The notes under the pieces: model-generated
Seen by the model: the letters and a program-made list of their open reading frames with translations, nothing else
Told to the model about the DNA's origin: nothing
Database searches by the model: none
Made by a program: the position numbers and the translations under genes
Shown here: in pieces, positions 1-64,000 of the stretch
Numbering within the stretch: the stretch's first letter is position 1
Layout of the letters: each line of letters starts with the position of its first letter
From: Lebetimonas natsushimae
GTDB taxonomy: Bacteria > Campylobacterota > Campylobacteria > Campylobacterales > Nautiliaceae
Direction of reading: 5' to 3'
Length of the DNA: 64,000 nucleotides
NCBI RefSeq assembly: GCF_002335445.1
Contig: NZ_BDME01000007.1
Location: forward strand, 1-64,000

Positions 1-65
1 GGCCTGCTACTTATCTCTAAGCTCTCAATCATCTCCATCACGCTCTCTTGCGTTTTGGGAATGAA

Positions 66-94
66 AGTATATTATATTTTCTCCCCCCTGTCAA
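66..94 (-). promoter_or_regulatory. Consensus sigma70 promoter reading off the left edge
   Basis: On the minus strand a perfect -35 TTGACA (89-94) and a -10 TATACT (66-71) are separated by exactly 17 bases. The spacer begins with a run of six G, and the DNA upstream of the -35 is AT-rich like an UP element. Transcription should start near position 59 and run out of the window through positions 58-1. The same TTGACA-N17 layout drives both tRNA operons in this window, so the missing gene is probably an rRNA or tRNA operon. That identity is inference; the promoter itself is seen directly. Confidence 0.75.
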
Positions 95-240
95 GTACTC
101 TTTCCTGTTTTTTCTGAAAAAATTTGAAATTAACAAAAAATTAATATTTATAGTAAAAAAATAATAAAACAAAAATTTTAAACTATATTAAGACTATTGT
201 TAATTTAATAAAATCCGATTTATAAATAAAAAAGTAAATT

Positions 241-1605
241 ATGAATAAAAAAAACTTTATAATAATTATATTTATATTTTTGTTTATATCTACAGCTCAA
301 GCTAGAATATTCATTATTGATAATTCTTCAGTTTCAAAACTTACCAAAATTTGTAAAGAAGCTTCAGGAGGAGATGTAATATATTTTCACAATGGCATAT
401 ATAATATCCATTTTCCAATTATTAAATGCAAAGGAAATTCAAAAGCTTATATTACAATAGCCCCTTATCCGGGAGATGAAGTAACTATTCGAAGCAATTG
501 GATTATAAAAGGCAATTATTTATTAATAAAAGGATTAAATTTTAAAGGATATGCTGAAAAAATAAAATATAAAAATGTAATATCATCATGGTGGAATCCG
601 CCTAAAAAATATAAAATTACAGGTCTTTTAATAAAAGGGCATCATATAACTATAAAAAATAATGCAATTGGCTGCTATCCGGGAGCCGGCATTAAAGTTA
701 CAGGTCATAGTGATTATATAAAAATATATCACAATATCATTTATAATAATGCTTGGTGGAGTACTGGAGGAACAGGCGGTTTGGTTGTAAAAAACATTAT
801 TCAATTCGATGGTACCAATAAAAGAAAAATAGATATATCTAATAATTTAATTTTTTCAAATGAAAGCAGAATTATTTCCCATGTTTTTCAAAAAGGTTTT
901 GTAAAATTGGTTATAGATGAAGGTGAAAGCATTCTAATTCAACAACGTGACGATGTTGTAAAAAAAGGAGCAAAAAAAGGTCTTTACTATGGAAGATATC
1001 TTATAAAATACAATCTTATTTTATTTAATGGTAAAGGTGCTTCTTTAAATAAAGCTGATAACATAGATTTTATAGCTAATACGCTTTATGCTAACGGTAC
1101 AACCGCAACTAATCCCAATGCTACTGGTATTAGAGGAAATCATACTAATAACGATACTTTTATGGATAATACTATAGGATGTATTAGAGGAGGCAAAGCC
1201 TTCAGCATCCAAGGTAAAAGAAATATTTTTAAAAACAATTATGTCAATTGTGTTCAAACACCGCCAATTAAAGGTGTTTATAGAATAAATAAACTTTTTA
1301 GAAACCCTGAAAAATTAGATTTTTACAATATTCTTTTTAAAGATAGAGCTAATAAATTACTTAAAAGTTTTAATAATATGCTAAAAAATTTTAATATAAA
1401 AATTAAACCTACAAATTATAAAGTAAATCTTAATGATGAAATAAAAAAAATAATTGCTACCATACCAAAAAATAAAAATACCAAAATTTACTACAATAAA
1501 AATAAAATAGAAATTTTTAACATAGATAGAAAAGAAATAAAATATATGCCTAAAAACTTAATTTTAGAATTACCAAAAAAACATAAAGCCATTTATAATA
1601 ATTAA
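241..1605 (+). CDS. Secreted right-handed beta-helix protein (polysaccharide-lyase-like fold)
   Basis: The 454-aa product starts with a clear Sec signal peptide (MNKK, then a hydrophobic stretch to STAQA at about residue 21). The following part (SGGDVIYFHNGIYNI ... APYPGDEVTI, residues about 42-85) matches the N-terminal pattern of pectate-lyase-like and chondroitinase-B-like beta-helix proteins. Asn- and Ile-rich turns recur through residues 90-350, including N-x-I and G-N-x-x-x-N motifs. Substrate and activity are unknown, and catalytic residues cannot be assigned by eye. The C-terminal 90 residues are Lys/Asn-rich and look non-repetitive. It is a monocistronic plus-strand gene between two minus-strand stable-RNA transcription units, and is visibly more AT-rich than its neighbours, which suggests acquisition. 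Expected location is the periplasm or cell surface. Confidence 0.6.
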   Translation: MNKKNFIIIIFIFLFISTAQARIFIIDNSSVSKLTKICKEASGGDVIYFHNGIYNIHFPIIKCKGNSKAYITIAPYPGDEVTIRSNWIIKGNYLLIKGLNFKGYAEKIKYKNVISSWWNPPKKYKITGLLIKGHHITIKNNAIGCYPGAGIKVTGHSDYIKIYHNIIYNNAWWSTGGTGGLVVKNIIQFDGTNKRKIDISNNLIFSNESRIISHVFQKGFVKLVIDEGESILIQQRDDVVKKGAKKGLYYGRYLIKYNLILFNGKGASLNKADNIDFIANTLYANGTTATNPNATGIRGNHTNNDTFMDNTIGCIRGGKAFSIQGKRNIFKNNYVNCVQTPPIKGVYRINKLFRNPEKLDFYNILFKDRANKLLKSFNNMLKNFNIKIKPTNYKVNLNDEIKKIIATIPKNKNTKIYYNKNKIEIFNIDRKEIKYMPKNLILELPKKHKAIYNN

Positions 1606-1652
1606 TTATAATACTAAACTTAATTTAGCAATTTTATAAAAGATTAAATCAA

Positions 1653-1737
1653 TGGTGCGGGAGAGAGGACTCGAACCTCCACGCCTTGCGGCACTAGATC
1701 CTAAGTCTAGCGCGTCTGCCAGTTCCGCCACTCCCGC
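1653..1737 (-). tRNA. tRNA-Leu(TAG)
   Basis: The 85-nt gene has a GCGGGAG/CTCCCGC acceptor stem, a long variable arm typical of class II tRNAs, the anticodon loop CTTAGGA (anticodon TAG), a GTTCGAGTC T-loop and an encoded CCA. It is the last gene of a five-tRNA minus-strand operon. No strong GC-rich terminator follows it. Confidence 0.95.
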
Positions 1738-1760
1738 ATATATTAGAAGCTGTTTAAAAG

Positions 1761-1837
1761 TGGTACGCCCTGCAGGACTCGAACCTGCGACCTACGGCTT
1801 AGAAGGCCGTTGCTCTATCCAGCTGAGCTAAGGGCGC
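1761..1837 (-). tRNA. tRNA-Arg(TCT)
   Basis: The 77-nt gene has anticodon loop CTTCTAA (TCT, reading AGA/AGG), a canonical TTCGAGTC T-loop and an encoded CCA. The first acceptor pair is G-U. It lies 23 nt before tRNA-Leu in the same operon. Confidence 0.95.
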
Positions 1838-1854
1838 ATATCTGAGAAGCTTTT

Positions 1855-1931
1855 TGGTGCGTCCGGTAGGACTCGAACCTACAACCTACGGATCCGAAGT
1901 CCGTTGCTCTATCCAGTTGAGCTACGGACGC
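1855..1931 (-). tRNA. tRNA-Arg(TCG)
   Basis: The 77-nt gene has acceptor stem GCGTCCG/CGGACGC, anticodon loop CTTCGGA (TCG) and an encoded CCA. A TCG anticodon reads CGA without the inosine-modified ACG form. It is separated by 17 nt from tRNA-Arg(TCT). Confidence 0.93.
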
Positions 1932-1948
1932 TTAACTGGATAGAACAA

Positions 1949-2026
1949 TGGGGTGGATGACCGGACTCGAACCGGCGACCCCCAGGGCCACAACCTGGTG
2001 CTCTAACCACCTGAGCTACACCCACC
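1949..2026 (-). tRNA. tRNA-His(GTG)
   Basis: The anticodon loop is TTGTGGC (GTG). The gene encodes the extra G at position -1 paired with a C discriminator, the hallmark of tRNA-His, and ends in CCA. The 38-nt spacer between this gene and tRNA-Pro contains an ACAAGTG/CACTTGT inverted repeat that could form a processing hairpin. Confidence 0.95.
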
Positions 2027-2064
2027 ACAAGTGGGCAGCTCGAAAGCATCTCACTTGTAATGAG

Positions 2065-2142
2065 TGGTCGGAGTGGAGGGACTCGAACCCCCGACCCCCT
2101 GGTCCCAAACCAGGTGCGCTAACCAAACTGCGCTACACTCCG
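2065..2142 (-). tRNA. tRNA-Pro(TGG)
   Basis: This is the first tRNA of the operon: acceptor CGGAGTG/CACTCCG, anticodon loop TTTGGGA (TGG), encoded CCA. Its 5' end lies only about 8 nt from the predicted transcription start, so the primary transcript has a very short leader. Confidence 0.95.
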
Positions 2143-2156
2143 CTTTGTGGATTGAA

Positions 2157-2185
2157 ATTATAAATAAAAAAAATTTTTTTGTCAA
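2157..2185 (-). promoter_or_regulatory. Perfect consensus promoter of the five-tRNA operon
   Basis: Minus strand: TTGACA (2180-2185), 17-bp all-A/T spacer, TATAAT (2157-2162). The 20 bases starting at the -10 (TATAATTTCAATCCACAAAG) are identical to those of the tRNA/tuf promoter at 27077-27105, so the initially transcribed region is conserved as well as the promoter. Confidence 0.85.
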
Positions 2186-2190
2186 TACTT

Positions 2191-3048
2191 TTATTTAATT
2201 TTTTTAATATTTGGATGAAAAGCTTTGGTAGATACTATTACACTGTCCCCTATTTTTAAATTTTTTGCCTCTTTATTTGTAATCACTATTTCACTAATCT
2301 GATTTCCAATGGAAATAATAGCAATATTTATAATATCGCTTTTTTTTAAATCCAATATTTTAGCTTCAAATGCAAATTTTGCCGATCCGCTGTGTTTTAA
2401 TAATACTTCTTTTGTATTTGAATTTTTAATTATTTTTCCCTGTTTTATTTCTATCACCTTATTTGAAAGTTTATAGATTTCACTAGGAGAGTGGGAGACC
2501 ATAATTGTTGTTAAATTAAACTCTTTATGTAAAAGAAAAATTTCTTTTTGCAGACTCTCCCTCATAGACGGATCAAGTGCGGAAAAAGGCTCGTCCATTA
2601 AAAGAATTTTAGGTTTTCTCATTAAAGCCCTTGCAAGTGCGACCCTTTGTTTTTGACCACCGCTTAATGTATTTGGAAATCTGTTTTTAAGTTCTTTTAA
2701 ATTAGTAATTTCAAGCAAAAATTCTGCTAATTTTTTATCTTTTTGAACATAAAGTAAATTTTCTATTACGTTCATATTGGGAAACAGGGCATAATCCTGA
2801 AAAACGAATCCTATTTTTCTTTTCTGGGGAGGTAAAAAATTTTTTTCATCCTGCCAAATTTCATTATCTACAATAATTTTACTGTTACTCTTTTCTAGTC
2901 CTGCTATGATTCTTAAAAGAGTGGTCTTTCCACTGCCGCTCTCTCCCATTATTGCTAAAAAATCCCCTTTTTCAAGGGAAAATTCAACATTTAAGACCAT
3001 ATCTCCCAAACTTCCGTGAAGTTTTTTATTTATTTTAAAATAATTCAT
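2191..3048 (-). CDS. modC: Molybdate ABC transporter ATP-binding protein ModC
   Basis: ABC ATPase that energises molybdate import through ModB. From the preferred start (MNYFKINK) it shows Walker A GESGSGKTT (about residues 35-43), Q-loop FVFQDYALFP, signature LSGGQKQR (128-135), Walker B LLMDEP (149-154) and an H-loop SHSP. After about residue 222 a C-terminal TOBE domain follows, as is usual for ModC oxyanion sensing. The start at 3048 overlaps the end of modB by 14 nt, implying coupling; in-frame starts further upstream exist but would put more ModC inside modB. It is the last gene of the mod operon, ending just before the tRNA promoter. Confidence 0.88.
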   Translation of the reverse strand: MNYFKINKKLHGSLGDMVLNVEFSLEKGDFLAIMGESGSGKTTLLRIIAGLEKSNSKIIVDNEIWQDEKNFLPPQKRKIGFVFQDYALFPNMNVIENLLYVQKDKKLAEFLLEITNLKELKNRFPNTLSGGQKQRVALARALMRKPKILLMDEPFSALDPSMRESLQKEIFLLHKEFNLTTIMVSHSPSEIYKLSNKVIEIKQGKIIKNSNTKEVLLKHSGSAKFAFEAKILDLKKSDIINIAIISIGNQISEIVITNKEAKNLKIGDSVIVSTKAFHPNIKKIK

Positions 3049-3715
3049 ATTTTTTCTTTTCTCTTTCATTAAAAATATAAACAAAAAGCAAAACCAAAAA
3101 ACTGATTATAAGCATAATGGCACTGTAAAAATGGGCAGATTTATAATCCATCATTTCCACATAATCATAAATTGCAACACTTGCTACTTCTGTTTTACCT
3201 GGAATCGAACCTCCAACCATTAAAACAACTCCAAACTCCCCGATTGTATGCGCAAAAGTTATTATAATTGCCGTAAGAATTGAACTTTTCATATTTGGCA
3301 AAATTACTTTAAAAAGAGTTCTGATTTTACCTTTTCCGCTCAGGAAACTAGCTTCTATAAGCCTTTTATCTATATTCTCAAACCCGTTTTGCAGAGGCTG
3401 AATCATAAAAGGAAAAGAATAAAGAGAACTTGCCACAATCAACCCTTCAAAAGTAAATACAAGTTTTACATTAAAAAGTTTATATACAGTTTCTCCTATA
3501 ATTGAATCAGGGGAAAGTAAAATCAACATATAAAACCCAAGCACAGATGGAGGCAATACAATCGGCAGGGCACTCACAGCTTCTAAAACAGGTTTTATTT
3601 TTGATCTTGTGTTTGAAAGAAAATAAGCAAAAGGAACACCTATACAAAGCAATATAACAGTTACAAAAAAAGCCAGTTTAAATGAAAGAAAAAAAGGCGT
3701 GAAATCAATCAACAC
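3035..3715 (-). CDS. modB: Molybdate ABC transporter permease ModB
   Basis: Inner-membrane permease of 226 aa with about five hydrophobic spans (near residues 10-33, 45-68, 90-110, 140-165, 195-215). The EAA-type cytoplasmic loop that docks ModC is visible at residues 121-140 (EASFLSGKGKIRTLFKVILP). Proline-rich LPIVLPPSVLGFYML near residue 50 is typical of ModB. The start is a GTG embedded in the end of the TOBE gene, preceded by GGAGTTA, so translation is coupled. Its place between a TOBE gene and modC, downstream of modA, fixes the substrate as molybdate or tungstate. Confidence 0.88.
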   Translation of the reverse strand: MLIDFTPFFLSFKLAFFVTVILLCIGVPFAYFLSNTRSKIKPVLEAVSALPIVLPPSVLGFYMLILLSPDSIIGETVYKLFNVKLVFTFEGLIVASSLYSFPFMIQPLQNGFENIDKRLIEASFLSGKGKIRTLFKVILPNMKSSILTAIIITFAHTIGEFGVVLMVGGSIPGKTEVASVAIYDYVEMMDYKSAHFYSAIMLIISFLVLLFVYIFNEREKKKYELF

Positions 3716-4085
3716 TAACTCCTATATCACTTGCTTTTATCATCAGATAAACCTCATCATTTATATTTAAATTAAGTTTATTAACAGATTCATTTAAAAT
3801 TATAACTTCTATTTCTTCATCATTATATTTACAATAAATATTGGAAAAAATTTCTCCTTTTTCTATACTTAAAATTTTGGCTTTTAAATTATTTTCAATA
3901 CTTGTTTTGCATTTTTCTTTTGAGATTGAAACCATTGTAGGTTTAAAAAAAAGATTAGCTTCATCAATATCAAAATTAATCTCAAGTGTAATAACTTTTA
4001 TAAAATTGCCTTTACACTTAAATATTAATAAATTAACATCATCTTTGTTTTTTATTTCAACCAATTCTGCTTTTATTTTATTCAT
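3705..4085 (-). CDS. TOBE/Mop-domain molybdate-binding protein
   Basis: A 126-aa protein made of what look like two tandem TOBE-like modules (about residues 1-62 and 63-126; the second has LKAKILSIEKGEIFSNIYCK ... LNLNINDEVYLMIKASDIGV). It has no helix-turn-helix, so it is not a ModE repressor itself. TOBE-only proteins bind molybdate or tungstate as cytoplasmic stores or buffers, which is the likely role here. It sits between modA and modB, overlapping the modB start by 11 nt. The spacer before its start carries a copy of the dispersed TCCATTTTACATTTT repeat. Confidence 0.7.
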   Translation of the reverse strand: MNKIKAELVEIKNKDDVNLLIFKCKGNFIKVITLEINFDIDEANLFFKPTMVSISKEKCKTSIENNLKAKILSIEKGEIFSNIYCKYNDEEIEVIILNESVNKLNLNINDEVYLMIKASDIGVSVD

Positions 4086-4109
4086 TTTACACTATCCATT
4101 TTACATTTT

Positions 4110-4814
4110 TTATTTGACAATGTATCCATATTTTTTAAAAATTTTTTTAGCTTCATCTGAAAATAAAAAATTATAAAAATTTTCAGCCTTTTTATTTAAT
4201 AAAACCACTCCCTGATTAATAGGAGTATAACCATTCGGCAAATTTATCCAGTTTTTATATTTTTTTGTATTAGGAGAAAACAATAGAGATTTTGCAATTA
4301 TTCCGATATCAGTAGAATGCAGAGAATAATTAAACGCAGCTGAAACAGTTTCGGCATATATGAGTTTATCTTTAACTTTATCATATAAACCAGTATTTTT
4401 TAAAAATTCTACAGCTGCCTTTCCATAAGGGGCTGTTTTGGGATTTGCAATTGCAATAGAAGTGGCATTTAAAATAATATCTTTATAATTTCCATTGATT
4501 GGTTTTCTACTAAAAAGAACTATTGTCCCATATGCATAAATTTTTGGTTTTGTTAAAACAATTCCTTTTTTATACAAAAAAAGAGGATATTTCATATTTG
4601 CAGCTAAAAATATATCATATTTAGCCCCATGCATTATTTGAGCTGTTAATTTTCCACTGCTAGCAAAGATTAAATGAACATTATCATTTGGATAAATTTT
4701 ATTATATTCTTTAATTATTTCAGGCATAGCATAAGCATTGCCGGTAGCAGAAGCTACAAAAATTTCATTTGCAAATAAAAAAACAGTAAAAAATAAACTT
4801 ATTAAAAATTTCAT
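4110..4814 (-). CDS. modA: Molybdate-binding periplasmic protein ModA
   Basis: Solute-binding protein that captures molybdate in the periplasm. The 234-aa form begins MKFLISLFFTVFLFA, a signal peptide ending near residue 14. It continues with ASATGNAYAMPEI, LIFASSGKLTAQIMHGAKYDIFLAAN and GIVLTKP, all characteristic ModA segments; the SSG and AxN residues contribute to oxyanion binding. A longer frame opens with TTG at 4886, but that TTG is the first part of the -35 element and the extension would replace the signal peptide, so 4814 is chosen. It is the first gene of the mod operon, directly under a ModE-type operator. Confidence 0.9.
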   Translation of the reverse strand: MKFLISLFFTVFLFANEIFVASATGNAYAMPEIIKEYNKIYPNDNVHLIFASSGKLTAQIMHGAKYDIFLAANMKYPLFLYKKGIVLTKPKIYAYGTIVLFSRKPINGNYKDIILNATSIAIANPKTAPYGKAAVEFLKNTGLYDKVKDKLIYAETVSAAFNYSLHSTDIGIIAKSLLFSPNTKKYKNWINLPNGYTPINQGVVLLNKKAENFYNFLFSDEAKKIFKKYGYIVK

Positions 4815-4832
4815 ACTTTTTCTCTTTTTTTT

Positions 4833-4856
4833 CGCTATATATTTTTTTATATAACG
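4833..4856 (-). promoter_or_regulatory. ModE-type operator upstream of modA
   Basis: The sequence is the near-perfect palindrome CGCTATATA-N6-TATATAACG, which matches the established ModE half-site pattern (CGNTATATA-N6-TATATAACG). It covers the predicted transcription start (about 4851) and lies 19 nt before the modA ATG, the position expected for repression by molybdate-loaded ModE. No modE gene lies in this window. Confidence 0.85.
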
Positions 4857-4857
4857 T

Positions 4858-4886
4858 ATTTTAATAAAAATTATTGTTCTTGTCAA
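4858..4886 (-). promoter_or_regulatory. modA operon promoter
   Basis: Minus strand TTGACA (4881-4886), 17-bp spacer, TAAAAT (4858-4863). The ModE-type box begins two bases downstream of the -10, so operator and start site overlap. Confidence 0.7.
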
Positions 4887-4924
4887 CTAGTTTTTTTTTA
4901 GTGACTGTCACCAAATAATTTATA

Positions 4925-4957
4925 AAAAACAAAAAGCTCAAAGAGTATGAGCTTTTT
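4925..4957 (-). terminator. Intrinsic terminator of the peptidase/DUF465 operon
   Basis: Minus strand hairpin AAAAAGCTC / GAGCTTTTT with a 9-nt loop (arms 4949-4957 and 4931-4939) followed by more T. The 5' arm is formed by the last codons of the DUF465 gene, and the TGA stop lies at the start of the 3' arm. Confidence 0.75.
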
Positions 4958-5177
4958 TATATTCTAATACTGCCTGATAAACTTCATCTTTAATATGTAA
5001 TTTTTCTTTTTTAAGTTTATCAAGTTCGATTTCTTCCATATGTTCTCTGCCGGCTTCAACATCATCTATTAATTGATTAAGTTCAGCGTGTCTTTTAATT
5101 AATGCATCAATATGTGGATTTTCAGCTGCTAATTTTTCCATAACCGGAATTAATTCTGGACAACATTCTTTAAACAT
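4938..5177 (-). CDS. DUF465 (YdcH-like) small coiled-coil protein
   Basis: A 79-aa, almost entirely helical, charged protein. The pattern PHIDALIKRHAELNQLIDDVE followed by LKKEKLHIKDEVYQAVLEY is that of the DUF465/YdcH family, whose molecular role is not established. Two Cys near the N-terminus (ECCPE) are unusual decoration. A -10 element (TATAAT, 5197-5202, minus strand) lies in the 26-nt gap upstream, so it may have its own promoter besides reading from the peptidase operon. SD AAGGAGATAAA precedes the ATG. Confidence 0.8.
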   Translation of the reverse strand: MFKECCPELIPVMEKLAAENPHIDALIKRHAELNQLIDDVEAGREHMEEIELDKLKKEKLHIKDEVYQAVLEYKKAHTL

Positions 5178-5203
5178 TTTATCTCCTTTTTATGAAATTA
5201 TAC

Positions 5204-5503
5204 CTAAAAAGGACAGCAAGTTGGATTATCTTCATCATCTTCTGGAAATTCTTCATAAAAATCGTCATATTCTTCGTCTAATTTATCTCTGTTTTCCCTC
5301 GGATTACATTCTTCACATTCTATTATTTCATAATCTTCATATTCTTGCTTTTTTAAAAAATTTTCCACTTCGTCAAATAAATGAAAATTAACATATTCAT
5401 AATCGTTATCAAAACTTGTTTTTATTTCAATAAATCTATCACATAAATCCGAATGGAGTTCAATTTTTTTATTATCATTATCTATTATTATTTCATATGC
5501 CAT
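5204..5503 (-). CDS. Acidic cysteine-containing protein of unknown function
   Basis: A 99-aa protein with a strongly acidic C-terminal third (DEEYDDFYEEFPEDDEDNPTCCPF) and two Cys pairs, CEEC at about residue 77 and CC near the end, so metal binding is possible but unproven. The N-terminal half looks like a compact beta-rich domain (YEIIIDNDNKKIELHSDLCDRF). I do not recognise the family. It begins one base before the end of the peptidase gene, so the two are cotranscribed. Confidence 0.65.
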   Translation of the reverse strand: MAYEIIIDNDNKKIELHSDLCDRFIEIKTSFDNDYEYVNFHLFDEVENFLKKQEYEDYEIIECEECNPRENRDKLDEEYDDFYEEFPEDDEDNPTCCPF

Positions 5504-5504
5504 A

Positions 5505-6518
5505 TTAGCTCCTTAAAAAAATTTTATATTTTGTTTCAAAATCATTTTTTACTTCTAAAGTTAAATTTTTAAAATAAAATTTTCTCCAGTTTAAATTAAC
5601 TCCTCTTGGAATTACAAAACTTCCCCTATCTCCTTGAATATCAACTACCTTAATATCTGAAATATCCGATAATTTAATTTCTGTATTTTTATTAATTTTA
5701 TATATTTTATTGTTTATTTTCAATGTAACTTCCGGTATAACATTTTTTATATTTAAATTGTTTATATAATGATCAATATCAGATTTAATGTCATACAATC
5801 TAAAAAACTCCCTAAGCATTACAAAATGTGTATAAATTTTGTCTTTTAATGAAGGAAGCTGTTTGGAAGCTTCTATACAAAACGCTTTTATATTATGTTT
5901 CAAACACCAGCCTGTAAGTGCTTTTTTCTGCTCTTTGTGCGTGTTTCCGCTGAATGTTTTTGTATTGATAAGAGAAACTGGCCATTTAAGATATTTATTC
6001 GCATTGTTTTTTATATATAAAGCTTCTTTTAAAAGGTCAAAATTTTTATATTTATTCTCATCTATTACAATACTTTGGCCCCAAGCATGATGATTCCTTG
6101 AACTAAATCCATATCCGTCATGCATAGAAATCAATAAATCCGGTTTAAAATCAAGTATCGCCTCTTTTAAAAGTTCAACATAATAATAATCCGGGTCGTT
6201 TTTTGAGATATAATCAAATTTTCTGTTCATATCTCCGTTATAACCTCTTACGTTTGCCAAAATAGAAGTAAAATTACTTCTCGGAATAATCAAAACATCA
6301 GCTTTTATATCCATTTCAACCAATAAATCGGCGGCTTTATAAGCCCCCATTTCATTACCGTGAATTCCGCCTATTATTAAAATTCTTTTACCATTGCCTT
6401 TTTTATGGAAATATTCAAAAGGTTTTGTTGGTAAAATAATATGATGATTTGATTTGGCAAAAACTAAATTTGGAAACAGTAAAGCTGATGAAGTTAATAA
6501 AAAATCTCTTCTATTCAA
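5505..6518 (-). CDS. M99/M14-type carboxypeptidase, Csd4/Pgp1-like cell-shape enzyme
   Basis: A 337-aa exported zinc peptidase. The predicted zinc site is H53-x-x-E56 (GGIHGNE) and H133 (ISMHDGYG), the arrangement of the aspartoacylase/M14 fold. The length and the C-terminal beta-rich extension (residues about 250-337) resemble the D,L-carboxypeptidases Csd4 (Helicobacter) and Pgp1 (Campylobacter), which trim peptidoglycan tripeptides to dipeptides and set helical cell shape. The N-terminus (NRRDFLL ... FPNLVFA) carries a twin-arginine-like motif, so Tat export is possible. It leads a three-gene minus-strand operon; a TATAAT -10 lies at 6540-6545. The substrate assignment comes from family knowledge. 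Confidence 0.72.
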   Translation of the reverse strand: MNRRDFLLTSSALLFPNLVFAKSNHHIILPTKPFEYFHKKGNGKRILIIGGIHGNEMGAYKAADLLVEMDIKADVLIIPRSNFTSILANVRGYNGDMNRKFDYISKNDPDYYYVELLKEAILDFKPDLLISMHDGYGFSSRNHHAWGQSIVIDENKYKNFDLLKEALYIKNNANKYLKWPVSLINTKTFSGNTHKEQKKALTGWCLKHNIKAFCIEASKQLPSLKDKIYTHFVMLREFFRLYDIKSDIDHYINNLNIKNVIPEVTLKINNKIYKINKNTEIKLSDISDIKVVDIQGDRGSFVIPRGVNLNWRKFYFKNLTLEVKNDFETKYKIFLRS

Positions 6519-6628
6519 CTAAAAAACCTTTTTTTTATAATTATACATCAAAAATATATAATTTTTACTTATATTAACAATAATTTAAACTTATTAAGAT
6601 AAAGTTGCGAAAAATTTAAGGAGATAAC

Positions 6629-7024
6629 ATGCAACAAATGATTTTGCAGGAAAAATATCCGGTTTTTATATTAGATATAGATAAAAATGAAACTCATTAT
6701 AAAACAACTAATGAAATAATCAAATTTTTTAAAAATAAAATAGATTCACATCCGATTTGTACATATATTGGAGAATTTGACCATTATAATCACACAAAAA
6801 ATCTGCAAAACGGAGAAATTGCAGAGGGAATAAAAGATTGTAAAATAATAATATTCTGTTTTGGAAATAAAATACTAAACGGAAAAATAGCAGCAGTTAG
6901 ACCAAGAAGTATAGGTGTTACTGAATATGAAGACAAATTTGAAATAGCATTTCTTGAAGCACCTGCTTTAATTGCAAACGAAGTAATGGAAGGGTGGGTA
7001 AAAGAACTTAAAAATTCTCTATAA
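6629..7024 (+). CDS. Conserved Campylobacterota protein of unknown function (DUF6858-like)
   Basis: A 131-aa soluble protein. Its motifs ILQEKYPVF, ICTYIGEFDHYNHT, IIFCFGNKI, VRPRSIGVTE and AFLEAPALIANE resemble a family I associate with DUF6858 in Campylobacterota. No enzymatic motif is evident and no function is known. A good SD (AAGGAGATAAC) precedes the ATG at 6629. It is a single plus-strand gene divergent from the peptidase operon and convergent with modD, whose last 17 nt it overlaps. Confidence 0.65.
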   Translation: MQQMILQEKYPVFILDIDKNETHYKTTNEIIKFFKNKIDSHPICTYIGEFDHYNHTKNLQNGEIAEGIKDCKIIIFCFGNKILNGKIAAVRPRSIGVTEYEDKFEIAFLEAPALIANEVMEGWVKELKNSL

Positions 7025-7835
7025 CCACCTTCACATCAGCCCCTTTTGCAAAATAAGGGGCTGTTGTAACTATTGAATCAACTCCTGCTTTTGCATAATC
7101 TTGCACATTATTAATATTTATTCCACCTGCGCTTATTACTTTTATATTTTTTTGATGCGCAAGTTCCACTATTTTTTTAGTTGTTTCAACATCAACTTTA
7201 TCAAGCTGAACAACATCCACTTCTATATCTATAAGTTTTTTAGCCATTTCTAAATTATCTGCTTCAATAACCCATTTTTTTTCTATTGATCTTTGTTTGA
7301 GTTTAGGAAATTCTTTAAAAAATTTTTCCCATCCACCAAAAAGTTTAATGTAATTATCAAATACTAAAACAGTTTCACTAGTTGTAATCCTATGAGGCAA
7401 ACCTCCTCCATCTATTACAGCATTCAGGGCTATTTTTTTAGTAAAAGGAATTATTTTTCGGGTTGTTAAAATTTCAATATTTGGATTATGCACTCTGGCT
7501 TTTTGTGTCATTTCATATGTATATGTTGCTACACTTAGGGCATATTCATAAATATTTTGAGCAACTTTCCATAAAATTAAAACATTTTCCCCTTCTGCTT
7601 CAAATATTTTATTACCAGCAGTAATAAATCTTGAATCTTTTTCTCTAAATGTTACTTTTAAATTTAACTCATCAGCAAGCATCGATACTAATTTATTACC
7701 GCTAACAACTGTATCTTTTCTCGTATAAAAGGAAATTTTTCCAGGATTTTCAATATTTAGAAGTTTTGAAGTTAAATCAAAATAAGGCATATCCTCGCTT
7801 ATAAGCCTTGCAATATCTTCTTTTGTATAATACAT
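7008..7835 (-). CDS. modD: ModD, quinolinate-phosphoribosyltransferase-like molybdenum-locus protein
   Basis: A 275-aa protein of the nicotinate-nucleotide pyrophosphorylase fold. Segments TTRKIIPFTKKIALNAVIDGGG and PHRITTSETVLVF are typical of ModD rather than of NadC, which has the R-K-T ... HR-x-G-L-x-D pattern. ModD proteins occur in molybdate transport operons; their reaction is not established. C-terminal IEVDVVQLDKVD and VISAGGININNVQDYAKAGVD keep the barrel's phosphate-binding region. A ModE-type operator ends 8 nt before its ATG, which ties it to the modA operon 3 kb away. It lies just downstream of the fusA terminator and converges with the DUF6858-like gene. Confidence 0.8.
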   Translation of the reverse strand: MYYTKEDIARLISEDMPYFDLTSKLLNIENPGKISFYTRKDTVVSGNKLVSMLADELNLKVTFREKDSRFITAGNKIFEAEGENVLILWKVAQNIYEYALSVATYTYEMTQKARVHNPNIEILTTRKIIPFTKKIALNAVIDGGGLPHRITTSETVLVFDNYIKLFGGWEKFFKEFPKLKQRSIEKKWVIEADNLEMAKKLIDIEVDVVQLDKVDVETTKKIVELAHQKNIKVISAGGININNVQDYAKAGVDSIVTTAPYFAKGADVKVVIENF

Positions 7836-7842
7836 CTTTTTT

Positions 7843-7866
7843 CCTTATATATTTTTTTATATAACG
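7843..7866 (-). promoter_or_regulatory. ModE-type operator upstream of modD
   Basis: CCTTATATA-N6-TATATAACG: one half-site is identical to the modA box and the other differs in the outer bases. The same six-T spacer is present. The SD of modD (AAGGA) overlaps the degenerate half, so a bound protein would block start site and ribosome site alike. No clear -35 is seen; the core promoter probably overlaps the fusA terminator. Confidence 0.75.
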
Positions 7867-7872
7867 GTTTTT

Positions 7873-7904
7873 AAAAAAAAAGACAAAGGATTAACCTTGT
7901 CTTT
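7873..7904 (-). terminator. Intrinsic terminator of the rpsL-rpsG-fusA unit
   Basis: Minus strand stem AAAGACAAGG / CCTTTGTCTTT (one bulge), loop TTAAT, then a run of nine T. The 5' arm consists of the last fusA codons and the TAA stop is in the loop. Confidence 0.85.
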
Positions 7905-9972
7905 CTTTAATGATTTCTGCTGCTACGTTTTGTGGTACTTCTTCATAATGGTCAAATTGCATTACATAAGTTCCCCTACCCTGAGTCATACTTCTAAGGT
8001 CAGTTGAATATCCAAACATTTCTGCAAGCGGAATATATGCAGTAATTTTTTTAATTCCATGACTGTCTTCCATAGAGTTTACCTGACCTCTTCTTCTGTT
8101 AACATCACCGATAACATCACCCATATATTCTTCCGGAACTTCGATTTCAACTTTCATAATTGGCTCAAGTATAACAGGGTTTGCTTTTTTAGCACCCTCT
8201 TTAAATGCCATTGAACCTGCTAGTTTAAACGCCATTTCACTTGAGTCAACTTCATGGTAACTACCATCAAATAGTTCCACTTTAAAGTCAACCACTGGGA
8301 ATCCAGCTAACACACCGCCTTGAGCCGCTTCTTGAATCCCTTTGTCAACTGCTGGAATATATTCTCTTGGAATTACTCCACCTTTAATCAAATCAACAAA
8401 TTCATAACCTTTTCCAGGTTCTTGTGGGATTAGTCTTATGAACACATGTCCGTATTGACCTCTACCACCTGATTGTTTTGCATATTTGTATTCTTGTTCT
8501 ACCTGAGATTTAATAGTTTCTCTGTATGCAACCTGAGGTTTACCTGTATTACATTCAACTTTAAATTCTCTTTTAAGTCTGTCTACAATAATTTCAAGGT
8601 GCAACTCTCCCATACCAGAAATAATAGTCTGTCCGCTTTCTTCATCAGTTGTTACTCTAAAGCTTGGGTCTTCTTCAGCTAGTTTTTGAAGAGCAATAGC
8701 CATTTTTTCCTGGTCAGCTTTTGTTTTAGGCTCAACTGCCACAGAGATAACCGGGTCTGGGAATTCCATTTTTTCTAGAATAATCGGTCTATTTTCATCA
8801 CATAAAGTATCCCCAGTTAATGTATATTTAAGACCTACGATTGCTCCGATTTCACCGCTGTAAAATTCACTGACTTCTTCTCTTTTGTTTGCATGCATTC
8901 TAAGAAGTCTACCAACTCTTTCTTTTTTATTTTTAGTTGAGTTTAATACATAACTTCCTGCTTTAATTACACCTGAATAAAATCTTGTAAATGTAAGTTT
9001 ACCAACAAATGGGTCAGTCATAATTTTAAATGCAAGTCCGCTGAATGGTTGGTCATCACCTGGGTTTACACTGATTTCTTCACCAGTTTTAGGATCAATA
9101 CCTTTAATCCAAGTAACTTCAGTAGGTGCAGGCAAATAATCAATTACTGCATCAAGTAATGGTTGAACACCTTTGTTTTTAAATGCAGTACCGCATAACA
9201 TTGGAACAATTTCAAGATTAAGTGTTGCTTTTTTAATAGCCGCTTTAATTTCATCAACAGTAAGTTCTTCACCTGCAAAATATTTTTCCATTAATTCTTC
9301 ATCAGTTTCAGCAACTGATTCAATTAATTTTTCTCTGTATTCTTCAGCCTTGTCCATGAGTTCAGCAGGAATATCTTCTATTTCATATTTACTTCCAAGA
9401 GCCGCTTCATCTTCCCATACAAGAGCTTTCATTTGAACTAAATCTACAACACCTTTGAAATTTTCTTCCGCACCGATTGGAATTTGAATTGGAACCGGAT
9501 TTGCTTTTAGTCTCTCTCTGATTTGTTTTTCAACATTGTAAAAATCAGCACCAATTCTGTCCATTTTATTTACAAATGCAATTCTTGGTACATGATATTT
9601 ATTTGCCTGTCTCCAAACAGTTTCACTCTGAGGCTGAACACCACCAACAGCACAAAATACTGCAATAGCACCATCAAGTACCCTCATACTTCTTTCAACT
9701 TCAATTGTAAAGTCAACGTGTCCCGGAGTGTCAATAATATTAATTTGATGGTCTTTCCAGAAACATGTAGTTGCAGCTGAAGTAATTGTAATACCTCTTT
9801 CTTTTTCCTGTTCCATCCAGTCCATAGTAGCTGCACCCTCGTGCACTTCACCGATTTTGTGGCTAACACCTGTATAATATAAAATTCTCTCAGTTGTAGT
9901 AGTTTTTCCTGCGTCAATATGCGCAGCAATACCTATATTTCTTACCTTTTCAATAGGCGTTTGTCTTGGCAT
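7891..9972 (-). CDS. fusA: Elongation factor G
   Basis: GTPase that drives ribosomal translocation and, with RRF, recycling. The 693-aa length is standard. G1 is [10 protein letters not shown] (about residues 16-25), G3 DTPGHVDFT, and G4 NKMD near residue 137. Domain IV and V motifs ([21 protein letters not shown]) are complete. It is the promoter-distal member of the str group after rpsL and rpsG, and has an extended -10 of its own (9996-10004). Stop codon and terminator are interleaved. Confidence 0.98.
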
Positions 9973-9995
9973 TTTATCTCCTTAAATTTTTTGAA

Positions 9996-10004
9996 ATTAT
10001 ATCA
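9996..10004 (-). promoter_or_regulatory. Extended -10 promoter before fusA
   Basis: Minus strand TGATATAAT in the 97-nt rpsG-fusA spacer, 24 nt before the ATG, with a T-rich upstream tract and SD TAAGGAGATAAA. No convincing -35 hexamer is visible. Confidence 0.55.
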
Positions 10005-10069
10005 GAATTTGTAGTTTTTAAAATAAGAGGAAAAAAGGGGAAAATATCCATTTTAGAAATTTCCTAATT

Positions 10070-10555
<486 letters not shown>

Positions 10556-10561
10556 TCAGTT

Positions 10562-10687
10562 TTATTTTCCCAATTTCAGGGAACTTACTCTACCATCTTT
10601 GGCAGTGAGGAGGCTAAAATCAATGGATAATTGAAAATGGATAATTGAAAATTTTTTATTATCCATTATACATTCTACATTTTCCAT
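10562..10687 (-). CDS. Possible 41-aa ORF in the rpsL-rpsG spacer
   Basis: The frame opens at an ATG preceded by a strong SD (AGGAGGA, about 8 nt upstream) and runs 41 codons to a TAA 21 nt before rpsG. Its first half (MENVECIMDNKK ...) is encoded by the dispersed repeat, so the SD may be the relic of an older start into which the repeat was inserted. The predicted peptide has no recognisable family. Translation is uncertain. Confidence 0.25.
   Translation of the reverse strand: MENVECIMDNKKFSIIHFQLSIDFSLLTAKDGRVSSLKLGK
10622..10687. repeat. Palindromic copy of the dispersed ATGGATAAT/TGGAAAATG repeat
   Basis: Two direct 14-nt units (ATGGATAATTGAAA) are followed, after a T-rich centre, by an inverted series with TCCATTATACATTCTACATTTTCC. 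The whole can fold as an imperfect hairpin. The same oligomer family recurs in at least seven other intergenic spacers of this window. Confidence 0.6.
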
Positions 10688-10751
10688 TAAAAAAATCCTC
10701 CTACTATAACCAAAATGCAAATTGACCTAATGCTACACTAAATAAAAATTA

Positions 10752-11135
10752 TTATTTTTTACCAGCTTCAGCTTTTTTAGTACCGTATTTACTTCTAGAA
10801 TGAACTCTTCCTTTAACTCCAGCTGTATCTAGGGCACCTCTTACGATGTGATATTTAACCCCTGGTAAGTCTTTTACCCTACCACCTCTTACAAGCACGA
10901 TGCTGTGTTCTTGTAGGTTGTGACCTTCACCTGGAATATAACTAATTACTTCGTATCCAGAAGTTAGTCTAACTTTTGCAACTTTTCTTAAAGCTGAGTT
11001 TGGTTTTTTAGGAGTAGTTGTATATACTCTTGTACAAACCCCTCTTCTTTGAGGACAGCTTACAAGTGCTGGTGATTTTGATTTTTTAATAACTTTTTTT
11101 CTACCTTTTCTAACTAATTGGTTTATAGTAGGCAT
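10752..11135 (-). CDS. rpsL: 30S ribosomal protein S12
   Basis: Decoding-centre protein, 127 aa. Contains [12 protein letters not shown], the conserved [30 protein letters not shown] block and [28 protein letters not shown]. The loops where streptomycin-resistance changes occur are intact and carry the sensitive-type lysines (TPKKPN and VKDLPG). It is the first gene of the str group, with its own extended -10 promoter, and follows the AsmA-like gene instead of rpoC. Confidence 0.98.
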
Positions 11136-11166
11136 TCTCTTCCTTTTATTAGTTTTTTAGTGTGGA

Positions 11167-11175
11167 ATTATACCA
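11167..11175 (-). promoter_or_regulatory. Extended -10 promoter of rpsL
   Basis: Minus strand TTTTGGTATAATTCCAC contains TGG-TATAAT, 32 nt before the rpsL ATG, preceded by alternating T-rich blocks. The same TTGGTATAATTCCA string occurs before gltX (62487-62495). Confidence 0.65.
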
Positions 11176-11230
11176 AAATAATAAACAAAAATTTAATTTT
11201 TTTAATTATTATTTACTTAAAAAAAGGAAA

Positions 11231-13225
11231 TTAAAATTTAAATAGATTATTTATAGGTAGATTTTTTTCAATCTGTTTTTTTATTTCCTTTTTCACCCTG
11301 TTTTTTATTTCAGATTTTAAAAACTCTTTAGCATCTATTTTTATATTAGGACTTGTTAATTTACCTTTTAATTTAACATAAATAGGTCTTTTCATAATTT
11401 CTAACAAGATTTTTGCATCAACATACTCTTTTTCCAAATCTATAAATGCTTTTTTTGAAGATATATGTGTGAGTCTACTTGTCATATCCAAATCTGTAGT
11501 TAATTTTTTATCATTTATTACTGAATGTATTATCGTTTTTTTATAAATCTCTTTTGTTAAATCAAAATGAGCCAAAGAATTAATTAAAAAGCTAAGTTTG
11601 TTAGGTAAGAAATGACCGTCTAATAAAAAGGCATTTAAAATACCTTTTTTATTTAAAAGATTGTATTTCAAATCAATATTTGCTGTTGAGTCAAAAATTT
11701 GAGGATAAATCAGCATATCCATAAGTTTTACAACATATAAACTTTTAGCATTTAAATAAAAATCATTATTAAAAAGTTTATAATCGACAACTCCGCCTAA
11801 AGTTTTAGAGTTCCCTGTAACTAATAAATCCTTGTCTTTTTTAATTTTACCAACTACTCTAATTTTACCTTTTAAATGCTTATGGGTGGCAAAATAAAGT
11901 TTATCCAAATTGGGAATATTTACTATATAACTGCTTGCAAAAACATTTTTACTGATATCATATTTGGAATCAGGCAAATTAACATTCGCCACATTTGAAT
12001 TTAATTTACTTTTTATAAAAGCAACAGAATTTTTAATAATAATATCTGATTTTAAATTATAAGAAATTGCGGCATTTGTAAAATTAAATTCTTTATATAA
12101 GACATACTTATCTGTTTTACCTGAAACATTTAAATTTACAATTCCGTTTATCTTTTTATCAAAACTTAATTTACCGTTTGAATTAATTACTCCGTAACTA
12201 TATCTTGGCTGATATAACATATAAAGTAGTTGTGATATTTTAAGTTTATTTATATTATAAGAGAATATTTTTTTATTCAATGCAGTTTTGTAACTGATTT
12301 TACCATCTGCCAAATAAGCAATACCGCTGATTATTAAATTATCAGTTTTCCCTTTTACGTTACCATTTGTTTTAAATGTCCCTCTTATTCTTTGATTGAT
12401 AACCGGGGTCAAAACTGATAAATTTCCAATATTTATTTTATATTTTGTATTTAAATAATTGTTTTCAAACAAACCGTTTACATTTACTTTTGCCAGATTT
12501 GAAATTAAATTGGCAAAAAAATCTATTTTTTTACCTTTTAAATTAACATTCGAATCTAAATTTATAACTGTTTTTGGCAAAGTTAAATTATATTCTCTTT
12601 TTAATAAACTTCTGTTAACTACAGCATTTTTAATATAAGTTTTTATATTACCGTCTAAATTATTTATATCAATACTGTTTAATACAATATTTGAATTTAA
12701 TTTCCCATTTATAAATTTAGGTTTATTTACTATATAAAGCAGATTTGCCAAATCCAGATTTTTAATATTTGCCAAAATTTTTAAAACTGCTTTATTTTTA
12801 ATTTCTATAAAATAATCACTGTTACTCCTGGCAAAATCTGTAACACCCTTAATTTTTATATCTTGCAAATCTCCTTTGATATTCCCGCTTGTATTTACAC
12901 TGCCTCTTAGTGGATAATTAACAATATTTTTTAAATCATTCAAATTATCAATATGAATTTTATAATCAATATCAAAATTTTGGGAAAAGAGTGAATAAAT
13001 ACCTTTTATAACAGCAGATGAATTATTTAAAAAATCGGCTTTTATATCAAGAGTACCAAAACCTACTCTAAATTTTTCCAAAGATATTTTTACAGGAGAA
13101 TTTGAATTAATTTGACTTTCAACAATCGGTTTTAAAAGTGCATTTCCAGGAGGTGTAAATAAGAATATTACAAATGCTACCAGAACTAAAATAACAGAGA
13201 AAAAAGAAATTAAAACCTTTTTCAA
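11231..13225 (-). CDS. AsmA/TamB-like envelope protein with three internal repeats
   Basis: A 664-aa protein with one N-terminal membrane anchor (about residues 5-25, ending TPPGNALLKPIVESQ) and a long beta-rich periplasmic part rich in Asn, Ile and Lys. A unit of roughly 170-175 aa recurs three times, marked by G-x-x-x-x-G-N-(I/V)-K-G followed by a short G-(V/I)-x-(D/Y) strand (PLRGSVNTSGNIKG, RIRGTFKTNGNVKG, HLKGKIRVVGKIKK). The C-terminus is a basic helix. This is the architecture of AsmA/DUF3971-type proteins implicated in phospholipid transport or outer-membrane biogenesis; the exact family is inferred. The TTG start is preceded by AAAAGGAGAAAAG. It lies between rpoC and rpsL, behind the rpoC terminator and its own -10 (13244-13249). 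Confidence 0.6.
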   Translation of the reverse strand: MKKVLISFFSVILVLVAFVIFLFTPPGNALLKPIVESQINSNSPVKISLEKFRVGFGTLDIKADFLNNSSAVIKGIYSLFSQNFDIDYKIHIDNLNDLKNIVNYPLRGSVNTSGNIKGDLQDIKIKGVTDFARSNSDYFIEIKNKAVLKILANIKNLDLANLLYIVNKPKFINGKLNSNIVLNSIDINNLDGNIKTYIKNAVVNRSLLKREYNLTLPKTVINLDSNVNLKGKKIDFFANLISNLAKVNVNGLFENNYLNTKYKINIGNLSVLTPVINQRIRGTFKTNGNVKGKTDNLIISGIAYLADGKISYKTALNKKIFSYNINKLKISQLLYMLYQPRYSYGVINSNGKLSFDKKINGIVNLNVSGKTDKYVLYKEFNFTNAAISYNLKSDIIIKNSVAFIKSKLNSNVANVNLPDSKYDISKNVFASSYIVNIPNLDKLYFATHKHLKGKIRVVGKIKKDKDLLVTGNSKTLGGVVDYKLFNNDFYLNAKSLYVVKLMDMLIYPQIFDSTANIDLKYNLLNKKGILNAFLLDGHFLPNKLSFLINSLAHFDLTKEIYKKTIIHSVINDKKLTTDLDMTSRLTHISSKKAFIDLEKEYVDAKILLEIMKRPIYVKLKGKLTSPNIKIDAKEFLKSEIKNRVKKEIKKQIEKNLPINNLFKF

Positions 13226-13243
13226 CTTTTCTCCTTTTTGCTT

Positions 13244-13249
13244 ATTATA
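13244..13249 (-). promoter_or_regulatory. -10 element for the AsmA-like gene
   Basis: Minus strand TATAAT directly after the rpoC terminator T-run (TTTTTTGCTATAATAAGC), 18 nt before the TTG start. No clear -35. Confidence 0.5.
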
Positions 13250-13250
13250 G

Positions 13251-21939
<8,689 letters not shown>

Positions 21940-21946
21940 CTATATC

Positions 21947-21991
21947 AAAAAAAAAGAAAAAAAGCAAGAATTATTTAACTTCTACTTCTGC
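21947..21991 (-). terminator. Possible rplL-rpoB attenuator
   Basis: Minus strand: GCAGAA near the end of rplL can pair with TTCTTGC just past its stop codon (one bulge, about 6 bp), followed by seven T, C and nine T. Attenuation between rplL and rpoB is known from enteric bacteria, which makes the location meaningful, but the stem is weak. Confidence 0.35.
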
Positions 21992-22342
21992 TCCTGCTTC
22001 TTCAAGTTGTTTTTTAATTTCTTCAGCTTCTTCTTTTGATACACCTTCTTTAATAGTTGATGGAGTATTATCTACCATTTCTTTAGCTTCTTTTAGTCCT
22101 GCACCAGTAATTTGTCTTACAACTTTAATTACATTGATTTTTTTAGCACCAGGTGCTTTTAAGATTATATCAAATTCACTTTTTTCTTCAGCAGCTTCAC
22201 CACCAGCAGCACCAGCACCAGCTACAACAGTTGGTTGTGCACTAACTTCGAATTTTTCTTCAAAAAGTTTTACTAATTCATTTAATTCTTTTACAGTTAA
22301 ATTTTCAATTGTTTCTAAAATTTGTTCAAATGTACAAGCCAT
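21971..22342 (-). CDS. rplL: 50S ribosomal protein L7/L12
   Basis: Stalk protein that recruits translational GTPases, 123 aa. Helical dimerisation domain (residues 1-30), Ala/Gly-rich hinge ([16 protein letters not shown]) and C-terminal domain with [35 protein letters not shown]. It follows rplJ closely and should be its 4- or 6-fold partner on the stalk. High expression is expected. Confidence 0.98.
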
Positions 22343-22372
22343 TATCTCTCCTTTATTTTTTTATTCTTATTT

Positions 22373-22852
22373 TTATTGTTCAGATTTTTTTTCTATTAAT
22401 TTATTTAATCCCCATGCAAATTTTGCAATAGGAGCTTTCATCATAAATGCAACCATTCCAAGTAATTCTTCTTTTGTTGGAAGTTTACTTACTTCTTCAA
22501 CATATGCTGTATCTTTAACTTCACCTTCAACTACTGCACCTTTGATTTTAAATGTATCTTTATATTTGCTAGCATGTTTAGTAATAATTTTTGCTAAAGT
22601 TATTTGGTCTTCACCCCAAATAAAAATATTGTTTTCTTCAAAATCAACTTCAACACCGTTGTTTGCAAAAGCTATTTTTGCAAGTGTATTTTTAATTACT
22701 CTTGCTTTACCTTCTGCTTCTCTTACTGCTTTTCTTAATTCTTCAAGATTTTGAACAGTTTGTCCTTTATAGTCAGCATAAAAGACACTTACATCTTTTG
22801 TAAATTCTTGGCTGAGTTCCTCAACTATTTGTTTTTTTAATTCTTTTTTCAT
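22373..22852 (-). CDS. rplJ: 50S ribosomal protein L10
   Basis: Base of the ribosomal stalk, 159 aa. Starts MKKELKKQIVEELSQEF; the rRNA-binding part holds VKDTAYVEEVSKLPTKEELLGMVAFMMKAPIAKF. The L10-L12 complex normally represses its own operon by binding the leader just upstream, which is present here. Confidence 0.96.
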   Translation of the reverse strand: MKKELKKQIVEELSQEFTKDVSVFYADYKGQTVQNLEELRKAVREAEGKARVIKNTLAKIAFANNGVEVDFEENNIFIWGEDQITLAKIITKHASKYKDTFKIKGAVVEGEVKDTAYVEEVSKLPTKEELLGMVAFMMKAPIAKFAWGLNKLIEKKSEQ

Positions 22853-22854
22853 AA

Positions 22855-22932
22855 AGCTCCTTTCACTTAGACTCGGCAGGATATTAAGGATTACCCACCT
22901 GCTTTCTAAGTCACATGGACTTAGGCCAAAGC
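22855..22932 (-). ncRNA. L10 leader (autoregulatory element of rplJL)
   Basis: The 80-nt rplA-rplJ spacer folds, on the minus strand, into nested stems ACTTAGA/TCTAAGT and GCAGG/CCTGC around a purine-rich internal loop. An upstream CTAAGTC can compete for GACTTAG, giving alternative structures. This matches the known bacterial L10 leader that binds L10-(L12)4 to control translation of rplJ and rplL. Confidence 0.75.
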
Positions 22933-23631
22933 CTATTTATATTCTGCTAATTCGTTTACATCTAGTTTTAAACTTGGACTCATTGTAAGGCTTAGTGCAG
23001 CATTTTGAATATATCTACCTTTTGCACTTGCCGGTTTCATTTTATTAATTTTTTCAACAAAAGCTTTTGCATTCTCATATATAGCTTCAGGTGAAAAGCT
23101 AGATTTTCCGATACCAACGTGCATATTACCTTTTTTATCAACCCTAAAGTTTACTTGCCCCGCTTTAGCATTTTTTACAGCCTGGGCTATATCCATTGTA
23201 ACTGTCCCTGTTTTAGGGTTTGGCATAAGACCTTTTGGTCCTAAGATTCTTCCGAATTTACCAAGTTTTCCCATCATATCAGGTGTAGCAATTAAAATAT
23301 CAAAATCTAAATTTCCATTTTCAATCATTTCTAATACTTCATCACCAACATAATCAGCACCAGCTTCTTTTGCTTCATCAATTTTTGCTGGATTTGCAAC
23401 CACTGCAACTTTGACGTTTTTACCTGTTCCATGAGGTAATACAACACTTCCTCTGATCATTTGATCTGCATGTCTTGGGTCAACACCAAGTTTTAGTGCC
23501 AATTCAACTGTTTCGTCAAATTTAGCAGATTTTAAATCTTTTACTTTCTCAGCAGCTTCTTTTAATGAATATACATCTTTATCTATTTTTTTCAGAAGCT
23601 CTAAATATCTTTTACCATGTTTTTTTGCCAT
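22933..23631 (-). CDS. rplA: 50S ribosomal protein L1
   Basis: L1 stalk protein and classic translational repressor of the rplKA unit, 232 aa. Start [15 protein letters not shown] chosen because an SD (GAGGAGTGAAT) lies just before it; an upstream frame extension of ten codons has no family support. Conserved GGTPDMM-like region is [31 protein letters not shown]. Follows rplK by 41 nt. Confidence 0.97.
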
Positions 23632-23672
23632 ATTCACTCCTCGTAAATTTCTTACTTCCACACACAGTGGTC

Positions 23673-24098
23673 TTAATCAACTATTTCTATTCCCATAGAT
23701 TTTGCACTTCCCGCAATTGTTTTCATAGCCGCTTCAATATCGTCGGTATTTAAATCCGGCATTTTTTTCTCAGCAATTTCTCTAAGCTGAGCTTTTGTTA
23801 TTTTTCCAACTTTATCTTTCAATGGGTTAGAACTACCCTTTTGAATTCCTGCCGCTTTTTTCAAAAAGTCTGTAACAGGCGGTTGTTTTGTAATAAATGT
23901 AAAGCTTCTATCTGCATAAACTGTAATTACAACTGGAATATTGTATCCCATCATATCTTTTGTTTTTTCATTAAAAGCTTTACAAAATTCCATAATATTT
24001 ACACCTCTTTGACCAAGTGCCGGTCCTACTGGAGGTGATGGATTTGCTTTTCCTGCTGGAATTTGAAGTTTCAATACATCAACTACTTTTTTAGCCAT
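23673..24098 (-). CDS. rplK: 50S ribosomal protein L11
   Basis: Binds the GTPase-associated centre of 23S rRNA with L10, 141 aa. Contains [33 protein letters not shown], with the conserved proline hinge, and the C-terminal rRNA-binding domain ending [16 protein letters not shown]. Immediately follows nusG (10-nt gap). Confidence 0.97.
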
Positions 24099-24108
24099 TG
24101 CCTATCCT

Positions 24109-24633
24109 TTATACGATTTTTTCAACTTTAGTGTAATGAATTTCAACAGGAGTACTTCTACCAAAAATAGTTACGTTTAGTTTTAGCATTCCTTTTTCAT
24201 AATCGAAGTCTTCAACTTCTCCTGTGAAATTCGCAAATGGACCTTCGTTTATTCTTACAATTTCACCTTCTTCAAAAGAAACTTTTGGTTTAGGTGCACT
24301 TTTTTGTTTTGCTTTTTCTAAAATTAGCTCAACATCTTCTTTTTTAAGGGGCGTTGGTTTTTTAGATTCACCAATGAATCTACCAACTTTTGGAAGAGAT
24401 TGTATTTTATGCCACAACGCTGTATCTAAATTTGCTTCTAAAAACACATATCCTGGATAAATGCTTCTTTCATAAACTTTTTTTTGTCCGTTTTTTACTT
24501 CTAAAACTTCTTCAGTCGGAACAATTACTTGACCTATTTTATCTTCAAGATGTTCTTCTTTTTTTAAATTTTCAATTGCTTTTTTTACAGCAAGTTCACT
24601 ACCAGAATATACTTGTAATGCATACCATTCCAT
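24109..24633 (-). CDS. nusG: Transcription termination/antitermination factor NusG
   Basis: RNA polymerase-binding elongation factor, 174 aa. NGN domain (WYALQVYSGSELAVKKAIENL ... YPGYVFLEANLDTALWHKIQSLPKVGRFIG) and a C-terminal KOW domain (FEEGEIVRINEGPFANFTGEVEDFD) are both complete. It follows secE by 8 nt. Confidence 0.97.
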   Translation of the reverse strand: MEWYALQVYSGSELAVKKAIENLKKEEHLEDKIGQVIVPTEEVLEVKNGQKKVYERSIYPGYVFLEANLDTALWHKIQSLPKVGRFIGESKKPTPLKKEDVELILEKAKQKSAPKPKVSFEEGEIVRINEGPFANFTGEVEDFDYEKGMLKLNVTIFGRSTPVEIHYTKVEKIV

Positions 24634-24641
24634 AATGTTCC

Positions 24642-24857
24642 TTATAATACAGCTTTTAAAATTCCACTCATTATCAAATCAACAATTCCCAAAAACGCAG
24701 TTACTACCGTTACCACTGTAACTACAGAAATAAATGATTGTTTTACTTCATTAGCTGTTGGAAATATAACTTTATCAAGTTCAACTTTTGCTTCTTTTAA
24801 ATATTTAATTAAACTTTTAACATCAAAAGAATTTTTTTTAGTTTTTTCACTTTTCAT
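24642..24857 (-). CDS. secE: Preprotein translocase subunit SecE
   Basis: A 71-aa single-span subunit of the SecYEG channel: amphipathic helix LIKYLKEAKVELDKVIFPTANEVKQS followed by one membrane segment (about residues 44-68). The spacer before it carries dispersed-repeat units (TTGAAAATGGAAAAAG), which also provide the GA-rich ribosome site. Confidence 0.93.
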   Translation of the reverse strand: MKSEKTKKNSFDVKSLIKYLKEAKVELDKVIFPTANEVKQSFISVVTVVTVVTAFLGIVDLIMSGILKAVL

Positions 24858-24906
24858 TTTTCTTTTTCCATTTTCAATTTTTTATACCTCTTCCAAAAAT
24901 TGGTAA

Positions 24907-24982
24907 TGGCAGGGCAGGAGGGACTCGAACCCCCAACAAGCGGTTTTGGAGACCGCCGCTCTACCATTGGAGCTACTGCCCT
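24907..24982 (-). tRNA. tRNA-Trp(CCA)
   Basis: 76 nt; acceptor AGGGCAG/CTGCCCT with G discriminator, anticodon loop CTCCAAA (CCA), encoded CCA. Sits upstream of secE as in many bacteria. Confidence 0.96.
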
Positions 24983-24986
24983 AAAC

Positions 24987-25063
24987 TGGAGCGGGCGACG
25001 GGACTCGAACCCGCGACCCTCAGCTTGGAAGGCTGACGCTCTAGCCAACTGAGCTACGCCCGC
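24987..25063 (-). tRNA. tRNA-Gly(TCC), second copy
   Basis: 77 nt; acceptor GCGGGCG/CGCCCGC, anticodon loop CTTCCAA (TCC), encoded CCA. It is identical over all 77 bases to the copy at 26781-26857, which lies upstream of tuf. Only 4 nt separate it from tRNA-Trp. Confidence 0.96.
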
Positions 25064-25072
25064 TCATTTAAA

Positions 25073-25140
25073 CTCTTTTTTAAGAGCTTAAAAGAAAGGG
25101 CAAAGCCCCGAATTAAGTCCCACAAAAATCTACATTTTTG
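25073..25140 (-). terminator. Three tandem hairpins between rpmG and tRNA-Gly
   Basis: On the minus strand, in order: CAAAAAT-GTAG-ATTTTTG (25123-25140), GGGC-TTT-GCCC followed by TTTCTTTT (25098-25108 plus tail), and CTCTT-AAAA-AAGAG (25073-25086). The middle one looks like an intrinsic terminator, but the downstream tRNAs and secE have no obvious promoter, so attenuation or RNA processing is more likely than full stop. Confidence 0.5.
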
Positions 25141-25152
25141 CGAGAGTTAAAA

Positions 25153-25308
25153 TTAAAGTTTAGACTCTTTATGAACAGTGTGTTTATTACACCATTTACA
25201 ATATTTTCTAATTTCAAATTTTTCTGGATGCTTTCTTTTTTCTTTTGTTGTATGGTAATTAAATCTACCACACTCAGTACATTTTAGATGAATAATTTCT
25301 CTCATCAT
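25153..25308 (-). CDS. rpmG: 50S ribosomal protein L33
   Basis: A 51-aa zinc-ribbon ribosomal protein: MMREIIHLKCTECGRFNYH ... KYCKWCNKHTVHKESKL. Both Cys pairs (CTEC, CKWC) are present, so it is the zinc-binding form. The start is the first of two adjacent ATG codons; SD AAAGGAT. Located between tuf and the tRNA-Gly/Trp pair, its usual neighbourhood. Confidence 0.95.
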   Translation of the reverse strand: MMREIIHLKCTECGRFNYHTTKEKRKHPEKFEIRKYCKWCNKHTVHKESKL

Positions 25309-25338
25309 TATCCTTTAATAAATAAGGGGGAAAAACCC

Positions 25339-26538
25339 TTATTCGATAATTTTTGTAACAACTCCAGCACCTACAGTTCTACCACCTTCTCTGATAGCGA
25401 ATCTTGTACCTTCTTCAAGTGCAATTGGAGCAATTAATTCTACAGTTAATTTTACGTTATCACCAGGCATAACCATTTCTACACCTTCTGGTAATTCAAT
25501 AGTACCAGTTACGTCAGTTGTTCTGATGTAGAATTGTGGTCTATATCCGTTAAAGAATGGTTTATGTCTTCCACCTTCTTCTTTAGTTAATGCATAAACT
25601 TCTGCTTCAAATTTGTGGTGAGGAGTAATACTTCCTGGTTTTGCAAGAACCATACCTCTTTCTACTTCGTCTTTTCCGATACCTCTTAAAAGTACCCCGA
25701 TGTTGTCACCAGCTTGAGCTTCATCCATTTCTTTTCTGAACATTTCAATACCAGTAACTTTTGTAGTTCTTGTTGGTTTGAATCCTACGATATCTACATC
25801 ATCACCTAATTTTAATGTTCCTCTTTCAACTCTACCTGTTACAACTGTACCTCTTCCTGAAATTGAGAATACGTCTTCAATTGGCATTAAGAAATCTTTA
25901 TCAGTATCTCTTTCTGGTGTTGGAATGTATTCATCAACTGCATTCATAAGTTCCATAATTTTTTCTGACCATTCACCAAGTTGTCCAGCTTTTACTTCTT
26001 CAAGTGCTTTAAGAGCTGAACCAGCGATAACAGGTGCATTGTCACCGTCAAATTCATATTCGCTTAGAAGTTCTCTAACTTCCATTTCAACAAGTTCAAG
26101 AAGTTCTTCATCGTCAACCATATCCATTTTATTTAAGAATACAACGATTGCCGGAACACCAACTTGTCTTGAAAGTAGAATGTGTTCTCTTGTTTGTGGC
26201 ATAGGACCATCAGTTGCTGCAACAACTAAGATTGCTCCGTCCATTTGAGCAGCACCAGTAATCATGTTTTTAACGTAGTCTGCGTGTCCTGGACAGTCAA
26301 CGTGAGCATAGTGTCTTTTTTCAGTTTCATATTCAACGTGAGATGTATTAATAGTAATACCTCTTTGTCTTTCTTCTGGTGCGTTGTCAATGTTGTCATA
26401 ATCTTTCATTTCAGCAAAACCTTTTTGTGCTAACACACCAGTAATTGCTGCTGTTAAAGTAGTTTTACCGTGGTCTACGTGACCGATTGTACCAATATTT
26501 ACGTGTGGTTTATTTCTTACAAATTTTTCTTTTGCCAT
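25339..26538 (-). CDS. tuf: Elongation factor Tu
   Basis: Carries aminoacyl-tRNA to the ribosome; 399 aa from the start [14 protein letters not shown], which has the strong SD GGAGGAAAGAA. A longer frame reads into tRNA-Thr and is not real. G1 [10 protein letters not shown]3 [13 protein letters not shown]4 NKMD and the kirromycin/EF-Ts region are complete. It is the only tuf copy in the window and lies directly downstream of four tRNA genes on the same transcript. Confidence 0.98.
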
Positions 26539-26580
26539 TTCTTTCCTCCATATTAAAATTTTATTTAGCTCATTTATGAA

Positions 26581-26602
26581 CTCCAACAAGGCCTTGCTGG
26601 AG
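26581..26602 (-). promoter_or_regulatory. Hairpin overlapping the tRNA-Thr CCA end
   Basis: CTCCAGCAAGG-CCTTGTTGGAG on the minus strand pairs over up to 11 positions and includes the CCA of tRNA-Thr(GGT) in its 5' arm. It therefore competes with the mature acceptor end and probably takes part in 3' processing or in separating the tRNAs from the tuf mRNA. Confidence 0.55.
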
Positions 26603-26672
26603 CCCATAGCCGGGATTGAACCGGCGACCTCTTCCTTACCAAGGAAGTGCTCTGCCACTGAGCTATATGGGC
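26598..26672 (-). tRNA. tRNA-Thr(GGT)
   Basis: 75 nt; acceptor GCCCATA/TATGGGC, anticodon loop TTGGTAA (GGT), encoded CCA. It is the tRNA next to tuf. Confidence 0.95.
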
Positions 26673-26675
26673 AAA

Positions 26676-26768
26676 AACACTGCTAGCAATGTTTTGTATT
26701 TTACAAATACAAATTATTTTTGGGAGTTTATGAGCAGACAACACTTTTAGTAGTTTGCTCAGCTCCCA
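26676..26768 (-). promoter_or_regulatory. Three tandem hairpins between tRNA-Gly and tRNA-Thr
   Basis: The 108-nt spacer holds a long stem (TGGGAG...CTCCCA with GAGCAAAC/GTCTGCTC, 26721-26768), a perfect 8-bp stem with 3-nt loop (TTGTATTT-GTA-AAATACAA, 26694-26712), and AACATTGC-TA-GCAGTGTT followed by TTT (26676-26693). The arrangement fits tRNA processing or attenuation ahead of tuf. Confidence 0.5.
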
Positions 26769-26780
26769 GTTTGTCATGAC

Positions 26781-26857
26781 TGGAGCGGGCGACGGGACTC
26801 GAACCCGCGACCCTCAGCTTGGAAGGCTGACGCTCTAGCCAACTGAGCTACGCCCGC
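26781..26857 (-). tRNA. tRNA-Gly(TCC), first copy
   Basis: 77 nt, anticodon loop CTTCCAA, encoded CCA; identical to the gene at 24987-25063. This is the copy in the canonical Thr-Tyr-Gly-Thr-tuf order. Confidence 0.96.
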
Positions 26858-26872
26858 ATATTCATGACTAAA

Positions 26873-26958
26873 TGGTGGTGGGGGAAGGATTCGAACCTTC
26901 GAAGGCGAACGCCAACGGGTTTACAGCCCGTCCCCTTTGGCCACTCGGGAACCCCACC
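26873..26958 (-). tRNA. tRNA-Tyr(GTA)
   Basis: 86 nt class II tRNA; acceptor GGTGGGG/CCCCACC, anticodon loop CTGTAAA (GTA), long variable arm (GGCGTTCGCC), encoded CCA. Confidence 0.96.
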
Positions 26959-26981
26959 TCTTAAACTGGTCAAACGCTGAA

Positions 26982-27058
26982 TGGAGCCGGCGAAGGGACT
27001 CGAACCCCCGACCTGCTGATTACAAATCAGCTGCTCTAGCCAACTGAGCTACGCCGGC
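26982..27058 (-). tRNA. tRNA-Thr(TGT)
   Basis: 77 nt; acceptor GCCGGCG/CGCCGGC, anticodon loop TTTGTAA (TGT), encoded CCA. First gene of the tRNA/tuf transcript; the mature 5' end lies only about 12 nt from the predicted start site. Confidence 0.96.
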
Positions 27059-27076
27059 ATCTCTTTGTGGATTGAA

Positions 27077-27105
27077 ATTATAAGTAAATTTTTTTTGCTT
27101 GTCAA
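27077..27105 (-). promoter_or_regulatory. Perfect consensus promoter of the tRNA/tuf operon
   Basis: Minus strand TTGACA (27100-27105), 17-bp spacer, TATAAT (27077-27082), then TTCAATCCACAAAG as in the other tRNA operon. This probably drives the four tRNAs, tuf and part of the rif cluster. Confidence 0.88.
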
Positions 27106-27124
27106 GAGAAAAAAGAAAGAAATT

Positions 27125-30100
27125 TTATTTTTTAAAATAATTTTGAAGTGACTCCACTTTTATGTCATTTGTCTGTAAAAATTCTATTGCTTCAACGGCA
27201 GCAAACGCTGCAGCAATGGTTGTAAAATAAGGAATTCCGTTGTTTAACACTTCGCGTCTGATTATTTTTGCATCATCTTTGCTTGCTTTATTGTCACTTG
27301 TGTTGATAACAAGGGCAATTTCTTCGTTTTTAATCATATCTACAATATTCGGTCTACCTTCACTAATTTTTAACACTCTTTCCACTTCAATTCCGGCTTC
27401 ATTTATAACTTTATATGTCCCGCTTGTTGCAACTATTTCAAAACCTAACTTTTTAAGTTCACTTGCAAGTTTTGGAGCAAATTCTTTATCCAAATCAGTT
27501 AGAGAAATAAACACTTTTCCGTTTTTTGGCAGATTAAATTTAACAGCAAGCTGGGATTTCGCAAAACTCTCACCAAATGTTGAGCTTATTCCCATAACTT
27601 CACCTGTCGATTTCATCTCAGGCCCGAGTATCAAATCAGCCCCAGGCAGTTTATTAAACGGAAATACTGCTTCTTTAATTGCAATATGTGAATGAACTTT
27701 TGGTTTATATACATTTCCGTCATATGTCACCACATTAAATTTATCGTAAAAACTAAGCGCTTCTACCAATACTTTTCCATTATTAATGTCCGGACTATAT
27801 GCCAAATTCCACATAACCCTTGTTGCCACTTTTGCAAGAGGAAGTCCTGTTGCTTTTGAAACAAAAGGCACTGTTCTGCTTGCCCTTGGATTTACTTCAA
27901 TTAAATAAAGTTTATCATGATGAAGCGCATACTGAATATTAAGCAAACCTTTTACTCCAAGATTTAACGCAATCTCTTTTGTGGCATTTTCAATCTCTTT
28001 TATTTTTTCTTTACTTATACTGACTGTCGGCAGAGAACACGCACTGTCCCCGCTGTGAATTCCGGCTTCTTCAATATGCTGCATTATCCCACCGATATAC
28101 ACATCTTTTGTATCGCTTATCGCATCAACATCAAGCTCAATTGCCCGGTCTAAAAATTTATCAATTAAAACAGGAGAATCTTCACTGACTTTCACCGCTT
28201 CATTCATATATTCAGCAAGTTCATTATCATTATAAACTATCCTCATAGCCCTTCCGCCCAATACATAACTTGGTCTAACAAGCACCGGGTAACCGATTCT
28301 GTTTGCTATTTCAAATGCCTCTTTATTAGTAAATGCTGTCCCGTTTTCAGGCTGGTTAAGCCCTAGCCTTTTAATAAATTCTGAAAATTTTTCCCTGTCT
28401 TCCGCTTCATCAATAACCTCAGCCGAAGTCCCTATAATTTTTGCATTAATTTTTGTAAGCGGTTTTGCAAGTTTAAGCGGGGTCTGCCCTCCAAACTGAA
28501 CAATCACGCCATCAGGATTTTCAAGCTCTACCACATTTCTAACCCTCTCAAACGTAATAGGTTCAAAATACAATACATCGCTTGTATCATAGTCTGTCGA
28601 AACAGTTTCAGGGTTGCAGTTATACATTATTGTTTTAACACCCAAATCATTTAGCGCAAATGCAGCATGCACACAGCAGTAATCAAATTCAATCCCCTGA
28701 CCAATCCTGTTTGGTCCACCTCCAAGGATTAATACTTTTTTATCATTGAAATCAGGTTTTCTAAGAGGAACATTTTTTGTAACATTTACACTCGAATATA
28801 AATAACTTGTAGTCGTATCAAATTCAGCCGCACATGTATCCACTTCATTATAATCAATTTCAATTCCAAATTTTTTTCTCGCTCTGTATACATCTTCTTC
28901 ATTTTTTCCTATAAGTTTTGCGATCATTCTGTCACTAAATCCGTATGTTTTGGCTTTTCTTAAAAGCTCTTCATTTTCCAAAATTTCAGGAGTTATCTCT
29001 TTTTCAAGCTCAACTATCTCTTTTATCTGATTTAAAAACCATTTGTCAATTTTACAAATTTCATAAATTTCATCAACACTTTTTCCACGTCTCAAAGCCT
29101 CTGTAACATATAAAATTCTGTTTTCATTTGGAATTCGGATTTTTTTAATGAGTTCCTCTTCATCACATTCCATTCTCTCAAACCCGTCAAGTCCTGTTTC
29201 AAGTGAATAAAGCGCTTTTTGAATAGACTCTTTAAAAGTCCTCCCAATCGCCATTACCTCACCGACACTCTTCATTGAAGTGGTAAGGGTTGAGTCTGCG
29301 GCAGGGAATTTTTCAAAAGTAAAACGAGGAATTTTTGTAACAATATAATCAATTACCGGTTCAAAACTGGCAGCAGTCCCTGTAATATCATTTTTAATTT
29401 CATCAAGAGTAAATCCCACTGCAAGCAGGGTTGCCACTTTTGCAATAGGGTAACCTGTAGCCTTACTTGCAAGGGCTGAGCTTCTTGAAACCCTTGGATT
29501 CATTTCAATTACAACCATTCTGCCGTTTTGGGGATTTACGGCAAATTGAACATTGCTTCCACCTGTATCCACCCCGATTTCTCTAAGAATTGCAAAAGAG
29601 GCATCTCTCATTTTTTGATATTCTTTATCGGTAAGAGTCAGAGCCGGGGCTATAGTAATGGAATCCCCTGTATGAACTCCCATGGGGTCAACATTTTCAA
29701 TTGAACACACTATTATACAGTTATCATTTCTATCCCTGATAACCTCCATTTCATATTCTTTCCAGCCAAGAAGCGATTCAAGAATTTCAATTTCACTGAT
29801 AGGACTTGCTTCAAGACCAATTTTTGCAAGTTCTTTAAATTCTTCCATATTATAAGCAATTCCGCTTCCAAGCCCTCCAAGGGTATAAGCAGCCCTTACA
29901 ATTAAAGGAAAACCTATTTCTTTTGCTATTGCAACAGCCTCATCAAGAGTGTGGGCAGTTTCACTTCTTGCTAAATCAAGTCCTAATCTTTCAATAGCTT
30001 TTTTAAATTCTTCCCTGTCTTCGCCTTTTTTAATAGCTTCCGGGTTTGCCCCTAAAAATTCAATATTTTCTAGCATTCCTTTTTCATACATTTCCATCGC

Positions 30101-30394
30101 AACATTTAGGGCAGTCTGTCCACCCATTGTAGGCAAAATTGCATCAACATTTTCTTTTTGAATAATTTTAGCCACAACTTCCGGGGTAATCGGTTCTATG
30201 TAAGTAGCATCCGCAAATTCAGGATCAGTCATTATTGTAGCAGGATTTGAATTAACAAGAACCACTCTATATCCCAGAGATTTAAGAGTTTTTGCAGCCT
30301 GAACGCCTGAATAGTCAAATTCACACGCCTGTCCTATAATTATAGGCCCTGAGCCTATAAGCAAAATAGTTTTTATATCTTCTCTTTTTGGCAT
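27125..30394 (-). CDS. carB: Carbamoyl-phosphate synthase large subunit
   Basis: Makes carbamoyl phosphate from bicarbonate, ammonia and two ATP, for arginine and pyrimidines; 1089 aa. Two homologous ATP-grasp halves are seen ([20 protein letters not shown] near residue 13 and [17 protein letters not shown] near residue 560), followed by the allosteric MGS-like domain ([26 protein letters not shown]). A TATAAT -10 lies at 30416-30421. carA is about 1.1 kb away in a different transcription unit. Confidence 0.98.
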
Positions 30395-30494
30395 AAAAAA
30401 CCTTTTTTATATGTAATTATACCCTAATTTATAAAGTTAAAAGTGAAAAATAAAAAATTAAAAGTGATATAATTTTGATAAAAAAAGGGATAAA

Positions 30495-31307
30495 TTGAGT
30501 TTACCTCCAAAAATAGAAACACTCAGACGTGCCAGTGTCTTTAATAAAAAAACAAGAAAACGGGCAATTGAAAAACTAAAAAAAGATAAATCATATCTTA
30601 TGAAATGTTTAAAAGAGGATATAAAAGAAAATATTATTTTTAGAAATTATGAAGATTATCTGATTTCTGTGGTTTTAGAAGAAGAAAATAAAATGCAAAG
30701 ATTTAAACCCTTTCCAAGACAAAAAGCATTTTCAAGCAAAGATTTTTTAAGTTATTATATTCAGGATTTAAAAAACACCCCAAAAGAAGGAAAAATACGT
30801 AAAGTCGGGGTATTTGACACTGAAACAACAGACATAACGGGTTATATTATTTCGTATGCAGTTGTTATTCAGGATATGGAGGATTTATCAACAAAAGAAA
30901 TTTATGAACTGCTAAATCCGGAGGCTAAAATTTCAGAAGAGGCTTTCAGTGTTCATAAAATTTCTCAGGAAGAACTTAAAAATAAACCCACCTTTAAAGA
31001 AAAAAAAGATGAAATTTTAAATATTTTCAATTCCCTGGATATGGTTGTAGGTCACAACGTATTATATGATTTCGGTGTATTAAAAAGAGAGCTTGAAAGA
31101 ATCAACCATTTTCCAAATGTAATTGATATCCCTATTTTTGATACGATGTATTATGCCGCCGATGTAGTGGTGCTTGAGAAAAAGAAAATGCCGCGTCTTG
31201 AAGAGGCGATAGCGTTCTTTTTCGGTAAAAAAAATATAAATTATCACAATGCCCTTGAAGATGTAAAAGCCACTCTGAAAGTATTCAATAAATTACTAGA
31301 GAGCTAA
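30495..31307 (+). CDS. DnaQ-like (DEDDh) 3'-5' exonuclease
   Basis: A 270-aa protein. A Lys-rich helical N-terminal part (residues 1-100) precedes an exonuclease fold: Exo I FDTET (D108, E110), Exo II VVGHNVLYDFGVL, Exo III YHNALEDVKAT (H251, D256). All four acidic residues and the His of the DEDDh class are present. It could be a proofreading-type or repair/RNase T-like nuclease; the N-terminal extension does not point to a specific subfamily. TTG start, preceded by AAAAAAGGGATAAA. It is the only plus-strand gene between 7 and 53 kb and is convergent with the small membrane gene downstream of carA, overlapping its end. Confidence 0.8.
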   Translation: MSLPPKIETLRRASVFNKKTRKRAIEKLKKDKSYLMKCLKEDIKENIIFRNYEDYLISVVLEEENKMQRFKPFPRQKAFSSKDFLSYYIQDLKNTPKEGKIRKVGVFDTETTDITGYIISYAVVIQDMEDLSTKEIYELLNPEAKISEEAFSVHKISQEELKNKPTFKEKKDEILNIFNSLDMVVGHNVLYDFGVLKRELERINHFPNVIDIPIFDTMYYAADVVVLEKKKMPRLEEAIAFFFGKKNINYHNALEDVKATLKVFNKLLES

Positions 31308-31483
31308 TCCAAAAAATATCTAAGTCCTAAATAATAAACAATATATATTAAAACTACAAAAACAGTAAAAGACAAAAGAGGAGATGTAGTAAAAGTCGCT
31401 ATTAAAATAACACAGGCAGAAAACAATAAAAAAAGTGCAAAAATTCCTAAAAGGAGTTTATGTATAAATGTTAAATTTTTCAT
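31304..31483 (-). CDS. Small two-span membrane protein coupled to carA
   Basis: A 59-aa frame, MKNLTFIHKLLLGIF ... VYYLGLRYFLD. It has two hydrophobic helices (about residues 9-31 and 36-55) joined by a short TTSP turn. The ATG overlaps the carA stop as ATGA, so translation is coupled to carA termination, and its TAG stop is immediately adjacent to the stop of the convergent exonuclease gene. The frame fills the whole gap exactly, which supports a real gene. The family is not recognised. Confidence 0.65.
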   Translation of the reverse strand: MKNLTFIHKLLLGIFALFLLFSACVILIATFTTSPLLSFTVFVVLIYIVYYLGLRYFLD

Positions 31484-32601
31484 AACATATTATAAAATTC
31501 CTTAAATATATATTTACTATCATGTGGTCCAGGGGAAGCTTCTGGGTGATGCTGAACTGAAAAAACCGGTTCGTTTTTATATTTGACTCCCTCAATAGAA
31601 CCATCAAAAAGATTTTTATGTGTAATTTCTGCTATTTCTTCTATATTCTCCGGTACGTTGTAATTATGATTCTGAGCGGTAATTTCAACCACCGGTTTTT
31701 TCCCTATATAATTTTTAACAGGATGGTTTCCCCCGTGATGACCAAATTTTAATTTAAACGTAGGATATCCGTGGGATATGCTTAAAAGCTGATGCCCAAG
31801 ACAAATTCCAAACATCGGAATTTTTTCTTTTAAAAGTTTTTGAATTTCTTTATGAATATCTTTTAAAATCAAAGGATCGCCTGGTCCGTTACTCAAAAAC
31901 ACACCCTGAATATCCCCGTTTTTATACATTTCAATAATTTCTTCAGCTTTAGTTGAAGCCGGCAATACCAGACATTCCATTCCGGCCTCTGTCAATTCAT
32001 TTAAAATATTTCTTTTTACCCCAAAATCAAGCACTGCAATTTTTTTATCTGTTTTTTTAGGGTTATATTTAAATTCTTTATCATTCCAGGCACCGTGTGG
32101 GTGAATATATGGTTTTTGGGTAGTTACTTCTTTAATATAATCAATTTCTTCAATCCTTGGAGTAGAATTTAAAATTTCTTTTAATTTTTCAGTGTCATGA
32201 ATTTCACTTGAGGCTATCATCATCATAGCCCCCTCAGATCTTATAAGTTTAGTTAAAAATCTTGTATCAATTTCACTGATTCCTAAAACATTTTGCTCTT
32301 TTAAAAATTCATCCAAACTTTTCTCACCCCTGAAATTTGACCAAGTATTTACATATTCTCTGACAATTATTCCCTTAAGCCATGCTTTATTACTTTCGTT
32401 ATCATCTTTATTTACCCCAACATTTCCAATTTCTGGCATTGTAAAAACTACAAACTGCCCGGCATAGCTTGGGTCTGTAATAATTTCCTGATAACCTGTC
32501 ATTGAAGTATTAAATACAATCTCACCTACTTTTGTACCCCCAGCTCCAAAACCTTTTGCCTCAAAACTCATTCCATTTTCAAGTAAAACAGTAACTTTCA
32601 T
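31480..32601 (-). CDS. carA: Carbamoyl-phosphate synthase small subunit
   Basis: Glutamine amidotransferase subunit, 373 aa. N-terminal CPSase domain (TGYQEIITDPSYAGQ) and C-terminal class I GATase with nucleophile Cys in FGICLGHQLL and the His-Glu pair in SVQHHPEASPGPHD. Partner of CarB. The spacer before its ATG carries units of the dispersed repeat. Ends in an ATGA overlap with a small membrane gene. Confidence 0.97.
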   Translation of the reverse strand: MKVTVLLENGMSFEAKGFGAGGTKVGEIVFNTSMTGYQEIITDPSYAGQFVVFTMPEIGNVGVNKDDNESNKAWLKGIIVREYVNTWSNFRGEKSLDEFLKEQNVLGISEIDTRFLTKLIRSEGAMMMIASSEIHDTEKLKEILNSTPRIEEIDYIKEVTTQKPYIHPHGAWNDKEFKYNPKKTDKKIAVLDFGVKRNILNELTEAGMECLVLPASTKAEEIIEMYKNGDIQGVFLSNGPGDPLILKDIHKEIQKLLKEKIPMFGICLGHQLLSISHGYPTFKLKFGHHGGNHPVKNYIGKKPVVEITAQNHNYNVPENIEEIAEITHKNLFDGSIEGVKYKNEPVFSVQHHPEASPGPHDSKYIFKEFYNML

Positions 32602-32644
32602 TTTATTACCTTTTTATATCCATTTTACATTTTTTACTATACAT

Positions 32645-33202
32645 TTATATGAGTCCTCTTTTTTTAAGCTCCTGTTCATATAATCTGTTAAACACAAGCT
32701 CCCACTCTTCAGTTCCAGGAATTAAAGGTCTTTTATAATTTTCCAGTTTTCTGTATACCTCATCTCTTGCTTCTCTTTCCCTGTTTAAAAATTCCATAAT
32801 AGAATTAAAAATTATATTTTTTATTTTTCCGTCTCTTACATCATAATCTATAAATTCTTTATCCCATAGTTCTTTTACAAGAAAATGTGACAAATCATCT
32901 ATTCTTTCATCTCTTTTTAAATTAAAACCTTCTTCATTTGCTATTTCTTTTTTAATAAGTTTAAAAACTTCTCTTCTATCCACATCATAAAACAAAAATT
33001 CATTTTCTTCTTCCTGTTTAGCAAGTATTTCCCTTGCTTTATCTTCAATTTCCCTCTCCCACAAAACATCATCCATTATAATATCTTCAATTTCAGAAAT
33101 TGCGTTATCAATACCTTTTGGAAATGTTACAAAACCGGAATTAAGCAGATCATATGCAATTTTTCTTGAAAGAAAAGGCACTTGAGCTTCTTTTATTAGC
33201 AT
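32645..33202 (-). CDS. DUF507 family protein
   Basis: A 185-aa acidic, helical protein; MLIKEAQVPFLSRKIAYDLLNSGFVTF and the tandem segments around DDVLWEREIEDKAREIL and LWDKEFIDYDVRDGKIKNII match DUF507, a bacterial family of unknown function. Extended -10 TGATATAAT at 33221-33229. Located between carA and a gene of unknown function. Confidence 0.8.
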   Translation of the reverse strand: MLIKEAQVPFLSRKIAYDLLNSGFVTFPKGIDNAISEIEDIIMDDVLWEREIEDKAREILAKQEEENEFLFYDVDRREVFKLIKKEIANEEGFNLKRDERIDDLSHFLVKELWDKEFIDYDVRDGKIKNIIFNSIMEFLNREREARDEVYRKLENYKRPLIPGTEEWELVFNRLYEQELKKRGLI

Positions 33203-33220
33203 ACTAAACCTTTTTTTAAA

Positions 33221-33229
33221 ATTATATCA
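33221..33229 (-). promoter_or_regulatory. Extended -10 promoter before the DUF507 gene
   Basis: Minus strand TTGATATAATTTT, 19 nt before the ATG, in the only gap of more than 30 nt between the upstream unknown gene and DUF507. Probably an internal promoter for DUF507 and carA. Confidence 0.5.
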
Positions 33230-33240
33230 AAAAAGAAGCT

Positions 33241-33957
33241 TTAAAACTGAAAGTTAACCTCTTTAGATTCTTCTAAAAATAAATTGTTATATTTTTCTAT
33301 AAACTCTATAGCTTCTTTTACATTAATTCCATCTATCTCAAACCCTACAGCCCCTTTTGAATCAAAAATTCCTCCTGCACAAACTACATTCGCTTTCAAA
33401 CCAAAAAGTATTTTAAACGCCTCTATTTCGGTAAAAACTTCCCCGTAAAAGAATCTTAGCATTGCAAATTTAGAGCCGGTTGCAAAATCAACATTTTGAG
33501 AAGTCTCTTTAAAAAAAGGGATAAGTTTTTCATGTCCTACCGGAATTATAACCCTGGCACCCCTGCTTGCGGCTTTTACATAAAAATTCCCATACGTTCC
33601 ACCGTTTTTATCTGCCGCACATACAGCTGCACATTTTTTACTATTTTCATACCAAAGGGCATTCGCACCTTTTATAAAATAATCATTAGCAGTAATATCA
33701 AATTCAGCTATATCAGTTAATTTTTTATTTTCTAAAACAATAGGTTCATCCCTATCGGTAGTTACATTAAATTTACCACCAACATTACATCCTGCGGCAT
33801 ATAATTTTTTAGTTTTTATCCCCAAATGATAAAGAAGATAATCATTTGTGCTCCCGTATGCAATATAAATTCTTTTTTTTAAATCAATATATTTTGTAAG
33901 AGCTTTTGCAATTAAATGCTTAGCCCCTGCAGTATTAAGGAGAACCTGTGCTTTCAT
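33241..33957 (-). CDS. Conserved protein of unknown function (238 aa)
   Basis: A soluble, mixed alpha/beta protein. Notable segments are VLLNTAGAKHLIAKAL, YIAYGSTNDYLLYHL, NDYFIKGANALWY, DKNGGTYGNFYVKAASRGARVIIPVGHEKLIPF and a C-terminal AGGIFDSKGAVGFEIDGINVKEAI. The Gly-rich loop NGGTYG and the VPVGHEKL pattern suggest a nucleotide- or phosphate-binding fold, but I cannot assign a reaction. Cys occur at CNVGG, CAAVCAA and VVCAGG. It overlaps the end of the MotE-like gene by 23 nt, so they are coupled. Confidence 0.6.
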   Translation of the reverse strand: MKAQVLLNTAGAKHLIAKALTKYIDLKKRIYIAYGSTNDYLLYHLGIKTKKLYAAGCNVGGKFNVTTDRDEPIVLENKKLTDIAEFDITANDYFIKGANALWYENSKKCAAVCAADKNGGTYGNFYVKAASRGARVIIPVGHEKLIPFFKETSQNVDFATGSKFAMLRFFYGEVFTEIEAFKILFGLKANVVCAGGIFDSKGAVGFEIDGINVKEAIEFIEKYNNLFLEESKEVNFQF

Positions 33958-34480
33958 TAGTATCCACCTTTTGCATCATTTCAGTAAGTTTTGCAGCTTT
34001 GATTGGGTCCATCTTAGCAAAGATTTTAGCCACAATTTTTGGAGGAAGTTTTTCTAAAATATCAAGAGCATCTTTATCTTTCATATTCGATAAAACACTT
34101 GCAGCATTTTTAGGTCTCATCTTTGCAAAACTCTGAGTTACCTTATCCATTTTGGCCTGTTTAATTTCCTGTAAAATTTTTTTATTCTCAGCAATTAAAT
34201 TTTGTATTTTTTGTTTATCATTTTCAATTTTTGCCAAAGTAGCGTTTATTTCTTTTTCTTTTGCTTTAAGTTTTGCCTCTTTTTTCTTTATAAGTGTCAT
34301 ATATGTATTTTTAAGAGATTCCAATGCCTCACGCTGTTCAAGTATTTTTTCAGCTTCAGCTTCAAGTTCGGCTTTTTTTTGATCAAATATTTCATAACAG
34401 TCAAGCAGTTTTTGTTTATCCACAGCATAAAGAGGAGAAAAAAGTAAAATAAAAATAACCCAAATTTTTACACTTTTCAT
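33935..34480 (-). CDS. MotE-like periplasmic coiled-coil protein
   Basis: A 181-aa exported protein: signal or anchor MKSVKIWVIFILLFSPLYA, then a long Lys/Glu coiled coil (about residues 25-115), then an MgtE-N-like domain (FAKMRPKNAASVLSNMKDKDALDILEKLPPKIVAKIFAKMDPIKAAKLTEMM in two blocks). This is the layout of MotE, the chaperone or scaffold of the flagellar stator protein MotC and of related Campylobacterota proteins. The start at 34480 is preferred since it opens the signal sequence; the upstream in-frame extension lies in psd and in the repeat. Confidence 0.72.
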   Translation of the reverse strand: MKSVKIWVIFILLFSPLYAVDKQKLLDCYEIFDQKKAELEAEAEKILEQREALESLKNTYMTLIKKKEAKLKAKEKEINATLAKIENDKQKIQNLIAENKKILQEIKQAKMDKVTQSFAKMRPKNAASVLSNMKDKDALDILEKLPPKIVAKIFAKMDPIKAAKLTEMMQKVDTNESTGSP

Positions 34481-34496
34481 TTTTAACTTTTCACTT

Positions 34497-35285
34497 TTAA
34501 TATATTTCCCCAAGAATGTCTCCGACTTCCACATAATCTTTTTGATTTAGATATTTGAAATGATCTTTTCCAAAGAAAAGCAAAATAGAACTTCCAAACT
34601 CAAATCTTCCAAGCTCATCACCTTTTTTAAGTTTTATCGGCTTTTCATATTCAATATCAAAAATTTTGTCATAATCTTTTTGGAATCTTTCATCAAAATT
34701 TAAAACAATTTTTCCCACAATCATAGCCCCAACCAATACAATATAAAAGTATCTGTCTTTATTATCCCTGCATCTTAATACAATTCTTTTATTTTTAGGA
34801 AATACAAGTTCTTTTTCTAAAAATGAAGGTTTTACGGGATAAAGATTTCCCGGAATATATGTAACCCTTACTATTTCCATATCAATAGGTATATGAAAGC
34901 GGTGATAATCACTAGGTGAGAGGTATAAATTAATAAAATAACCTTCATTTAAAAAAGTTTCATAAGGGATTAATTCATTTAAAGAATACTCTTTCCCTTT
35001 TATTTGATAGACCCTGTTTTCTTTTATTTCATCATGCGCAATAACTTCACTATCACTTGGACTGACGACAATATCATCATCTTCGTAAAATTCGATATAT
35101 TTTTTGTGTCTTATGAAAAGTTCATTCAATGTTCTGTATTCACACGGATTTGAAGGTTCGTAATCTTCCATATTAATTTTATAAAATTTAACATACATTT
35201 TATTTATAAAACACTGTATAAATTTAGGAAAAGACATAGTAGCCATTTTAACGGCTAAATTTGAGATAAAACGGGAGGGATTCAT
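34497..35285 (-). CDS. psd: Phosphatidylserine decarboxylase, E. coli-type
   Basis: Makes phosphatidylethanolamine; 262 aa. The conserved YLSPSDYHRFHIP and the self-cleavage site G231-S232 in EFGSSILLFF (LGST in E. coli) are present, so the pyruvoyl cofactor can form. No membrane helix is evident at the N-terminus. Its start overlaps the purM stop as ATGA. A second, shorter PS decarboxylase gene lies at 42008-42661. Confidence 0.85.
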   Translation of the reverse strand: MNPSRFISNLAVKMATMSFPKFIQCFINKMYVKFYKINMEDYEPSNPCEYRTLNELFIRHKKYIEFYEDDDIVVSPSDSEVIAHDEIKENRVYQIKGKEYSLNELIPYETFLNEGYFINLYLSPSDYHRFHIPIDMEIVRVTYIPGNLYPVKPSFLEKELVFPKNKRIVLRCRDNKDRYFYIVLVGAMIVGKIVLNFDERFQKDYDKIFDIEYEKPIKLKKGDELGRFEFGSSILLFFGKDHFKYLNQKDYVEVGDILGEIY

Positions 35286-36268
35286 TTTAAGTTTACTCCT
35301 TTTTTACCTTTTTTTATTTCTCCAATAACGTAAGCATCGCTGTTTTTCAAAATTTCATCAACATTTTCCCCGCTTACTGCAAAAATCATTCCAACACCCA
35401 TATTAAATGTTCTAAACATTTCATTTTCATCAACATATTTACTCATAAATTCAAAAATAGGAAGTACTTTTATTTTATCTTTATAAACAACGGCCTCTAA
35501 ATCTTCAGGCAATACCCTTGGAAGATTTTCAATTATTCCTCCGCCTGTAATATGGGCTAAGGCATGAAGAAAAGGCTTGAATTTTTTAAATTCTTTTACA
35601 TAAATTCTTGTAGGGGTAAGTAATATATCTATTAATTTCTTATCTTCTATTTTATCATCAAATTTCATATTCAGTTTTTCAAAAAAAAGTTTTCTTACAA
35701 GTGAATATCCGTTGGAGTGAATTCCGCTGCTTGGCAAAGCCAATAAAACATCACCCTCTTTTACTTTAGGATTCAGTTCATCCTCTTCCGCAATACCGAC
35801 GGCAAATCCGGCCAAATCAAAATCACCCTCACGGTACATTCCGGGCATTTCGGCAGTTTCCCCTCCTATTAAAGCACATTCGGCCTGTTTACACCCCTCG
35901 GCTATTCCTTTTACAACATCGGCTGCCTCGTCTACTTCCAGTTTTGCAGTTGCATAGTAATCTAAAAAAAATAGAGGTGTTCCAAAATTACATATTAAAT
36001 CATTTACACACATTGCAACCAAATCAATCCCGACTGTATCAAACTTTTTGGCATCAATTGCAAGTTTTAATTTTGTTCCTACCCCGTCAGTCGCTCCAAG
36101 CAAAACAGGCTTTTTATATCCAAGCGGCAGTCTGAATGCCCCCGCAAAACTTCCAATATTACCGACTACATTTTCATTAAAAGTTTCTTTTACAAAAGGT
36201 TTTATTTTTTCTACAAAACTATTTCCTGCGTCTATATCTACTCCTGCGTCTTTATAACTAATTTTCAT
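35282..36268 (-). CDS. purM: Phosphoribosylformylglycinamidine cyclo-ligase (AIR synthetase)
   Basis: Fifth step of purine synthesis; 328 aa from MKISYKDAGVDIDAGNSFVEKIKPF. The PurM signature GATDGVGTKLKLA and GGETAEMPGMY are present, and the C-terminal half contains HITGGGIIENLPR. The chosen start overlaps the upstream DUF2892 gene by 11 nt; a longer frame has no homologous content. Confidence 0.97.
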   Translation of the reverse strand: MKISYKDAGVDIDAGNSFVEKIKPFVKETFNENVVGNIGSFAGAFRLPLGYKKPVLLGATDGVGTKLKLAIDAKKFDTVGIDLVAMCVNDLICNFGTPLFFLDYYATAKLEVDEAADVVKGIAEGCKQAECALIGGETAEMPGMYREGDFDLAGFAVGIAEEDELNPKVKEGDVLLALPSSGIHSNGYSLVRKLFFEKLNMKFDDKIEDKKLIDILLTPTRIYVKEFKKFKPFLHALAHITGGGIIENLPRVLPEDLEAVVYKDKIKVLPIFEFMSKYVDENEMFRTFNMGVGMIFAVSGENVDEILKNSDAYVIGEIKKGKKGVNLK

Positions 36269-36500
36269 TTTTTTCTTCCTTACATTCGCAATAACAGCTT
36301 CCAAAAATTTTGTTGAGTATCCATGTTGAAGGACAAAAATCAAAAAGTCCATAAATCGCTAGCATAATTGCCACAAAAGCAAGCAATATTAAAGCCGCTA
36401 AAGTGTAACCTTTTGCAAGCAACCCTAAAATTAAAAGCATCATAAATGCCATTAAAAATCTTTGAAGTCTTTCACCGCATGCAAATTTTTTAGATTTCAT
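36258..36500 (-). CDS. DUF2892-type small membrane protein
   Basis: An 80-aa protein with two membrane helices (about residues 14-30 and 33-52) after a CGERLQRFLMA start, and a cysteine cluster at the C-terminus (FCPSTWILNKIFGSCYCECK). This is the DUF2892/inner membrane YgaP-like pattern; the role is unknown. The Cys tail resembles a metal or persulfide site. Overlaps purM; a TATAAT lies in the 9-nt gap after trpS. Confidence 0.72.
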   Translation of the reverse strand: MKSKKFACGERLQRFLMAFMMLLILGLLAKGYTLAALILLAFVAIMLAIYGLFDFCPSTWILNKIFGSCYCECKEEKNEN

Positions 36501-36509
36501 ATTTCTCCT

Positions 36510-37475
36510 TTAAAAAATTATACTATTAACTTTTTCCATTTTTTTAGAAGCAATATTTTTTGCTTTTTTGTTTCCTTCATTAATTATATCTAAAATTTCG
36601 CTTGTCTTTAAAGACGCCTTTTTTTCTCTAATCGGAGTTAACAATTCATTTATTTTAGCGGCACATCTTTTTTTACATTCAACACATCCGATATTTCCGG
36701 CCCTACATTCTTTTTCAATCTCTTCAATCTCATCGGGATTGAATGCTTTGTGATAATCAAAAACTATGCAGACTTCCGGATGTCCCGGGTCTGTTTTTTT
36801 AATTCTTGCGGGATCTGTTTTTGCCTGTCTGACTTTAGCCCATATTGTATTTTCATCATCATCCAGATAAATCGCATTATTGAAACTTTTTGACATTTTC
36901 CTACCATCAAGTCCGGGAAGTCTAGGAATTTCTGTAAGAAGTTCTTTTGGTTCAGTAAAAATTTCTTTTTTAAAAAGATAATGAAATCTTCTTACAATTT
37001 CCCTTGCAATTTCAAGATGCGGCTTTTGGTCTTCTCCAATCGGAACCAAATTTGCATCATAAAGAATAATATCTGCTGTCTGAAGCACAGGATAAGTTAA
37101 AAATCCTGCATTGTTTTTATCTTTATATTCTATCTGTTGCAAGGCATCTTTATATGTCGGGTTTCTTTCAAGCCAGCTAACAGGCGTAATCATATTTAAT
37201 ACCAAATAAAGCTCAGCATGCTCTTTTATATCACTTTGTCTAAAAAGGGTTGTTTTTTCCGGATCAATTCCACAGGCTATCCACTCTTTTACAAGTTCAA
37301 CACTCAATTCGTTTAAATCAAGCCCCTCATCATATTTGGTAGAAAGTGCATGCCAGTCCGCCACAAAATAAAAAGTGTCATATTTATCCTGTAAATTTAT
37401 CCAGTTTTTAATAACTCCGATAAAATGACCTAAATGCAGTTTTCCTGTCGGTCTCATTCCACTAACTATTCTCAA
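36510..37475 (-). CDS. trpS: Tryptophanyl-tRNA synthetase
   Basis: Charges the tRNA-Trp found in this window; 321 aa. Class I motifs are PTGKLHLGH (HIGH) and GRKMSKS (KMSKS). A cysteine set (CRAGNIGCVECKKRC) near residue 275 is typical of the TrpS forms with this insertion. The start overlaps the end of the beta-barrel gene by 4 nt. Confidence 0.97.
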   Translation of the reverse strand: MRIVSGMRPTGKLHLGHFIGVIKNWINLQDKYDTFYFVADWHALSTKYDEGLDLNELSVELVKEWIACGIDPEKTTLFRQSDIKEHAELYLVLNMITPVSWLERNPTYKDALQQIEYKDKNNAGFLTYPVLQTADIILYDANLVPIGEDQKPHLEIAREIVRRFHYLFKKEIFTEPKELLTEIPRLPGLDGRKMSKSFNNAIYLDDDENTIWAKVRQAKTDPARIKKTDPGHPEVCIVFDYHKAFNPDEIEEIEKECRAGNIGCVECKKRCAAKINELLTPIREKKASLKTSEILDIINEGNKKAKNIASKKMEKVNSIIF

Positions 37476-38293
37476 AACTCCGCTCCTATTTCGGCAAAAA
37501 AGCCTTTATATTTTAATTTTGTTTTATTGTCTCCGTCTACTCCGTAAACTTCTTTGTATCTGTACCCTGTTTTTAAAAACAAAGGAATTTTATCAAATTT
37601 ATATTTAATTCCGGCTAAATAATCATAATGATGATTATCTCCGGCTTTTGCCCATTTTACATTTCCAAGGACAGAAAACCCTAATATATCAGCAGTTTCA
37701 ACATTTGCATATAAATACGGAAGAGGCACTGTCCAGTCTCCGTTTATGTGAGTGCTTCCCCCGGTTTTAACAATATTTCCACCTACAATCTTGGCATTTT
37801 CACCGTCAATTTTAGTATTACCCTGCCATATATCAATACCCACTCCGGCTTCTATATCGGCAACGACAGGTCTGAACTCATAAAAGAGAGTCAAATCATA
37901 AGAATTTATATCCATTTTAGAACTGGCGTTTGTAAGCCCGGTGGGAATATTTACATCCCCGAATATTTTGACCCCTCCTGCAATCCAACTGCTGTGACCT
38001 GTTGAATGGTATTTTGTATATTGAAATTTAATATTTGGCAAAATAGAAACAGGATGAATGATTTTAACCCAAAAATAAGGATTGTTTTTATTATCAAGTC
38101 CCAAATCCCCCGTTTTTTCATTTCCGTCACTCTGGGCAGAAGAGTTGTTAAAATAATTTATTACATCATTTTTTTTAACATATCCGTCAATTTTTTGCTG
38201 AGCGTATCCAACACCTGCACTTATACTTAAAATATCAGCATTTGCAAATGTAACTAAACCCGCACAAATCAAACTTAAACTAATCTTTTTCAT
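37472..38293 (-). CDS. Outer-membrane beta-barrel protein (TIGR04219-like)
   Basis: 273 aa with signal peptide MKKISLSLICAGLVTFANA, then alternating amphipathic strands (ILSISAGVGYAQQKIDGYV, FWVKIIHPVSILPNIKFQYTKY, SYDLTLFYEFRP, GIKYKFDKIPLFLKTGYRYKEV) and a C-terminal GFFAEIGAEF ending in Phe, the outer-membrane sorting signal. It fits the TIGR04219 outer-membrane family; function unknown. It overlaps the start of trpS and the end of der, which is odd company for a porin-like gene. Confidence 0.7.
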   Translation of the reverse strand: MKKISLSLICAGLVTFANADILSISAGVGYAQQKIDGYVKKNDVINYFNNSSAQSDGNEKTGDLGLDNKNNPYFWVKIIHPVSILPNIKFQYTKYHSTGHSSWIAGGVKIFGDVNIPTGLTNASSKMDINSYDLTLFYEFRPVVADIEAGVGIDIWQGNTKIDGENAKIVGGNIVKTGGSTHINGDWTVPLPYLYANVETADILGFSVLGNVKWAKAGDNHHYDYLAGIKYKFDKIPLFLKTGYRYKEVYGVDGDNKTKLKYKGFFAEIGAEF

Positions 38294-39653
38294 TTTTCCC
38301 TTTTTCTTTTGGAATTAAAACTATAGGTGTACCTGTAAAATCTTCCTTTTTTCTTAAAAAGTTTATCAGATATCTTTCATATGAGAAATGTAAATTTGGC
38401 TTATTCATAATAAGCGCGATTGTAGGAGGTTTTGTTTTAAACTGTGTAGCATAATATATTTTGGTTTCCCTGCCTCTAATGTCTGTTGGCAGATGATGCC
38501 TGATAGTTGCTTCTTTTATCCATTCATTAAGAAGCGAAGTTGGAATTCTTTTTGAATAATTTTGATATACATAAAGAAGTTTTTCTTTTAATTTATCAAT
38601 ATTTCTTTTTGTTTTTGCACTTATTACCATAAATGGTGCAAAATCAAGGTATTTAAATCTGTCCCTAACCTCGCTCTCAAATTTTTTATAATCCATCTTC
38701 GCTTGATCCCACTTATTGGCAACAATAATTGCACCGGTTTTATATTTTTGAATAAGTCCGCCTATTTTTTCGTCAAGCTCTACTATTCCCTCTTTACTAT
38801 CCAATACCAAAACCGCAATATCCGCTTCTTTTAACACTTTTTCAGTTCTAAGCAGTGCATATTTTTCAACATCTTTAATTTTACTTCTTCTTCTAATTCC
38901 CGCAGTATCTACAAAAGTTATATGATAACCTTTAAAATATATACTCTCATCAATCGGATCAATCGTAGTTCCGTCAATATCACTAACTATTGCCCTCTCT
39001 TCCCCGACCAATGCATTAAGAAGAGAACTTTTACCCACATTTACCCTACCTATAATCGCCACTTTTATCTCTTTAATATCTTCTAAATTTTCATTTTCTT
39101 CACTTAATAAATCTTCTAGCGGAATATCCTGTTCAAATTCACTCACTTCAAAAACCTGTTTTTTTGGCACAAAATTTTTAATTCTCTCAATCAGTTTCCC
39201 CACACCCCTGTTGTGAGATACTGAAATCGGATAAATTTCACTGATTCCAAGTTCGTAAAAATTATACATATTTTCTTTAAGTTTATCATTATCCGCTTTA
39301 TTAACCACTAAAATAATAGGTTTATTAAGTTTTTGCAAAGTCCTTACATATTTTATCTCTTCCTCATCGGGAATTGTTTTTGCATCTACCATATAAAGTA
39401 TTAAATCAGATTCTTTTGCAATATTCAGGGCTTTTTCTTTTACTTTCTCAAAAAGCTCATCCCTCTCTTCAAGCCCACCTGTATCGATTAAGACAATATC
39501 TTCAAGTTCATCATCAAGCGTTACTATCCTTTTTTTAATATCACGGGTAGTCCCAGCTTTTTCACTGATTACCGCATCCCTTTTTCTTAAAATCCTGTTG
39601 AAAAGGGAACTTTTCCCAACATTCGGTTTACCAAGAATGGCTATTTTTTTCAA
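38280..39653 (-). CDS. der: Ribosome biogenesis GTPase Der (EngA)
   Basis: Double-GTPase factor for 50S assembly, 457 aa. Two G domains: GKPNVGKSSLFNRI (about residue 7) with DTGG and NKAD, and GRVNVGKSSLLNAL (about residue 200) with DTAG and NKWD, followed by the KH-like C-terminal domain (HLPTDIRGRETKIYYATQ). Overlaps the beta-barrel gene by 14 nt. Confidence 0.97.
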   Translation of the reverse strand: MKKIAILGKPNVGKSSLFNRILRKRDAVISEKAGTTRDIKKRIVTLDDELEDIVLIDTGGLEERDELFEKVKEKALNIAKESDLILYMVDAKTIPDEEEIKYVRTLQKLNKPIILVVNKADNDKLKENMYNFYELGISEIYPISVSHNRGVGKLIERIKNFVPKKQVFEVSEFEQDIPLEDLLSEENENLEDIKEIKVAIIGRVNVGKSSLLNALVGEERAIVSDIDGTTIDPIDESIYFKGYHITFVDTAGIRRRSKIKDVEKYALLRTEKVLKEADIAVLVLDSKEGIVELDEKIGGLIQKYKTGAIIVANKWDQAKMDYKKFESEVRDRFKYLDFAPFMVISAKTKRNIDKLKEKLLYVYQNYSKRIPTSLLNEWIKEATIRHHLPTDIRGRETKIYYATQFKTKPPTIALIMNKPNLHFSYERYLINFLRKKEDFTGTPIVLIPKEKGKNEKD

Positions 39654-39683
39654 CTTTTTCCCTCACTTTTAATTTTACATTGT

Positions 39684-41237
39684 TTAAATGCTGTCTTTGT
39701 AACTTATTTTTTTAGAAAGCAAATCTTTCATATGCAAATAGTTGTTAAGAGCGTTTATATACGCTCTGGCACTTGCAACCATTGTATCAATGCTGAGTCC
39801 GTGTCCCATAACAGCCGGTTTATTTTCATCAAATACAACTTTTACCATAACTTTTGCCAAAGCATCTTTTCCCTCACTCACAGCCTCAACCTTATAATCC
39901 ATTAGTCTTCCGCTAATTCCGCTGATTCTATCAATTACCTTAAATACTGCATCAATAGTTCCTTCGCCAATTGCCGCATCCATATAAATTTTATCCTCAA
40001 ATTTAATTTTAGCAGCGGCGCTCGGCATTCCATCACTGCAGTCACTAAGCTGAAGTGAAATCAATTCATATGTTTTAGGTGTTTTATCTGATGAATCATT
40101 TATAATTGCCAAAATATCTTCATCATAAATTTCTTTCTTCTTATCAGCTAATTTTTTAAATTTCATAAACGCTTCGTTTAATTCTTCATCGCTTATATTT
40201 GTAAAACCAAGTGCTTCAAGTTTTTTCTTAAACGCATGTCTTCCGCTGTGTTTTCCTAAAACAATCGTATCTTTTACATCAAGCCCAATATCTTCAGCCC
40301 TCATAATTTCATATGTTTCTTTATGTTTTAGCACACCGTCTTGATGAATTCCGCTTTCATGCGCAAATGCGTTTCTTCCCACAATTGCTTTATTTGGCTG
40401 CGGTTCTATTCCTGTTACACTTGAAACAAGGCGGCTTGTTGGATAAATTTCTTTTGTATTGATTCTTGTATCAATTCCATCAAACAAATCGCGTCTTACT
40501 TTTATAGCCATTACAATTTCTTCCAAAGCAGCGTTACCTGCCCTCTCTCCAAGTCCGTTAATGGTACATTCAACCTGTCTTGCCCCATTTAAAATAGAAT
40601 ACAATGAATTTGCAGTGGCAAGTCCCAAGTCATTGTGACAGTGGACTGAAAAAGTAATATTTTTTGGAAAATATTCAACCAATTCTTTAATCATTGCCCC
40701 CATTTCTGTTGGGAATCTGTATCCTACAGTATCCGGAATATTAATTGTAGTAGCTCCCGCTTCAATAACGGCTGAGATTATCTCTTTTAAAAAACTCATT
40801 TCACTTCTTCCGGCATCTTCACATGAAAACTCAACATCATCAACAAAACTTCTTGCATATTCAACCGCTTTAACAGCTCTTTTTATAACTTCATCAGGTG
40901 TCATTTTAAGTTTATATTCCATATGAATAGGGCTTGTGGCTATAAATGTATGTATTCTTTTAAGCGGAGCCGGTTCAATCGCTTTTGCCGCAGCTTCAAT
41001 ATCTTTATCAAGAGCCCTTGCAAGTGAACAGACTGTAGAATTGGTAATTTCTTTTGCAATACTGTTGATCGCTTCAAAATCTCCCGGACTTGCAGCGGCA
41101 AATCCAGCTTCAATAATATCTACGTTTAATTTTTCAAGCTGTTTAGCCACTTTTATTTTTTCTTCAATTGTCATTGACGCTCCAGGAGATTGTTCCCCGT
41201 CTCTTAAAGTAGTATCAAAAATTTTTACCATTTCCAT
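39684..41237 (-). CDS. leuA: 2-isopropylmalate synthase
   Basis: First step of leucine synthesis (acetyl-CoA + 2-oxoisovalerate); 517 aa. [16 protein letters not shown], the metal-binding [14 protein letters not shown] and [11 protein letters not shown] are present, and the C-terminal regulatory LeuA dimer domain (residues about 390-500) indicates leucine feedback. No leader peptide or T-box is seen in the 73-nt gap upstream. Confidence 0.96.
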
Positions 41238-41310
41238 TACACATCCTTTATATAATAATTATTTTTATAAAATTTTATCATATTTTAAAAATTTTTTCAA
41301 TGGAAAAAAA

Positions 41311-42018
41311 TTATCCTTTAGTTTTTTTTATCTTCATATATCCTTTTACCGCCCTGTATATACCATAAAAAGTATAAATAGTTAAATAAAGAGCTATTGC
41401 CTCTGTAGGAAAGAGATATAAAAATGACGCCGCTAAAATTATTAAAATTAAAATTTTCATTGCCAGATTTTTATTAAAATCTATTTTCTTAAAACTAGGA
41501 TATCTGAAATTACTGACCATTAAAATACCTAAAATTACCGCTCCGATTAAAATAAATAAATCAAAATGGCTCTGATATTTTATATCAAGCATTATCCAGC
41601 TGCTAAGCACAACTGCTGCTGTCGGAATCGGAAGTCCTATAAAATACCTTGGGTCGTTAATGGCGGTTGTCACATTAAACCTTGCAAGTCTTATTGCGCC
41701 AAATACCACAAAAAGCCCGCTTACAAGTGCTCCGAACCTCCCATAGTTATGACCTATGGCGAAAAAAAGCATCATAGCAGGCGCCATCCCAAATGCCACA
41801 ATATCTGCCAATGAATCAAACTCTACCCCGAATTTTGAAGTAGTATTTGTAAGTCTTGCTACCCTGCCGTCAAGTCCGTCTGCAATTAAAGATAAAATTA
41901 TATAAATAAATGCTTTTTCAAATTTTCCCTGAGACGAAGCTATTATACTCATAACACCAAAAAACGCACTAAGTGCCGTAAAAAAATTTGGTAAGATATA
42001 AGCTAATTTAATTTTCAT
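41311..42018 (-). CDS. pssA: CDP-diacylglycerol-serine O-phosphatidyltransferase
   Basis: Makes phosphatidylserine for the adjacent decarboxylase; 235 aa, about six membrane spans. The CDP-alcohol phosphotransferase motif D-G-x2-A-R-x8-G-x3-D-x3-D is spelled DGLDGRVARLTNTTSKFGVE followed by FDSLADIV (residues about 47-75). Overlaps psd by 11 nt. Confidence 0.95.
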   Translation of the reverse strand: MKIKLAYILPNFFTALSAFFGVMSIIASSQGKFEKAFIYIILSLIADGLDGRVARLTNTTSKFGVEFDSLADIVAFGMAPAMMLFFAIGHNYGRFGALVSGLFVVFGAIRLARFNVTTAINDPRYFIGLPIPTAAVVLSSWIMLDIKYQSHFDLFILIGAVILGILMVSNFRYPSFKKIDFNKNLAMKILILIILAASFLYLFPTEAIALYLTIYTFYGIYRAVKGYMKIKKTKG

Positions 42019-42661
42019 TAAAATATCCTATTAAACTTTCCCCTGCTTTAACTTTTTGAAATTCAGTAACTTTAATTATAGAATTTTTTGGTAAATACAA
42101 ATCAACCTGACTTCCAAACATTATCATTCCGTAACGCTCAGCCAATTTTATTTTTCCCAAATCCCTGAACATTACAATTCTTCTTGTTAAAAATCCGGCT
42201 ATCTGATTCACCACAACTTTATCTTTTCCTTCAAATAAAACCCTGTTTTGTTCATTTAAAGTGCTTGCTTTTTCATTTGATAAATTTAAAAACATCCCGT
42301 GAATATACTCTCTTGCACTCATTTCACCCTCAATCGGGCTTCTTTGGATATGCACGTCAAAAAGTGAGAGTCTTATGGAAATTTTAACCATATCTTTATT
42401 CAAAATTGGGGCCCTACACTCAATAATTTCAATAATTTCCCCGTCCGTAGGAGAAATAATTACATTTTCTCCTTCTTCTTCAGGTACTCTTTCAGGATTT
42501 CTGAAAAAATAGATAAAAAAAGCAAAAACAACAAAAAATATTATCTGCCAAAACAAACTAAATTTAAATAATAAACTTATTAAAAATAAAACCCCACTTG
42601 GAATAATAAAAGGATAACCCTCTTTAAGAATTATCTCTGTTTTGCGTGTTTTCATTTTCAT
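42008..42661 (-). CDS. psd: Short (archaeal/PSD-A type) phosphatidylserine decarboxylase
   Basis: 217 aa from the ATG at 42661, chosen for the SD AGAGGA five bases upstream; another ATG lies two codons later. Two N-terminal hydrophobic helices (about residues 14-50), then SPTDGEIIEI, VKISIRLSLFDVHIQRSP and the cleavage site G183-S184 in IMFGSQVDLYLP. This is the compact family found next to pssA in many bacteria. The start overlaps ftsH. With the psd at 34497, the window encodes two different routes to the same activity. Confidence 0.88.
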   Translation of the reverse strand: MKMKTRKTEIILKEGYPFIIPSGVLFLISLLFKFSLFWQIIFFVVFAFFIYFFRNPERVPEEEGENVIISPTDGEIIEIIECRAPILNKDMVKISIRLSLFDVHIQRSPIEGEMSAREYIHGMFLNLSNEKASTLNEQNRVLFEGKDKVVVNQIAGFLTRRIVMFRDLGKIKLAERYGMIMFGSQVDLYLPKNSIIKVTEFQKVKAGESLIGYFNEN

Positions 42662-44531
42662 TCTCGTCCTCTTTTTTATCAAATTCGGCAATAAGTTCTC
42701 TTACCCTGCTTCCTTCAATCACCTCTTTTTCATATAGTTCTTTTACCATCTGTTCAATTACTTCGGCATATTTCTTTAAAAGATTTTTAACATGATGATA
42801 CCTCTGGGCCAACATCTCTTTTACAAAATTATCTATTTCTTCCTGCATTTTTTCTGAATATTCTTTTGCTTGCCCAAAACCTCCGCCTAAAAATCTACTT
42901 GTCTGTTTTTCTAAAACCATAAGTCCCGCTACGTCACTCATACCATAAATCATAACCATTGATTTTATTATGTCGGTGGCTCTTTCAAGATCATTGCTTG
43001 CCCCGGTTGAAATTTCACCTATAAAAATCTCTTCGGCAGCCCTTCCTCCAAGCAATGTATCAACTTCGGCAATCAGTTCGCTTTTTTTCATTAAATATTT
43101 ATCTTCCTGAGGCAAATTCAAAGTATATCCAAGCGCTGCAAGTCCGCGCGGTACAATCGATACTTTTTTAACTTTTCTGGCTTTTGGCGTAACTTCTGCA
43201 ATTACTGCATGTCCGCTTTCATGATAAGCAACTGTTTTTTTATCTTCTTCATTAAGTCTTCTGCTTCTTTTCTCAAGTCCAGCTATCTGTCTCTCAACTG
43301 CTTCTACAAATTCTTCCTGGTTTACTTCCTTTTTACCTTTTCTACCTGCAAGAAGTGCGGCTTCATTAACTATATTGGCAAGGTCTGCCCCGGCAAGTCC
43401 TGCGGTCATTCTTGCAATTTCCTCCAAATCCACATCTTTACCGGCTTTTATTTTTTTAACATGTACTTTTAAAATTTCAACCCTGCCTTTAAAATCAGGT
43501 TTGTCAACCAATACCTGCCTGTCAAACCTTCCCGGTCTAAGAAGAGCCGGGTCTAAAATTTCAGGTCTGTTTGTGGCGGCTAAAACAATTACCGGTTCAT
43601 TTGAATCAAAACCGTCCATTTCTGCAAGCAGCTGATTTAAGGTTTGTTCCCTTTCATCATTTCCGCCAAACTGTCCGGCAGCTGCTCTGCTTTTTCCAAT
43701 AGCATCAATTTCGTCAATAAAAATAATACTTGGCGCTTCTTTTTTAGCCTGGTTAAATAAATCCCTGACTCTTGCAGCACCCACACCTACAAACATTTCT
43801 ATAAAACTGCTTCCGTTTACTGCAAAAAAAGGCACATCGGCTTCTCCTGCAACCGCTTTTGCAAGTAGTGTTTTACCCGTCCCCGGAGGTCCTACAAGCA
43901 AAACACCTTTTGGAATTTTTGCCCCAAGAGAAATATATCTGTCCGGATTTTTTAGAAAATCAACTATTTCTTTAACTTCTTCTTTTGCCTCATCATTTCC
44001 TGCCACATCATCAAATGTAACATTTGGTTTTTCACTTTTTATAAGTCCTTTTGCACTTCCGACACCAAAAACACCGCCCATTCCTTTTTGCATACGGCTT
44101 GCCAAAAACATCCATATCGCAAAGAAAATAAATATAGGTATAATCCATCCAAATATCAAATCACTGAGCCAGTTATTTGGTTCAGGAAGAGCTCCGTATG
44201 GAATGTCATTTTCATCTAAAGTTTTTATTAATGTAGGATCGTTTGGAACTTTTGGAACTGTCACAATAGTTCCGTCTTTCATTTTAGCTTTTATATATGT
44301 TTTCCCAATTGCCACATAGGTAAGCTGTTTTTCTTTTGCAAGTTTCTTTATATCGGAATAGGTAAGGCTCATTACGGCAGGTTTCCCTGAAACAAAGGTA
44401 TTTATACTGCTTTCGGCGCTTGGAGCTATACTTCTAAAGACAAGTATTATAACAATTGCAAATATTATAAATAATAATAACGGATTTTTATTAAAAAAAT
44501 TGTCATCATTTTTTTTATTATTTTTTCCCAT
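42624..44531 (-). CDS. ftsH: ATP-dependent zinc metalloprotease FtsH
   Basis: Membrane AAA+ protease that degrades misfolded and regulated membrane proteins; 635 aa. Two N-terminal spans (about residues 19-36 and 125-145) flank a periplasmic domain. Walker A GPPGTGKT, Walker [32 protein letters not shown], and zinc site HESGH are complete. The acidic C-terminus ([17 protein letters not shown]) overlaps the psd start. Confidence 0.97.
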
Positions 44532-44543
44532 TCATAACCTTTT

Positions 44544-45362
44544 TTATTTTTTTAAAATTAAAGTCACCCATTCATTTTCCGGTATTTCTTCAACCAATAC
44601 AAATTCTTTGTATTTTTCTAATACTTTATTTTTATATTTATCAATTATACCAGAAAGAATTAAATAACCATTAACTTTTGTTTTTATATCATTTGCAATA
44701 AAAATTAAAATATCCGCAATAATGTTTGCCACTACCACATCATATTTTTTATCAGTATCTCCTGCACTTCCCACCCAGATATCATTATACTTCACATTAT
44801 TTAATTCAAAGTTTTCCTTTGCTGATTTTACGGCCAGTTCATCTGTATCGCAAAGATCAACAATAGCACCTTTTTTAGCGGCCACAATGGATAAAATCCC
44901 GCTGCCGCATCCCACATCCAAAAAAGTATCATCTTTTTTTACATATTTATTTATTGCTTTTACACAGCTTCTTGTGGTTTCGTGATGCCCACTGCCAAAA
45001 GCAAGGGCCGGGTCAATAATAATATTTGTTTTTCCTTGTTTATTTTCATACCAGCTTGGATGAATATAAAATTCATCAATTTCAATAGGCTTAATTGATT
45101 TTTTATAATTTTCTATCCAGTCAATATTTGATTTTTTTTTAATATTTATTTCCAAATTAATTTTAGTATTAAAAATTTCTTCTAAGACTTTGACATAATC
45201 TTTAAGTTCTTTAATCAACCCGTCAAAACTTTCTTCGCTTCTTAAAATAAGTGTATTATCTCTCTCTTCAATTCCGTTATTAAATCTTTCTATCAAAAAA
45301 TTTTCAATTTCATCTTTAAAAGCGTCTGTTTTAACGCTTAATTCAAAATATTTATCCTTCAT
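44544..45362 (-). CDS. prmA: Ribosomal protein L11 methyltransferase
   Basis: Trimethylates L11; 272 aa. DPALAFGSGHHETTRSC and SAM motif DVGCGSGILSIVAAKKGA, then NIIADILIF, are the family hallmarks. 12 nt from ftsH, overlaps cheY by 11 nt. Confidence 0.93.
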   Translation of the reverse strand: MKDKYFELSVKTDAFKDEIENFLIERFNNGIEERDNTLILRSEESFDGLIKELKDYVKVLEEIFNTKINLEINIKKKSNIDWIENYKKSIKPIEIDEFYIHPSWYENKQGKTNIIIDPALAFGSGHHETTRSCVKAINKYVKKDDTFLDVGCGSGILSIVAAKKGAIVDLCDTDELAVKSAKENFELNNVKYNDIWVGSAGDTDKKYDVVVANIIADILIFIANDIKTKVNGYLILSGIIDKYKNKVLEKYKEFVLVEEIPENEWVTLILKK

Positions 45363-45729
45363 TTTTACCTAGTACCGCTTCAAGTTTTTCTTTTAATACC
45401 TGTGGAGTAAACGGTTTTACTATATAATTGTTTACCCCTGCCTTTAAAGCTGTGATAACTTCTTTTTTACCGCCTTCGGTAGTTACCATAATAATCGGTA
45501 TATTTTTATATTTTTCTTCTGCTCTGATTTTTTTTACAAGTTCGAGTCCGTTCATATTCGGCATATTCCAGTCAGTTATAACAACTCCTATATCAGGGTT
45601 TTCCTGCAAAGCCTGCCAGGCTTCCACTCCGTCTGCCGCCTGGACAATATCTTTATATCCAAGTCTTGCCAAAGTATTTTGAATAATTCTTCTCATAGTT
45701 GAACTATCATCTACAACTAAAATTTTCAT
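45352..45729 (-). CDS. cheY: Chemotaxis response regulator CheY
   Basis: Single receiver domain of 125 aa: acidic pocket D7/D8, phosphoacceptor D53 (VVITDWNMP), T83 and K105 (VKPF). Binds the flagellar switch when phosphorylated. Located outside any che cluster, between hisA and prmA, with overlaps on both sides. Confidence 0.93.
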
Positions 45730-46433
45730 TTTGTCTCCTTAAACATTTTTCTCAAATCTATTTTTCCTTCATAAAAAGCTTTACCTATTATTACTCCGTA
45801 TATATTTTTTTCTTTTGCCTTAATTATATCATTTTCGCTTGCAACGCCGCCACTTGCTATAACATCTTTTTTAGATGCGTTTTGAATTTCTAAAACAAAA
45901 TCAAGATTAAGCCCCTGCAAAGTCCCGTCTTTGCTTATATCTGTCGCAATTATACACTCAATCTGAGAATTTTCAAATTTTTTTGCCAAATCAACAGCTT
46001 TTATATTTTCTTTTTCTTCCCATCCGCTAACTGCTACATATCCCTCTTTTGCATCTATACCAACTGCTATAGGATATTTTTTTGCCAAATCTATTACATA
46101 TTCAGGATTCTTAGCTGCAACACTTCCCAAAATCAATCTGTTTATACCTAAATCCAAATATCTTTTTATAGTTTCTTCATCTCTTATTCCGCCTCCAAGC
46201 TGAATTTTTAAAGATGTGTTTTTTCTAATTTTTTCAATTGCTTTTATATTTTGGGGGCTGCCTTTAAAAGCCCCGTTTAAATCAACCATATGAAGCCACT
46301 CTGCTCCCATATCTTCAAATTCTTTTGCTATATCAACCGGATTTTCACTGTAAACCTTCGCACTTTCCATATCACCTTTATAAAGCCTTACGGCTTTCCC
46401 GTCTTTTAAATCAATAGCAGGAAACAGTATCAT
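45726..46433 (-). CDS. hisA: ProFAR isomerase
   Basis: Histidine-pathway TIM barrel (phosphoribosylformimino-5-aminoimidazole carboxamide ribotide isomerase), 235 aa. Starts [21 protein letters not shown]; catalytic Asp in AIDLKDG and in [13 protein letters not shown]. Follows hisH by 1 nt. Confidence 0.96.
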
Positions 46434-46434
46434 T

Positions 46435-47058
46435 TTAAACCTTTACAAAATTTTCTAAAATTTTAAGCCCCGCGTTATGGCTTTTTTCCGGATGCGGCTG
46501 AAAACCGAATACATTATCTTTATTTACCGCACTTACAAATTCATAACCGTAAATCGTCTTTCCTATAACATATTTATTATCACATACCACATGATACGAA
46601 TGTACAAAATATAAATAAGGATTGTCTAAATCATTAAACAAAGGGGATTTTTTATTAAAAAACATTTTATTCCAACCCATATGAGGGATTTTATGCGCTC
46701 CCACTTTTTCTTTATCAAATCTGACAACTTCACCCTCAATAATTCCCAGTCCTTCGTGTGCGCCGAATTCTTCACTCCTCTCAAACAAAAGCTGCATTCC
46801 AAGACATACGCCTAATACATATTTTCCGCTATTTATATACTCTTTTATCGCTTCATCCATTCCGGTTGTTTTTAAATGCTCCATTGCATCACCAAAAGCA
46901 CCGACTCCCGGAAAAATCAATTTATCATAATTTTTAAGCTTATCGGGAACACTGACTATTTCGGCTTTTGTTCCTATTTTATCAAAAGCGTTTTTCACAC
47001 TTGCTAAATTTCCCATATTATAATCGACTATACCGATTTTGTATTTTCCTTTATCCAT
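46435..47058 (-). CDS. hisH: Imidazole glycerol phosphate synthase subunit HisH
   Basis: Glutaminase subunit that feeds ammonia to HisF; 207 aa. Nucleophile Cys in [10 protein letters not shown], and HPEKSH supplies His and Glu. hisF is not nearby. Its start codon and ribosome site (GGAGAATGTATAATGG) fall inside a copy of the dispersed repeat. Confidence 0.96.
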
Positions 47059-47071
47059 TATACATTCTCCA

Positions 47072-47968
47072 TTATTTTATATCTTTACCTACATTTTTCA
47101 TATAATATGCAAGCGCAAATAAAAGCAACGTGACGGATATAAGTAAAAGAGCCGCATATTTTAATTTTTCAGGTGCTACCATTGCGGATTTGAACACCAT
47201 CATAAGCCCTTCAATGGCCAAAGCTATAATAATACTTCCCAAAAATTTAATCATTGTTTTATGTATGGCGAAAGGATGTTCTTCTTTTTCTCCGACGACC
47301 TCTTCACTCATAATAGTTTTTACCAAATCAAAAATAGCAAGAGAGAGGGTAATTAAAATAGTTGACTCAAACATTTTCTTAACATCTATATTACTGATGG
47401 TATAAGTAAAAAACATTTTAACCCCGTAATAAAAAAGAAGTACCACAATGGCAAACAAAGCTGCACTGAAAATGGCATAAATTACTTTATTGAAATTAAT
47501 AAACCATACGTCGCCTCTTTCCTTGTGGATAAATTTTAAAATTTTTTCAAGTGGAATATCTATAACAGCGACATACAGTAAATCACCCCTATCATTAAAA
47601 ACGGGATACGCGGCGCTTATTACAATTTCTCCCCCTACCAGACTTGGATAAGGGTCTGTTATAATACATTTTTTCTCTTTTACGGCTTTATAAAAATATG
47701 TTCTGTTTGACTGGTTTAATTCAATATTTATTTCTTTAAATTTATTTTTATTTGTAATCATTTTACTTATCTGTTTGCCGTTTGCATCAAGAATATATGC
47801 AACATTTGCTTCGGGAAGCTCATTAATTATTCTAAGCAAACCTTCATACACTACATCCACTCCGATATTTGGAAGTCTGTTTGGTATGTTTCTTTGCATT
47901 AAGTAACAAAAATATGCCCTGGCTTCTTTACGGATTTTCTGAAATTCCTGAATTTCTTTTATATACAT
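47072..47968 (-). CDS. PDC/Cache sensor domain with four C-terminal membrane helices
   Basis: 298 aa. A PDC-type sensing domain (about residues 25-165: ANVAYILDANGKQISKMIT, SNRTYFYKAVKEKK, YPVFNDRGDLLYVAVIDIPLE) is followed by four hydrophobic helices (about 180-202, 215-236, 245-265, 270-290) and no kinase, GGDEF or methyl-accepting domain. No N-terminal membrane segment is seen, so topology is unusual for a Cache protein. The ligand is unknown. Similar proteins occur in other Campylobacterota. Overlaps maf by 10 nt. Confidence 0.65.
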   Translation of the reverse strand: MYIKEIQEFQKIRKEARAYFCYLMQRNIPNRLPNIGVDVVYEGLLRIINELPEANVAYILDANGKQISKMITNKNKFKEINIELNQSNRTYFYKAVKEKKCIITDPYPSLVGGEIVISAAYPVFNDRGDLLYVAVIDIPLEKILKFIHKERGDVWFINFNKVIYAIFSAALFAIVVLLFYYGVKMFFTYTISNIDVKKMFESTILITLSLAIFDLVKTIMSEEVVGEKEEHPFAIHKTMIKFLGSIIIALAIEGLMMVFKSAMVAPEKLKYAALLLISVTLLLFALAYYMKNVGKDIK

Positions 47969-48513
47969 TTTTCTTCCTTTAAAATATTAATCAACTCTTC
48001 TATACACAATCCCATGGCTGTAGATTCATAACCTTTTACATTTTTTATATATTTTTTGCAAAACCCTTCCACCATACATGCTCCGGCTTTCCCCTGCCAT
48101 TCATTTGAATCTAAATATTTTTCTAAATCTGATTCATCAAATTCAAAAAACTCATATATAGTCTCATCACATCTTCCGTAAACCTTACCGTTGATTTTAA
48201 CCCACATAGAAGTTATAATTTTTATCTCTTTTCCGCTTTGCGCTAAAAGCAATTTTTTGGCATCCTCACGTGATTTTGCCTTTCTTAGAATATTCTTACC
48301 GTCAGTTACCACAGTATCGGCTGTTATTATTTCATCATTAAAACATTTAACACATTCTTTGAATTTTCCCCAGCTAGCATTTATTACAAATTCGTAAGGA
48401 TCTGTAAAATTAAGTTTTTCTTCATCAAAATCACAGCTTTTCTGAATAAACTCAATCCCTGTTTTTTTTAATAATTCAGCCCTGGTGCTCGATGAAGAAC
48501 AGAGTATAATCAT
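47959..48513 (-). CDS. maf: Maf-like nucleotide pyrophosphatase
   Basis: 184 aa; hydrolyses non-canonical nucleoside triphosphates in characterised family members. N-terminal ILCSSSSTRAELLKKTGI and ADTVV with the catalytic Asp, then SREDAKKLLLAQSGKEI, are Maf signatures. A second acidic site region is EWQGKAGACMVEG. Follows the histidine kinase gene by 14 nt. Confidence 0.88.
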   Translation of the reverse strand: MIILCSSSSTRAELLKKTGIEFIQKSCDFDEEKLNFTDPYEFVINASWGKFKECVKCFNDEIITADTVVTDGKNILRKAKSREDAKKLLLAQSGKEIKIITSMWVKINGKVYGRCDETIYEFFEFDESDLEKYLDSNEWQGKAGACMVEGFCKKYIKNVKGYESTAMGLCIEELINILKEEKCI

Positions 48514-48527
48514 AAAAACCTTTTTAA

Positions 48528-50354
48528 TTAAAATTTTAACATAAAATGATATTCAAAAACATTTTTTGAATTTTGATAATAATGCATATATTTAATATTA
48601 TATTTTTCACATATCTGTTTTACTATATTAAGTCCGATCCCCAGTCCTCTTTTATGAGTATGCTCTCTGTAATTTTTTTCAAAAATATTTTTTGAATCTT
48701 TTATCTTATCCCCTAGTGTTTCAAATTTCAATATATATTTATTTTTCTCTTTTTTTAAAGATATAAATATATCTTCGCCTTTTGAGTATTTAATTGAATT
48801 TGAAATATTATTATCAATAATTCTTTCAAGTTCTATTTTATTTATAATAAAAAACAGATTATTATCAATCTCACAGATAAATTTTTTATTATGTGATTTT
48901 GCAATCCTGCCAAAAAAATCGATTCTCTCCTTTAAAACTTCTGAAACATCGATATTTTCAGGTTTATATTCAACAACATTATTAGAAGAAATATATGCCA
49001 AATCCTCATAAGAATTGCTAAGCATAGAAACAGCCGCATCTATTTCATCTAAAATTTCCTCCTCATTGCAGGAATCCCTTAATAATTCTATATTTAACAA
49101 AATTACATTAAGGGGGGTTCTGATTTGATGAATGGTATCTACAATAAAACGTCTGTTTAAATATAAAAGCTGTCTATTTTTATTTATTTCGTCGTTTAAC
49201 TGTTTAAACAACATATTATAATTGCTTTTTAATTCAGCCAATTCCTTAATAAAAGAATCTTTCATCTGGCATTTTTTTCTTTCCTTAAATGCATTAACTA
49301 ATAGATTGATATTTTTAATAAAATATTTTTTAGCAAAAAAATAAAAAAACAAAATAAAAAATGTAATCAAAATAAGAATTATCAAAAAATTTTCAAATAA
49401 TTTTTTTTGTGATTGTTTTAAACTTGTCAAGTCAAAATCCATCTCTATTATTAACCTGTTGTCTTTATTGTTAACAATACCGTTAACTAATACAAACATT
49501 TTTAAACTGTTATCTTCCAGTTTATAAATAATATTATTATGCTTTTTAAAAATATTTATAATATAATCCATTATTTCTATACTGCTTTTTTTGGCAATAT
49601 CTTTATCTTCACTGAAATACAATAAAAAATTTTTTGAAAATGCCCATATTTTATTTAAAGGTAATTTTTTATCAAATCTTTTTTCAAAATTGACAGGATA
49701 AATTAAATATTTACTAACTAAATATAATTTTAAATCCTTAATTGCAGGTTTTACAAAATGATATATTTCTTTTAATTTGGGATAAATATCCAAAACATAA
49801 GCCAGCTGAAGTAAATATTTTCCATCATATGAACGTGTTAAATAATACTGTTTCAGATTTTTAGAAGCAACATCTAAATAAATAGGTGAAATATCTATTT
49901 TCTTTTTTTCATTAAAAACATCGTCTAAAATTTTTCTAAAAGCCGGAAATTTTCCCAAATCATATCCAATATCGGGAGTATATGTACCGTTTATTATTTT
50001 ATAATTTCTGTCTATCTGAAAAATTTCATATTTTCCAATATCCAAAGTGGAATTTAAAATTTTGGAAGCTTTTTGTATATTAAATTTACCGTTTTTATAA
50101 AATCCATTTAACCTAAACGTATTTTTTATATTTATTTTTTCATGTATTTTATAAATATAAAGGGATTTATCAAATATGTTTTTAAATTTGTCTTTTATAG
50201 TCAAAGCTTCTATTTTATGTTTATTTACAAAATTGTTAAATAAAATTTCTTTTGCTTTAAAATATTGAGCATACACTATTAAACTGATAATCAAAAAAAA
50301 GAAAAAGAAAAAGAAAAAAAGCAGTTCATTAATAGAAAATTTATGCTTTAACAA
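48528..50354 (-). CDS. Membrane sensor histidine kinase
   Basis: 608 aa. Two membrane spans (about residues 11-31 and 318-340) bracket a 285-aa extracytoplasmic sensor domain. HisKA has H409 in DTIHQIRTPLN; the ATPase domain keeps the N box (DNNISNSIKYS) and G2 box (RGLGIGLNIV), but the G1 Asp-x-Gly-x-Gly motif is degenerate (ETLGDK). The first helix is encoded by a purine tract that yields eight consecutive Phe. Overlaps its response regulator by 14 nt, so they form one system; the stimulus is unknown. Confidence 0.85.
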   Translation of the reverse strand: MLKHKFSINELLFFFFFFFFLIISLIVYAQYFKAKEILFNNFVNKHKIEALTIKDKFKNIFDKSLYIYKIHEKINIKNTFRLNGFYKNGKFNIQKASKILNSTLDIGKYEIFQIDRNYKIINGTYTPDIGYDLGKFPAFRKILDDVFNEKKKIDISPIYLDVASKNLKQYYLTRSYDGKYLLQLAYVLDIYPKLKEIYHFVKPAIKDLKLYLVSKYLIYPVNFEKRFDKKLPLNKIWAFSKNFLLYFSEDKDIAKKSSIEIMDYIINIFKKHNNIIYKLEDNSLKMFVLVNGIVNNKDNRLIIEMDFDLTSLKQSQKKLFENFLIILILITFFILFFYFFAKKYFIKNINLLVNAFKERKKCQMKDSFIKELAELKSNYNMLFKQLNDEINKNRQLLYLNRRFIVDTIHQIRTPLNVILLNIELLRDSCNEEEILDEIDAAVSMLSNSYEDLAYISSNNVVEYKPENIDVSEVLKERIDFFGRIAKSHNKKFICEIDNNLFFIINKIELERIIDNNISNSIKYSKGEDIFISLKKEKNKYILKFETLGDKIKDSKNIFEKNYREHTHKRGLGIGLNIVKQICEKYNIKYMHYYQNSKNVFEYHFMLKF

Positions 50355-51000
50355 ATTTATACCCTATACCAACAACACTTACAATATATTTATTGTTTAA
50401 TTTTGATTTTAATGAACTAACCAATTGTCTTAACGGATAATTTTCCTTTTTTTCACCTTCCCACACAAAATTTATAATTTCTTCTTTAGGAACAGTTCTG
50501 TTTAAATTGGTAATTAAAATATACAAAAGTCTTCTTTCTTTTTTTCTAAGATCAACTGGTTTATCATCAATAAATAGATCCATTGTACTTTTTATAAACC
50601 TTAGATTGTCAATGATAATTTCATCATCATTATTATTTTCTTTTTGTTTATTTAATAAATTCTTTATTCTAATTAAAAGTTCCTTTGCATGAAAAGGTTT
50701 TTTAATATATTCATTACATCCATGATTATATGCTTTTTCTATATCTTCAATTTCAGCAGATGCTGTTATCATAATCACTATTGCATCAGGATTTTTATGC
50801 TTGATAAGTTTTAATAACTTATGCCCGTCAAGTTTCGGCAAATTTATATCAAGCAAATAAACATCATAATCATTTTCTAAAATTTCATTAAAAGCCTCTT
50901 CTCCGTCACCAGTTATATTTACACTAAAATTATTTTTTTCTAAAACCTTTTTCAGGGCATTTGCCAAAGGTAAATCATCTTCCACTATTAATAAATTCAT
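50341..51000 (-). CDS. OmpR-family response regulator
   Basis: 219 aa. Receiver with D51 (DVYLLDINLPKLDG), T79 and K101; C-terminal winged helix (residues about 125-219) with PVDLRKKERRLLYILI and VSVVGIGYKFV. Cognate of the overlapping kinase gene. 16 nt after alaS, so cotranscription with a tRNA synthetase is likely. Confidence 0.9.
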   Translation of the reverse strand: MNLLIVEDDLPLANALKKVLEKNNFSVNITGDGEEAFNEILENDYDVYLLDINLPKLDGHKLLKLIKHKNPDAIVIMITASAEIEDIEKAYNHGCNEYIKKPFHAKELLIRIKNLLNKQKENNNDDEIIIDNLRFIKSTMDLFIDDKPVDLRKKERRLLYILITNLNRTVPKEEIINFVWEGEKKENYPLRQLVSSLKSKLNNKYIVSVVGIGYKFVKA

Positions 51001-51016
51001 CCCCCTTTTTCTCCTT

Positions 51017-53554
51017 TTATAAAAATTTTTCTTTTACTTTATTCATCATTTCATCTATTTTGCTTTCATCTTTTCCGCCGCCCTGTGCAAAGTCAGGTTT
51101 TCCACCGCCTTTCCCGCCAACGATAGGAGCAAATTCTTTGATAAGTTCACCTGCTTTAATTTCAGGTATTTTACTTACAGCCACAATAGAAACTTTACCA
51201 TTGTTAACTCCAGCCAAAAATGCAACCAGATTATCAATTTTACCTTTTAAGTCTGTTGCAATTTCCCTGAGATTTGCATTATCAATTCTTTCAATTACAA
51301 AATTGATACCGTTTTTTTCTATCGGTTTAATCTCTTTAACCGCCGCTTTTTGAAGAGTTTTAATTTCCTCTTTTAATTTTTTAATTTCCTCTTTTTGCTT
51401 TTCAATAAATGTTTTTATATCTTTTGCTTTATTTTCTGCCTTAATTTCTTCCACTAAGTCTCTATAACCTTTTGCATATTTATATGCACTAAGCCCGGCA
51501 ACCGCCTCAATTCTTCTAACACCTGCACTGACCCCGCTTTCTTTTGTTATATAAAAACTTCCGATTTCAGCCGTATTTTTTACGTGGATTCCACCGCAAA
51601 GCTCAACTGAAAAATCTCCAAATTTTACCACCCTTACAATATCGCCATATTTTTCACCAAAAAGAGCCATAGCCCCTAGTTTTTTAGCCTCATCAATTGG
51701 CATTTCGGCTACTTCGCCTTTAATTCCTCTTGCTATTACATTATTTACCATTTCTTCTATTTTATCAAGTTCTTCTTTAGTAAGCGCTTTTGGATGGGTA
51801 AAGTCAAATCTAAGCCTGTTAGCTTCAACCAAACTTCCAGCCTGAGTTACATGTTCTCCCAATACTTTTCTAAGTGCTGCGTGAAGCAAGTGGGTAGCTG
51901 AGTGGTGTTTTGCAATTTCACGTCTCATTTCATCAACAATTGCCTCAACCTCATCGCCTATTTTTAGTTTTGCATCTTCCACTTTTGAGAGGTTTCTTTC
52001 ATCAAATTTTTTAGTATCCACTACTTTTGCACAAATTTCATCGCCGCATTTAATAATACCTTTATCTCCTATTTGCCCTCCGCTTTCTGCATAGAAAGGA
52101 GTTTCTTCTAACATCACCCAGCCAGAACCGTTAAGTTCTTTTACTTCATTAAATTCTTCATCAAAAAGGGCTTTTATTTTTGTTTTATGAGATGTTTTTT
52201 CATATCCTACAAATTTATTTGCCCCGTATTTTTCTAGGTCTTTAAGATTTATTTTTTTATCCCCGCTGCCTTTCCAATTAGCTCTAGCTCTTTCTTTTTG
52301 CTCGTTCATAAGTTTTTCAAAAGTTTCAATATCCACTCTTTTTCCAACTTCCCTTAACATATCCTGGGTTAAATCAAGAGGAAATCCGTATGTATCATAA
52401 AGTTTAAATGCAATTTCACCGCTGAATATATCGCCTGTTGTTTTGGCAAGTGCTTCTTTAAATAACTCCATTCCTTTATCAATAGTGGCAAAAAATCTCT
52501 CTTCTTCCATTTTCATAGCGTCTTTTACAGCTTCTTTTTTCTCAATCAGATATGGATACTGATGTCCCATTTGATTTACAAGGGTATCAACGATTTTATA
52601 CATAAAAGGTTCTTTCATTCCGAGCATATAACCGTGTCTTACGCCCCTTCTTAAAATCCTCCTTAAAACGTATCCCCTGCCTTCCCTGTCAAATCTTACA
52701 CCCTGGGCTAAAAGAAAAGTAACAGCTCTTATATGGTCTGCTATAACCCTGTGAGATGCCCCTCTTTTATCTGTAAAATATTCTTTTCCAGTAATTTCTA
52801 CAACCCTGTTTATTAAGGGTTTAAAAATAGAAGTTTCATAGTTGCTTGTAACCCCTTCTTTAATGGCAGTTATTCTCTCAAGCCCCATTCCTGTATCGAT
52901 ACTTGGTTTTGGAAGCGGCGTTAAATTTCCTTTTTCATCTCTATTATACTGCATAAAAACCAAATTCCAGATTTCAAGAAATCTGTCCCCTTCTCCTCCT
53001 AAATAATCTTCGGGTGAATTAAACTTATCGGCTCCCTGGTCGTAATGTATCTCGCTGCATGGCCCGCATGGACCTGTATCTCCCATTTGCCAGAAATTGT
53101 CCTTATCCCCCATTTTTACAATTCTATCTTTACTAACATACTTTTCCCAAATTTTCCCGGCCTCATCATCGCTTTCGTGGATTGTAATCCAGAGTCTGTC
53201 CTTATCAAGTTTAAGAACTTCTGTCACAAATTCCCATGCATATGCAATTGCCTCTTCTTTAAAATAATCCCCGAAAGAAAAGTTTCCAAGCATTTCAAAA
53301 AGCGTATGGTGACGGTTTGTATATCCTACATTTTCCAAGTCATTGTGTTTTCCGCCGGCCCTCATACAAAGCTGGCTTGAACAAGCCCTAGGAGGCTCAG
53401 GGGCTGGTTTTTCCCCGGTAAAAATAGGTTTAAACTGAACCATTCCCGCATTTGTAAAGAGCAAACTCGGATCATCCGGCACAAGCGGGGATGACGGATA
53501 AACCTTATGTCCCTTTTTTTCAAAAAAATCTAAAAATTCTTTTCTTATATCCAT
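51017..53554 (-). CDS. alaS: Alanyl-tRNA synthetase
   Basis: 845 aa class II synthetase with editing domain ([17 protein letters not shown] and [13 protein letters not shown] zinc/editing residues) and C-terminal C-Ala domain ([16 protein letters not shown]). Motif 1-3 regions around [13 protein letters not shown] and GMGLERI are intact. First gene of the 22-kb minus-strand tract. Confidence 0.98.
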
Positions 53555-53643
53555 TAATGGCCTTTTTTGATAAAATTTTAACTAAAAAAAACAAAAAATG
53601 GAAAAATATTTTTAAATTAAAAATTTAAAGTGAAAAACAACAA

Positions 53644-54705
53644 ATGTATGAAAAAGAATTAAATATTTTAAAGAAAAAAAACCGACTCCGTAAAAGGAAT
53701 CTTTATCCTGACAATATAACAGATTTGGCAAGTAACGATTATCTGGGACTTGCAGAAAATAAAAAAATTTTAGATAAAGCCTGCTCTAAAGCTAAAGAAT
53801 TTAAATCACACTCAGCAAAAGCATCGATGCTTGTAAACGGCTACCATAGGGCACATAGACTACTTGAAGACAAATTAAAAAATCTTAATAATTTTGAAGA
53901 GGCTTTAATTCTTGGCAGCGGATTTTTAGCAAATATGGCTTTGTTTGAACTTGGCAGAAAAGGTGATATTTTTTATGTGGATGAAGAATACCACGCAAGC
54001 GGAATAATCGGAAGCAAACTAACTGGTGCCGAAGTTAAATTTTTTAAACATAATGATTTTGAAAACTTAAAAAAAATCTCAGTTGATTATAAAAAGTACA
54101 ATAGAGTTTTTACAGTGGTTGAGGGGATTTACTCTATGATGGGAGATAAGGTAAAAAAAGAAATAACAGATTACGCCCAGGAAATAGGACACCTGATAAT
54201 AGACGAAGCCCACAGTGTAGGTGTAATTGGAAATAATTTAATGGGAATTACTGATGAATATAATTTAAATCCGAACAAAACCATAAAAATGGGAACTTTA
54301 GGAAAAGCACTTGGAAGTTACGGGGCTTATATTTTGGCAAAAAAAGAAGTAATTGAATTTTTACTTAATAAGGCAAGAAGTGTAATTTATACAACCGCCT
54401 TAAGCCCTGTCGATTCACTGATTGCATATTACGGTTTGGAAGAAATTGAAAATAACCTGAATTTGTTTAAAGAAAAAATCAAAAAAAGAAAAGAACTTTT
54501 TAACACTGATTCGCTTATAAAAATAATTCCTGCAAAAGACAATGAAACACTGCTTCAAAAACAAAAAGAACTTTTAGAAAAAAATATTTTAATTGGCGCT
54601 ATTCGCCCCCCAACAGTTAAGAATCCAATTTACAGGGTTATTTTAAGAGCGAATGTAAATCTTGATATAATTTCTAAAACTTTAAATTTTTTAGGAGATA
54701 AATGA
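53644..54705 (+). CDS. bioF: 8-amino-7-oxononanoate synthase
   Basis: PLP enzyme joining pimeloyl thioester and alanine in biotin synthesis; 353 aa. ASNDYLGLAENK, DEAHSVGVIG (residues 187-196) and the PLP lysine K221 in MGTLGKALGSYGAYI are typical of the BioF/KBL group. Biotin rather than glycine C-acetyltransferase activity is supported by bioB at the right end of the window. Ends in an ATGA overlap with the PBP gene. Confidence 0.85.
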   Translation: MYEKELNILKKKNRLRKRNLYPDNITDLASNDYLGLAENKKILDKACSKAKEFKSHSAKASMLVNGYHRAHRLLEDKLKNLNNFEEALILGSGFLANMALFELGRKGDIFYVDEEYHASGIIGSKLTGAEVKFFKHNDFENLKKISVDYKKYNRVFTVVEGIYSMMGDKVKKEITDYAQEIGHLIIDEAHSVGVIGNNLMGITDEYNLNPNKTIKMGTLGKALGSYGAYILAKKEVIEFLLNKARSVIYTTALSPVDSLIAYYGLEEIENNLNLFKEKIKKRKELFNTDSLIKIIPAKDNETLLQKQKELLEKNILIGAIRPPTVKNPIYRVILRANVNLDIISKTLNFLGDK

Positions 54706-56648
54706 TAAAAAAGATTTTTACCTTTTTTTTAATGATTTTAAGCTTAATTATTTTAGCTGGAATTGGATATTTATTTTATTTATATAATGATACAAGGTTT
54801 GTAGCTTCAAAAATCATTTATTACAATCCTCCAATTTCAGCCAGATTTTATGACAGAAACGGCAAACTTATTGATGTGAGATTTTCAAAACAAAACCGTT
54901 TCTATGTAAAATATAAAGATATACCGGGAAGAGTGATAGAAACTTTAATCGCCACAGAAGACACTTCTTTTTTCGAACATGAAGGGATAAACATAAATGC
55001 CATTTTAAGGGCACTCATAAAAGATATAAAAGCAGGGAAAAAAGTTGAAGGAGCCTCCACAATAACACAGCAGTTAGTCAGGAATATTTATTTAAACAGA
55101 AAAAAAACACTAAAAAGAAAATTAAAAGAAATTATCATTTCCATGAAAGTAGAACATATTTTAACCAAAGAACAAATTCTTGAGAGATATCTAAACCAGA
55201 TTTATTTCGGTCACGGATACTATGGAATAGCCACAGCATCCTATGGATATTTTCACAAAAAATTAAAAGATTTAAGTCTAAAAGAAATAGCAATGCTTAT
55301 AGCCCTTCCTAAAGGTCCAAGCCTTTACGATCCGACCAAACATTATGAACTCAATTTAAAAAGGGCAAATTCCATTGTCAAAAGAATGTATCTTCTTGGC
55401 TGGATTAATGCGGACGAATACAAACAAGCCATTTTAGCACATCCAAAAGTTTATAAATACATGATAGCCCCTGAAATTAAAAATTTAGTTGGATATGCGA
55501 TAGATACTGCAATAAACAGACTCTCAAAACAATATCACAATTTATTAAGTAGAGGATACGATATATATTTAACAATTGACTTAGATTATCAAAAAATAGC
55601 AAATAAAGCCCTTTTACAAAATCAAAAAAGACTATTACAGTTAAACCCGGAGCTTAATAAATCAAATTTAAATGGAGCGTTAATTAATATAAATCAAAAA
55701 ACCGGGGAAGTTTTAGCTTTAATCGGGGGAGTTGATTATAAAAAAAGTAAATTCAACAGGGTAACCCAGTCTAAAAGAAGTGTTGGAAGCGCCATAAAGC
55801 CTTTTATTTATCAAATAGCCTTAAACATCGGTTATAATCCTGCAAGCCTTATTCCCGACATCAAAAGAACTTTTAAAATTCCAACCGATACACCAGAAGA
55901 AGACAAATACTGGAAACCAAAGAACTATGAAAAAAACACCCTAGGACTTATAACTTTAAGAGAAGCCCTCGTTCATTCAAGAAATCTTGCTACCATTAAT
56001 CTTGTGTTATCAATAGGTCTTGATACTGTTTTAAAAGAACTTTATAACCTCGGATTTAACAACCTTCCAAAAAATTTAAGTATAGCCCTAGGAAGTGTGG
56101 GTATTCCTATGTGGAATTTCGCCCAGAATTATACAATTATTAGCAATTACGGAACAAAAAGTTATTTACATATCGTAAAAAAAATAGTTATGCCAAAAGA
56201 TGAAATGGTTATAAGAATGGAACCTAAATATGAATATATCGAACCGGATTATCAGGCATATTTGATGATAGATATCCTAAAAGATGTTGTTAAAAAGGGA
56301 ACAGGAAGAAACGCAAGAATAAACGGTATTGAAATAGCAGGAAAAACAGGAACCACCAATAATTATACAGATGCTTGGTTTTGCGGATTCACACCGGACA
56401 GTGAAACACTTGTCTGGTTTGGAAATGACGATTATACAAGTTTAGGCAAATCAATGACAGGGGGAAGGGTAAGCGCACCCGCATTTAAATATTTTTATCA
56501 AAATCTTTTAAAAATACACCCTGAACTGACTCGTCATTTCAAAAAACCAAAAAAAGTTAAAACTTTTATATTGCCAAACGGCAAAAAAGAGCTCTTCACC
56601 CCTCTTTCCCCTCCTCCAAAACAAACTTACGGAGTACCGGTTTTTTAA
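54702..56648 (+). CDS. Class A penicillin-binding protein 1A
   Basis: Bifunctional peptidoglycan glycosyltransferase/transpeptidase, 648 aa. Membrane anchor at residues 4-29. GT51 domain with catalytic E86 (ATEDTSFFEHEG) and GASTITQQLVRN. Transpeptidase motifs S363-x-x-K366, S426-R-N428 and K548-T-G-T551 are complete. The tail is Lys/Pro-rich. It overlaps the convergent EamA gene by 53 nt, with no terminator between them. Confidence 0.95.
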   Translation: MIKKIFTFFLMILSLIILAGIGYLFYLYNDTRFVASKIIYYNPPISARFYDRNGKLIDVRFSKQNRFYVKYKDIPGRVIETLIATEDTSFFEHEGININAILRALIKDIKAGKKVEGASTITQQLVRNIYLNRKKTLKRKLKEIIISMKVEHILTKEQILERYLNQIYFGHGYYGIATASYGYFHKKLKDLSLKEIAMLIALPKGPSLYDPTKHYELNLKRANSIVKRMYLLGWINADEYKQAILAHPKVYKYMIAPEIKNLVGYAIDTAINRLSKQYHNLLSRGYDIYLTIDLDYQKIANKALLQNQKRLLQLNPELNKSNLNGALININQKTGEVLALIGGVDYKKSKFNRVTQSKRSVGSAIKPFIYQIALNIGYNPASLIPDIKRTFKIPTDTPEEDKYWKPKNYEKNTLGLITLREALVHSRNLATINLVLSIGLDTVLKELYNLGFNNLPKNLSIALGSVGIPMWNFAQNYTIISNYGTKSYLHIVKKIVMPKDEMVIRMEPKYEYIEPDYQAYLMIDILKDVVKKGTGRNARINGIEIAGKTGTTNNYTDAWFCGFTPDSETLVWFGNDDYTSLGKSMTGGRVSAPAFKYFYQNLLKIHPELTRHFKKPKKVKTFILPNGKKELFTPLSPPPKQTYGVPVF

Positions 56649-57480
56649 TCTCCCCCACACTCATAAAAACACCGGCAAAAAATACCAAAATCCCACCGAT
56701 AATTTGATACACATTTGGCACCTGCCCCAAAACAATCCAGGCAAGCAATATTGCAAAAAACAAGTCAGAAAAAGCAATAATTGAAGCGGTTGTAACTTTT
56801 ATATAATTAAGTGAATCATACCATAAAAAAAGCGCTATTGCTGTATGAACTATTCCGGTAATAGCAGAAACAATTACTGCCTCAGTAGTAAGATTAAAAT
56901 CATTTATAAATAAAAATGGAAATGTTAAAAAAATGGATATAAAAACCTGCCAGGCGGTAACATCAATAGCTTTGTGATATTTTGTGGCAATTTTAGAAAA
57001 AAATCCCAAAAGCCCGTAAAACACCCCTGAAAAAATGGCAATTAAAACATACTTGTTTATTTCAATTTCACCTTTTACACTGAAAAGCACTCCTAAAAAA
57101 GCCAAAAATACTGCGATTATCAGGTTTTTTGTGAGTTTCTCCCTTAAAAAAATTACAGACAAAATAATAGTAAAAATAGGCCCCGTATAATACATAACAA
57201 TCACAGTTGAAATGCTTATAAAATTTACCGCCCAAAAAAGAAAAATCCAGTTAAGACTAAGCATTACACCTGAGAGAAACACAGGCCAAAAAGGTTTTAA
57301 TTTTAAAAGCTCTTTAAATCCGGTTTTTTTAATTGCAAAATATAATAAAAATGGAAAGGCAAAAATAACCCTCAAAAACACAAAAACACCGCTTGGCAGG
57401 TGTGAGAGAATAGACATAATAGGAGTACTGCCCCATAAAAAAGCGGCAGTAAACATTTCAATTAAGCCTCTTTTTTTCAT
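56596..57480 (-). CDS. EamA/DMT-family exporter
   Basis: 294 aa, ten hydrophobic helices in two EamA repeats (first around FTAAFLWGSTPIMSIL, second around FSGVFYGLLGFF). Family members export amino acids or other small metabolites. It overlaps the upstream XRE-cupin regulator gene by 4 nt (ATGA), which suggests that the regulator senses its substrate. The substrate is unknown. Confidence 0.85.
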   Translation of the reverse strand: MKKRGLIEMFTAAFLWGSTPIMSILSHLPSGVFVFLRVIFAFPFLLYFAIKKTGFKELLKLKPFWPVFLSGVMLSLNWIFLFWAVNFISISTVIVMYYTGPIFTIILSVIFLREKLTKNLIIAVFLAFLGVLFSVKGEIEINKYVLIAIFSGVFYGLLGFFSKIATKYHKAIDVTAWQVFISIFLTFPFLFINDFNLTTEAVIVSAITGIVHTAIALFLWYDSLNYIKVTTASIIAFSDLFFAILLAWIVLGQVPNVYQIIGGILVFFAGVFMSVGEIKKPVLRKFVLEEGKEG

Positions 57481-58490
57481 TTTTTAATCTTTACTTCGTA
57501 TATTCCCCCATCTCTAAAAGTAGTGGCAAGTTTTTTAACTTCCATTTTAATATTTTTTTCTCTTGCCTTATCTAAAAAGCTATCTAAATGAGTCAAATAT
57601 TTTTTTCTCTCAAGCACTTCTATAAGCTCTTTAAATCCACTTTTTAAAATTAAGCTTTTAGCCAGATTAACTTCACCAATTAATGCAAGATACCTCTCAA
57701 AAATATGCTCTTCTTTGAATGCTGTAAAATGTAAAATTATGCTTCTATCTAACTCTTTTTGAGAATAAAAACTTGGCAGAAAATGATAAATCCCGTCTTT
57801 AAAATCCATTTCTTTAATTTCAAAAAATTTTAAATCCCTTTTTTTATAAATAAAAATACCGTTTTCGTTTTTAACCACATTTTCTGCGTCATATTTATCG
57901 TGTTTAGCAATAACCCTTACAACCTCAACCCCTGAATCTACTAAATTATTGAGTTCTTCATAAACATCCCTATCAAACACATCCACAAAAACATCTTCGC
58001 TAAAATATCTTTTTTTAGAATAATAAATGGTAACTATAAGCGTTGAATTATTTTTAGCAGCGTATAAATGAAAAGTATCGGCATCAAACTCAAACACCTC
58101 ACCTTGATTCATCTCTTTTGGATTATCCACTCTTCCTACTGTTACATTTCCTTTCAAAACAAAAATTTTTTCTTTTACTCCTGCAAAATGAGGTTTTGCT
58201 ATATAGCTAGCGTTTTTTTTAAGATTCATTTTATAACTTTCAAACTCCTCATTTTTTTCAATCAGCGTAACACTAACCCCTTCTTCCTTTATCTCCCCTT
58301 CACCTACAAGCTCGCCAAAAGGCACTCCCAAAATCTCAGCAATAGCCCATATTGTTTTTATAGTAGGATTTGTTTTATTTTCTTCTATTTTAAAAAGAGT
58401 AGATTTTGCAATTCCGGCTTTTTTGGCAAGTTCGCTTAAATTTAGACCTTTGTTTTCTCTAAGAAACTTTATTTTTTCTCCAAGTGTCAT
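57477..58490 (-). CDS. XRE-family regulator with cupin and extra C-terminal domain
   Basis: 337 aa. HTH (residues 5-60, LSELAKKAGIAKSTLFKIEENKTNPTI), cupin sensor (about 75-165, KPHFAGVKEKIFVLKGNVTVGR ... GEVFEFDADTFHLYA) and an additional 150-aa helical domain not usual for HTH-cupin regulators, which are about 180-200 aa. Such regulators often control amino-acid or amine metabolism. Coupled to the EamA exporter. Confidence 0.82.
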   Translation of the reverse strand: MTLGEKIKFLRENKGLNLSELAKKAGIAKSTLFKIEENKTNPTIKTIWAIAEILGVPFGELVGEGEIKEEGVSVTLIEKNEEFESYKMNLKKNASYIAKPHFAGVKEKIFVLKGNVTVGRVDNPKEMNQGEVFEFDADTFHLYAAKNNSTLIVTIYYSKKRYFSEDVFVDVFDRDVYEELNNLVDSGVEVVRVIAKHDKYDAENVVKNENGIFIYKKRDLKFFEIKEMDFKDGIYHFLPSFYSQKELDRSIILHFTAFKEEHIFERYLALIGEVNLAKSLILKSGFKELIEVLERKKYLTHLDSFLDKAREKNIKMEVKKLATTFRDGGIYEVKIKK

Positions 58491-58514
58491 TTCAATCCTT
58501 TTTATTAAACTTAC

Positions 58515-59618
58515 TTATTTAATTCCCAATTTTTTACTATCCTTTAATTCATAATCATAAAATAAAGAAATCCATTCATACTCCATATAAATGTCATTAT
58601 CAATTACTTTAATACAATCCTTTTTTAAAGTATAAGTTGAGGGATTTATTCCAAAAAATGGTCCAAAAATTGAAATTATTATTTTAGAATTAATTGCATC
58701 AATTAAATTATTGCATTTATTGAGCATTTTTAAATAAACTCTTTTTGCGTTTTTTTCATCATTATCAATTAAATAAAGATTTATTAAAATAGCGCCTAAA
58801 TTAAAATTATCACTACTTATAGAATGATTATATTTTACTTTTTCAAGTTCTTTTTTTGCTTTTTCTTTTTCAAAAATCACTTTATAATACAAAGAATTTT
58901 TCGGCAGATATTTACAATAATCCAAATGCCTTTTTAAATCTTCTAAATTTCTCCAATAAATATACATTAAACAAAGCTTTCCTTTTAAATACTCATTATC
59001 AAACTTTTCAAGCAGTCCCTCCAGAGTAAATTCTTCAAAACTATCTATCTCTTTTTTACTAAACATATCCCATAATGTTATTTTGTAATGTTTAAAAAAA
59101 TCTCTATCTAAATTTTTCCAATGTTTTTTAGCAAAAGCCTTTTTATCTTTTACAAAACAATCAAAAAATTTATATCTTTTAGAATTTGCAAGATCAATTA
59201 AATCAGGCTTTAAAAATTTAAGTTTGCAACTAGTTATATTCATATCCATCACAATGGATTTTAACACACTTTTTATATGAGATTTTTCATAAATTTTTTT
59301 AGCTGTTTCAAAATCACCCTCTTTTAAAGCCTTTTGAAATTTTTCTTTTTCTCTTAGTTCTTTTAACCTGCATTCTTTTACTATTTGATTAATATCATAA
59401 GGAGAAGGTGAGAAATATTTTCCGGTTTTTATAAAACTTACCATATCTTTGAATCTATAAAATCTCATACCACAACAAATATAAGATTTAGTTTTAATTT
59501 TTTTATCACATATTTCATCATAAGCGGTAATAACTCTGTATTCATACTTTTTTGAATTAAATTCAAAATATTTTGCATTTAAAAATAAAAATATAAACAT
59601 AATTAAAAAAAATTTCAT
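58515..59618 (-). CDS. Exported protein of unknown function, possibly TPR-like
   Basis: 367 aa with signal peptide MKFFLIMFIFLFLNA. The rest is Lys-rich and helical with several Cys (EIC, CCGM, ECRL, CKL, CFVK, CLMY, DYCKYL, CNN, DCIK), and helical hairpins such as EGDFETAKKIYEK and NDEKNAKRVYLKMLNKC that resemble TPR/Sel1-type units. No catalytic motif. First gene of the three-gene unit that ends in the EamA exporter. Confidence 0.6.
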   Translation of the reverse strand: MKFFLIMFIFLFLNAKYFEFNSKKYEYRVITAYDEICDKKIKTKSYICCGMRFYRFKDMVSFIKTGKYFSPSPYDINQIVKECRLKELREKEKFQKALKEGDFETAKKIYEKSHIKSVLKSIVMDMNITSCKLKFLKPDLIDLANSKRYKFFDCFVKDKKAFAKKHWKNLDRDFFKHYKITLWDMFSKKEIDSFEEFTLEGLLEKFDNEYLKGKLCLMYIYWRNLEDLKRHLDYCKYLPKNSLYYKVIFEKEKAKKELEKVKYNHSISSDNFNLGAILINLYLIDNDEKNAKRVYLKMLNKCNNLIDAINSKIIISIFGPFFGINPSTYTLKKDCIKVIDNDIYMEYEWISLFYDYELKDSKKLGIK

Positions 59619-59677
59619 CTATTAACCTTTTTAAAGCCAAAAGAGTCTCATATAAATTTTTCTGTTTCTTTTAAGAA

Positions 59678-59731
59678 ATTATAACAAAATATTTGTTTCT
59701 TATTGACTAACACAAATAAAACAAATATAAT
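59678..59731. promoter_or_regulatory. Divergent promoter region with inverted repeat
   Basis: Plus strand TTGACT (59703-59708)-N17-TATAAT (59726-59731) points at the permease; minus strand TATAAT at 59678-59683 points at the exported-protein gene. A perfect 10-bp inverted repeat, ATATTTGTTT (59689-59698) and AAACAAATAT (59719-59728), spans both promoters and could bind the XRE-cupin regulator. Confidence 0.55.
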
Positions 59732-59748
59732 TTTAAAAAAGGTATTTG

Positions 59749-60877
59749 ATGAATTTAATTCAGGGAATTGCCACAATTATAATCACACTTCTTGGAAGTG
59801 AAGTATTTATTGTCCCAGCAATCAGTGCAACATACAGCGGATGGGCTTCATTATTTGTATGGTTTTTAATGGCATTTATGATTTTACCGGTAGCTTTTGT
59901 ATTTGGAAAACTTGGAAAAATATATCCAAGTGCAGGAGAAAGTGCAACATTTGTGGGTGCGGCTTTCGAGAAAAAATTTGAAAAAGCAACATCTTTTTTA
60001 TACCTCTCCATAATACCTATCGGTCCACCGGTTGTAATAATTACTGCGGCATCATACCTTGCAGGAGCATTTGGACAAAAATATCTTATTGATTTTATTG
60101 TTTTTGCAACCATAATAATTCTAACATTAAATCTTTTATCACTAAATATTTCATCAAATATAAATATCTTTATTACATTTACAATAACAGCCATTATCAT
60201 CTGCTTTTTTATATATGCACTTTTTCAAAATTACCACATCACAAACCACAAATTACATATCATTAAAACTTTCGCAATTGTGTTTTGGTGTTTTGTAGGA
60301 ATAGAAGCATTAAGCCATATATCACACGAATTTAAAAAAGAAAATGATTTTTTTAAAGCGGTAATTATAGGAATAACAACAGTTGCATTTTTATATATGG
60401 CCGTAACTTTTGCGGTTTTGGTATTCAACGCATACGGCAATGAATCAAAAAACCTCCGCTCTCTTGTAATAATTGCATCAAAAATCATACCTTATACAGA
60501 CAAATTAATAGCATTTATCGCTTTTAGCATATGCATAATGGTCCTGAATTTATATGTTGCAGCTCTCACTCGTCTGGCAACCACTCTGAATATAAGGCTT
60601 TAAAAAAGCTCTTTTTATTATTGTGGGAATAATTTTTATTGTTAGTGTTTTGAAATTTAAACTCAATTTCAAAATAGATCTGCTTATCACCTACGCAAAC
60701 GGATTTTTGTATTAATCTATTTTTTTAGTTTCGCTGTCGGCATTAAAAATTTTAAAAAACAAAATATCTTTTTTTGCCGTTGTTTCAATGAGCTTAATTA
60801 TATTTACAATAGGATTTGATATGATTTATGCAGCAGTAACTTTTTTGATATTTATAATTTTACAAAGCAACGACTAA
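59749..60877 (+). pseudogene. Decayed YjeH-like amino-acid exporter (APC family)
   Basis: The intact N-terminal part (MNLIQGIATIIITLLGSEVF to LYVAALTRLA) has eight or nine membrane helices and matches YjeH-type methionine/branched-chain amino-acid exporters. After about 60575 the reading continues one frame over (NHSEYKALKK), then after the A-run at 60602-60607 in a third frame (ALFIIVGIIFIVSVL ... to FIILQSND at 60877), with an in-frame TAA at 60713-60715. So two frameshifts and one nonsense change interrupt the C-terminal third. A truncated 284-aa product is still possible. The promoter is intact. Confidence 0.75.
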
Positions 60878-61057
60878 ATATACACTTCAAAAATAAAAAT
60901 ATTACAGCTCAATGCTTCATTTTGCTAAAGCATCACTCAAATTTTACTAAAAATTGCAAACGCAAGCGCCCTAACGGGTCAAGTGCAATTTTTTTAACGT
61001 AAAAATTTCGTTAACTTCCGCTACGCTGTAATATTTTTACTTTTCCGTTATTTAGTC
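60872..61057. repeat. 186-bp nested inverted-repeat element
   Basis: Outer arms GACTAAATA (60872-60880 and its complement 61049-61057), main arms of 20 bp with one mismatch (AAAAATAAAAATATTACAGC at 60889-60908, complement at 61025-61044), and inside them further stems: ATGCTT/AAGCAT, AAAAATTGCA/TGCAATTTTT (60949-60958 with 60984-60993), CGC-AA-GCG, CCC-TAAC-GGG and TAACG/CGTTA. It contains no ORF. It could be a MITE, a structured RNA or a bidirectional terminator. The left arm includes the stop codon of the permease pseudogene. Confidence 0.65.
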
Positions 61058-61069
61058 AAAATCTTTTAC

Positions 61070-61093
61070 AAAAAAAGAGGTTTAAAAAACCTC
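61070..61093 (-). terminator. Intrinsic terminator of gltX
   Basis: Minus strand GAGGTTT-TTT-AAACCTC (61077-61093) followed by seven T. The stem contains the last gltX codons, and the TAA stop spans loop and 3' arm. Confidence 0.85.
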
Positions 61094-62467
61094 AAAACTC
61101 GCAAGTAATTTGCCTATTCTTTTAATTACCTCTTTTTGTCCTAAAACACTTAGCATTGCAGCAAGGTCAATTCCTTTGGTATCCCCTACCATTGCAATAC
61201 GAAGCGGAGGCATAAGTTCTCTAGGTTTAATTTGTTTTTTTTCTAAAAATTCATGCATTACATCATGCCAGTCTGTTGGAAGTTTTGGATTTTTATCTTC
61301 TAAAAACACCACAAATTCCCTTAAGTTGGCTAAAACTTCATCTTTTAAAAATTTTTTAACCGCTTTTTCATTATATTCGCTTGGGGCATTTAATATTTTT
61401 TCAATCTCTAAAGCCATCTCTTTTAGGGTTTTTACCCTCTCTTTAAGTTCATCTATTAAAATCTCTTTTCTATCATGATTTACTATATCAACTCCAAAAT
61501 CATCTCTAAGCAGTTTTTCTATTCTTTCATTTGAAGAATTTTTAATATAATGGCTATTTAACCAATCAAGCTTTTCTTTATTAAACCTACTAGGCGCTTT
61601 ATTTATATCTTTTGGGTCAAACAGATTTATCATCTCTTCTATAGAAAAAATTTCCTGGTCCCCATAAGACCATCCAAGACGCACTAAAAAGTTAAGCAAA
61701 GCTTCCGGAAGATATCCTTCTCTTTTGTATTCCATTACATCCACAGCACCGTCACGCTTGCTCATTTTACCGCCTTTTTCATTATGAATCATAGGCACAT
61801 GGTAAAATTTAGGCACATCCCAACCAAAAGCTTTATAAATCAAAATCTGTTTAAATGTATTTCTTAAATGGTCATCACCTCTTATGATATCAGTCATCCC
61901 CATTTCATGGTCGTCAATCACCACTACAAAATTATATGTAGGGGTCCCGTCACTCCTTGCTATAACAAAATCATCAATCTCCTTTGCTTCTACACACTGC
62001 AATCCCTTAACACCGTCTTCAAAACAGATTTTACCTTCAAGTGGTGCTTTAAATCTTATTACATAAGGTTTGTCAAGTTCACCTTTAAAATCTCTGTATT
62101 TTCTGATATCAATAGGAGGAGTTTCACCTTTCATTCTTGCATTTCTGATTGTTTCAAGCTCTTCTTTTGTCAGATAACATTTATAGGCAAGTCCTTTTTC
62201 TAAAAGCTCATTTATATATTTTTTATAAATATCAAATCTTTCACTCTGAAACACCACCTCATCGTCATAATTTAAATTAACCCAGTGAAATGCTTTAATT
62301 ATCGCATCAACTGCTTCCTTTTTGTTTCTGCTTAAATCTGTATCTTCAATTCTAAGTCTGAATTTTCCATTATTTTTTCTGGCCCAAAGCCAGTTAAATA
62401 GTGCAGTCCTAAGTCCTCCGATATGGAGATATCCCGTAGGAGATGGCGCAAATCTTGTAACAACCAT
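61082..62467 (-). CDS. gltX: Glutamyl-tRNA synthetase
   Basis: 461 aa class I synthetase: APSPTGYLHIGGLRTA (HIGH-like), zinc-less middle region, GGKMSKRDGA (KMSKS). Campylobacterota often carry two GltX paralogues, one specific for tRNA-Gln; which of the two this is cannot be told from the window. Extended -10 promoter at 62487-62495; terminator over the stop codon. Confidence 0.96.
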   Translation of the reverse strand: MVVTRFAPSPTGYLHIGGLRTALFNWLWARKNNGKFRLRIEDTDLSRNKKEAVDAIIKAFHWVNLNYDDEVVFQSERFDIYKKYINELLEKGLAYKCYLTKEELETIRNARMKGETPPIDIRKYRDFKGELDKPYVIRFKAPLEGKICFEDGVKGLQCVEAKEIDDFVIARSDGTPTYNFVVVIDDHEMGMTDIIRGDDHLRNTFKQILIYKAFGWDVPKFYHVPMIHNEKGGKMSKRDGAVDVMEYKREGYLPEALLNFLVRLGWSYGDQEIFSIEEMINLFDPKDINKAPSRFNKEKLDWLNSHYIKNSSNERIEKLLRDDFGVDIVNHDRKEILIDELKERVKTLKEMALEIEKILNAPSEYNEKAVKKFLKDEVLANLREFVVFLEDKNPKLPTDWHDVMHEFLEKKQIKPRELMPPLRIAMVGDTKGIDLAAMLSVLGQKEVIKRIGKLLASFEVF

Positions 62468-62486
62468 TATTTTCCTTTTTTATGGA

Positions 62487-62495
62487 ATTATACCA
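62487..62495 (-). promoter_or_regulatory. Extended -10 promoter of gltX
   Basis: Minus strand TTGGTATAATTCCA, 20 nt before the ATG, the same string as the rpsL promoter. Confidence 0.6.
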
Positions 62496-62501
62496 ACTCT
62501 T

Positions 62502-62585
62502 ATTAATGGAAAATGTATAATGAAGAATGGAAAATTACAATTAATCTTTTTAAATTATCCATTATCCATTTTTCATTATCAATTT
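62502..62585. repeat. Palindromic copy of the dispersed repeat
   Basis: Left part AATGGAAAATGTATAATG with GAAGAATGGAAAATT; right part, inverted, with ATTATCCATTATCCATTTTTC. The right arm forms the last codons and the stop of the antiporter gene. Confidence 0.55.
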
Positions 62586-63707
62586 ATTCAACATTTTCAC
62601 CCCAACCATCACAATAATAACCTCAAGTACAGCCGCCACAACAAGAACATTATACCAATAACTGCTTATTGTATGATTCTGATATGCAAGGGAAGCAACT
62701 GCAATCATTAATGTAAGTGGCATTGCAAGAGATATTCCAAAAAGAATGCTTTTTAATTTTAATATTTTGTAAAAAACAGCTGATGCCAATATCCTTATTA
62801 AAATCATTAAAAATACAATTAATAAACTGTCTATCAGCATTTTAAAAGAAAGAAGTTTTATATCAAGGCTAGATCCTACATGCACAAAAAATATGGTAAT
62901 CAAAAATCCAAATCCAAAAGGAGAGAGTTTATGTTCAAGTGATTTATTGTGTTCAAAAAATGTTTTTAAAAAAACTCCGACAACAAATGCACCCAAAACC
63001 ACATCTATACCGATTTTATGCAACAGCACAATAACTATGAAAAATAGACTTATTGCAATTCTCACATCCTGATGATATTTGTCAATTCCCGGCATTAAAT
63101 AAAATTTAATCTCAGGAAACCACCAGAAAAGTGTCCTCATTATAAAAAACAAGAATACCAGACCTATCAACACCAATACCAAAATGGAAAAATTTATAAA
63201 AAATTCAGGGCTTAATCCAAACTCAAAATATCCGCTAAGAAGTGTTAAAACTATAATGGAAATAACCTCCGCAATAACCCCTACTTTCATGGTAAGTTCA
63301 AGCCAATCAGTCTTGCCGATTTCCTGCTGAAGTGATAAAATAAGCCCTACGGATACTAAAGGAAAAATTACTATAAAAAACTTACTGTAATGAAAAAAAT
63401 GGACTAAAATAAAACTTAAAATATAAATAAGCAGCAAAAAAATAACAGCATATATAAAAACTCTTTTTTCCAGATTAAACATTTCTTTTAAATTAATCTC
63501 CATACCGGCTAGAAGCATTAAATATAAAAACCCTGTTTCTGCCAACAAATTAAAAAGTTCATTTTCAGGCAAAAACCCCATAAACCCAAAAATCGCTCCT
63601 AAAATAATTTCAACAGCAGAAATGGGAAAACGAAAAAAGTTACTGATAAACGGTGAAAAAAGAAGAATCAGTGAAATTGTGATTATTAAAGTAAATTCAG
63701 CATGCAT
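62562..63707 (-). CDS. CPA2-family cation:proton antiporter
   Basis: About 381 aa, 11-12 hydrophobic helices (FTLIITISLILLFSPF, AVEIILGAIFGFMG, ETGFLYLMLLAGMEINLKEM, DVVLGAFVVGVFLKTFF). The LLAGMEI and VVLGAFVVGVFL segments are typical of monovalent cation:H+ antiporter-2 proteins; no TrkA-N domain is attached. Start at the ATG 63707, overlapping bioB by 11 nt; an in-frame TTG lies two codons upstream. The last residues (MKNG) are encoded by repeat sequence. Confidence 0.85.
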   Translation of the reverse strand: MHAEFTLIITISLILLFSPFISNFFRFPISAVEIILGAIFGFMGFLPENELFNLLAETGFLYLMLLAGMEINLKEMFNLEKRVFIYAVIFLLLIYILSFILVHFFHYSKFFIVIFPLVSVGLILSLQQEIGKTDWLELTMKVGVIAEVISIIVLTLLSGYFEFGLSPEFFINFSILVLVLIGLVFLFFIMRTLFWWFPEIKFYLMPGIDKYHQDVRIAISLFFIVIVLLHKIGIDVVLGAFVVGVFLKTFFEHNKSLEHKLSPFGFGFLITIFFVHVGSSLDIKLLSFKMLIDSLLIVFLMILIRILASAVFYKILKLKSILFGISLAMPLTLMIAVASLAYQNHTISSYWYNVLVVAAVLEVIIVMVGVKMLNKLIMKNG

Positions 63708-64000
63708 CAGCAATCTCTATATTATAATTTTTTAATATTTCTATATCCCTGTCCGGCCTTTCACCTCTTGTAGTCAAATAATCCCCAATTACAATAGAAT
63801 TTGCCCCGGCTCTAATTCCTTCAATCCAATCTTCACCAAACACAATTTCCCTGCCTCCAGCCATCATTACAATAGAATTTGGAAAAGTAGCTCTTATTTT
63901 TTTAATAATATTAATGGCAAATTTTTTATTATGTGTAGCTTTTAAAGGGAGTTTCTCATTTTCTATAAAAAAATTTATAGGTATTCCATCAGGATTTAGC
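63697..64000 (-). CDS. bioB: Biotin synthase, C-terminal part
   Basis: Only the last 100 codons lie in the window; the 5' part continues past the right edge. LNPDGIPINF, VMMAGGREIVF and GANSIVIGDYLTTRGERPDRDI are the C-terminal barrel motifs of the radical-SAM enzyme BioB, which inserts sulfur into dethiobiotin; the Arg of GGRE is a substrate-side residue of the family. It overlaps the antiporter start, so the two are cotranscribed. Complements the bioF gene at 53644. Confidence 0.9.
   Translation of the reverse strand, partial: LNPDGIPINFFIENEKLPLKATHNKKFAINIIKKIRATFPNSIVMMAGGREIVFGEDWIEGIRAGANSIVIGDYLTTRGERPDRDIEILKNYNIEIADAC

Follow-up and report, generated by a model that had tools for sequence, protein, structure and literature searches.

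Prokaryotic MITEs, as reviewed by Minnick in 2024 (PMC10969869), are short, A+T-rich intergenic repeats without ORFs that carry terminal inverted repeats (TIRs) related to the ends of ISs, are flanked by target duplications, form stable stem-loops, and occur in multiple copies. The same features are found in an element of the Nautiliaceae that lies between a permease pseudogene and the gltX gene in the 64,000-nt stretch of Lebetimonas natsushimae DNA analyzed here (the window). It differs from MITEs in general (PMC10969869) in that elements whose ends and duplication lengths are not the same contain one and the same core hairpin. In Acinetobacter, MITEAba12 is 113 bp long, produces 9-bp duplications, is reported to have only a weak secondary structure, and is mobilized by ISAba12, its co-resident autonomous partner (PMC6382973). 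Similarly to MITEAba12, whose interior is unrelated to that of the IS, the Nautiliaceae element is tied to an IS only by matching terminal repeats and duplication length (PMC6382973). Unlike MITEAba12, it is 198 bp long with 8-bp duplications, forms a strongly nested palindrome, and has no partner found in its genome.

The relevant ISs belong to the IS1 family, exemplified by ISCaa4 (PMC3196728) and by the ISAba3-like copies that bound an insert with 8-bp duplications (PMC6382973). The likeness to this family consists of two ORFs, an IS1-type DDE transposase, and 8-bp duplications (seen in the ISs of genome G002, see below), with ends that match those of the MITE. Unlike these ISs, the MITE is non-coding, and only the ends are held in common. 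Correia elements, RUP, BOX, and SPRITE are repeats of Neisseria and Streptococcus, the last one described as terminator-like (PMC10969869). By their descriptions, they resemble the present family in being dispersed intergenic palindromes and repeats that insert into one another; they differ from it in the hosts for which they are described (PMC10969869). The term “Campylobacter” is absent from the text of the 2024 MITE review (PMC10969869), and no earlier report of a MITE in these bacteria was found in the open literature (subscription papers and ISfinder lay outside the search). MITEs are a known kind of element; this MITE family and a core common to several element types appear to be new.

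Table 1. Features of the permease/gltX junction (window coordinates)
Feature	Position	Strand	Remarks
APC-type amino-acid permease pseudogene (PF13520), insertion host	59749..60865	+	frameshift near 60600, internal stop near 60713
gltX, intact, convergent neighbor	61082..62467	-	own terminator-like site at 61093-61077
Complete element, type I MITE	60866..61063	+ (orientation arbitrary)	198 bp; from copies, TIR, and 8-bp duplication
Left target-site duplication TTTTACAA	60858..60865	.	at the end of the permease frame; identical to 61064-61071
Right target-site duplication TTTTACAA	61064..61071	.	perfect copy of the left one
Left terminal inverted repeat AGCAACGACTAAAT	60866..60879	+	family consensus GGCACTGACTAAAT
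Right terminal inverted repeat ATTTAGTCAAAATC	61050..61063	+	consensus ATTTAGTCAGTGCC
Inner arm, left AAAAATAAAAATATTACAGC	60889..60908	+	from inverted-repeat comparison
Inner arm, right GCTGTAATATTTTTACTTTT	61025..61044	+	from inverted-repeat comparison
Side hairpin ATGCTT..AAGCAT	60912..60933	+	from the fold; weakly conserved
Core hairpin	60941..61005	+	outer stem, asymmetric internal loop T / TTAAC, A5:T5 tract, inner stem, two apical mini-hairpins
Apical mini-hairpin CGCAAGCG	60961..60968	+	replaced by a ~90-nt branched module in long copies
Apical mini-hairpin CCC-TAAC-GGG	60969..60978	+	helix 3 of the counted structure
Side hairpin TTAACG..CGTTAA	60994..61014	+	alternative pairing; overlaps the core

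A first-pass annotation of the window had recognized the element but placed its limits at 60872 and 61057 (186 bp); the actual ends lie farther out and are followed on both sides by the 8-bp duplications (Table 1). The outer 9-bp pair that it described is genuine and forms the inner part of the 14-bp TIR. The 20-nt arm pair with a single mismatch is also present: the arms are 95% complementary and represent the longest inverted repeat of its kind in the window. The only other pair that reaches 18 bp, at 49389-49641, was rejected as a second element, being an A/T-rich match within a coding region that belongs to no repeat family; four first-order Markov controls contained no inverted repeats of 18 bp or longer. 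Low G+C content makes A/T inverted repeats frequent, as a chance palindrome in A+T-rich intergenic DNA would require, but the Markov controls lack a comparable arm pair, and homologous copies occupy many sites; the copies refute this explanation. The interior of the element is a nested palindrome, and a covariance model of its core (R1) scores the window copy at 77.9 bits. A 211-nt stretch consisting of the element and its flanks folds far better than its shuffled versions on either strand (z = -5.9 for plus, z = -4.4 for minus). As stated in the first-pass annotation, there is no ORF inside the element (none of 60 or more aa). The deviating composition claimed there is not borne out, as the overall G+C content is 31.3% in the element and 31.8% in the window, with 29.2% and 33.2% in the two flanks. 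An Rfam scan of the window returned only tRNAs, and no covariance model in it matched the element.

The permease gene had been described as a dead exporter and indeed contains a frameshift as well as an internal stop that disrupt it: homologous permeases of 383 to 386 aa align to it in two frames, and the alignment includes the internal stop. The same permease-gltX junction is found without the element in four relatives (G005, G007, G008, and G017), and in the three of these that were checked, the permease frame is open up to gltX (383 to 386 residues). When the window flanks are joined without the element and one copy of the duplication, the permease tail reads ..ILQKKR, close to ..FQKRG in G007, while the occupied site reads ..ILQSND-stop, with the TAA supplied by the left TIR. 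An intact permease homologue adjoins gltX in several relatives, whereas the congener has a decayed-looking one, yet without the element. Because of that congeneric copy, the decay of the permease need not result from the insertion. The earlier suggestion of an insertion at the end of a decaying gene is right about the place; the decay may have begun before or after the insertion. The observation that gltX has a terminator of its own beside the element agrees with the terminator-like site listed in Table 1.

The genome to which the window belongs (G000; 1.64 Mb in 8 contigs) was searched with a 201-bp query and found to contain at least 10 related copies elsewhere (best E value, 2.6e-53), with 80 to 87% identity over 170 to 180 bp. 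Five further short copies are located at C1:315726, C6:36878, C1:572136, C2:164450, and C2:384847, and five long copies (two at C7:82-83 kb and one each at C1:442702, C1:446709, and C2:434525) align to the query in two halves with ∼90 nt of extra sequence between them. The search also recovered at least 13 copies from the congener, and further ones from other Nautiliaceae genera. In an exact-pattern scan of named genomes, matches came from a Nautiliaceae MAG and a Campylobacterales bacterium MAG; the exact pattern was not matched in viral contigs. The presence of other copies in the same genome and its relatives, together with target duplications, had been proposed as a test for a MITE; many copies are present in both.

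Alignment of 19 copies from two congeneric genomes revealed recurring ends, GGCACTGACTAAAT ... ATTTAGTCAGTGCC. With one mismatch allowed, 13 of 21 genomes contained the 14-mer TIR, frequently in pairs that face each other at a distance of 80 to 250 bp, while a reversed control pattern had almost no matches. Among 41 TIR-bounded candidate pairs, which include some spurious pairings, the flanks just outside the ends were identical in at least 7 of 8 positions (k = 8) in 13 cases; in 300 permutations of this 8-bp test, the mean was 0.8 such cases and the highest count was 4, and none of the other lengths examined between 5 and 11 produced a comparable peak. The duplication at the window copy, TTTTACAA, is a perfect one; exact 8-mer repeats at the spacing of the element occur at 7 of 63762 window positions (∼1 in 9000). 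Its TIR tips, however, have decayed, with 3 and 4 mismatches of 14, and a perfect duplication beside decayed tips is slightly odd for an old insertion. In genome G018, two near-identical type II elements on contigs C66 and C30 (L091 and L092) share the duplication CTTTTCTT and similar near flanks; this pair possibly reflects a duplicated region or a mixture of strains in the MAG.

The feature is a MITE of a new IS1-type family. It is shorter than ∼600 bp and non-coding, it has TIRs and a target duplication, and it exists in multiple copies and has unoccupied counterparts; the MITE candidacy raised in the first-pass annotation has therefore held up, favored by the duplications of 8 bp, by the four relatives in which the site is unoccupied, and by the IS family whose ends match. 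A partner transposase with the same ends was not found in G000. A co-resident partner is usual for MITEs but does not define them; its lack lowers the claim of current mobility.

The trail to the IS family leads through a remnant in G002, in which a reading frame stops at exactly GGCACTGACTAAAT (14/14). This genome contains six full ISs of 684 bp with the ends GGCACTGACCTAAA, and the four copies that were read have perfect 8-bp duplications: AGTTACTG, GTAATTCT, AGAGTTAT, and ATAATTTT. A 715-bp IS with the ends GACACTGACTAAAT / ATTTAGTCAGTGCC, identical to the consensus at 13 and all 14 of 14 positions, respectively, is found in G032. The ISs of both genomes encode a short HTH ORF and a DDE ORF that match IS1-family models, although with low scores. 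The scores against PF03400 are 24.6 bits (G002, just above the cut-off) and 21.3 bits (G032, below the cut-off), and those against NF033558 are 35.3 and 32.5 bits, respectively, far under its 100-bit cut-off. G002 also carries a MITE (L109) with a perfect GGCACTGACTAAAT at one end and the 8-bp duplication AAACAATA. When the MITE and IS ends are read side by side, the terminal repeat is the only part in common.

The MITE thus shares its ends with an IS1-family IS and has the same duplication length, and it is very probable that the element is non-autonomous, with ends of the IS1-family type, and that an IS1-family transposase acting in trans is its most likely mover. As with MITEAba12, it is from the ends and the duplication length, here read from ISs of two other genera (G002 and G032), that such a transposase can be taken to have moved the window copy. 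In this scheme, a two-ORF, DDE-type transposase would act in trans on the 14-bp ends of the MITE and join it to a staggered target, giving rise to the 8-bp duplication. The MITE inserted at the tail-to-tail junction of the permease gene and gltX, where its end now provides the stop codon of the permease frame; the element likely has no required role at this locus. Neither the PF03400 model nor the G002 protein found a match in the window's genome or in the congener (G001). With no transposase found in the window's genome, its copies look orphaned and are probably immobile relics. The structured sequence next to gltX is explained in this way, and a Nautiliaceae MITE family with a likely IS1-type mobilizer is defined.

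The element could instead be the gene of a multibranched structured non-coding RNA with one strand transcribed, the other candidate of the first-pass annotation. The strong folding would fit such an RNA, as would the pattern of compensatory changes. RNAalifold did not recover the outer arms when applied to 36 type I copies; the structure was therefore assigned manually and its pairs were counted. It is paired in 92.9% of the cells in these 36 copies, with 46 two-sided changes, whereas shuffles gave 15.2 and slid versions no more than 11; in 26 diverse cores, 93.8% are paired and 83 of 513 cells have two-sided changes, compared to 30.4 in shuffles and at most 45 in slid versions, although these controls only partly remove the relatedness of the copies. 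Two-sided changes affect all 7 pairs of the outer stem of the core, and one pair of the 20-nt arm helix is G-C, T-A, or A-T in different copies. Nearly invariant across the cores are the A5:T5 tract and the T / TTAAC asymmetric loop. Templated correction of imperfect palindromes is another possible source of matched changes.

An RNA functional on one strand would tolerate G-U pairs on that strand, so an excess of them could be expected. Instead, plus-strand G-T and A-C mismatches number 30 and 31 in the arms, 25 and 30 in the side hairpins, and 9 and 16 in the core alignment A2, respectively. With the wobble counts balanced in this way, the matched changes do not single out an RNA, although the compensatory changes named in the first-pass annotation as support for one are present. 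The dispersal of the repeat with its target duplications and the lack of an Rfam match also argue against this explanation, as does the weak bias in orientation relative to tandem neighboring genes (17 copies of 23 in one orientation and 6 in the other), and a structured RNA is accordingly improbable.

In two genomes, G056 (L184-L196) and G087 (L237-L246), the outer arms vary between the copies within the genome but are complementary within each copy, as in TTGGCATTGTACAC/GCGTACAATGCCAA and CTGTTCTTTTATGC/GCATAAAAGAACAG. This may be due either to evolution by compensatory changes or to templated correction of the palindromes. The locus-specific arms of G056 were also considered as inverted target duplications; this was rejected after inspection of seven copies, since several of them have arms of related sequence in which both sides vary.

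A bidirectional intrinsic terminator cassette, in which the core would stop transcription both ways and the element would be kept as an insulator of its neighbors, is suggested by the A5-stem-loop-stem-T7 architecture of the core, by the G+C-rich core of G058 (AAAAACCGC..GCGGTTTTTT), by the equivalence of the strands to which the wobble counts point, and by the location of the window copy between convergent genes. However, among the type I, type II, and related copies with a clear context, 10 lie between convergent, 9 between divergent, and 23 between tandem genes, a count that is based on simple stop-free stretches, with many cases unclear, and excludes only a strong preference. Terminator-like placement at gene 3' ends was rejected given the absence of a convergent excess. 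Further, the terminator scan reports only the gltX site and not the window core, and termination would require neither the T / TTAAC loop, which is conserved, nor the outer stem. Such a cassette is therefore unlikely, though it merits consideration. With no G-T excess and no convergent preference, neither a one-strand RNA nor a positioned terminator is supported.

The core also occurs outside the window's family. Of 399 genomes of the order, 54 have matches to its covariance model; they represent 20 of 87 genera, and several contain at least a dozen copies. The model is selective, as 286 of the 298 high-quality genomes sampled from the phylum have no core match at E <= 1e-5. Reading of 40 core loci showed that the core is also located within elements that bear other ends. 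In the complete 2.2-Mb genome G058, ends of the CTGACCTTACGCA type occur 103 times and bound elements of ∼165 bp. Copies of this type from G058, G023, and G087 have a 7-bp duplication matching in at least 6 of 7 positions in 11 of 25 cases (7 of them perfect), whereas the control had a mean of 1.0 and a maximum of 5. The duplication of 7 bp by these elements, compared to 8 bp in the window's family, indicates that elements of at least two kinds, with different footprints, contain the core. A mobilizer of the CTGACCTTACGCA-end elements was not found in G058.

A hairpin core with a conserved asymmetric internal loop that is common to many elements would also be expected of REP/BIME-like palindromes moved as single-stranded DNA by RAYT or by an IS200/IS605-type transposase. 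These elements, however, have true TIRs and fixed-length target duplications (8 bp here and 7 bp in the G058 type), and single-strand hairpin transposition by HUH enzymes is not known to leave a target duplication, which makes such an origin of the whole element highly improbable.

It can be tentatively proposed, at somewhat less than even chances, that the ∼65-nt core is a conserved structural module common to several Campylobacterota MITE families that differ in their ends and duplication lengths (8 bp with GGCACTGACTAAAT, 7 bp with CTGACCTTACGCA, and others). If so, the core would be kept by compensatory change across about 20 genera and would have a job independent of any one transposase, for example in forming a cruciform in DNA, binding a protein, or terminating transcription in both directions. 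In the MITE of the window, the nested and co-varying core counts as a conserved passenger module, possibly maintained as a DNA palindrome or a two-way terminator-like hairpin. If nothing but the ends of MITEs mattered, a co-varying core in mobile elements with different ends and footprints would be difficult to account for, and selected structure in the interiors of bacterial MITEs becomes testable.

Several other observations concern the variety of these elements. G058 (L227-L236) has roughly 50 palindromic elements with CTGACCTTACGCA ends and 7-bp duplications, and in some of its copies the two ends carry an identical variant (CCGACC.. at 745119/745275 and 1338253/1338405; ..CGTA at 1484331/1484483). 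In the long copies, one apical mini-hairpin is replaced by the ∼90-nt module, which contains a similar unit in reverse orientation (stem, GTTAA opposite TA, A:T tract, and stem). This branched module, AGGAGAGCCGTTAA..TTGTCGTTTTTAGGCTCGCACGGCG.., is seen in L041 (1951-3144), L042 (2003-2267), L043 (2026-2292), and L122 (G011), and its reverse complement occurs in a type II element from a different genus. Finally, L251-L256, L262-L264, and L247-L250 represent yet another type of element, whose ends are close to GTTCTGAAAAATTAC / GTAATTTTTCAGAG and which has an extra hairpin (GGCCTAAAGGCC or GCCTTCGGC) at the place of the TTAAC of other cores.
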